Source of the DNA: Chthoniobacteraceae bacterium
GTDB taxonomy: Bacteria > Verrucomicrobiota > Verrucomicrobiia > Chthoniobacterales > Chthoniobacteraceae
Assembly: GCA_947448395.1 (NCBI GenBank)
Contig: CANFNA010000013.1
Location: 1-35,196 of the forward strand
Direction of reading: 5' to 3'
DNA: 35,196 nt
Every line of letters starts with the position of its first letter. Positions within the stretch are counted from its first letter, which is position 1. Below, piece by piece: positions 1 to 35,196 of the stretch. The notes beneath the pieces were generated by a model. It worked only from the letters and a program-made list of their open reading frames with translations, did no database searches and was not told where the DNA came from. The translations under genes were made by a program, and so were the position numbers.

Positions 1-1566
1 GTTGCTGGAGGCATTACGGAAATCTCGCCGAAAACTGGGCGCAGCTTTGCTGGCACCTATGACGGATTGCTTACCATTGCTTGCCCGTGGGATTCTTCAG
101 ACAATGCTCTGGCTGTGGATCCGACTGGGATTCGTGGGATTGTCAGGGCGACGGTGACGGCGACCAACACCGTGTCCGGATTGATCACGGTGGAAGGGGA
201 GAAGCTCACGTTCAACAGTGTGTTGGATGCGAACGGCCAAGCCACTCTAGCATTGAGATTCCGCAACGTTGCGCTGAAGGGGACTATTCAACTCAACAGT
301 GACGATGGCTCCACGGACGCAGGCCTGAAATTTATTTTGGGGGATGCAAACACGCCTGTGACGGTGAAGAAACCGACGACTCTGGCGACGGGCGCGTCAT
401 TGGTAGACGATAAGCAGATCCTCTACTCGATGGCTGCTGGTCGAAGCGCTATAGGCTTGCCGGCTTCCGTTTACACGGCGGCAATCTGTGGCGGTCGCGA
501 CGTCTCAGACTGGAACACTCTCGGTGGGGGTGGTTGCTTGAATATCCGCGTGCTTCAGACGGGCGTGGTGCTCTACGGCTTCCTAGGCAACGGTTCTCCG
601 TTTACTTACACCAGTGCTCCGGGAGCCAAGTGGCCGGATGATGGCGGTGCGGCATGGGATGCGATTTCTGCGGGCGACGAGTCCGTCGCTCCAACACTTG
701 CAAAGGATGCGATGGATGAAGTGCTGATGCGTCAGACAGGAAGTCTCGCGCTTCCGATTTACACGTCCTCGCTCACTAGCTCTACGCCGTGGTATCAGCC
801 CCTAATCGGGTCGATGGTTTTCTCAAGTCGTGGGGTGATCGGGTCGTTGAACGTGTTGGATGTCACAGGTCTTCAGAGCGTGACTGCCAAGTACGCGGTG
901 AAACACCACCTGGTTCGCGGTTTTGAGTACAATACCGGCGTTTCTGCAACTGGAACCGTTGTTGCTGCCCCATTTGATTCCGAGCAAGGCCCTGCAGCCT
1001 TGTACGCCGTCGAAACGTATAAGCCTCCAGGTTACAATGGCGGCGGGTCGGATGGCGCAGGTCTAGCGATTGACACCCTTACCATGCAGACATCGGGGGC
1101 GAATGGAGGGGGTTCCTACTTCATGCACCGAGTTGCCGACAGCGCCACCGAGCCATCCGCCAACGATTATCCTTACGTTGTTGGAAGTGTGACGAAGTAC
1201 TGGATCAGCACTTCAAACACTCCTGGCATTACGGCTCTCCGTTGGCTTTCGACCAGCGGAACCACCAGTGGGAACCCTGACACGGGGCTGTTCTCCACCA
1301 GCTTCACCGAGTTCAACCCATTGTTTGCGAAGAGTATATTGGCTACCTCCGATGCAGCTGTTCGCGTCTACGGAGTGGTTCTCCAGGGTGCAAGCGGTAT
1401 CATTAGCCCCGATGGACTTGTTCCGGGTGGTTACGGCTTCTTGATTCGAGGATCGGGACTGACTGGTTCGCACGTCTTGGGTACGATGGCCTATCCTTCC
1501 GTTAATCTCGGGGGGGCGAATACGCCGATCTACCGGAGCGAAGCTATCCAGCTCCTCTCGAAGTAG
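1..1566 (+). CDS. Secreted beta-sandwich repeat protein, C-terminal part (5' end outside window)
   Basis: The frame is open from base 1 and ends at TAG 1564-1566, so only the last 521 residues are present; an internal TTG at 67 is not a convincing start. The visible part contains a module starting G-T-Y-D-G-L-L, then alternating hydrophobic strands rich in Gly, Thr and Val (VSGLITVEGEKL), then a second module with GVVLYGFLGNG and a closing stretch with VYGVVLQGASG and YGFLIRGSG. This layout is typical of large secreted or surface proteins of Verrucomicrobiota with Ig-like or autotransporter-like passenger domains. No catalytic motif, membrane anchor or sorting signal is visible at the C-terminus. 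The role may be surface adhesion or glycan binding, but that is inference. The MFS gene starts 119 bp downstream on the same strand. Confidence 0.7.
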   Translation, partial: VAGGITEISPKTGRSFAGTYDGLLTIACPWDSSDNALAVDPTGIRGIVRATVTATNTVSGLITVEGEKLTFNSVLDANGQATLALRFRNVALKGTIQLNSDDGSTDAGLKFILGDANTPVTVKKPTTLATGASLVDDKQILYSMAAGRSAIGLPASVYTAAICGGRDVSDWNTLGGGGCLNIRVLQTGVVLYGFLGNGSPFTYTSAPGAKWPDDGGAAWDAISAGDESVAPTLAKDAMDEVLMRQTGSLALPIYTSSLTSSTPWYQPLIGSMVFSSRGVIGSLNVLDVTGLQSVTAKYAVKHHLVRGFEYNTGVSATGTVVAAPFDSEQGPAALYAVETYKPPGYNGGGSDGAGLAIDTLTMQTSGANGGGSYFMHRVADSATEPSANDYPYVVGSVTKYWISTSNTPGITALRWLSTSGTTSGNPDTGLFSTSFTEFNPLFAKSILATSDAAVRVYGVVLQGASGIISPDGLVPGGYGFLIRGSGLTGSHVLGTMAYPSVNLGGANTPIYRSEAIQLLSK

Positions 1567-1618
1567 AGTATGCGTGAGGTTCTGCACTTGGGGATTGCCT
1601 TAAAACAGCAATTTCCAA

Positions 1619-1636
1619 GCGGGTTTCCCAGCCCGC
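1619..1636 (+). terminator. Possible weak terminator hairpin
   Basis: A 6-bp stem, gcgggt paired with gcccgc (the last pair is T-G), encloses a 6-base loop about 55 bp after the stop of the beta-sandwich protein. It is not followed by a T-run, so a role as an intrinsic terminator is uncertain. Confidence 0.25.
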
Positions 1637-1685
1637 GCAATCAGATTGATTCGAGCGGAAGTCCTAGAGGAGACTAGACCCCAGC

Positions 1686-2930
1686 ATGTCTCCCTCTCGT
1701 TCCCCGATTTCGATCATTTTTTTGACGGTCCTTATCAGCATGGTTGGCTTTGGGATCGTGATCCCGGTTTTGCCGGTGTATGCGAAGCAGGAGCCTTTTC
1801 TAATGACTCCCTCCCAGCTCGGTTGGTTGGTTGGAATTTTCTCCCTAGTGCAGCTCGTAGCGGCGCCTCTTTTTGGGAAGCTCTCGGACAAGATTGGTCG
1901 AAAGCCGGTGCTGTTGATCAGCGTGATTGGGACGGCCATTGGCTTTTTCATCATTGGGAAAGCGGAGGCGACTTGGATGCTGTTTTTAGGGCGTATTATC
2001 GATGGGGCCAGTGGTGGAAATATCGCGACGGCTCAAGCCTGCGTGGCCGACGTGACGCCTCCAGAAGGTCGTTCGCGAGCCATGGGCATCATTGGTGCGG
2101 CGTTTGGTCTAGGGTTTATTGCAGGCCCGGCTCTCGGTGGTGTTCTGGCGGTCTATTCGCACGCTGCACCATTTTATTTTGCTGGGGCTCTTTCAGTGGT
2201 GAACGTGCTGCTCATCTGGGCGCGTTTGCCGGAGACCTATCCTGCGGAGAAACGGAATGGGGATGCAGCTCAGGTTTCGCTGGGGGAAGTGTTTTCTGGG
2301 AGCCAAGGGCCATTCATTCTTTTCCTGATTTTAGCGTCCCTGCTTTCGACAACGGGCTTCGCCTTTATCCACGTTTTGTTCGCCCTATTTTGCGGTGATC
2401 GTTTCCAATGGACGCTCCGTGAGACGAGCTATGCGTTTGCCTACGTCGGTCTGCTGGCGGTTTTTGTGCAAGGAGGACTGTTGCGTCGTTTGTTGAAGCG
2501 AAATATAGAGAAGCAACTAGCGCTGGCTGGGGCGTTTCTTCTCGCCGTGAGTCTCTACTGGCTACCCCGTGTGAGCGGCGTGGGTGCTTTCATGGGCAGT
2601 TGTGCTCTGATGGCATTGGGTAATGGACTTCTGACTCCGACACTTGCTGGGATGGGCTCACGTTACGTATCTGGCAGCGCGCAAGGACGCTTGATGGGCA
2701 TCATGTCTTCCGCAGGAAGTCTCGCGCGGTTTCTCGGGCCGGCTCTTGCGGTCATTGCGTTTCCAAAAAACTTCTCAGAAATACCGCGTCCGCTCACGGG
2801 TGCGATCGGCGAACAGATTTCAGCATCCTACGAACATGCTTTTTCGCTCGGCGCGTTGCTGGTTGCGGCCTCGCTAGTGTGCATCGTTCTTCTCAAAACG
2901 CCTGCTTTGCCCGAAGCACCAAGCCGGTAG
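1686..2930 (+). CDS. MFS transporter, TetA-like drug:H+ antiporter family (DHA1)
   Basis: A 414-residue inner-membrane protein with about twelve hydrophobic segments, the usual MFS size. The first helix carries GFGIVIPVLPVY. The loop between helices 2 and 3 carries the MFS motif A (GKLSDKIGRKPV, about residues 64-75). Helix 5 carries the antiporter motif C (GLGFIAGPALGG), which is diagnostic of the DHA1 drug/H+ antiporters that include TetA. It probably exports a small hydrophobic compound or drug in exchange for protons; the substrate cannot be read from sequence. The start is the ATG at 1686, placed directly before the first hydrophobic segment. It stands alone: it is preceded by a 119-bp gap and faces the AEC permease gene, with 41 bp between the two stops. 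There is no neighbouring TetR-type regulator. Confidence 0.9.
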   Translation: MSPSRSPISIIFLTVLISMVGFGIVIPVLPVYAKQEPFLMTPSQLGWLVGIFSLVQLVAAPLFGKLSDKIGRKPVLLISVIGTAIGFFIIGKAEATWMLFLGRIIDGASGGNIATAQACVADVTPPEGRSRAMGIIGAAFGLGFIAGPALGGVLAVYSHAAPFYFAGALSVVNVLLIWARLPETYPAEKRNGDAAQVSLGEVFSGSQGPFILFLILASLLSTTGFAFIHVLFALFCGDRFQWTLRETSYAFAYVGLLAVFVQGGLLRRLLKRNIEKQLALAGAFLLAVSLYWLPRVSGVGAFMGSCALMALGNGLLTPTLAGMGSRYVSGSAQGRLMGIMSSAGSLARFLGPALAVIAFPKNFSEIPRPLTGAIGEQISASYEHAFSLGALLVAASLVCIVLLKTPALPEAPSR

Positions 2931-2971
2931 TCGTGGCGCTTCCAGCTTCGCATGCCTTCGATGGATCCGAT

Positions 2972-3907
2972 TCAAAATAGGGCCACAATTTCTGGGACCC
3001 GAAGTAGCGCGATGATGCATGTGACCGTAAACATGCTTGCTAGCGTGGAGTAAAAAACGGCGGCGGCTGCAAACTGAGAGTCCGCCTTAAATTCATGCGC
3101 AAGAAGCGCTGTATTGATTGCCGTCGGAAATGCGGCGCTGACGATCATCACAATGGCTTCCTCGCCATGAAACCCGAACCATCCGCAAAGCATCGCGGCA
3201 AGCCCTGGACCGCCAAAGAGACGTATTCCTAGGGCCCAAGAAAGACGGGCGGGACTTTGCTGGACCCGTGTTTTGGAAAGTTGTGCACCCAAGGTCACGA
3301 GAGCGAGCCCCACTAGTCCGTGGTGCAAATAATCCAATGGAACCCAAAGCCAACGCCACTGGGTGACAGGCACCTCAAAACAGCGCACCAGCAACGCTGC
3401 TGCGACGGCCCACAAGGACACTTGCCGGAACATCGGTAGCAGAGCGCGCCAGCCTCGGACCTGCGTGGAGGACGCTAGAAAAAGTCCGACGGTAAAGGTG
3501 CAGATATTTTGCGTCAGGAGAACGAATACCTGCAGAAGCGGCCCTGTTTGCGGAAAGGCGAGCGCCATGAGAGGAACGCCGTAATTACCGGAGTTGTAGA
3601 ACATCGTCGCCAATTGAAGGCCGCGCGTCTGAGTGCGTTCGTAACCGAACAGTGTGGAGACCAGCGCGCTCAGCAGAAACATGCTGGCGAGAATGCTTGC
3701 GGTAAACAGCATGACTCGGAGCGCAAAGCCGGCCTGTAGCGAAGAGCTCACCACCTCGTGGAAGATAAAAGCAGGAACGAACAGATAGATGTTCAGTTTC
3801 ACCAGCGTGTTCAAATCCATGCGGCAGCGGCGATCCAGCACCCAGCCAAATCCGACGAGAACGAGGATGGGCAGCAGGACTTGGCTGAAGACATTCCAGA
3901 GGAGCAT
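2972..3907 (-). CDS. AEC-family permease (auxin efflux carrier-like)
   Basis: A predicted inner-membrane carrier of 311 residues with about ten hydrophobic helices. Family hallmarks are the N-terminal LVLVGFGWVLDRR followed by LNIYLFVPAFIF, and the central MFYNSGNYGVPLMALAF, matching the N-x-G-x-x-G-x-P motif of AEC proteins. Bacterial members export or import carboxylates such as malate; the substrate here is unknown. The frame extends upstream to an ATG at 4027, but that extension is polar and unlike the family, so I chose the ATG at 3907, which places helix 1 a few residues from the N-terminus and gives the normal family length. The ATG at 3943 is a second choice. No clear Shine-Dalgarno sequence is visible. 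It is divergent from the chemoreceptor gene. Confidence 0.85.
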   Translation of the reverse strand: MLLWNVFSQVLLPILVLVGFGWVLDRRCRMDLNTLVKLNIYLFVPAFIFHEVVSSSLQAGFALRVMLFTASILASMFLLSALVSTLFGYERTQTRGLQLATMFYNSGNYGVPLMALAFPQTGPLLQVFVLLTQNICTFTVGLFLASSTQVRGWRALLPMFRQVSLWAVAAALLVRCFEVPVTQWRWLWVPLDYLHHGLVGLALVTLGAQLSKTRVQQSPARLSWALGIRLFGGPGLAAMLCGWFGFHGEEAIVMIVSAAFPTAINTALLAHEFKADSQFAAAAVFYSTLASMFTVTCIIALLRVPEIVALF

Positions 3908-4078
3908 GGGAGCGGCAATCGTTGTGCGAATGCCTTCAATCATCTCATGGTTTCGCTTGCTGCAAGAAGCTCCATTTCGCTCCAGGACGCCTTCCCCCGT
4001 GACTGGACCGGATTGAAAGCTTGTCATTTTAGCATGGCGCCTGTGGCATAAAGAGAAGCACTTCTCCGAATTTCCATC

Positions 4079-5566
4079 ATGCGGTTAACCATCCCACACA
4101 AGGTCCTAACGGTTGCGGCTGCAGCCATCATCCTTATGCTCATCTCCGCCGGCATGAGCTACAACCTGGTCAAACAGGCAGCGGATGCGAATGACGAGGC
4201 GATCCGCGGCGCAAAACTCCTCCGTGCCAGTATGACCGTGGACATGATGCATGACGGATTGCGAGCCTGTGTCTTCGGCGCTCTTAGCAACAATGGAACG
4301 CCACAGGAGCGAAAATCCGAAGTGCGCGAGATGGCGGAAAAGATGCGAAAATCGATCGCATCACTGAAAGCGGCGAAATTGGAAGGTCCAGAACAGGATG
4401 CAATAGCAGCATCTTCACCGATTGTGGATCTGTATACCAAGGAAGCGGTGGAAATCGTGGATCTGCTCAGCGCCTCGAGTCCCGCAGACGCTTCAAAGTT
4501 GGCGCCTCGCGTTGAGGCGTTTTTAGAGGTCTTTGAAAAGCTTGAGAAAACGTTAGAGGAGCAAGGGACCTTGCTTGAGGAGCATGCAGCAGCAGCTTCG
4601 GATGATTCCACAACGCACATTCGCGCGATTATCAAGGCTTTGTTGACTATGTTGCCGATCACCGTCTTGTTGCTGGTTGCTTTGGCAATGTGGGTGGCAC
4701 GTTCCATTCCTAAGCCGTTTATTGAGGTGATCAAAAAATTGCAGGAAGCGGCAGAGGTTAATTCCAGTGGGAGCGCATCGGTCGCATCGCTGGCTTCAAG
4801 CATCGCGCAGGGCGCTTCTGAGCAGGCAAGTGGGCTGCAATCCGCGAGCGCGGGTATGGAGAGGATCACCGAGGGCGCGCGTCATGGGGTTGAGTTGGCC
4901 GGTAAAGTGGATGTGCTGGCCGAAGGGGTTTGCCGCGAGGCAGAAGAAGGTAAAGAGCTGGCGCGCCAGATTTCGGAAAGCATCCGATCCCGTGTTGATT
5001 CTCTGAAAAGCGCAATGGCTGAGATTTCAAATACCACGCAGGAGACCAGTCGAGTGGCCGGCACCATTAGTGAGATCGCATTTCAAACGAACCTGCTGGC
5101 CTTGAATGCTGCTGTTGAGGCAGCGCGCGCGGGCGAAGCAGGCGCTGGATTTGCCGTAGTTGCGGATGAGGTGCGGAGTCTCGCGCAGCGAAGTGCTGCT
5201 GAAGTGCGGTCGACCAAGCAATTGACGCAACGCGGTCGCGAGGCAACGGAGCGAGCGGCTCAGGCTGTGGCGGCGCTCAACGAGGATGCGGAGATGAGTA
5301 TTGAGCAGAAACTTCCGGAGTCATTCTCCTCGATTTCGCAAGCAGCGCATCAAGTGAGTGAAGCGATGAAACGGTTAAACTCCTCTGCGAACGAACAGAA
5401 CGCCTCCATTGAATCGATCGCTCAGGCCATAGGACAAATTGATCAAGTGACCCGTTCAAATGCCGCAGATGCTGAAAATAGTGCAGCATCTGCGGAGGAG
5501 CTAAGCGGTCAAGTTGAGACTATAGCCGCAAGTATTGAAGAACTTGGAAGGTTGGTCCGCGGCTGA
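4079..5566 (+). CDS. Methyl-accepting chemotaxis protein
   Basis: A 495-residue transmembrane chemoreceptor. Residues about 9-29 form the first membrane helix, about 30-187 the periplasmic helical sensor (four-helix-bundle-like, rich in Ala, Glu and Lys), and about 188-207 the second membrane helix. A short linker follows, then a long cytoplasmic coiled coil. The signalling hairpin tip is clearly present at about 332-373, with [19 protein letters not shown] followed by [16 protein letters not shown], the region that binds CheA and CheW. A canonical HAMP domain is not obvious. The C-terminus ends EELGRLVRG and lacks a CheR-tethering pentapeptide. No che genes are nearby, so it must feed an array encoded elsewhere. 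A strong inverted repeat overlaps the stop codon. Confidence 0.95.
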
Positions 5567-5590
5567 TCCAAGGGCTGGAATTCAGCCGCG
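5558..5590. terminator. Hairpin between convergent chemoreceptor and fabV genes
   Basis: A perfect 9-bp inverted repeat (cgcggctga and tcagccgcg) encloses 15 bases that can add a further 4-bp inner stem (tcca/tgga, with a small bulge). The left arm includes the chemoreceptor stop codon. No T-tract follows immediately on either strand. It lies between two converging genes, so it may end transcription in both directions or protect 3' ends. Confidence 0.45.
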
Positions 5591-5670
5591 TGATTGAACA
5601 ACGCTCGTGCTGTTTTGGCCTTTGCTCAAAAGCGTCGCTGAGCTGATTGGGGACTCAGGCGGTTAGGAGG

Positions 5671-6867
5671 TTAGGCGGAAGCGCAAGGCAATGGAACTGC
5701 GGGGTCCACCTCCGCGTCATAGGCGATTCCTGGAAGGCCGAAACCAAACAATCGGAGAAATTCTTCACGGTAACCGACGATGTCTGAGATTTGCGGTAGG
5801 TTCTCCGTTGTGACGGAAGGCCAGAGGGCCGCAACGGCCGCTTGAATCTCAGGGCGCATTTCCCAGTCGTCGATCCGAATGCGGCCTGCATCATCCAGTT
5901 GGGGCGATGCACCGTTATAGAGCCGCTCTGCAAATAACCGCTGTACCTGCTCGATGCACCCTTCGTGCAGACCGCGCTCTTTCATGATCTTGTAAAGGAG
6001 TGAAATGTACAGAGGGACGACGGGAATGGCGCTGCTGGCTTGCGTGACCAGTGCCTTATTGACGGAGACATACGCCGCGCCGCCCAGACCGGAGAGGCTG
6101 TTGTGAATGCGCTTTGCGCTCGCTTCTAGGTCTTCCTTGGCGCGGCCAATGGTGCCATTCCGATAGATCGCCCAAGTGAGATCCGGCCCGATGTAGGAAT
6201 AAGCCACGGTCTTTGCCCCAGGCGCGAGCACCCCAGCCTCTGAAAGCGCAGAAATCCACATTTCCCAATCCTCTCCGCCCATCACAGAAACAGTATCTGC
6301 GATTTCCTGTTCGTTTGCCGGCTCGATGGAGATGTCGCTGACGACGCCTCGATCGGTGTCCACCGTTTTCGCTGTGAAAGAAGATCCGATTGGCTTCAGA
6401 ACAGATTTGCAGGTGACTCCCGTCGTAGGATGCGTCCGGCGCGGAGAGGCTAGACTGTAAACCACTAAGTCGACGGTGCCGAGGTCTTCGCGAATGGTTT
6501 CGATGGTCTGTTGCTTGATCGCTTCAGAGTAGGCGTCGCCGTTGATACTTTTTGCGTACAGTCCCTTTGCGTGAGCTGCCTTTTCAAAGGCGCAGCTGTT
6601 ATACCAGCCGGCGCTGGCGGGTTTTCCGTTTTCCGACGGGCGCTCAAAGAAGATCCCCAAGGTTGCTGCACCGCCAGCGAAGGCTGGCACAATTCGTGAA
6701 GCGAGGCCGTATCCGGTAGATGCACCAATGACCAAAACGCGCTTGGGCATCCCCGAAGGGCTGCCCTTGTGCTGGACGTAGTCGATTTGCTGTTGGATAT
6801 GCGCTGCACAGCCTGTCGGATGGGCTGTCACGCAGATGAAGCCGCGGACCTTGGGTTGGATAATCAT
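5671..6867 (-). CDS. fabV: FabV-type enoyl-[ACP] reductase / trans-2-enoyl-CoA reductase (NADH)
   Basis: This cytoplasmic enzyme reduces the trans-2 double bond of enoyl-ACP (or enoyl-CoA) with NADH, the last step of the type II fatty acid elongation cycle. At 398 residues it matches the FabV/TER family length and opens with the family start [17 protein letters not shown]. The cofactor-binding motif GASTGYG lies at 48-54. The FabV-specific active site Tyr-(x)8-Lys is present as Y235 and K244 within [11 protein letters not shown], the same numbers as in characterised FabV proteins. FabV enzymes are known for low triclosan sensitivity compared with FabI. The start is the ATG at 6867. A HAD phosphatase gene follows on the same strand 254 bp upstream of it, so co-transcription is not certain. 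No fab genes are adjacent. Confidence 0.95.
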
Positions 6868-6946
6868 GGGAACGATAGAGTTTATAGGATCGTCATCTGC
6901 GAATCGAGGACGAGATGTCGGTGGCAGGATTTCTTTGGATAAACAG

Positions 6947-7612
6947 TCACCACTCTGCTTGCAGTGAGCGTAATGAGACGTCGGATAGCGAATTCACGCG
7001 CTTCCAAGCATTCTGAAAGTCGAGATGGCGGGTCATCGGGCTTGGGGCGGCGATACAACGCATCCCAGCAGCCATTGAGGCGTGGAGGCCGTTGAGCGAG
7101 TCTTCAAAAATGAGAACATCCAACGGCCCCGTTTGGAGATTATCGGCAGCATGCATGAAGAGACTGGGGTCGGGTTTCACTTTGCCGGTGTCATCGACTG
7201 TCGAGATATGTTCGAAGTACGAGCCGAGGTTCAGTCGCTGCATCCACATCTGAATCCATGTGCGCGTGCTGCTGCTTGCAATTGCGGTCCGGAGCCCGAG
7301 GGCACGCGCTTCCTCGAGTCGTTCCTTAACTCCAGGGAGAGGTTTTAACTCCAAGCCGAGAGCGATTTCGCGTTCACGGCGCCGTGCTTCAAGCGTCGGC
7401 CAATCAAAGGATTTGCCGGTTCTCGCTTCGAGATCGCGCCGCGGATCGTAAGCCGTTTCAAAGTTAGTCCCCACAACCAACGCATACTGCTCGATGCTTA
7501 ATGCCTGACCGTGGCATTCGAATATCTCATTCCATGTCCGGTAGCCGATGCTCTCGGTATCGACGACTAACCCATCGAAATCAAAAATGACTGCACGCAG
7601 AGAGGATACCAT
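6947..7612 (-). CDS. HAD-superfamily phosphatase, beta-phosphoglucomutase-like subclass
   Basis: A 221-residue cytoplasmic hydrolase with all four HAD motifs: DFDG near residues 11-14 (nucleophile D11, acid D13), the Ser/Thr motif IASSST, the lysine in VKPDP, and the acidic pair in FEDSLNG. A helical cap between motifs I and II (GYRTWNEIF onward) places it with the PGMB and phosphoglycolate phosphatase-like C1 cap group. The substrate is probably a small phosphorylated sugar; it cannot be specified. The frame is open to an ATG at 7714, but the extra 34 residues are not family-like, so the ATG at 7612, six codons before the hydrophobic strand leading to DFDG, is preferred. It is transcribed in the same direction as the genes on both sides, with 79-151 bp gaps. 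Confidence 0.85.
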
Positions 7613-7763
7613 AGATGTAATGGGGCGGAGGAGAAGGAGGGCGCGCGTCATCCCTACGTGGCTTGGAAATTGGGGGAAAGCGTGAAAAACCGGGATCCTC
7701 TTATGGGTCGGCATTCTTGGGCTGGATCCTTTCCGCTATGACGCAAGGCCTGCCATTCCACGT

Positions 7764-9164
7764 TCAAGAGTGGTTGGAGGAGGCGCTGAGCGGTCCCCTT
7801 TTTGAGGTAAAAAAATAGGCGCCACCGCCGATCAGTGCCGTGATGAAGATGACACCCCAACGAGTGAAGCGTGTTTGAATATCGCGCTCAATCTCCGCGC
7901 ACCGAGCGGTCAGTTCCACTTGTTTGTCTTCGAGCAACCGATGCCTTTCCCACGCGGCCAGCCACTTTGGCAGATCCATTAGCTTTCCAGAGCTGGTGAA
8001 ACCGTCCACCAGCAGAGAAAGTGGGCGTTGGTGCGTGGTGTGGATCCCATCGGGAAGGCCTTTTACGCGGGCTCCTAACGCTAAGTTTCGATCTCCGGAG
8101 AACACTTCAACCTCAGAAAGCCCAAAGCGATTGTTCATACCCTCGAAAGCTTCAACAAGGCTCACTCTGATATAGTGAGCCGGTTGATCCCCTGCCGGTA
8201 AAATGACTGGGTTATCTCCGGGATTTGGCATCGGACTGCTGATGAAGGAGGAGATTTCTTTAGACTCAGAGAAGTCTTCCTCATTGCTCAACGTGACCTT
8301 GAATCGTTTTGGAAAAGCCCATCCAGCGATGTGAGACCCAATTCTCGCGTGGATAGGATGAATGCGCACTTCTTGAACGGGAATAGACTTTCCAAGGTCG
8401 ATTTCCACGAACGCCGGCGAACCATCGGCTGCAGAGCTGCTGTAGAGGCCGTCGTAGGGCAGCAAATTTTGTTCAATCGGAGGTCCTAGAGCCGATTGGC
8501 CGTCTGTCAGGAAAGAAAGGCTCCAGCGGCCTGGTAGCTCCGTCGTAGCAGACCCAGTAACGGAGCATCCCAAGGCGATGTTTCTGTTTCCTCGGATCAC
8601 CATGACTTCTCCAAGCGAGCAGACGAACTGACCTTTATCATCGGCGAGTTGAGTGAAGGTGATTCGAACGAATCGACCTTGAATGGCCTCCTTCCGAAGT
8701 GTGACGGGGGTAATTCCCGGATTTGGAAAATCCGCTGTCTCGAGCGCAGCCAGCAGCGTGGAATCCTTAAAGTCCGGATTCTCTGCGGTCTCCACGCGGA
8801 ATTGGCGAGGGAAGGCGTAAGCAGGTTCTTCGGAGGAGGCCCAGTCTGCTTGGGTGGGGATGAGCGTTACGGCGTCGATGGGAGTCGAGATACCCAAGTC
8901 GATTTGAACCCAGCTGGGAGCCGTTGGTGGGGTATTGAGCCGAGGATGCAGGTACCCGAGGCGCGGGACGGTTTGGGCACGAAGTAAAGCGGGCAGGTTC
9001 TGCTGTTCTTGGCGAACCTGAAAGAGTTCGGAGACGGCTTCCCTATATTTCTGGCTGAAGCGAACGGCCCAAGGATCGTTTGGGTCCTGTGCACGAGTGG
9101 CGGGCAGGGGTTGAAAAACGACGATTAGCACCAGAGCGAGCAGCGCGGAAAAAGCTCTCGGCAT
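7764..9164 (-). CDS. Membrane-anchored protein with two galactose-binding-like (F5/8C-like) domains; resembles a histidine kinase sensor without its kinase
   Basis: 466 residues from the chosen ATG at 9164, which begins a signal peptide (MPRAFSALLALVLIVVFQPL, cleavage near ATRAQ). A TTG-to-ATG extension to 9269 exists but would bury the signal. Two similar domains follow. Each has a W/F-V-x-IDLG strand (VQIDLGISTPIDAV and VEIDLGKSIPVQEV), an FP(R/K)RF(R/K)V strand, and a closing strand with FVRITF or YIRVSL and SEVEVFSG. These are F5/8 type C hallmarks and suggest carbohydrate binding in the periplasm. Near the C-terminus there is a Trp-rich linker (LPKWLAAWERHRLLEDKQ), a coiled coil, one membrane helix (about 437-454) and only 12 cytoplasmic residues. 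In verrucomicrobial sensor kinases this same order continues into a histidine kinase; here it stops. Sure of the domains, unsure of the role. Confidence 0.75.
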   Translation of the reverse strand: MPRAFSALLALVLIVVFQPLPATRAQDPNDPWAVRFSQKYREAVSELFQVRQEQQNLPALLRAQTVPRLGYLHPRLNTPPTAPSWVQIDLGISTPIDAVTLIPTQADWASSEEPAYAFPRQFRVETAENPDFKDSTLLAALETADFPNPGITPVTLRKEAIQGRFVRITFTQLADDKGQFVCSLGEVMVIRGNRNIALGCSVTGSATTELPGRWSLSFLTDGQSALGPPIEQNLLPYDGLYSSSAADGSPAFVEIDLGKSIPVQEVRIHPIHARIGSHIAGWAFPKRFKVTLSNEEDFSESKEISSFISSPMPNPGDNPVILPAGDQPAHYIRVSLVEAFEGMNNRFGLSEVEVFSGDRNLALGARVKGLPDGIHTTHQRPLSLLVDGFTSSGKLMDLPKWLAAWERHRLLEDKQVELTARCAEIERDIQTRFTRWGVIFITALIGGGAYFFTSKRGPLSASSNHS

Positions 9165-9407
9165 CCTCGTGGGGTGAGTGCGGGAAGTTAGACATCGAGA
9201 AGACATGGGAGAAGAATCGGTGACGAGTGGACGGCCTCCAAAACTCAGCCTGGGAATCATCCATTCCACACTCGATTTGGGGATTCAAGTCTCCGGAGGG
9301 GCAAGCTTGGCCGGAGCGACGGAGATAGAAAAGCAATCCTGCAAACGAAAAGAACGACCGATGGAATCCCTGTTGAATTCGGGGCAAGCAGGGACGAGAA
9401 AGACGGG

Positions 9408-11513
9408 ATGCATCCGTTTCTTACGAATGAGTTTTTAATTGATTGGAGCCGTCTTCGTTCTGAGTGCGTGGAGCCTGATATTCGCGAAGCCCTCCGGCGT
9501 GCGCGTGCGGCGATTGAGGAGTTGAAGTCTCTTTCTGAGGGGGGACTATCGTACCACTCCGTTTTGGAGGGGTTTGAGAGGGGCACGAGGGAGCTCTCGC
9601 GCGCTTGGGGGTATGTTTCACATTTGGACTCCGTTTTGAATTCCCCGGAGCTTCGGACGGCGTACAACGCGCTTTTGCCCGAGGTGACGGCATTTTTTAC
9701 GTCGCTGACCCTAGACCCCGATTTGTGGAGGGTGATGAAGCGTTACGCGGAGACAGAAGGCGCAAAGCAGTTGAGCGGAGTGAGGAAGCGCTTTTTGGAG
9801 GAGACGCTAGCGGACTTTCGGGAGAACGGCGCAGACTTGCCTGAGGATAAAAAGAAGCGGCTAGCGGATGTAAATGCGGAGTTGGCTGCCAAAACCCAGA
9901 AGTACTCGGAAAACGTGTTGGATTCGACGAATGCGTGGGAATTGTTCGTGGAGGATGCCGAACGGCTGCGGGGTTTGCCTGAGAGCGCTCTTTCTGCCGC
10001 CCGCCAGTCTGCGGCAGCCAAGGGGAAGCCGGATGCGTGGAGGTTTACGCTTCAGCAGCCTTCCGTATTTCCCGTGCTTGAATATGCGGAGGACCCCTCG
10101 CTGCGACGGTCCTGTTGGGAAGGGTTGGGGCAGGTCGGAAACAAAGAGGCATGGGATAATACGGCGTTGGTGCGTGAGATTCTTGTCTTGCGCAGTGAGA
10201 AGGCCGCTCTTCTCGGCAAAGCCCATTTTGCGGATGTGACGACAGCAAGGCGTATGGCGGGTAGCGGCCAGAATGCATTACGTTTCATCGAAGATCTGGC
10301 AGGCCGTGTTCGGGGGAGATTCAAACAAGAGACATCCGAGTTGGAACAATTCCGCGCAAGAAAGGCCGCAGATGGCGAGCGGGCTCTCCATCCTTGGGAA
10401 TTTGCCTTTTATGCAGAGCAGTTGAGACGTGAGCAGTACGGATTTGATGAGGAAGCGCTGCGTCCATGGTTTCCCGTCGATGGCGTGATCGCTGGGATGT
10501 TTGGGCTATTCGGGAAGTTGTTTGGGATCGAGGTCTTTGCTCGGGACACGGTGTATGTGGACCCCGATACGGGAGTGCGCACGGAAGTGCGAGCCGCCGA
10601 GCCAAGGCGCGACGCTTTGGCAGTAGGTGTGTGGCATCCCGAGGTTCGTTTCTACGAGATCTACGAAGGGAAGCGGCATTTAGGCTCGTTTTACACAGAT
10701 TGGTTTCCTCGCGAATCAAAGCGTGGAGGCGCTTGGATGAACTTTTTCCGAACGGGAGGGCCGCGGCCTGACGGGCATTTTGAGCCGCATCTGGGATTAA
10801 TGTGCGGAAATTTTTCGCCACCGGTGGAAGGCCGGCAGGCGCTGCTCACGCACGACGAAGTGACTACAATTTTCCATGAATTTGGGCATCTGCTTCATCA
10901 TCTTTTAAGCGAGGTGGAGGTGGAGTCGCTTTCTGGCGTTCGTGTGGCGTGGGATTTTGTGGAATTGCCGTCTCAGATTCTCGAAAACTGGTGTTGGGAG
11001 GAGGAGTCGCTTTCTTTGTTTGCGCGGCACCATGAAACGGGAGAACCGTTACCTGCGGAGTTGCTTCGGAAGCTTGATGCGGCCGCAAACTTCCGGGCAG
11101 CCTCCGTTTGCATGCGACAGCTGGCGTTCGCAAAGCTCGATCTGGATTTACACATTCGAACAAACGAATTGAAGGATCGCGATTTGGACGACCACTGGAA
11201 TTCTGACTTTGCCGAATGGCAGGCTCGGACGACGCAACGACTGCCGGCGATGGCCCGAAAATTCAACCATCTCTTCTCAGATCCGACAGGATATGCCGCA
11301 GGGTACTACTCCTATAAATGGGCTGAGGCTCTGGAAGCAGACGCCTTCACGCGGTTTCTGAAGGAAGGCGTTTTGAACCCTGAAGTTGGTCGCGAGTTGC
11401 GGAGGAAAATCCTTTCAAAGGGCAATTCCGAGCCTCCCCAAGTCTTGTTCCGTGACTTCATGGGGCGCGACTTAGATCCCGAGGCGTTGTTGGTTCGGGA
11501 TGGGCTTTCGTAA
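9408..11513 (+). CDS. prlC: M3-family oligopeptidase (oligopeptidase A / PrlC-like)
   Basis: A cytoplasmic zinc metallopeptidase of 701 residues, close to the 680 of E. coli oligopeptidase A. It degrades short peptides and released signal-peptide fragments. The zinc motif HEFGH is at residues 490-494 (H490, E491, H494) within TIFHEFGHLLHHLL; the third ligand is a Glu in the following FVELPSQILENW. The C-terminal part has the family segments RKFNHLFSDPTGYAAGYYSYKWAEAL and LSKGNSEPPQVLFRDFMGR. The long helical N-terminal half is typical of M3A enzymes. The start is the ATG at 9408, followed at once by the conserved PFLTNEFLIDW. It is divergent from the galactose-binding-like protein across a 243-bp gap in which I see no clear promoter, and converges with the SGNH gene at 11566. 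The symbol is by family only. Confidence 0.93.
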   Translation: MHPFLTNEFLIDWSRLRSECVEPDIREALRRARAAIEELKSLSEGGLSYHSVLEGFERGTRELSRAWGYVSHLDSVLNSPELRTAYNALLPEVTAFFTSLTLDPDLWRVMKRYAETEGAKQLSGVRKRFLEETLADFRENGADLPEDKKKRLADVNAELAAKTQKYSENVLDSTNAWELFVEDAERLRGLPESALSAARQSAAAKGKPDAWRFTLQQPSVFPVLEYAEDPSLRRSCWEGLGQVGNKEAWDNTALVREILVLRSEKAALLGKAHFADVTTARRMAGSGQNALRFIEDLAGRVRGRFKQETSELEQFRARKAADGERALHPWEFAFYAEQLRREQYGFDEEALRPWFPVDGVIAGMFGLFGKLFGIEVFARDTVYVDPDTGVRTEVRAAEPRRDALAVGVWHPEVRFYEIYEGKRHLGSFYTDWFPRESKRGGAWMNFFRTGGPRPDGHFEPHLGLMCGNFSPPVEGRQALLTHDEVTTIFHEFGHLLHHLLSEVEVESLSGVRVAWDFVELPSQILENWCWEEESLSLFARHHETGEPLPAELLRKLDAAANFRAASVCMRQLAFAKLDLDLHIRTNELKDRDLDDHWNSDFAEWQARTTQRLPAMARKFNHLFSDPTGYAAGYYSYKWAEALEADAFTRFLKEGVLNPEVGRELRRKILSKGNSEPPQVLFRDFMGRDLDPEALLVRDGLS

Positions 11514-11565
11514 GCCTAGAAGAGACGAGGGACTGCGAGAGGACGGCAGGGAAAAATCCGGAGGA

Positions 11566-12339
11566 TTAGTTGGAAGCGGAGATGGACTCGCCTAGAAAAG
11601 GGCCGAGCTTTCTTTTGACTTTGTCTGCCCAAATATCTGCGGCGTTTGTGGATAAATGGACGCCGTCGCCACCGGACTTTCCAGGTTCATAATAGATCAT
11701 TCCGGTGGAATCGATGACCCGGAAACGGTTTCGGACTGAGGCTTGTTTGATTGCTCGAGTGACCAGTCCCTGGACTTTTCGAAAGCGGGAGGAGTCGGGG
11801 GGAGTGATCCATATAAGCGAGGGCTGAGAGGGGCTTGTGCGGATGGTTTTGACGAAGCGGTCCAAGATCTGGTCAAAATTTGCGAGGGTTTGTTCACTCG
11901 AGGATTCAGACAGGCGATCAAACCAATTAGTGCCGAGTTGAACGATTACGACACTGGGGCGCCAAGCACGCAGAATGGTTTCCACTTTCGGAACGGCGTA
12001 CGATTTTGGAGGGACTCCGTTCTCGTAGCGTCCGATTTTTAGATCGCCGGGCTTCTTCAGGCGATAGCCACAGCGTGAGGAAAATGTGGCTTCGTCACCG
12101 AGCCAGTGTTCGGGTGAACATCCACAGACGGCGATCACGCCAACGCCGCGGTCTGAAAATGTATCAATGAGATAGTTTTGGAGACTGTCTCCGAAAGGAC
12201 CGACGGTGAGGGAGTCACCAAGAAACAAAACCCTCTCACCGGATGCGTGCAGGGCGGGGACGTTTGCCTGTGCTAGGTGCCCACTCCGAAGGGTAAACAA
12301 AAGGCACAGAAGCAGGAGGCAGAAACGAGGGAAGGGCAT
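11566..12339 (-). CDS. Secreted SGNH/GDSL hydrolase, third gene of leftward acetylation operon
   Basis: 257 residues from the ATG at 12339, which starts a signal peptide (MPFPRFCLLLLCLLFTLRSG, probable cleavage after AQA). The catalytic blocks are intact: GDSLTVG with Ser43, QLGTNW with Asn138, and GGDGVHLS with Asp225 and His228. Several Cys residues (CGCSPEHWL, SSRCGY) could form disulfides in the periplasm. It is clearly a paralogue of the upstream SGNH protein: both share CG-x(2)-P-x(2)-WL, a second Cys-Gly, a VPK(V/I)E segment and the GTN block. It could be a polysaccharide O-acetylesterase, or an acetyltransferase acting on sugars delivered by the MBOAT system; the motifs do not decide. 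It starts 38 bp after the stop of the upstream gene, consistent with one operon. Confidence 0.85.
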   Translation of the reverse strand: MPFPRFCLLLLCLLFTLRSGHLAQANVPALHASGERVLFLGDSLTVGPFGDSLQNYLIDTFSDRGVGVIAVCGCSPEHWLGDEATFSSRCGYRLKKPGDLKIGRYENGVPPKSYAVPKVETILRAWRPSVVIVQLGTNWFDRLSESSSEQTLANFDQILDRFVKTIRTSPSQPSLIWITPPDSSRFRKVQGLVTRAIKQASVRNRFRVIDSTGMIYYEPGKSGGDGVHLSTNAADIWADKVKRKLGPFLGESISASN

Positions 12340-12377
12340 GATTGTGTCAGTTAAGGATGCAGGTGGAAGCACTCTTC

Positions 12378-13967
12378 CTATCGGTTCATGAGAGGGGAAC
12401 GCGCTTCGTCCTCTGCGAGAATGTACGGCAGAAGATCTGCGCGATCGACGACATCACTCTTCTTTGTGGATTCCCAGACAGACCCGTCTAACTCCACAAG
12501 GTCCAGTTTGTAGGACTTTAAGACGCGAAGCTTGGAGAGCGGCTGGTCCTGCAATCGGATGTGCGCCGGATGCATCACCAGTAGGTCCCTTTCCTTGTAA
12601 GTTCCGCTCAGAACTTCTTCCACGCGGTACAAGTAACTCACCAAAGACTCTTGGTACGGGAGAATTTGGTTTACTGGTAACACTGGGCTTTTTCGAATCA
12701 GCGTTGCTTTTACAGAAAGAATTTTGCGTCCGCCCGCCGTTGTAGAGGGTGCTGTCTCCGCTTTTGAGGCACCGGGTGCAGCGGGTATTTTCTGTGTGGC
12801 GAGCGGCGCATTCGAAATTTGCGCGCCGCCGATATCATCGGAGACGATCTTATATACGGCTTCCGCCCAGGCTGTCATATCTTTGCCGACGAAGTGTTCT
12901 TTGTCGGGCATCAATCCCTTGTATGGGTAGGTCAGAAGGTTGCGACTGTCGACGACGCGCCAGACCTGTTCTCCATAGAGCGAAAGTTTATCCACCAAAA
13001 AATCCTGAATGGCCGGCGTGTAGCGACCGGAAACGGGTGGTGCAACCCAGTAGATCCTCTTCAAAGAGCGCGGTAGAGTGCTGACACAGTTTCGGAACGG
13101 CACCAGGTTAGCGCGCATTTGAGAATCGTGACGGGTTGGGATGAGTGTTTTTCCATCACTGAACATGCTCAGCAGATTTGTCCCGCATTGCATGATGAGA
13201 ATGTCTGGATCGATGGTTTCAAAGAGCGATTCAATTTTTGGAACGAGATGCGGCGCGGGTTTATGCCCGCGGGTCATTCCATAAATGTCCTTACTTTCCA
13301 CTGGGGAAGACGCAGTCCCGCATTTCCCTTCAATCGTCCAGAAACCGCAGGGGGTTTTGATATTGGCGTAGGGACCTGTTTTCAGCCAACTCGCGGGCAC
13401 GACTCCGCAGGCCATGATCGTCGAAACGGAAGCAACATTTTGGTTGGTCCGAAGCTTCGAATCTAACGCCTTACCAAAACCACAGAGTGCCAATGAATCG
13501 CCAAGGACGAGGACGCGCAGTCCTTTGGTTTTCGATTTATCCCGATCCGGAGCAGGAAGCGGCGCGTTTCCAGTTGGTTCCGCACGCACCGCGGCGGTTA
13601 GCGCCGGAGTCGGTTGTGGCTCAGATGCGGCCAACAGTATTGGGCTTCCATGTTGGACGTTATGAGCAGGGGCTTCGGAAGCATCGGTTTGTGTGCATGG
13701 ACAGGGCTCAGGGACATCCTGCTTTTTTTGGGTGACTTGTGGTTCAGGAGGAGGGGGAGGCGGTTGGACTGCTGCGAGTTCGGGCTTGGCGATTGGCGGA
13801 GGCGTGGCCCCTGGGAATGGCACTCTCGGCTGAATGACTGGAGGAAAGGCAAACGATCGACTTTGAGTCCCTAACCAAAAGCATGCGATTGCCAGGATGG
13901 CCAATAGACCTCGGATAAACGTCTTGGTAATCCCTGTGGCTCCGCAGTTGGGGTGGTGGGCGTTCAT
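12378..13967 (-). CDS. Secreted SGNH hydrolase with proline-rich linker and extra C-terminal beta domain
   Basis: 529 residues starting at ATG 13967. An N-terminal hydrophobic segment (about 18-34) acts as signal or anchor, followed by a Pro-rich linker with a run of prolines near 69-74 and a low-complexity stretch to about 145. The SGNH domain covers about 150-385, with LVLGDSLA (Ser158), MQCGTN (Asn263) and PDKEHF (Asp355, His358). Cys residues in VASVSTIMACG and KTPCGFW may pair. From about 410 to 500 there is an additional domain with LPYQESLVSYLYRVEEVLSG and DLLVMHPAHIRLQDQPL, whose pattern matches the C-terminal domain of the AlgJ-like protein at 16631. Periplasmic action on an exported polysaccharide is likely. 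The gene lies 15 bp after the AlgX-like gene and 38 bp before its SGNH paralogue. Confidence 0.82.
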   Translation of the reverse strand: MNAHHPNCGATGITKTFIRGLLAILAIACFWLGTQSRSFAFPPVIQPRVPFPGATPPPIAKPELAAVQPPPPPPEPQVTQKKQDVPEPCPCTQTDASEAPAHNVQHGSPILLAASEPQPTPALTAAVRAEPTGNAPLPAPDRDKSKTKGLRVLVLGDSLALCGFGKALDSKLRTNQNVASVSTIMACGVVPASWLKTGPYANIKTPCGFWTIEGKCGTASSPVESKDIYGMTRGHKPAPHLVPKIESLFETIDPDILIMQCGTNLLSMFSDGKTLIPTRHDSQMRANLVPFRNCVSTLPRSLKRIYWVAPPVSGRYTPAIQDFLVDKLSLYGEQVWRVVDSRNLLTYPYKGLMPDKEHFVGKDMTAWAEAVYKIVSDDIGGAQISNAPLATQKIPAAPGASKAETAPSTTAGGRKILSVKATLIRKSPVLPVNQILPYQESLVSYLYRVEEVLSGTYKERDLLVMHPAHIRLQDQPLSKLRVLKSYKLDLVELDGSVWESTKKSDVVDRADLLPYILAEDEARSPLMNR

Positions 13968-13982
13968 GTTCCAGAATGAATC

Positions 13983-15044
13983 TCAGCGCCGGATTGGAAG
14001 CGGTTGCCATCCCTGATCCGCCTCGGTGAATTCGCGTGCGGCAAAGCACCATACGATCACTTTTTTAGAGGTTAAATAATTTGGGTCCTTGATGGAGCGT
14101 CTCAGCAGGCTGACTCGGACGGCCGTTGCGCCCGAACCACGAGTTCCGATTAAGTCTGGGATGAACCCTGTTTCGTGGGCGATTTGTTCCAGAAGCCCTG
14201 ATCTCTCGCCCAAGAACTCATGAAAAACGAGGGTATGGCTATCGCCCATCAACAGGATCGGGCTGGAGGGATCCGATTGTAGCGCTTCTCCCGAGGGAGA
14301 GGAGATCTGGCGCATCGAGATCAGTTCCGAATCGGAGGTCTGTGCCCCGGCATGGAGAAGTTCCGCAAGGTCGCCACGGATGGGCTTAGAGACCCACTTT
14401 TCTTGAAAGGTCAATTTTGGTTGTTTGCCGGAACCCTCGCCAAGGATGGGTCGCAGCGCCTCGGAGATCGCTTTTGCCGCCGTTACGCATCCGGTTCCCG
14501 ACCAATGAGAGTCTGTCTTGCAAAAGAGCGGCTCTTGGGCGGTCGCCATCTGATCTTTGAAGACGGGGCGCAGGTCGAGGAAGGAGATCTTTAGCCCCTT
14601 GAGCTCTTTGTAGAAGCTGTCGAGCGCATCGAAGTAGAAGGGGCCTTGGTTTTCTGGACCCAATTCCGCAGTGTAAATGGTCGCCTTTGGGGGGACCGGC
14701 ACTAGCAGGAGTTCGATTCCCGCCTTCTGTAGCTGTGCTTGGAATTGTGAAATGGCGGGCAGCGGGTCTGCAAATTCCGGCTTTGGGGAGCGAGACGCTT
14801 TTTTTGCGTTATTCCCCCAGAACGCAGGCTGTTGGAGAAATCTCAACTCAGCACCGAGGAAGAGCCAGCCATTCGATCCTAGCACCACGGGGGGCAGCGA
14901 GGGAGCAGGTTGCGTTTTTGTCACCGCATTATTGGCTGCAAACAAAGGGATAGCCGCGAGTAGGCACTGGCTTGCAAGGACGAAGGAGAGGCAGCGGGGG
15001 ATGAGAGTGCCACGGCGAGCGCGGAGGGTTTGAAAGTCGGCCAT
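13983..15044 (-). CDS. AlgX/AlgJ-like SGNH acetyltransferase (secreted)
   Basis: 353 residues from ATG 15044; the frame also opens at a TTG (15110), but the ATG puts a signal peptide at the N-terminus (about 17-38, ending LFAANN). The family marker NGWLFLGAE (about 58-66) is followed by a region with LLLVPVPPKATIY. The Asp-x-His-Trp signature is present as D178, H180, W181 in KTDSHWSG, and the nucleophile as GDSH with Ser269. These are the catalytic elements of AlgJ and AlgX, which move acetyl groups onto polysaccharide in the periplasm after an MBOAT partner carries acetyl across the membrane. The protein lacks the carbohydrate-binding module of AlgX. It is the first gene of a leftward three-gene operon, divergent from the MBOAT gene with 109 bp between. 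Confidence 0.88.
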   Translation of the reverse strand: MADFQTLRARRGTLIPRCLSFVLASQCLLAAIPLFAANNAVTKTQPAPSLPPVVLGSNGWLFLGAELRFLQQPAFWGNNAKKASRSPKPEFADPLPAISQFQAQLQKAGIELLLVPVPPKATIYTAELGPENQGPFYFDALDSFYKELKGLKISFLDLRPVFKDQMATAQEPLFCKTDSHWSGTGCVTAAKAISEALRPILGEGSGKQPKLTFQEKWVSKPIRGDLAELLHAGAQTSDSELISMRQISSPSGEALQSDPSSPILLMGDSHTLVFHEFLGERSGLLEQIAHETGFIPDLIGTRGSGATAVRVSLLRRSIKDPNYLTSKKVIVWCFAAREFTEADQGWQPLPIRR

Positions 15045-15077
15045 GGCTGAAGGGAATAGGTTCGTGTAAAGATGCCT

Positions 15078-15085
15078 AGTATAAT
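15078..15085. promoter_or_regulatory. Candidate overlapping -10 elements in the divergent acetylation promoter
   Basis: In the 109-bp gap between the AlgX-like and MBOAT genes, a perfect TATAAT lies on the plus strand at 15080-15085, and TATACT lies on the minus strand over 15078-15083. Neither has a good -35 box at 17 bp, so strength is uncertain. The position would give leaders of about 60 and 25 bases to the right and left. One A/T core serving both directions would coordinate the two operons. Confidence 0.35.
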
Positions 15086-15153
15086 CAGCGGTGCTTGATT
15101 CCGCATTCAATTCAGTTTTGTAAAAGTCAGATACTTCTCGGGAAGTCGAAGCG

Positions 15154-16629
15154 ATGGTTTTTAGTTCCCAACTCTTTTTATTCTACTTTCTGCCACTGAG
15201 CCTTGCAGTGTACTACGCGCTTGCTTGGGCTTCGCAGAAAGCGCGAAACCTATGGCTGGTTGTCACAGGCTATGTTTTTTACGGCTGGGCGGAGCCGCGT
15301 TTTGTAGCCCTCATGTTTGTCACCACCACGTTGGACTGGATGCTCAGTCTGGTGATCGCAAGGGATGATTGGCGGTTCTGGAAACGATCTGGACCGGTTG
15401 AACTCGTGCCCCGGCCTAGTTTGGGGGTTTCGGCGAGTCGGACAAGGAGACGAGCCCTTGCTTGCTCAGTGGTTAGCAATCTACTCGCGCTGGGCTTTTT
15501 TAAATACTTCAACTTTGCCACGGATAGCTGGAATCAGATTATTCACGGATTGGGCTGGGATGCAGCGGCGTGGGAGGGAACGCTCCGCGTCGTTCTACCG
15601 CTAGGGATCAGCTTTTATACCTTTCAAGCGCTGAGCTACATTATCGATGTTTATCGTGGTGATGCGGAAGCGATGGAGGACTTCATCGACTTTTCGTGCT
15701 TTGTGTCGATGTTTCCGCACTTGGTTGCAGGACCAATTTTGAAGTTTTCGTTTCTTGCGGAGCAGCTCAAAAGCAGGACGCTGACGCTTGAAAAATTCAG
15801 CCGAGGCGCTGCATTTTTTTTTATGGGATTGGGGAAGAAAGTGCTACTGGCAAATCCCTGTGGCAAAATTGCCGATGCCAGTTTTGATGCTGCAGCCCGA
15901 GGCTTTTGGGACGCTTGGGCGGGTGCGGTTGGATATGCGTTGCAGATCTATTTTGATTTTAGCGGGTATTCAGACATGGCCATCGGGCTTGGGTTAATGT
16001 TCGGATTTTATTTCGCTCGTAACTTTAACGCGCCCTACCGATCTGCCTCGCTCACCGAGTTTTGGCGGCGTTGGCACATTTCACTTTCTACATGGTTGCG
16101 CGAGTATCTGTATATACCGCTTGGAGGAAACCGGCATGGTGAAGGGCGCACCTACTTCAACTTGCTCATCACGATGCTCCTTGGCGGTCTATGGCACGGC
16201 GCCTCTTGGAATTTTCTCGTCTGGGGAGCTCTCCATGGCAGTGGACTGGCCGCCGAGCGCTTTTTGCAGACGCGGACGCAGTTGCGCGTTCCTTCCTTGT
16301 GCAGTGGTTTACTGACGATGCTCGTGGTCATCGTGGGCTGGGTTTTCTTCCGTGCGCCGAACCTGCCATCAGCGCTTTCCTATCTGCAGGCGATGCTGCC
16401 GGGTACGCCTCCAATCGACGCGCCTTGGGTGTTTGGAGTTTCTCAACAACCTTATCTTGTAGGCAGTCTTGGCATCGCGCTCACCGTCGTTGCCTTTGGG
16501 CGTCAGACTTGGGATTGGACCCAGCGCTTGAATTTGTGGAAGGCCTGTGCAATTGCCCTCATTGGCTGGGCTGGCATCGTGGCTCTGCTTACACAAGACT
16601 ACAACCCGTTCATCTATTTTATCTTCTGA
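15154..16629 (+). CDS. MBOAT-family O-acyltransferase, AlgI-like
   Basis: A 491-residue polytopic inner-membrane protein, the usual AlgI length, starting at ATG 15154 with the family N-terminus MVFSSQLFLFYFLPLSL. It carries the AlgI/PatA hallmarks: PLGISFYTFQALSYIIDVYRG, FPHLVAGPILKF, YFDFSGYSDMAIGLG, and NAPYRS followed by FWRRWHISLSTWLREYLYIPLGGNR. The putative catalytic His is H348 in GGLWHGASWNF. AlgI-type MBOATs pass acetyl groups, presumably from acetyl-CoA, across the membrane to a periplasmic SGNH partner that acetylates the polysaccharide. The partner here is probably the AlgJ-like protein encoded one base downstream, and possibly the divergent AlgX-like protein. No polymerase or glycan synthase gene is adjacent, so the glycan acceptor is made elsewhere, perhaps by the locus after 28 kb. 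Confidence 0.95.
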   Translation: MVFSSQLFLFYFLPLSLAVYYALAWASQKARNLWLVVTGYVFYGWAEPRFVALMFVTTTLDWMLSLVIARDDWRFWKRSGPVELVPRPSLGVSASRTRRRALACSVVSNLLALGFFKYFNFATDSWNQIIHGLGWDAAAWEGTLRVVLPLGISFYTFQALSYIIDVYRGDAEAMEDFIDFSCFVSMFPHLVAGPILKFSFLAEQLKSRTLTLEKFSRGAAFFFMGLGKKVLLANPCGKIADASFDAAARGFWDAWAGAVGYALQIYFDFSGYSDMAIGLGLMFGFYFARNFNAPYRSASLTEFWRRWHISLSTWLREYLYIPLGGNRHGEGRTYFNLLITMLLGGLWHGASWNFLVWGALHGSGLAAERFLQTRTQLRVPSLCSGLLTMLVVIVGWVFFRAPNLPSALSYLQAMLPGTPPIDAPWVFGVSQQPYLVGSLGIALTVVAFGRQTWDWTQRLNLWKACAIALIGWAGIVALLTQDYNPFIYFIF

Positions 16630-16630
16630 T

Positions 16631-18367
16631 ATGAGCGGAGCATTGCAAATACCGGCTGCGTCTTCACGGGTTGCCGCATTAGACCGCGAAGAAGAGGCAT
16701 TGGAGTGTCTGTCCACAACTCAGTTTCACGGTGTCTCACGGGGCGCGTTAGTATTGTTTTTTCTGCTCACCTTGCTTGCGGGTATAGTCGGTGAAACTGG
16801 GTTTTATGCTGGGAGCCGAGGCCCTTGGGGAGGCGCATTTATCGACGCCTTGTATCGACTATTTCCAACAAAGGGGCAGTGGGCATCTTTGCATTCTGTC
16901 AGCGATCTTTGGCATTTACTGCCAGAGCCGCGTACGACTCGCGACGCCGAGCAGGCTCTTGATCAACATGCTGCGCTGGTGAAGGTCCTTAGGCCTTCGA
17001 TTCAGATGATTCTGACTCAGCACCTTCGGGCAGGGAATGAGCAAGCGCTTGTAGCCCCCGACGGATGGCTTTTCTTCCGGAAGGATTGGGACTCAGTAGT
17101 CGGTCCGGGTTTTCTGAATGCCGACCAACTTCATAAGCGTCGAGAGCAATTGGGAATACAGCCTGATCCGCTTGTCGCGATTCTCGATTTTCGTCGGCAG
17201 TTGGCGGCCCGAGGGATTCGGCTGCTCATTGTTCCAGCCCCAGTAAAACCCGTTTTCGAGGGGGCGCGCCTAGTCCGCTCGTCGTCGGGGCAGCTTATTC
17301 AGAACCGCTCTTATGGGTCATGGAGGCAAAAACTTGCCGACCACCGGATTGATCTTTTTGACCCATCGGATGTTTTAGAAGCGCGCATGCGGGAGACAGG
17401 AAAGTCTCAGTACCTTCAAACCGACACCCATTGGGCGCCGGAGGGCATGCGCGCAGTTTCGGAGGCCTTGGCGGGATGGATCCGAGAGCATCTGGAGTTT
17501 GGGCCTTCGGATGGTGCCAGCGCAATGGCGGCAGGAGAGCTTCAGCATGTGAGCAACCATGGCGATACGTATGCGTTGTTGGGTCTTCCTGACACGCAGA
17601 TGCTATTTCCAAAGCAAACGGTCTCAGTCCTCCCAGTTCACCGCGGCGCGGCGCTTTGGAAGGCGGATCCGACATCGGAAGTGCTCTTATTGGGAGATAG
17701 TTTTACCAACATCTTTTCGCTCGGAAGCATGGGTTGGGGCGAATCGGCGGGCTTTGCAGAACACCTCAGTCTCGCCTTGGGGCAGCCCTTGGATGTGATG
17801 AGTCGCAACAGTGACGGGGCCTTTGCCACGAGGGGGATGCTCCAGCGTGAGCTGGCCGCAGGGCGTGACCGATTAAACGGAAAGAAACTGGTGATTTGGG
17901 AGTTTGCGTCCCGCGAGCTAGCATTCGGGGATTGGCGTTTTTTGGAGATGACGTTGGGGGAGAAAAAGACGTCTTCTTACTTTTGCCCGCCCGCACCGGG
18001 TAAGCGTCGAGTATGGGGCACTGTGGCCGAGATGGGCCCAATTTCGCGGCCTGGATCGGTTCCTTACAAGGAGCACATTGTGGCGTTGAGGTTGGTAGAC
18101 GTCACATTGGATCAAGACGGAGGTGAGTCGGCTGGGGACTGCCTCGTTTATGCTTGGAGTATGAAGGAGCAAAGGCTCACCGAGACAGCCTCCTTAAGGG
18201 TGGGCGATCGCGTGGCATTTGAGGTCTGTGCTTGGGATTCTGTGGCTGAAAAATTTGAGCGATTTCAGCGAGGAGAATTGTCCGACGCATCGCTTGCGGT
18301 GGAACCCTCTGTCTGGGGTGAATGGATTCCGTTTCGGGCGGACCCTTCCGAGGCGGGAGCAAAATAA
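16631..18367 (+). CDS. AlgJ-like membrane-anchored SGNH acetyltransferase with extra C-terminal domain
   Basis: 578 residues starting at ATG 16631, one base after the MBOAT stop, which implies tight coupling; an earlier in-frame ATG inside the MBOAT gene is unlikely to be used. One N-terminal membrane helix (about 38-55) anchors it facing the periplasm. The AlgJ/AlgX core follows, with APDGWLFFRKDW, ILDFRRQLAARGIRLLIVPAP, the Asp-x-His-Trp signature D265, H267, W268 (TDTHWAPEG), the nucleophile block LLLGDSFTN with Ser357, and the closing KKLVIWEFASREL. An additional domain occupies about 455-578 (GSVPYKEHIVALRLVDV, LVYAWSMKEQRLTETASL), of the same pattern as the C-terminal domain of the SGNH protein at 12378. 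Likely the direct acceptor of acetyl from the MBOAT. It is longer than AlgJ because of the extra domain. Confidence 0.9.
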   Translation: MSGALQIPAASSRVAALDREEEALECLSTTQFHGVSRGALVLFFLLTLLAGIVGETGFYAGSRGPWGGAFIDALYRLFPTKGQWASLHSVSDLWHLLPEPRTTRDAEQALDQHAALVKVLRPSIQMILTQHLRAGNEQALVAPDGWLFFRKDWDSVVGPGFLNADQLHKRREQLGIQPDPLVAILDFRRQLAARGIRLLIVPAPVKPVFEGARLVRSSSGQLIQNRSYGSWRQKLADHRIDLFDPSDVLEARMRETGKSQYLQTDTHWAPEGMRAVSEALAGWIREHLEFGPSDGASAMAAGELQHVSNHGDTYALLGLPDTQMLFPKQTVSVLPVHRGAALWKADPTSEVLLLGDSFTNIFSLGSMGWGESAGFAEHLSLALGQPLDVMSRNSDGAFATRGMLQRELAAGRDRLNGKKLVIWEFASRELAFGDWRFLEMTLGEKKTSSYFCPPAPGKRRVWGTVAEMGPISRPGSVPYKEHIVALRLVDVTLDQDGGESAGDCLVYAWSMKEQRLTETASLRVGDRVAFEVCAWDSVAEKFERFQRGELSDASLAVEPSVWGEWIPFRADPSEAGAK

Positions 18368-18391
18368 TCCCTCTGCAACCTCCCAATTGTT

Positions 18392-19009
18392 GTGCCTTCC
18401 GGGTCTGCGTCTCTCTCGAAAAATAGCGACAACCTTCTCCCGCGTGATGGGCGGGTGCAGTACTGGCCCGAGTTTCTTTCCCGTGAGTCGGCGGACCAAT
18501 TATCGCACGAACTTTACCACGAGGTGCCTTGGGAAAACGATGTGTGCATCCTTTTTGGCCGCCGGATGGTCACAGGGCGAAAAGTCGCATGGTACGCGGA
18601 TGACCGATTGGCCTATCGGTACTCTGGGTCCACGAAAACAGGTCTGCCATGGACTCCGGTTCTGCAAACTTTAAGGACGAAGGTGCAGAGTTCATTGGGT
18701 GCGTCGTTTAACTCGTGTCTTTTGAATCTCTACGAAAATGGCAGCCAAGGAATGGGCTGGCATAGTGATGATGAGCGGACTCTTGGAAAACACCCGATGA
18801 TCGCGTCCGTTAGCATCGGTGCGGTCCGGAAATTTTCATTCAAGCACCGTGTTACGCGGGAGACGTTTTCTCTTTCGCTCGCTCATGGGAGTCTTTTGGT
18901 GATGTCCGCTGAAACGCAGCACCACTGGGTGCATAGTCTTCCAAAGACGAAAACGGTGAACGCTGAGCGTATCAATCTGACATTCAGAACGATCTATTCG
19001 ATGATATGA
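18392..19009 (+). CDS. AlkB-like 2-oxoglutarate/Fe(II)-dependent dioxygenase
   Basis: A 205-residue enzyme of the AlkB family, which removes alkyl lesions from DNA or RNA bases by oxidation. All metal and cosubstrate ligands are visible: H124 and D126 in MGWHSDDE, H181 in HHWVHSLPK, and R193 and R199 in the RINLTFR motif that binds 2-oxoglutarate. The segments FNSCLLNLYENG and LSLAHGSLLVM are also family-like. Size and motif spacing are closest to the ALKBH2/3-like bacterial group. No in-frame ATG precedes the conserved core, so the GTG at 18392 is the best start, 24 bp after the AlgJ-like stop. It may be transcribed with the acetylation genes by read-through, although its function is unrelated. 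Confidence 0.9.
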   Translation: MPSGSASLSKNSDNLLPRDGRVQYWPEFLSRESADQLSHELYHEVPWENDVCILFGRRMVTGRKVAWYADDRLAYRYSGSTKTGLPWTPVLQTLRTKVQSSLGASFNSCLLNLYENGSQGMGWHSDDERTLGKHPMIASVSIGAVRKFSFKHRVTRETFSLSLAHGSLLVMSAETQHHWVHSLPKTKTVNAERINLTFRTIYSMI

Positions 19010-19106
19010 TCACTCCTGCCGGTAAAGGCTGCATTCTCGATTTTGAGGAGCTGTATTTGCATTGAGAAGTAGAGACAAAAGCACGACGTTTCAGGCCTAC
19101 ATTCTG

Positions 19107-20783
19107 ATGCAGTCCAGACTCCCAGTGCCTATTTTAAGAGCTCTCACCAGCTTGTTTTTCCATGTCCTGCTGCTTGGGGTTTGGAGTGCCTCGGCGTTAT
19201 TGGCTGCCGAGGACTACCAAGTGGATTGGGCTCGTTTGGATGGAAAGGCTGCGTCGTTTTCGAGCGAGTTAAGAGTGCCTCCTTTGATTCGCGATGTGGT
19301 ACTCCACCTCCAACCTCCACAGGTGGGCGACACAGAGGTTCCGAGAGTGCGTTACCGGCTCGAGGGATATGATCGGGAATGGCGTGATCCGGGTGGCGAG
19401 ATGCGATTTTCGGCGAGATTTTTAGGCGAGCAGGGTATGCACCTTAGTTCGGAAGAGTTTGCGGTGACTAGCGAGAGTGAGGGTTGGACCGGCACTTTGG
19501 AAGGATCGCGTCCAGTGTCTCGTCGTGAGGTGGTGGAAGTCCCTGAGGGCGCCAGTGCTTTGCAGTTTTGGACTGGCAGCGGAGGGTCAAAACAGACCGT
19601 CGGTGTGTATGGGTTAGAGGCGTTGGTCGTCACGCTCCAGTATGGCTCACAGGAACGAGCAGATAAACGCATCGAGCTCATTTCGCCTAGCGGTGTCGCA
19701 ACGGGGCAGCTTCGCAATGAGTTGGAAGGTTGGACACCCCATGGAACGGCTAAGGAGGTGGCTTCGTTGCTCCAAAGGGGGGACCGTCCTCCGATGCTCG
19801 TGCTTCGCGATGAGCGTGCGAAGGCGTACGGCGGTTGGTCCCAAAAACAGGATAGCGCGATTGCCCTAGAGGGTGCGTTGAGGGTCGTTATCGAATGGCG
19901 TGAGGCCTTTTCCGTCGGATGGAGTGGACCTGCATTGATTTCTTACAGCGATTTACCGCCAGGGGATTACATTCTTAAACTGCGCACTTTTAGCGTTGGA
20001 GGCTTGCCGTTGGGGGGCGATGTCAGTTTGCCGATTTCGATTTTGCCGCCTCTCTCTCAAAGCCCGGGCTTTCGATGGATCGTGATCTTGCTCGGTAGTG
20101 GAGCGTTTATTGCTGGCGCCTACAAACTGGCCGGAATCCGTATGAAGAGGCTGCTTGCGGCTGCCGAGAGAGAGCGAATGCAAGAACGGGAAAGGAGCCG
20201 CATTATCCGCGACTTTCACGAGAGCTTTGGTCCTAAACTCTCACACCTAGGGCAGCTTCTCGATCTTGTGGATCGTGATAAAGCCGATCCAACCGCGGCG
20301 AGCAGGAGTTTGGGGGAGAGTTTTGACGTGTCAAAAAATCTGACTCGTCTGTTGGATGAAATCGGGTGGCTTGCAAATCCCTCCAACGATTCCCTACAGG
20401 CTCTCGTTCCATTTCTTTGCAATCACCTGCAAATCCGTTTCTATGATTCAGGAGCGACGTTCCGGTTTGATCTTCCCGCTCCGGACTTGGGGCTGACTCT
20501 CGGACCGGGTCAGCGTTATTATTTATTCCAAGCGGTTTTGGACAGCGTGGGGGAACTCGCAAAATTAAATGGAAAGGAAGTCATCCATATCTCCATTCGA
20601 ATTGAGCGTCGCCACATCAAGGTGACGATGGCTTCTGAGCGAGCGCTTTCGGGCTCTGCGCAGGATCGACTCAAGATCGAGCCGGTTGCGCATGTGCTCG
20701 AAAAACTAGGAGGAGAGGCAGATCTATCGATTTCAAAGAGTGGCGCTGTTGCGATTCTTTTATCGATGCCGTTGGACCGATGA
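19107..20783 (+). CDS. Triple-tyrosine (Y_Y_Y) sensor kinase-like protein with degraded ATPase site
   Basis: 558 residues from ATG 19107, beginning a signal peptide (LTSLFFHVLLLGVW). A TTG at 19062 has a GAGGAG at 19045-19050 upstream and is an alternative start. The periplasmic part has the start of a Y_Y_Y domain (RVRYRLEGYDREWRDPGG), about 180 unfamiliar residues, and the end of the same domain (SYSDLPPGDYILKLRTFSVGG). One membrane helix lies at about 320-341, followed by a HisKA_3-type helix with the phospho-acceptor His at H371 (RIIRDFHESFGPKLSHL). In the ATPase domain the N-box Asn/His pair is missing (DSVGELAKLNGKEV), the DNG of the G1 box is absent (VTMASERALSG), and only LGG-x-A-D-L-S-I-S near the end is kept. 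It is probably unable to bind ATP normally. It overlaps the response regulator by 4 bp. Confidence 0.8.
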   Translation: MQSRLPVPILRALTSLFFHVLLLGVWSASALLAAEDYQVDWARLDGKAASFSSELRVPPLIRDVVLHLQPPQVGDTEVPRVRYRLEGYDREWRDPGGEMRFSARFLGEQGMHLSSEEFAVTSESEGWTGTLEGSRPVSRREVVEVPEGASALQFWTGSGGSKQTVGVYGLEALVVTLQYGSQERADKRIELISPSGVATGQLRNELEGWTPHGTAKEVASLLQRGDRPPMLVLRDERAKAYGGWSQKQDSAIALEGALRVVIEWREAFSVGWSGPALISYSDLPPGDYILKLRTFSVGGLPLGGDVSLPISILPPLSQSPGFRWIVILLGSGAFIAGAYKLAGIRMKRLLAAAERERMQERERSRIIRDFHESFGPKLSHLGQLLDLVDRDKADPTAASRSLGESFDVSKNLTRLLDEIGWLANPSNDSLQALVPFLCNHLQIRFYDSGATFRFDLPAPDLGLTLGPGQRYYLFQAVLDSVGELAKLNGKEVIHISIRIERRHIKVTMASERALSGSAQDRLKIEPVAHVLEKLGGEADLSISKSGAVAILLSMPLDR

Positions 20784-21442
20784 GTGCGTTGAGTCCTTCA
20801 GAGCGCATCTCCTACGCGATTGTCGATAGTGACGAGCAGGCGCGTCGCGCATTGTTGGCCATGTTGTCTGGCGAAGGGGATCTTGAATGTGTGGGTTCTT
20901 TTCGATCTGCAGAAGATGTTTTGGAAAGTGTGCCGGACAAAAGGCCGGAGGTTATTCTGATGGACCTCCAGCTGTCTGGGGTGAGCGCTATTCGGTGTAT
21001 CCATGCGCTTTCGATTTTTGAACCCAAGCCCCGCGTCATTGTGCTGACCACGCAGCTGAATCCGGAGGTCGTTTTCAACAGCTTGCGCGCTGGGGCTTTT
21101 GGCTACGTGCTAAAGCCGGTCCGCTGCGCGGAGCTGCTGAGAGCAATTCGTAACGGATTGAAGGGCTGTTCCCCCATCACGGCGCCCGTGGCGAGAAGAG
21201 TTCTGGAGGTTTTGGGTGAACCTTCTCGGGCTGAAAACGAGCGGCCTATGAGGCTCTCGAGTCAGGAACAGAAGGCGCTCGAATTACTTCGTGAGGGTTT
21301 GCGCTATGACGAGGCAGCGAAGGTTCTGGGGCTTGAGTTAGATGAATTTTCAACATCGCTGGAGCGATCGCTTGAAAAGCTTCAGCTCCACTCTTGGAAC
21401 GAGGCAGCTGGTAAGGCGGGCGCGTCGCGCATCCGACTTTAA
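20780..21442 (+). CDS. NarL/FixJ-type response regulator with divergent LuxR-like helix-turn-helix
   Basis: A 220-residue cytoplasmic regulator whose ATG overlaps the stop of the sensor gene (ATGA at 20780-20783). The receiver domain (about 11-130) keeps the phospho-acceptor D62 in ILMDLQLSG, the switch Thr90/91 in VLTTQ and the Lys112 in YVLKPV. The acidic pair near the N-terminus reads V-D-S-D (D16, S17), so one metal ligand is changed. The C-terminal part (about 158-210) lines up with a LuxR DNA-binding domain at its ends (LSSQEQKALELLREGLRYDEAAKVLG and LEKLQLHSWNEAA). The recognition helix, normally similar to S-x-x-T-V-K-x-H, is replaced by LDEFSTSLERSL, so DNA binding may be altered. 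It works with the upstream sensor; its target genes are unknown but the acetylation locus is adjacent. Confidence 0.85.
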   Translation: MSALSPSERISYAIVDSDEQARRALLAMLSGEGDLECVGSFRSAEDVLESVPDKRPEVILMDLQLSGVSAIRCIHALSIFEPKPRVIVLTTQLNPEVVFNSLRAGAFGYVLKPVRCAELLRAIRNGLKGCSPITAPVARRVLEVLGEPSRAENERPMRLSSQEQKALELLREGLRYDEAAKVLGLELDEFSTSLERSLEKLQLHSWNEAAGKAGASRIRL

Positions 21443-21456
21443 ACGAGTTGCTTGAA

Positions 21457-22803
21457 TTAGGCGGACCGCTTTGTTTTTTGCGAAGCGTTCCGTCGGATAG
21501 AAATTTTGCGGCGCAGATTTTTTGCCATCCGTTCTTCGATTTCTTCGGCTTCAACAGGAACATCGGCAGTGAGGTCCTTGGGGCCTTCGGTGGTGATGAG
21601 CACGTTGTTTTCGAGCCGAATGCCAAATCCCTCTTCTGGAATGTAAAGGCCTGGTTCGACGGTGAGCACCCAGCCGGCCTCAAAGGGTTGCGCCATCGAG
21701 CCTACATCGTGAACGTCGAGACCAAGGGCATGGCCCAGTCCGTGCATGAAATACTTTCGGCAAGCAAAGGATCCTGGCGTTTGATTCCGAATGTCACGCG
21801 GCTTGAGTAAGCCGAGCTCCAGCAGCTCCTCGTTCATGTGCTCCTGTGCCTCACGGGTCCAATCACGGTGCGTTTTCCCTTTTACAGCGCCCTCAATTCC
21901 GGCGCGCATCACGCGAAGGACGGCGTTGTAGACGGCCTTTTGACGGCGTGTAAACCGACCATTCACCGGAATGGTTCGCGTGAGATCGGCCGAGTAGTTG
22001 GCGTATTTAGCGCCGACATCGAGCAGCAGAAGATCTCCGTCGCGGCAGGGACGGTCGTTGGTCTGGTAGTGGAGGATGCAGGCGTTCGAACCGGAGGCGA
22101 CGATGGGTGAGTAAGCAAAATAAGCATGGCTGCGAATGAATTCGTGCGCGAATTCCGCCTCGATTTCGGCTTCGTTGATCCCCGGTCTGACATAGCGGAA
22201 GACCCTTTTGAATCCCGCATTCGTGATGCTTACGGCCTTCTGCATCAGCTCAAGTTCAATCTCAGATTTGACCAGTCGAAGGCGATGCAACAGCGGAGCC
22301 AGTCGCTTGTATTGTTGGAGAGGAAAGCGTTTCAGGCAGTCGCGCACAAAACGGTCCTCGCGCGTCTCCATTTCAGACGAGGCACGTCCGTGCTCGTTTT
22401 GATTGAGGTAGACCTGATTTGACTCGTGCATCAGTTGCCGAAAAATCGCTGGAAAATCGGAGAGCCAATGCACCGTTTTGATTCCCGAGATTCTCGATGC
22501 CTCGTCTCTCGATAGTTTGTGGCCCTCCCAGATCCTCATGAGTTCATTCGGTTCACGAATGAACAAAATTTCTCTCCATGTCTCGTGCGCCGAATTGGGG
22601 GCGAGCAATAGGATGGATTCTTCCTGCTCGATTCCGGAGAGGTAAAACAGATCCGAGTTGGGCTGCATCGGAAGAGTTGCATCGGCGTTGACGGGTAGCA
22701 GGTCATTCGCGTTCACGACCGCGACAGACTGAGGTTCGAGCGTGCAGGCAAGACGTTTGCGGTTTGCGCTGAAGAGGGAGGAATCAACGGGTTGGTGTCT
22801 CAT
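21457..22803 (-). CDS. pepP: Xaa-Pro aminopeptidase (M24B, aminopeptidase P)
   Basis: A 448-residue cytoplasmic dinuclear-metal peptidase that removes the N-terminal residue before proline. It has an N-terminal creatinase-like domain (about 1-175, with the family segment QPNSDLFYLSGI) and the pita-bread catalytic domain. The five metal ligands are visible: D262 (LLLLDVGAKY), D273 (YSADLTRTIP), H354 (FMHGLGHALG), E383 (TVEPGLYIP) and E398 (IRLENNVLIT). The motif GLGHALGLDVHD is fully conserved. Length and ligand numbers are nearly the same as E. coli PepP. The start is the ATG at 22803. It lies 61 bp downstream of an SGNH gene on the same strand and converges with the response regulator with only 13 bp between stops. 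A basic C-terminal tail (KTKRSA) is unusual but unremarkable. Confidence 0.95.
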   Translation of the reverse strand: MRHQPVDSSLFSANRKRLACTLEPQSVAVVNANDLLPVNADATLPMQPNSDLFYLSGIEQEESILLLAPNSAHETWREILFIREPNELMRIWEGHKLSRDEASRISGIKTVHWLSDFPAIFRQLMHESNQVYLNQNEHGRASSEMETREDRFVRDCLKRFPLQQYKRLAPLLHRLRLVKSEIELELMQKAVSITNAGFKRVFRYVRPGINEAEIEAEFAHEFIRSHAYFAYSPIVASGSNACILHYQTNDRPCRDGDLLLLDVGAKYANYSADLTRTIPVNGRFTRRQKAVYNAVLRVMRAGIEGAVKGKTHRDWTREAQEHMNEELLELGLLKPRDIRNQTPGSFACRKYFMHGLGHALGLDVHDVGSMAQPFEAGWVLTVEPGLYIPEEGFGIRLENNVLITTEGPKDLTADVPVEAEEIEERMAKNLRRKISIRRNASQKTKRSA

Positions 22804-22864
22804 AGAGGACGACTAGAAAACGGGAGGATTAGTGAACGCTGGGGCTTCAGAATTAACGTCACAC

Positions 22865-23716
22865 TCAACGGCCTCCCGACTTCAGAATATTCGCGATGGA
22901 TTGAGCAACCGTCTTTCCCAGGAAGTCGTAGCCTGCCGCTGTGAAGTGCACGTCGTTTGGATTTTGAAGCTCAGGGAGTCGGGGGCTGATGGCGGAGTAG
23001 AGGTCGTTGGTGAGAACCTGATGTTTTTCCATAAGGTTCACTGCGGCCTGATTGCGTTCAATAATCGACTGGTTGGATTGATTCTTAGCGGCATCGTCCG
23101 GGATCGGGGTGGTCGAGGCCCAAATCAATATGGCGCCGGTCTTCTTCAAGCGCTCCACGAGTTGCTCCAATCGAGCCGTATAGTCGGCAATCGGGGTGGC
23201 TCGGTCATGGATACCGAAATTGAAGTGGATGACATCCCACTTTGTATCCCCGAGCCAAACGTCGATTTTTTTGATGCCATTTGCGGTGGGGCCGCAGTTT
23301 TCCGGGGCGCGATGAACGTTCGCTTTCCCTTTCAACTCAGATCGTGTGGCGAGCGTGTACCCGCGGGAGACGGAGTCACCGATCAGGAGAATTTTTGGTA
23401 GGGCGGGATCGTCTGCGACGTAGTCCCAGGCGTTGGAGCGTTTCGAGACTTTGTCGCGTTTGTGATGGGGCAAATAAAACGAGCCAAGGTTAGCTTGGAG
23501 TGCCCCTTCCCAAGCCTGTTCTGAGGGCGGAAGTTTTGCAACAAGGTCGAGGTAATCCTGATCAAGCTTCTGATCCGCAGCGGCTTTTTTTGCCGCAGCT
23601 TCTTTAGCGTTGGTCGGTTCGTTGGACGCCGGCGATTGAGCTTGAGCGAAGCAGGAGCAGCATATCCAAAGGGCAGTAGCGTAGAGAGGAGTTTTGGAGG
23701 GGGACATGACCCTCAT
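22865..23716 (-). CDS. Secreted SGNH/GDSL hydrolase
   Basis: 283 residues starting at ATG 23716 (a second ATG at 23707 would remove three residues). The signal peptide ends around CFAQAQ. A short Ala/Lys-rich spacer with LPPSEQAWEGALQANLG follows. The SGNH core shows LLIGDSVSRGY (Ser115), HFNFGIHD (Asn166) and NDVHFTAAGY (Asp255, His257). This is the single-domain SGNH type common next to glycan-degrading enzymes in Verrucomicrobiota and Planctomycetota, where members act as carbohydrate acetylesterases; that activity is inferred. It is different in sequence from the two SGNH proteins of the acetylation operon (no paired Cys, different block III). It is transcribed toward pepP, and 34 bp separate its start from the end of the halogenase-like gene upstream. 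Confidence 0.88.
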   Translation of the reverse strand: MRVMSPSKTPLYATALWICCSCFAQAQSPASNEPTNAKEAAAKKAAADQKLDQDYLDLVAKLPPSEQAWEGALQANLGSFYLPHHKRDKVSKRSNAWDYVADDPALPKILLIGDSVSRGYTLATRSELKGKANVHRAPENCGPTANGIKKIDVWLGDTKWDVIHFNFGIHDRATPIADYTARLEQLVERLKKTGAILIWASTTPIPDDAAKNQSNQSIIERNQAAVNLMEKHQVLTNDLYSAISPRLPELQNPNDVHFTAAGYDFLGKTVAQSIANILKSGGR

Positions 23717-23750
23717 TATTCCTCAATCTGGCCGAGATGGCGAGGGTGCG

Positions 23751-25025
23751 TCAAACGGCAGCCTGAAGGGGCGACCCATAGGGAAGGGTTTCGGGAAGCG
23801 GGGCGATCTCTCGGATCCATTCCCATAGTTGAGAGTAGTCGCGGTTTAGATCTCCGGAGAGACAGTCAGTGATGAGGTCTCCTGCTTCTGGGTGACGCAT
23901 GACGACGTCTTTGAAAGAGAAGTTAACGTCATAAAAGGCGTAGACGAGTTTGCGCATATTCTCCACACCTTCACGCATGGTTGCGCCGTACGCAGTGAAG
24001 CGTGCGGGCGAGAGGTCTCCTGCGAGGAGTCCCTCATGAATGGTTTCTCCCGCCAAAACGCCGCTCTTGAGGGCGAGCATCACACCGCTGCTAAACACTG
24101 GATCCAGGAAGGCAAATGCATCGCCGGTGAGTAACAAGCCGGGGCCGGCGCAATATTTGGAGTGGCGGCTATATTCGCTAGTCACCCAAAACTCTTGGGT
24201 GCATTCACCCGTTGCGAGGTGTTCCTTGATCCAGAGGTTTTGTTCCACTTCCCGCTCAAACATGGCCCGAGGTTCTTTCACGCCGCCGCGTGTGAGGTAT
24301 TTGCCTTCCGCAACAATTCCGACACTCACGGTATCGTTGTGAAGAGGAATATGCCAGAACCAGCCTTTTTCGGGAACAAAGGCGATGGTTGTTGCGCCTT
24401 CGTCGATGCCTTCCCCTCGTTTAGATCCTTTGTAGTAAGTCCAGATGGCGATTTTGTTGAGGTAGGGGTCGTTCATTCGCCATCCCTTTTGTTTGGAGGC
24501 GAAAGCCTCTTTGCCAGTCGCATCCACGGTGATGGGAGCAAAGGCTTGATAAACCCTGCCTGATTTTTCGGTCACCTCCACCCCGATGACCTTGTCGCCG
24601 TCCATGAGCAGTTTGTGGACGGAACTTTCCTCGCGAACATCCACGCCGCGTTCCCGAGCGTGATCGAGCATCATGTGGTCGAATTCAGCGCGGCTAACCT
24701 GCCATGTTTGGGCAACGGTTTCGCGATCGTAGCGGTTGAAAAAATAGAAGGGTTGCGAGCGTTTCCCATCGGGTTGCACAAAGCTCACGCTGTATTTTTT
24801 GGTGAAACAGGAAGCCCGCATTTTCGGGATCAGGCCGAGGCGCTCGAGGGGACCAAAAGTGAAGGGGATGAGCGACTCGCCGATGTGGTAGCGCGGAAAC
24901 TTTTCGCGCTCGATCAAAAGCACCCGGTGTCCTTGTTCCCCAAGGATAGCTGCCGTGCTCGCTCCGGCGGGCCCGCCTCCGATGATGATGGCGTCAAATG
25001 CGAGGGAGTTATTAGAAGGCGTCAT
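23751..25025 (-). CDS. Flavin-dependent halogenase-like FAD oxidoreductase
   Basis: 424 residues from ATG 25025, three bases after the antiporter stop; a TTG at 25031 overlapping that stop is an alternative. The FAD-binding Rossmann motif is IIGGGPAGAS (residues 14-23), followed by REKFPRYHIGESLIP, typical of the halogenase and geranylgeranyl reductase superfamily. The halogenase signature W-x-W-x-I-P is exact (W222 to P227, GWFWHIPL), and a Lys (K76 or K77 in FTKKYSVSF) lies where halogenases have their catalytic lysine. The segment LLTGDAFAFLDPVFSSGVMLA is also halogenase-like. Such enzymes use reduced flavin, oxygen and halide, usually with a separate flavin reductase, which is not seen here. 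The substrate is unknown. It is cotranscribed with the antiporter. A simple oxidoreductase role remains possible. Confidence 0.82.
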   Translation of the reverse strand: MTPSNNSLAFDAIIIGGGPAGASTAAILGEQGHRVLLIEREKFPRYHIGESLIPFTFGPLERLGLIPKMRASCFTKKYSVSFVQPDGKRSQPFYFFNRYDRETVAQTWQVSRAEFDHMMLDHARERGVDVREESSVHKLLMDGDKVIGVEVTEKSGRVYQAFAPITVDATGKEAFASKQKGWRMNDPYLNKIAIWTYYKGSKRGEGIDEGATTIAFVPEKGWFWHIPLHNDTVSVGIVAEGKYLTRGGVKEPRAMFEREVEQNLWIKEHLATGECTQEFWVTSEYSRHSKYCAGPGLLLTGDAFAFLDPVFSSGVMLALKSGVLAGETIHEGLLAGDLSPARFTAYGATMREGVENMRKLVYAFYDVNFSFKDVVMRHPEAGDLITDCLSGDLNRDYSQLWEWIREIAPLPETLPYGSPLQAAV

Positions 25026-25027
25026 AA

Positions 25028-26344
25028 TCAATTCAGGTTCAGATTGGGTTGCAGCGGCGGAGGCGGATTGTCGGGAGAGTTTGGGGTGCTGGGGCTTAGA
25101 GAGGGAGTGACCAAGCGGTCGAAGATGGGGGAAGCCATCAGCGTGGTAACGACGGCCATGATGACGAGGATCGCAAAGAGACTTTCGGAGATGATCCCGC
25201 GTTGGAGGCCGATGTTGATGATGATGAGTTCCATGAGTCCTCGGGCATTCATGAGGACGCCAATGCCCATGGCCTCCCGGTTTGAGATGCCCGTGGCCCT
25301 GGCCGCGAGCCAGCAGGCGACTCCTTTGCCGAGGATGGCTGCTGCTAGCACGGCGATGCAGAGGATCCAGAGGGTGCTGTTGTTGAGAAGGCCGATTTTT
25401 GTGTTCAGTCCGGAATAGGTGAAAAAGAGCGGTAGTAAGAGTGCCAAGGTGAGCGGTTGCACGCGGCTAATGAGGTCTTTGGTGACCACGCCTCGAGGCA
25501 TGGCCGCGCCCATCACAAAGGCGCCGAAGACGGCATGAAGGCCGAGGGTATCCGTGGCCCAAGCGCCGAGAGCCATGAGGGCAAGACAGACGACGAGGCC
25601 GGCTTCAGAGAGCGACTGTCCTTGAAGCAGGTGACATTGGAATTTCGCGAGCAAAGGCCGGATGAGAGCGAGCGTGACTGCGACGTAAGCGATTCCTCCG
25701 CCGATGTTTTGGACTGCGTGAAACCAGTTGTCGTCAAAGCTGGCGAGGACAACGGCAAGCAAGCACCACGCGGTGGCGTCATCGATGGCGCCCGCGCCGA
25801 TGGCGACAGTGCCCATGGTGGTGCCATTGAGTCCTTTGAAATGGATGATGCGTGCGAGCATCGGAAATGCGGTGATGCACATCGAGGCGCCGAGAAAGAG
25901 CATCGCCTCCACGAGAGAGGTGCGTTTCGGGAAGAGTTCCGTGTGGTGGAAGAACAGCCAGCCGAGTGCGGCGCCGAGGATAAAGGGCGCCAGCATTCCT
26001 GCGGCCGAAACGGCCATCGAGCTAGCTAGTTTTTTCCGGATGATATCCATGCGGAATTCCATTCCGACGATGAACATGTAGAGGGCCAGACCAAGCTGGG
26101 AGGCTGGGAAAAGGTAGCTTTGGGTGTCGCGCAGGGTTTGGGTTTTGTCCCACGGGAATAGCCAGGCTTGGAGTTCTGGGAGCAGCAGTCCGAACAGAGA
26201 GGGGCCGAGGAGGACACCTGCGATCATTTCGGCGACGACCTGAGGTTGGCCGAGGCGGGCAGCCGCGGCCCCGACGAGTCTGCAGAAGAGGAGGATGGCA
26301 GCGAGTTGAAGGAAGAAATGGATGGCCAGCTGGAGATTGTTCAT
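25028..26344 (-). CDS. Cation:proton antiporter, CPA2 family (KefB/NapA-like)
   Basis: A 438-residue inner-membrane protein with about twelve helices, starting at ATG 26344. CPA2 hallmarks are the N-terminal LGQPQVVAEMIAGVLLGPSLFG, the helix-4 region LFLGASMCITAFPMLARII, and the paired acidic residues in AGAIDDATAWCLLA that carry ions in NapA- and KefB-type antiporters. The C-terminal half contains FTYSGLNTKIGLL and GVLMNARGLMELIIINIGL, both family-like. There is no C-terminal TrkA-N domain, so it is not a full KefB or KefC. It probably exchanges Na+ or K+ for protons. The halogenase-like gene follows three bases later, suggesting one transcript. A LysR gene is divergent, 96 bp away, and probably controls the pair. 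Confidence 0.92.
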   Translation of the reverse strand: MNNLQLAIHFFLQLAAILLFCRLVGAAAARLGQPQVVAEMIAGVLLGPSLFGLLLPELQAWLFPWDKTQTLRDTQSYLFPASQLGLALYMFIVGMEFRMDIIRKKLASSMAVSAAGMLAPFILGAALGWLFFHHTELFPKRTSLVEAMLFLGASMCITAFPMLARIIHFKGLNGTTMGTVAIGAGAIDDATAWCLLAVVLASFDDNWFHAVQNIGGGIAYVAVTLALIRPLLAKFQCHLLQGQSLSEAGLVVCLALMALGAWATDTLGLHAVFGAFVMGAAMPRGVVTKDLISRVQPLTLALLLPLFFTYSGLNTKIGLLNNSTLWILCIAVLAAAILGKGVACWLAARATGISNREAMGIGVLMNARGLMELIIINIGLQRGIISESLFAILVIMAVVTTLMASPIFDRLVTPSLSPSTPNSPDNPPPPLQPNLNLN

Positions 26345-26410
26345 CGGCTGCGTAGCTCAGTGGTACACCTGGAATGCTTGTAACGGAAATAGAGCTTTGT
26401 TATATCACTA

Positions 26411-26425
26411 ATGCCGGATTGGCAT
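26411..26425. promoter_or_regulatory. LysR-type operator candidate (T-N11-A dyad)
   Basis: A perfect dyad ATGCC-N5-GGCAT, containing a T-N11-A core, lies 16 bp before the LysR start and about 67 bp before the antiporter start. This is the form expected for the recognition site of a LysR regulator controlling itself and a divergent operon. It also argues against using the ATG at 26411 as the regulator start. Confidence 0.5.
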
Positions 26426-26440
26426 AACCGGCGGCAGGCT

Positions 26441-27364
26441 ATGGATTTTCGTCATTTGCGTTATTTTCAGGCGGTGGCTGAGGAACTGAGTTTTTCTAGG
26501 GCCTCGGAACGGTTGCGGATTGCGCAACCGGCGTTGAGTCGGGCGGTGAAGGAGTTGGAGGAGGAGCTGGGGGTGGAGTTATTGGATCGCAATCGGAGTC
26601 GGGTGAGGTTGACGGCTCCGGGAGGGGTGTTGTTGCGGGAGACGGTTCTCTTGATGGAGCGGTGGGAAGAGACGGTGAGGCGGGTGAAGCGGACGTCGGC
26701 GGGCGAGGAGGGGGAATTGAGGCTGGGATACATTGGGCCGCCAACGCAGCCTTTCTTGGGGCGAATATTGGGGGAGTACCGGAGCCGTTTTCCGAGGGTG
26801 AGTTTGCATTTGGAGGAGCGGACTCCGGAGCGGGTTTGGGAGATGGTGGCGCGGGGGCGACTTTCGGTCGGGTTGACGCGGCCGGTGCCGTTTGCTGGGG
26901 AATGGGGGGGGCTGAAGACGGCGCTTTTGAGGGAGGAGCGGCTGGGGGTGGTGGTGCCTGAGGGGCACTGCTTTGCTGGGGAGGCGAGTGTGTTTTGGAG
27001 GCAACTGGAGCGGGAGCCACTGGTTGTGTTGGCGAGGCGAGAGGGGGTGGGTTTACACGATGCGGTACTGGCGGGGTGTCGGGAGGCCGGTTTTGCGCCG
27101 CGGCTTGCTCAGACGCCGAGTTTGATTGGCACAGTGATGAGCTATGTAGAGGCGGGAGCGGGGGTGGGGGTGGTGACGGACAGCGTGATGCGAGGGGTGG
27201 ATGCGCCGCTGAGGTTTGTGGCGTTGGAACCGGCTGTGACGGTGCCCTTGGTGGTGGTGTGGCGGGAGAGTGAGGAGACGCCGGCGGTGGAGCGTTTCCG
27301 AGAGCTGCTGCTGGAGTGGCAAGCGGCTGGGCGTCTCTGGGAGGTTGAGAGCGCGGGGTGGTAG
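26441..27364 (+). CDS. LysR-family transcriptional regulator
   Basis: 307 residues from ATG 26441 with the classic LysR opening MDFRHLRYFQAVAEELSF. The winged helix-turn-helix spans about 1-60 (SRASERLRIAQPALSRAVKELE, then LLDRNRSRVRLTAPG), with a linker helix and an effector-binding domain (about 90-295). The domain starts EGELRLGYIGPP and includes LGVVVPEGHCF and EAGAGVGVVTDSV. The effector is unknown. The frame allows ATG 26411, which would lie inside the operator-like dyad, so 26441 is chosen. It is divergent from the antiporter/halogenase-like operon and probably regulates it. The gene is strongly purine-rich and G-rich on its coding strand compared with its neighbours, which leaves a long but spurious open frame on the opposite strand. 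Confidence 0.93.
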   Translation: MDFRHLRYFQAVAEELSFSRASERLRIAQPALSRAVKELEEELGVELLDRNRSRVRLTAPGGVLLRETVLLMERWEETVRRVKRTSAGEEGELRLGYIGPPTQPFLGRILGEYRSRFPRVSLHLEERTPERVWEMVARGRLSVGLTRPVPFAGEWGGLKTALLREERLGVVVPEGHCFAGEASVFWRQLEREPLVVLARREGVGLHDAVLAGCREAGFAPRLAQTPSLIGTVMSYVEAGAGVGVVTDSVMRGVDAPLRFVALEPAVTVPLVVVWRESEETPAVERFRELLLEWQAAGRLWEVESAGW

Positions 27365-27378
27365 AGCGGGCGCGGGCG

Positions 27379-27396
27379 AAAAACACCTCGGGGGTG
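27379..27396 (-). terminator. Possible terminator downstream of tRNA-Tyr
   Basis: Read on the minus strand, cacc-cccga-ggtg forms a 4-bp stem with a 5-base loop followed directly by five T residues. It begins at the encoded CCA end of the tRNA. The stem is short, so efficiency is uncertain. Confidence 0.35.
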
Positions 27397-27480
27397 GTGG
27401 GCAGAGCTGGATTCGAACCAGCGAAGGCGTAAGCCAGCGGATTTACAGTCCGCCCCGTTTGGCCACTTCGGTATCTACCC
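27395..27480 (-). tRNA. tRNA-Tyr (anticodon GTA), CCA end encoded
   Basis: 86 bases on the minus strand fold as a class II tRNA. The acceptor arms gggtaga and tctgccc pair over 7 bp (one G-T). The anticodon stem gcgga/tccgc holds the loop ctgtaaa with anticodon GTA (plus-strand positions 27444-27446). A long variable arm (tggcttacgccttc) is present, and the T arm is gctgg-ttcgaat-ccagc. The CCA is encoded at 27395-27397. The D arm (gccaaacggggcgg) is typical of bacterial tRNA-Tyr. It sits at the edge of the glycan accessory region that follows. Confidence 0.95.
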
Positions 27481-27668
27481 ATTCCCCAGAGAGGGAGGGA
27501 GAAATTAGGGAGGAGCCCCCAGTGCGGGCAAGAGGGAAATGGAGAGAGTGCATGGAACCTTGGACGCGGAAGGGATTTGGTCTGGCTCGGGATCTTTACT
27601 AAACTGGATTTCGCAGATTAGGGGGACCCTTTAGCGAAATCCAACTCGAGGGTGGTGCTTGGAGTGTA

Positions 27669-28235
27669 TTAGCCGAGCGTTTGCGTGAAGCCGTCGGTCA
27701 GTTGGATTTTCGGCCGCCACCCGACGCTGCCTGAGTTTTCCATAAATCCGAATAGTAATCTTCGATATTAATTTGCTTTCGCGCAGAAGTTCGCCGAGGG
27801 CAGAAAGCGTGACTGTTTCGAGACCCCCAAGGTTGAAGACTTCGCCGTCTGTAGATTTGCAGGCTGCAGCGAGAAGCAATGAATCCACGTAGTCATCGAA
27901 GTGGGTAAAATCGAAGAGTTTGGTACCGTTTCAGATTTCGGCGGGCTGGTTTTGGAGGATCTTGCCGAATGTAAATGCCAAGGCGGTTTTGGCGGGCGTT
28001 TTTGATGCGCATGTCTGGTCGGTAGGTGTTGGTGAGGCGGGTGGCGCACGTTTGGAGTCTGTAAACATTGTGGTCGAGGATGCGGCAATATTCTTGGGCC
28101 ATCTTGTTGATGCTGATGACTTCGACCGGGAGGGGGTTTAAGAAGAGGATTCTGAGGGAGGGGCTAAATTTGCGCCAGCTCTCGAGCAGTGAGAGTTCGC
28201 AGAGGCAATTGATTTCGAGATCCTCGATGCAGTGT
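27669..28235 (-). pseudogene. Decayed NAD-dependent sugar-nucleotide epimerase/dehydratase (extended SDR)
   Basis: Translating the minus strand in three frames gives consecutive pieces of one extended SDR protein. First comes LEINCLCELSLLESWRKF, then MAQEYCRILDHNVY and ATRLTNTYRPDMR. A frameshift near 27960-27975 leads to KILQNQPAEI, a stop (TGA at 27931-27933), then FDFTHFDDYVDSLLLAAACK and GEVFNLGGLETVTLSALGELL. Another shift near 27765 gives IEDYYSDLWKTQAA, and a third near 27715 gives WRPKIQLTDGFTQTLG before a stop at 27669. The order matches UDP-glucose 4-epimerase or dTDP-glucose 4,6-dehydratase relatives. The Rossmann start (G-x-x-G-x-x-G) and the Y-x-x-x-K region (near a deletion after RILF) are missing. 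The bases between this and the tRNA (27481-27668), and those before the next gene (28236-28366), hold nothing I recognise. Confidence 0.75.
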
Positions 28236-28366
28236 GTTTAAAACGGCGGTTTTTGAGAGTTTTAGAGTCGAGTAACGTGTGGATGCCTGAGATGGAACGA
28301 GACGGGCTGCCGTTTGTGCTTTAATCTCTTCCCTCTTACTGCTCACGGTACTCTGATCCGCGAAAT

Positions 28367-29500
28367 TTGGGAGGCCTGCTGAACCCCAAAACACCTCACC
28401 GCAATGGCAAAGCACATCTTGTTTACGGAGTCCTCTCGAAATGTGGGGGGCAAGAGTTGCAATTTATGCAGCAAATGGCGGTCATGCAGGCCAACGGATT
28501 TCAAACAGCCTTAGCGTGTCGACTTGGGAGTCGCGTTGAGGAGGTTGCCAGGGAAAAGGGGCTGAACGTGCTAACCCTAGGCTTTCGCAACAGCTTTGAC
28601 ATCCGCACCATTCTAATCCTCCGCGAATGGATTGCGCGAAACAGGCCCCTCCTCGCCATTTGCCACAGCGGACACGACACTAACAACCTCGCCATCGCAG
28701 CGCGTCTCGTGAAGAGCAGACCCTTCTTATTGCGCTCGCGAACGTACCAACCTGGGAAGGCTCGAGCATTTTCCTACAACCGTCTTGTTGATGCCACCAT
28801 GCTCCCAAGCGGCTATTTAAAGGGCTGTTTGCTGGCCAATCCGAAGGTTCAGTCCGAACGCCTGCACGTCGTGTATCCCGGAATCGATTTCGCAGCCCTC
28901 GATCAAAACGCGTCGTCGGCATTGCCTCCCCCCTTGGAAACTTGGCTGATGCGGAAGGGCGGTCCGATCATTGTCCACGTGGCCATGCTTCGCGGCGAGA
29001 AGGGGCACATGACACTCCTGTCAGCCTTGCACGATCTCAGAGAACGCTGGCCTGACGTTCGATATGTGATTGCTGGAGAAGGAGGCGAAAGGGAGCGAAT
29101 CAACAGTGAAATCAGGCGCTTGGGGTTGGAATCGAGAGTTTACATGGCGGGCATGATCAGCCCAGTGGCCTCGCTCATCTCGCGCTCGGATTTATTGGTG
29201 ATGCCCTCAAGTTATGAACCATTGGGCATGGCCCAAATCGAAGCCCTTGCCCTTGGGGTGCCGGTAATTGCGAGTCGAACCGGTGGAATTCCGGAGACGG
29301 TCGAGCATGCTGCCACCGGGCTACTTGCCGATCCGAATCAGGTGGCAGCGTGGGCCTCGGTCTTAGATGAGGCTCTGTCCAATCCCGAACGGATGCGAAC
29401 CCTTGCCAGAGCGGGACGCGAGGTCGTCCGCCAGCGATTTTCCTCGGAAATGAACATGAGGGAGATCCTCCGGATTGCAGGTTTGGAGTTGGGTCGATAG
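28367..29500 (+). CDS. GT4-family glycosyltransferase (GT-B fold)
   Basis: 377 residues of a retaining glycosyltransferase that adds a sugar from a nucleotide donor, probably on a lipid-linked surface glycan. The N-terminal acceptor domain opens with KAHLVYGVLSKCGGQELQF. The C-terminal donor domain has VHVAMLRGEKGHMTLLSAL, YVIAGEGGERERI, the GT4 Glu-x7-Glu motif in SYEPLGMAQIEALALGVPVIAS, and TGGIPETVEHAATGLL. No ATG lies before the conserved N-terminus and the frame is closed upstream by a TAA at 28322, so TTG 28367 is the likely start. The 5' end abuts the decayed epimerase, so its original promoter may be lost or new. The acyltransferase-3 gene follows after 83 bp on the same strand. Confidence 0.88.
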   Translation: MGGLLNPKTPHRNGKAHLVYGVLSKCGGQELQFMQQMAVMQANGFQTALACRLGSRVEEVAREKGLNVLTLGFRNSFDIRTILILREWIARNRPLLAICHSGHDTNNLAIAARLVKSRPFLLRSRTYQPGKARAFSYNRLVDATMLPSGYLKGCLLANPKVQSERLHVVYPGIDFAALDQNASSALPPPLETWLMRKGGPIIVHVAMLRGEKGHMTLLSALHDLRERWPDVRYVIAGEGGERERINSEIRRLGLESRVYMAGMISPVASLISRSDLLVMPSSYEPLGMAQIEALALGVPVIASRTGGIPETVEHAATGLLADPNQVAAWASVLDEALSNPERMRTLARAGREVVRQRFSSEMNMREILRIAGLELGR

Positions 29501-29583
29501 CCTTTTTGGCGCGGATTTGCTCCGTCTTCGTCATTGAACTCCTCGGGCGCTTGGCCGGAGGGTTGATCCCATCGCTTGGCAAA

Positions 29584-31659
29584 ATGCACAGAGCCTCATC
29601 CGTAAACCCTATTTACCATCCTAGTTATCGCCCGGACATCGATGGCCTTCGAGCGGTGGCAATTCTCCCAGTGATCTTGTTTCACCTCTACCCGGCTTGT
29701 GCTCCGGGGGGATTTGTAGGAGTAGATGTTTTTTTTGTAATATCGGGTTATCTAATTTCCCTGATAATTTTCCGTAGTCTCGAGCGTGGAACGTTTAGCT
29801 TTTCGGAGTTTTATGCCAAGCGAGTACGCCGAATTTTCCCTGCACTAATCGTAGTGCTTTCCGCCTGTTATACCCTCGGCTGGCTTCTACTCCTCCCGGA
29901 CGAGTTTCGGCTTTTGGGTAAGCATCTCGCCGCCGGTGCCGGCTTCGTGCAGAATATAATTTTGCAGCGCGAAGCCGGATACTTCGATGTCGATTCGGAG
30001 ATGAAACCGCTCCTGCACCTATGGTCCTTAGCAATAGAGGAGCAGTTTTATATGGCCTTCCCCTTGATGGTTTGGCTTTTGTGGCGTCGGCCACCTAACC
30101 TCATTCTTGGGTTGATACTAACCTTAATGGCCTCCTTCGTTTTGGCGGAACAAGGCGTACGTAGTGACCCCGTTAAGGCCTTTTATCTACCGCACCACCG
30201 ATTTTGGGAAATGATATCGGGGGCTCTCCTAGCCCTCTCACAGAGTTCCCGACTGTCCCCGGTCTTCAACCGCGCGAGCCCTTTGGAAGAGTTCAAGAGC
30301 TGTCAGGCGTTGACAACACTTCGCAGCTGCGCCTCACTGTTGGGCTTCCTGCTGATCGCAGCGTGCGTTGCAGGATATCACGCTAAGGTTCCATGGCCGG
30401 GAGCCCTTGCGCTGGTGCCGGTACTGGGTGCTGTTCTTTTGATCGCAGCCGGGCCGGCGGGCTGGGTGAACCGCAACCTACTGGCCGCGCGCCCTATGGT
30501 ATGGATTGGCCTTATTAGTTATCCGCTATATCTATGGCACTGGCCGCTCCTTGTTTTCCTTCGTATTATTGAAGACGGCGCCGTACCCTCGATAGCATCG
30601 CGACTCGTAGTGCTAATGGCTACGTTCGCCCTTGCGGTGCTCACCTATTGGTTGATCGAAAAGCCCCTCCGATTCGGAACGCGTCCCAAAATGGTTGTGT
30701 TGGGACTTTCTGCTTCGTTGGCGGTGATATTAACCATTGGTGTTCTAGCCAAAAATAATTTACCAGAGAAACGTTCCTTGCTTATTGTTCGAAAAGGATA
30801 TGCCGAACTGGTTGCCCGGTTCGGCTCGGATCGGTGGTATTCTGGGAAAGAAAAATGGCTGTTTCTCGGCAATAAGCATGACAACACACTTCGGAAGTTG
30901 GAATTGCGCGTTACTCCCTCAGCAAGGCAGCTGCAAACCTTCAAAGCACAAATTTCAAATTTGGCGCGGGCAGGGGAAAAGTGTGGTGTGCCTGTAGCTC
31001 TAATGGTGGGGCCCGACAAGGATCGCATTTATTCGGAATATCTACCAGACGAGCTACAGCCCTCGCTGCGGAGATACGTGGATTTCTTTCTTGAGGGGTT
31101 GGTGGATGTTCCAAATCTAGTCGTATACGACCCCTTGAAGGATTTAAACGAACGAAAGTCCAACGGTTTACTTTATTGGAAAACTGACAGTCACTGGAAC
31201 CAGCTTGGCTCCTTGGTGGCTTGGCAAGGATTGACAAAAAAGATCGGCCTGCCGGAGCTTAACGTTGAATTGCGTCCGAGCTCCGTCGCGTATTCCGGCG
31301 ACCTCTTAGAGCTGTCCGGATTGAAAGATGTGATTCCGAACACGGTGGATAACTACGAGGCTATATGGCCGATTGCGCCCGAATTAAGGGTTCTGCCATC
31401 TACCGTAAAAGCACAGAAGGCGCCATTCCGATGTGAGGTTGTTCACAACTCGAGGGCGGTGACCGATAAGCGCGTTTGGATCATCGGAGATTCCTTCGCC
31501 GACGGACTCCGGCCCTACATTAACGGCACCTTTAAAGAGATCTCGTATGTCGGACACTGGAGGGACTGGCTTCCCGATGAAAAGTTGCCGAAATTGCTCG
31601 AACGCTCGAACGAAAAACCTGACCTCATTATCGTGGTCCGCGTTGAGAGAAGCTTCTAA
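29584..31659 (+). CDS. Acyltransferase-3 (OafA-like) fused to AlgX/AlgJ-like SGNH domain
   Basis: 691 residues from ATG 29584 (a TTG at 29506 is less likely). Residues about 10-380 form a polytopic acyltransferase-3 domain with YRPDIDGLRAVAI, GVDVFFVISGYLIS, YAKRVRRIFPAL, HLWSLAIEEQFYMAFP and SYPLYLWHWPLLVFLRI. The C-terminal periplasmic part (about 415-691) is not the usual OafA SGNH domain. It starts SGKEKWLFLGNKHDN, like AlgJ/AlgX, has the Asp-x-His-Trp signature D535, H537, W538 (KTDSHWNQLGS) and a nucleophile block IIGDSFADG (Ser637). The acyltransferase-3 half should bring acyl groups across the membrane and the SGNH half transfer them to an exported glycan, as in OafA but with a different second domain. 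Located between a glycosyltransferase and an FkbM methyltransferase. Confidence 0.88.
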   Translation: MHRASSVNPIYHPSYRPDIDGLRAVAILPVILFHLYPACAPGGFVGVDVFFVISGYLISLIIFRSLERGTFSFSEFYAKRVRRIFPALIVVLSACYTLGWLLLLPDEFRLLGKHLAAGAGFVQNIILQREAGYFDVDSEMKPLLHLWSLAIEEQFYMAFPLMVWLLWRRPPNLILGLILTLMASFVLAEQGVRSDPVKAFYLPHHRFWEMISGALLALSQSSRLSPVFNRASPLEEFKSCQALTTLRSCASLLGFLLIAACVAGYHAKVPWPGALALVPVLGAVLLIAAGPAGWVNRNLLAARPMVWIGLISYPLYLWHWPLLVFLRIIEDGAVPSIASRLVVLMATFALAVLTYWLIEKPLRFGTRPKMVVLGLSASLAVILTIGVLAKNNLPEKRSLLIVRKGYAELVARFGSDRWYSGKEKWLFLGNKHDNTLRKLELRVTPSARQLQTFKAQISNLARAGEKCGVPVALMVGPDKDRIYSEYLPDELQPSLRRYVDFFLEGLVDVPNLVVYDPLKDLNERKSNGLLYWKTDSHWNQLGSLVAWQGLTKKIGLPELNVELRPSSVAYSGDLLELSGLKDVIPNTVDNYEAIWPIAPELRVLPSTVKAQKAPFRCEVVHNSRAVTDKRVWIIGDSFADGLRPYINGTFKEISYVGHWRDWLPDEKLPKLLERSNEKPDLIIVVRVERSF

Positions 31660-31851
31660 GCAAGAGCTGTTGCGAGAAGTGGGCAGGGGTACTCATGCGC
31701 GACCACTTTATTTGGATTTAACTGACCAGCCGAACTACAGTCAGGACTCCCGATCTTCACACATTCCTGTGGTGGCGCGTTATGGTGTCATGTGCGCCGT
31801 ACGGCGGTAAATGAATTGAGGTTCTCTAGTGAATTACATAAAACAACGCGC

Positions 31852-32742
31852 ATGAAGGTCAATCAGCGCCAAGAGGAGAAACGTTTTGTTAGACGGTTGC
31901 GGTTAATCAGAATGGTGTTCAGATTGGCGCGCCTCGTTCGAGGCAAACCGATCACAAGGCTGATTGATTGGTTGTGCTATTTCTCCAAGGACAAGGCGGA
32001 TCGATTGCAAATCGTAGCTCCCTATCATGGAGATCTCTTAATGCATTTGGACGTGCAGAGTTGGGTGGAAAGGAAGATTTTGTGCAAAGGTTACTACGAA
32101 GCATGGGTAGCGAACTTCCTTTCTCGGTCGTTGAAGCCGGGGCATGTGGCTTTGGACATCGGGGCCAATATAGGATGTCACACGCTGGTCATGGCGAGTG
32201 CGGTTGGAAATCAGGGGCGAGTCCTTGCTTTTGAACCTAACCCGAGAATTCTCGCGCGACTTCGCTCTAACGTCCGCCTGAATCGGTTCGACCACGTAGA
32301 GCTTCTACCAGTTGCTTTGAGCGACAATCAGGGACGCTCCAGCATCTTTATTCCGGCCGAATTGGATCACAATCAGGGCTTGGCCAGCATGCATCGAGCG
32401 AACCTTGGGGGGGGATGTGAGGAAGTGTCGGTCGACGTTGAATTATTGGATGACGTGGTTAGTGGGAAAAAGTTAGAGCGGGTCGACCTAATTAAAATGG
32501 ATGTTGAGGGACACGAGTGGCACGTACTTCTGGGCGCGAAAAAGACCTTGGAGCGTTTCAAGCCCGTCCTCGTTTTTGAATTTAGCCAAAGACAGTGGAA
32601 AAATGCCGGATTTAGTCCGGAGCAGGTCGAGGAGTTTCTGACAGACCTTGGCTATGACTTGTTCGTGATGCGGGAGGATTACATAATGAGCATCCGTCAC
32701 GGCGTGGCCGAGCACGGGGACCTTTTGGCTCTTCCCAGATGA
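31852..32742 (+). CDS. FkbM-family SAM-dependent methyltransferase
   Basis: 296 residues from ATG 31852; a GTG at 31792 would add 20 polar residues and is less likely. The SAM-binding motif I is HVALDIGANIGCHTLVMA, motif II is LAFEPNPRILARLRSNV, and the FkbM marker KMDVEGHEWHVLLGA lies in the C-terminal half. FkbM enzymes methylate hydroxyl groups of sugars or polyketides; in a surface-polysaccharide locus the target is probably a sugar hydroxyl. A basic N-terminal extension of about 60 residues (many Arg) precedes the domain and could bind membrane or nucleic acid, but this is not known. The 192-bp gap before it and the 172-bp gap after it hold nothing recognisable. Same strand as both acyltransferase-3 genes. 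Confidence 0.9.
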   Translation: MKVNQRQEEKRFVRRLRLIRMVFRLARLVRGKPITRLIDWLCYFSKDKADRLQIVAPYHGDLLMHLDVQSWVERKILCKGYYEAWVANFLSRSLKPGHVALDIGANIGCHTLVMASAVGNQGRVLAFEPNPRILARLRSNVRLNRFDHVELLPVALSDNQGRSSIFIPAELDHNQGLASMHRANLGGGCEEVSVDVELLDDVVSGKKLERVDLIKMDVEGHEWHVLLGAKKTLERFKPVLVFEFSQRQWKNAGFSPEQVEEFLTDLGYDLFVMREDYIMSIRHGVAEHGDLLALPR

Positions 32743-32914
32743 TACAGCGTTCGTCCCACAGCCGGTTCTTGAGGCAGACCTTTTCACCCCGAAGAGGCCT
32801 CGAGCATTGGATCAGCGCCCCTTTAATTTGAACCTTTGGTGTGCCCCTTACTTTGAGGTGGTCGATGGATTCCATTTAAGGTTCGCAGCCGCTTGAGATC
32901 CTTGTTCTCACAGT

Positions 32915-34845
32915 ATGAGCGCTTTAAGGTATCGTACAGACATTGATGGTTTGAGAGCAGTGGCGGTACTCGGTGTGGTTATTTACCATGCGTTCCCCAA
33001 GATGGTTCCAGGTGGATATACTGGGGTGGATATTTTCTTTGTAATAAGTGGGTATTTGATCAGCGGAATATTGTATAAGGAGAGTGTCAGAGGCGTCTTT
33101 AGCTTTGCGGAGTTTTATGTGAGGAGAGTGCGAAGGTTGTTCCCCGCCCTCATCGCCGTATTGATCTTTTGCTTTGGGTATGGGTGGTTGATTTTGCTGC
33201 CCGACGAGTTCAAGCAACTGGGGAAACATTTAGCGGCTGGGATAATGTTTTCTCAAAATCTCGTCTTGTGTGGAGAAAGCGGGTATTTTGATGTGGCGGC
33301 GAATCTGAAACCACTTTTGCATTTGTGGTCTCTGGCGGTCGAGGAACAGTTCTACATCTTTTTTCCACCCTTGTTTCTGCTTGTATCTAGAAAGAACTGG
33401 CCGCTTTTACGTGTCCTCGGATTGTTGTTAACGGCTTCCCTCGTTGGGAATTTGGTGATGTCAGAGAAAAGCGAGGTGCTTGCTTTTTATCTGATGCCGT
33501 ACGCATCTGGTAATTCCCAGGTGGGAGCTTGCTGGCGAGGCACCACTTTGCCGAGGGCAGCGGGAAAAAGAGCCCCGGGGTGAGCAACGCCTTTTCATTG
33601 GCAGGTATAGTACTCATAGCGGTAGGAATGGCCGCTTTTCAACATGGCGATCCTTATCCGGGATGGAGGGCATTACTTCCTGTCTTAAGAACGGTTATGC
33701 TGATCGAGGGGGGCGAGACTGCATGGGTTAATCGCGTGGTATTATCCAAGCCTGCGATGGTGTGGTTTTGGCTAATTAGTTATCCGCTCTACCTTTGGTA
33801 CTGGCCATCTTTGGCCTTTGTGCAAATTTTAAAAGGGCCGAAACCAAAACCAGTTTATTGTTTAAAGGCTGTCGCCTTTAGCATGATACTAGCTGTGCTT
33901 ACTTATTATTTTGTCGAGAAGAGGTTAAGGCACGGAAGAGGTAAATGGGTTGTTTGCCTTCTATGTGCCGCATTCCTTCTAGTTGGCTTTGCTGGATGGT
34001 TGGCATTCACGGGTAGGCTGCCATCTAGGTCCATTCCAGCGGATCTTCTTAAGAGCGTTGCTGCTACTCGGGACAGGGATTCTCTCTCGGGCCTCAGATG
34101 CTTGAGCCAAAGAGGCACGGTGTTGTTAAATCATGTCGGGGGCGAGGGAAAACTAACTTTATTTTTTGGGGATAGTAACATGCAGCAATACGCCCCAAGA
34201 ATTCGGGAGGTTTTGAAAAACGCGAATACTAGCGAGAGAGGGGCTCTCTTTCTAACGGCAGGGGGGGTGCCACCGATACCCGGAGTTTCGAAGGCGGGAG
34301 TTTCGGGGTCTGAAGATTTGCATCAAACATTCAGGGAGCTCAGTCTATCTGAGACTCGGGTTGACAGGGTGGTGATCGCGGCTCGGTGGGATCTCTATTT
34401 TTCACCCTCCTCGAAATACCGCTTTGGAAATCGGGCTCTTTCGGAGAGTGCTGCAAGACGGGATGCCTTGGAGGCTCTTGGTCGGCTAATTCGCGAGAAG
34501 GTGGAAAGTAACAAAAGAGTGACGGTGCTTTTATCGACCCCTAATGGCGAGGGCCTCAATCCCAGGCTTTATGCAAAGAGGGGCTTTTTTTCTATGCCAG
34601 AGATCCGGCGTGTCGATTACACGAGGTCCCAACATGTAGAATCTCACGGTGAGATGCTGCGGGAAATCGCTTCCGTTGCTGTCATTAACGGGGCGGAAGT
34701 GGTTGATCCGCTTGAGCACCTCTGCGAGGGAGAAATCTGTATCGCAGAGAACGATGAGGGGCCTATCCGCTACGATGCAAATCATCTCCGACCGGGGTTT
34801 GTTCGTGATCACGTCAAGTTTTTGGATACCACCGTGTCACCGTGA
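32915..34845 (+). pseudogene. Acyltransferase-3 (OafA-like) with SGNH domain, frameshifted
   Basis: The gene starts at ATG 32915 (RYRTDIDGLRAVAVLGVV) and reads to about 33528 with GVDIFFVISGYLIS, VRRVRRLFPAL and HLWSLAVEEQFYIFFP. It continues one frame back from about 33529 to the TGA at 34843 with SYPLYLWYWPSLAFV and a C-terminal SGNH domain. The SGNH domain has a GDSN nucleophile block (LTLFFGDSNMQQYAPRI) and DANHLRPGF. Together they make an OafA-type protein of about 640 residues. Around 33502-33530 the expected RIWEFQVGALLA-like segment is spoiled by what looks like two 1-base losses, one 1-base gain and one substitution. The net result is one missing base and a stop at 33581-33583 in the first frame. 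It is either a true pseudogene or a sequencing error. If repaired it would O-acylate a surface sugar. Confidence 0.85.
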
Positions 34846-35036
34846 CTCGGCGGGGCTCTCGCTCCTTTTGCCCTGGGTCATTCCAACCCAAAAACTGCTG
34901 GCTAGAACGAAGCACTCCCGTGGAGATGCAAAAAGTTGACTGGGCTTGATAGGCCCGAGGCGAAGCACGTAGGCTCCCAATCCAGAGGGGCTCCTCGATT
35001 CGCTTGACCCCGACTTTGGGACGCCCTCTTTTTTTC

Positions 35037-35196
35037 ATGCACACAGCGCAATCTATCCTTGTCACTGGGGGCACCGGTTCCTTCGGCCACTGCTGCGTTT
35101 CTCGCCTCCTCGGCGAGCCGAATGTCAGGAGAGTGGTCATCTACTCCAGAGACGAACTGAAGCAGTACGAGATGTCCCAAAAGTTCCCGGACAAAC
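35037..35196 (+). CDS. pseB: PseB-like UDP-N-acetylglucosamine 4,6-dehydratase, N-terminal part (runs off window)
   Basis: The frame starts at ATG 35037 and is still open at the last base (53 full codons). It reads ILVTGGTGSFGHCCVSRLL, the NADP-binding Rossmann motif, then VVIYSRDELKQYEMSQKF, which is nearly diagnostic of the PseB/FlaA1 family of inverting UDP-GlcNAc 4,6-dehydratases. PseB performs the first step of pseudaminic acid synthesis; related enzymes feed UDP-L-FucNAc-type sugars in capsule loci, and the fragment cannot decide between them. A Lys is more usual than His-Cys-Cys after SFG. The 191-bp gap upstream holds no gene or clear promoter that I can see. It extends the glycan region to the right. 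Confidence 0.8.
   Translation, partial: MHTAQSILVTGGTGSFGHCCVSRLLGEPNVRRVVIYSRDELKQYEMSQKFPDK

Follow-up and report, generated by a model that had tools for sequence, protein, structure and literature searches.

One gene of the window (the whole 35,196-nucleotide stretch of DNA analysed here, from a Chthoniobacteraceae bacterium) encodes a chain in which an N-terminal acyltransferase-3 (AT3) domain is joined to a C-terminal domain of the AlgJ/AlgX type, and its product is likely to be a two-domain membrane O-acyltransferase like OafA, OafB and OatA in which the periplasmic transferase has been swapped for one of the AlgJ/AlgX type. The architecture, the conserved residues, the recurrence of the fusion in other genomes and the presence of AlgX halves of a single clade on three AT3 lineages are all observed. 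The gene is divided as listed below.

29584..31659, + strand: AT3-ALGX fusion gene (P0001), 691 aa, stop included in the coordinates (open reading frame, Pfam, alignment)
29635..30651, + strand: AT3 domain (Acyl_transf_3, PF01757), residues 18-356 (Pfam, motif alignment to OafB)
30685..30759, + strand: helix 368-392, the inferred transmembrane helix 11 (model helix, identity profile)
30760..30843, + strand: short linker, about residues 393-420 (sequence, low pLDDT from residue 396)
30844..31656, + strand: predicted AlgJ/AlgX-type, circularly permuted SGNH-like acyltransferase domain (Pfam, profile, alignment, fold)

Both domain assignments are well above the Pfam cut-offs, with 109.8 bits for Acyl_transf_3 over residues 18-356 (PF01757, cut-off 31) and 50.6 bits for ALGX over residues 421-582 (PF16822, cut-off 26.5). 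Together with full-length homologues in two other genomes, these matches bear out the initial annotation, which had described an AT3 domain joined to an AlgJ/AlgX-like C-terminal half. The C-terminal half scored no better against the OafA-type SGNH family, since PF19040 was not matched even at E≤1, and DHHW (PF14286) reached 12.4 bits, below its cut-off. The rest of this half, through to its closing VERSF, can be aligned both to the other fusions and to stand-alone relatives. Profile comparison aligned the C-terminal half with MBOAT-adjacent AlgJ-like proteins over 256 columns (99.8%, E 9.5e-30), whereas with AT3-fused SGNH domains the alignment shrank to about 98 columns near the His block, at displaced positions (79.6%, E 1.5e-5). 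Among PDB entries, the closest to this half by sequence are P. putida AlgJ (4O8V) and B. cereus PatB1 (5V8D/5V8E), each of which works with an MBOAT protein.

Structure prediction gave a full-length model in which the AT3 domain (most blocks >90) and helix 368-392 are confident and the linker, from residue 396, and the active-site loops are of low confidence, many loops having pLDDT under 50; the C-terminal half modelled alone reached a mean pLDDT of 35. Foldseek searches with the C-terminal half, many of whose loops lie at pLDDT <50, returned PatB1 and AlgJ as top matches, at E 8e-4 to 5e-3, and also DHHW, and the AT3 half matched HGSNAT with acetyl-CoA, weakly. As modelled, helix 11 would put the C-terminal half in the periplasm.

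Key residues of both active sites are present. In the AT3 half, alignment showed R23, H34, R83, Y201, S312, Y316, E359 and R363, which correspond to OafB R14, H25, R74, Y194, S288, Y292, E334 and R338 as read from a motif alignment guided by BTP1 GtrC (640 aa), whose residues agree with the published OafB positions; R23 and H34 form the R-x10-H of AT3 helix 1. The proposed acyl-carrier Tyr of OatA and OafB (Y201 of the window fusion) is Phe in 10 of the 44 aligned AT3 domains, among them that of a second fusion (L046, below), so this Tyr may not be essential in the AT3 family. In the AlgX half, WLFLG (425-429), D535-x-H537-W538 and S637 within GDSF lie where the initial annotation had placed them; the full blocks read GPDK (476-479, with K479 of the PxK motif), KTDSHW (533-538) and GDSF with the nucleophile S637. 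These AlgJ signatures are not strict across the fusions described below, L046 reading ANK and L127 TESHW. The D535/H537 block precedes the S637 block, the circularly permuted order. A His block before the Ser block is known for the AlgX family, unlike OafA (PMC9487903).

Relative to known systems, the window fusion resembles the AT3-SGNH proteins OafA, OafB, OatA and PglI in its N-terminal AT3 with the same key residues, in helix 11 and in a C-terminal extracytoplasmic transferase, and its AT3 half shares as much as 63% identity with ordinary AT3-SGNH proteins; it differs from them in a permuted C-terminal half (His block first), in DxHW rather than DxxH, in the absence of PF19040 and in a shorter linker. 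With AlgJ and AlgX of alginate O-acetylation it shares the PF16822 match, PxK, DxHW and the catalytic Ser, but AlgJ and AlgX work as free-standing periplasmic partners of the MBOAT AlgI, with GTSYS at Block I, whereas the window protein is covalently joined to an AT3 and carries GDSF. PatB1 (DHHW), which in B. cereus works with the MBOAT PatA1, ranks first or second among the solved relatives by profile and by fold; it too is a separate protein, and its family, PF14286, stays below cut-off on the fusion.

The fusion is rare, and at least three copies were found, a count that refers to the matches listed, with close relatives covered. When 84,980 species were scanned by pattern, one further full-length fusion emerged, in a Burkholderiaceae MAG (L046, 692 aa); it is 46% identical to the window fusion and matches both PF01757 and PF16822. 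A third (L127, 697 aa, genome G812) turned up when 399 genomes of the order of L046 (Burkholderiales-type) were searched by profile. No other fusion was seen in the window's own phylum, whether with the C-terminal half as query (197 near relatives), with the whole protein (387 genomes) or by profile (276 genomes), and further sampling of the proteobacterial class and of its phylum added none. Two apparent candidates were set aside: a Vibrio plasmid match over query residues 14-499 is an ordinary AT3-SGNH protein, and a long-frame match in genome G112 is a different multidomain protein without AT3. Carriage by phages or plasmids was considered and rejected, as no fusion was found in the phage or plasmid collections, and two scans of viral contigs gave no relatives. 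Among the matches listed, two-domain AT3 proteins near the fusions carry PF19040 in 69 of 71 cases and ALGX in the other 2; therefore the AlgX domain occupies the SGNH position, and the AT3-AlgX fusion is a rare variant of the AT3-SGNH kind. No earlier description of a fusion of AT3 and AlgX was found in the openly accessible literature.

The two halves have separate histories. A tree of 49 AT3 domains scatters the three fusions over three distinct positions among ordinary AT3-SGNH proteins: the AT3 of the window fusion groups with Rhodocyclaceae and Nitrosomonas AT3 proteins (100/100, 61-63% identity), that of L127 with a Burkholderiaceae AT3 (99/86), and that of L046 is placed near other AT3-SGNH proteins. 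A single clade of the three was recovered in 0% of bootstraps, which in this tree are not fully settled, and was rejected by an AU test framed once the identities had been seen (p=0.006, lnL difference 80). The three AlgX halves, in a small tree of 16 rows, form one clade (99/97) that is sister to Bartonella plasmid proteins (100/99), its nearest neighbours thus being proteins whose genes adjoin MBOAT genes. Sliding identity places the window fusion nearer to the AT3-SGNH protein L047 up to about residue 380 and nearer to the other fusions after about residue 400, so that its ancestry switches at about residues 380-400, at helix 11 or just after it, in the linker. The two trees and the identity switch together indicate that one kind of AlgX module was combined with different AT3 modules. 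The best reading of these sequences is module exchange, in which an AlgX-type transferase was joined to different AT3 exporters and would receive its acyl groups from AT3 rather than from an MBOAT; such an exchange may have come about through movement of the AlgX module or through replacement of the AT3 half. An origin by local fusion from the AlgX genes found elsewhere in the window (13983-18367) was rejected, those genes being distant in the C-terminal tree.

The fusion gene is set between genes consistent with a surface glycan locus, and lies about 13 kb from the nearest MBOAT gene, as listed here.

13983-15110, - strand: AlgX-family gene flanking the MBOAT gene (Pfam)
15154-16629: nearest MBOAT gene, about 13 kb from the fusion, with its own AlgX-type neighbours (Pfam)
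16547-18367, + strand: AlgX-family gene flanking the MBOAT gene (Pfam)
28367..29500, + strand: GT4-type glycosyltransferase, directly upstream of the fusion (context: surface glycan locus)
31792..32742, + strand: FkbM-family methyltransferase, directly downstream of the fusion (context)
32915..34845, + strand: ordinary AT3-SGNH gene (PF01757 and PF19040), frameshifted (Pfam, open reading frames)

The acceptor of the enzyme is probably a surface glycan, and no alginate genes were seen near the fusion. The last gene of the list agrees with the initial annotation of a second AT3 gene with its own SGNH domain, though a frameshift near 33500-33530 splits it into frames of 222 and 438 aa; it may be a pseudogene or reflect a sequencing error. 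The first part of its AT3 is 60% identical to that of the fusion. Recent duplication as the source of a shared AT3 half is not supported; the AT3 of this tandem neighbour sits elsewhere in the tree on a long branch. Upstream of the fusion, 11566-18367 constitutes a separate MBOAT-SGNH acylation set with two further GDSL/DUF459-like genes, and no MBOAT gene neighbours the fusion within 27-35 kb of the window. The fusion gene begins about 2 kb beyond a tRNA-Tyr gene (27395-27480), and a tRNA gene is also found near the fusion at L046 (4081-4155). Genomic islands commonly occupy tRNA genes; no integrase was seen by the window cluster or by the L046 fusion. In G812 the fusion gene is solitary, with unrelated housekeeping genes on either side.

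On the simplest reading of these sequences, the AT3 half would be the acyl donor for the AlgX half. A different arrangement, in which an MBOAT encoded elsewhere charges the AlgX half in trans while the fused AT3 does no more than anchor that half, or works independently, would fit the gene neighbourhoods of the stand-alone relatives: those of Bartonella and Deinococcus adjoin an annotated MBOAT gene, and within the window's phylum motifs point to one at 9 of 11 loci; two MBOATs are also encoded in the genome of the window and two in that of L127. We nevertheless judge it very unlikely, given that none was found in the genome of L046 (a 2.2 Mb MAG, perhaps incomplete), that the gene stands by itself in G812, that the AT3 donor residues are kept and that the AlgX domain sits exactly at the position of the AT3 proteins' own transferase.

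Should the AT3 instead transfer the acyl group alone, the AlgX half would be an esterase, a structural domain or a glycan-binding domain and not a transferase. AT3-only transferases do exist (PMC9558356), AlgJ has weak esterase activity (PMC9487903), and L127 reads TESHW, with Glu replacing the catalytic Asp of DxH. Set against this, the three fusions, at about 45% identity, all retain the Ser, the His and the Lys of PxK, and AT3-SGNH enzymes need their C-terminal domain for transfer (PMC7448272), which makes a non-transferase role decidedly improbable. That the fusion is an assembly chimera or a decaying gene is barely credible: the genome of the window is indeed unfinished, at 268 contigs, and the adjoining AT3-SGNH gene is frameshifted, but two other assemblies carry this fusion at full length, without internal stops and with conserved active sites, and these independent copies refute a chimera.

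We therefore return to the fusion as an AT3-fed acyltransferase. From the conserved residues, the 10-helix AT3 would take cytoplasmic acyl-CoA, most likely acetyl-CoA, and present the acyl group at the outer face. The acyl group would then pass to S637 of the AlgX-type domain, which helix 11 would tether to the membrane, with D535 and H537 predicted to complete the triad. This domain may in turn acylate a hydroxyl of a surface glycan, for which whatever the adjacent glycosyltransferase locus makes is a possible candidate. We infer that AlgX domains can take acyl groups from AT3. There is a precedent in WecH, an AT3 protein that can replace the MBOAT PatA with PatB (PMC7448272, PMC9558356), which renders an AT3 donor chemically plausible and lowers the surprise. 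What the two cases would share is an AT3 as acyl source for the kind of SGNH protein that an MBOAT normally serves; they differ in that WecH and PatB are two proteins and PatB belongs to the DUF459 family, not AlgX, whereas the window holds a natural covalent fusion. The initial annotation had also proposed that the chain joins two otherwise separate systems; the joining holds, on three AT3 backbones, but strict prior separateness does not, since WecH can stand in for PatA.

In AT3 and MBOAT systems alike, the handover of the acyl group between membrane protein and outer transferase is an unsettled matter. The chances are evenly balanced that the AT3 and MBOAT handovers are so alike that their periplasmic transferases are freely exchangeable, one type of MBOAT-partner transferase having been combined with AT3 exporters on at least two or three separate occasions. 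As natural chimeras, these proteins indicate that a permuted AlgX-type domain can fill the canonical SGNH place on different AT3 backbones, and they make donor-acceptor compatibility directly testable through helix 11 swaps.
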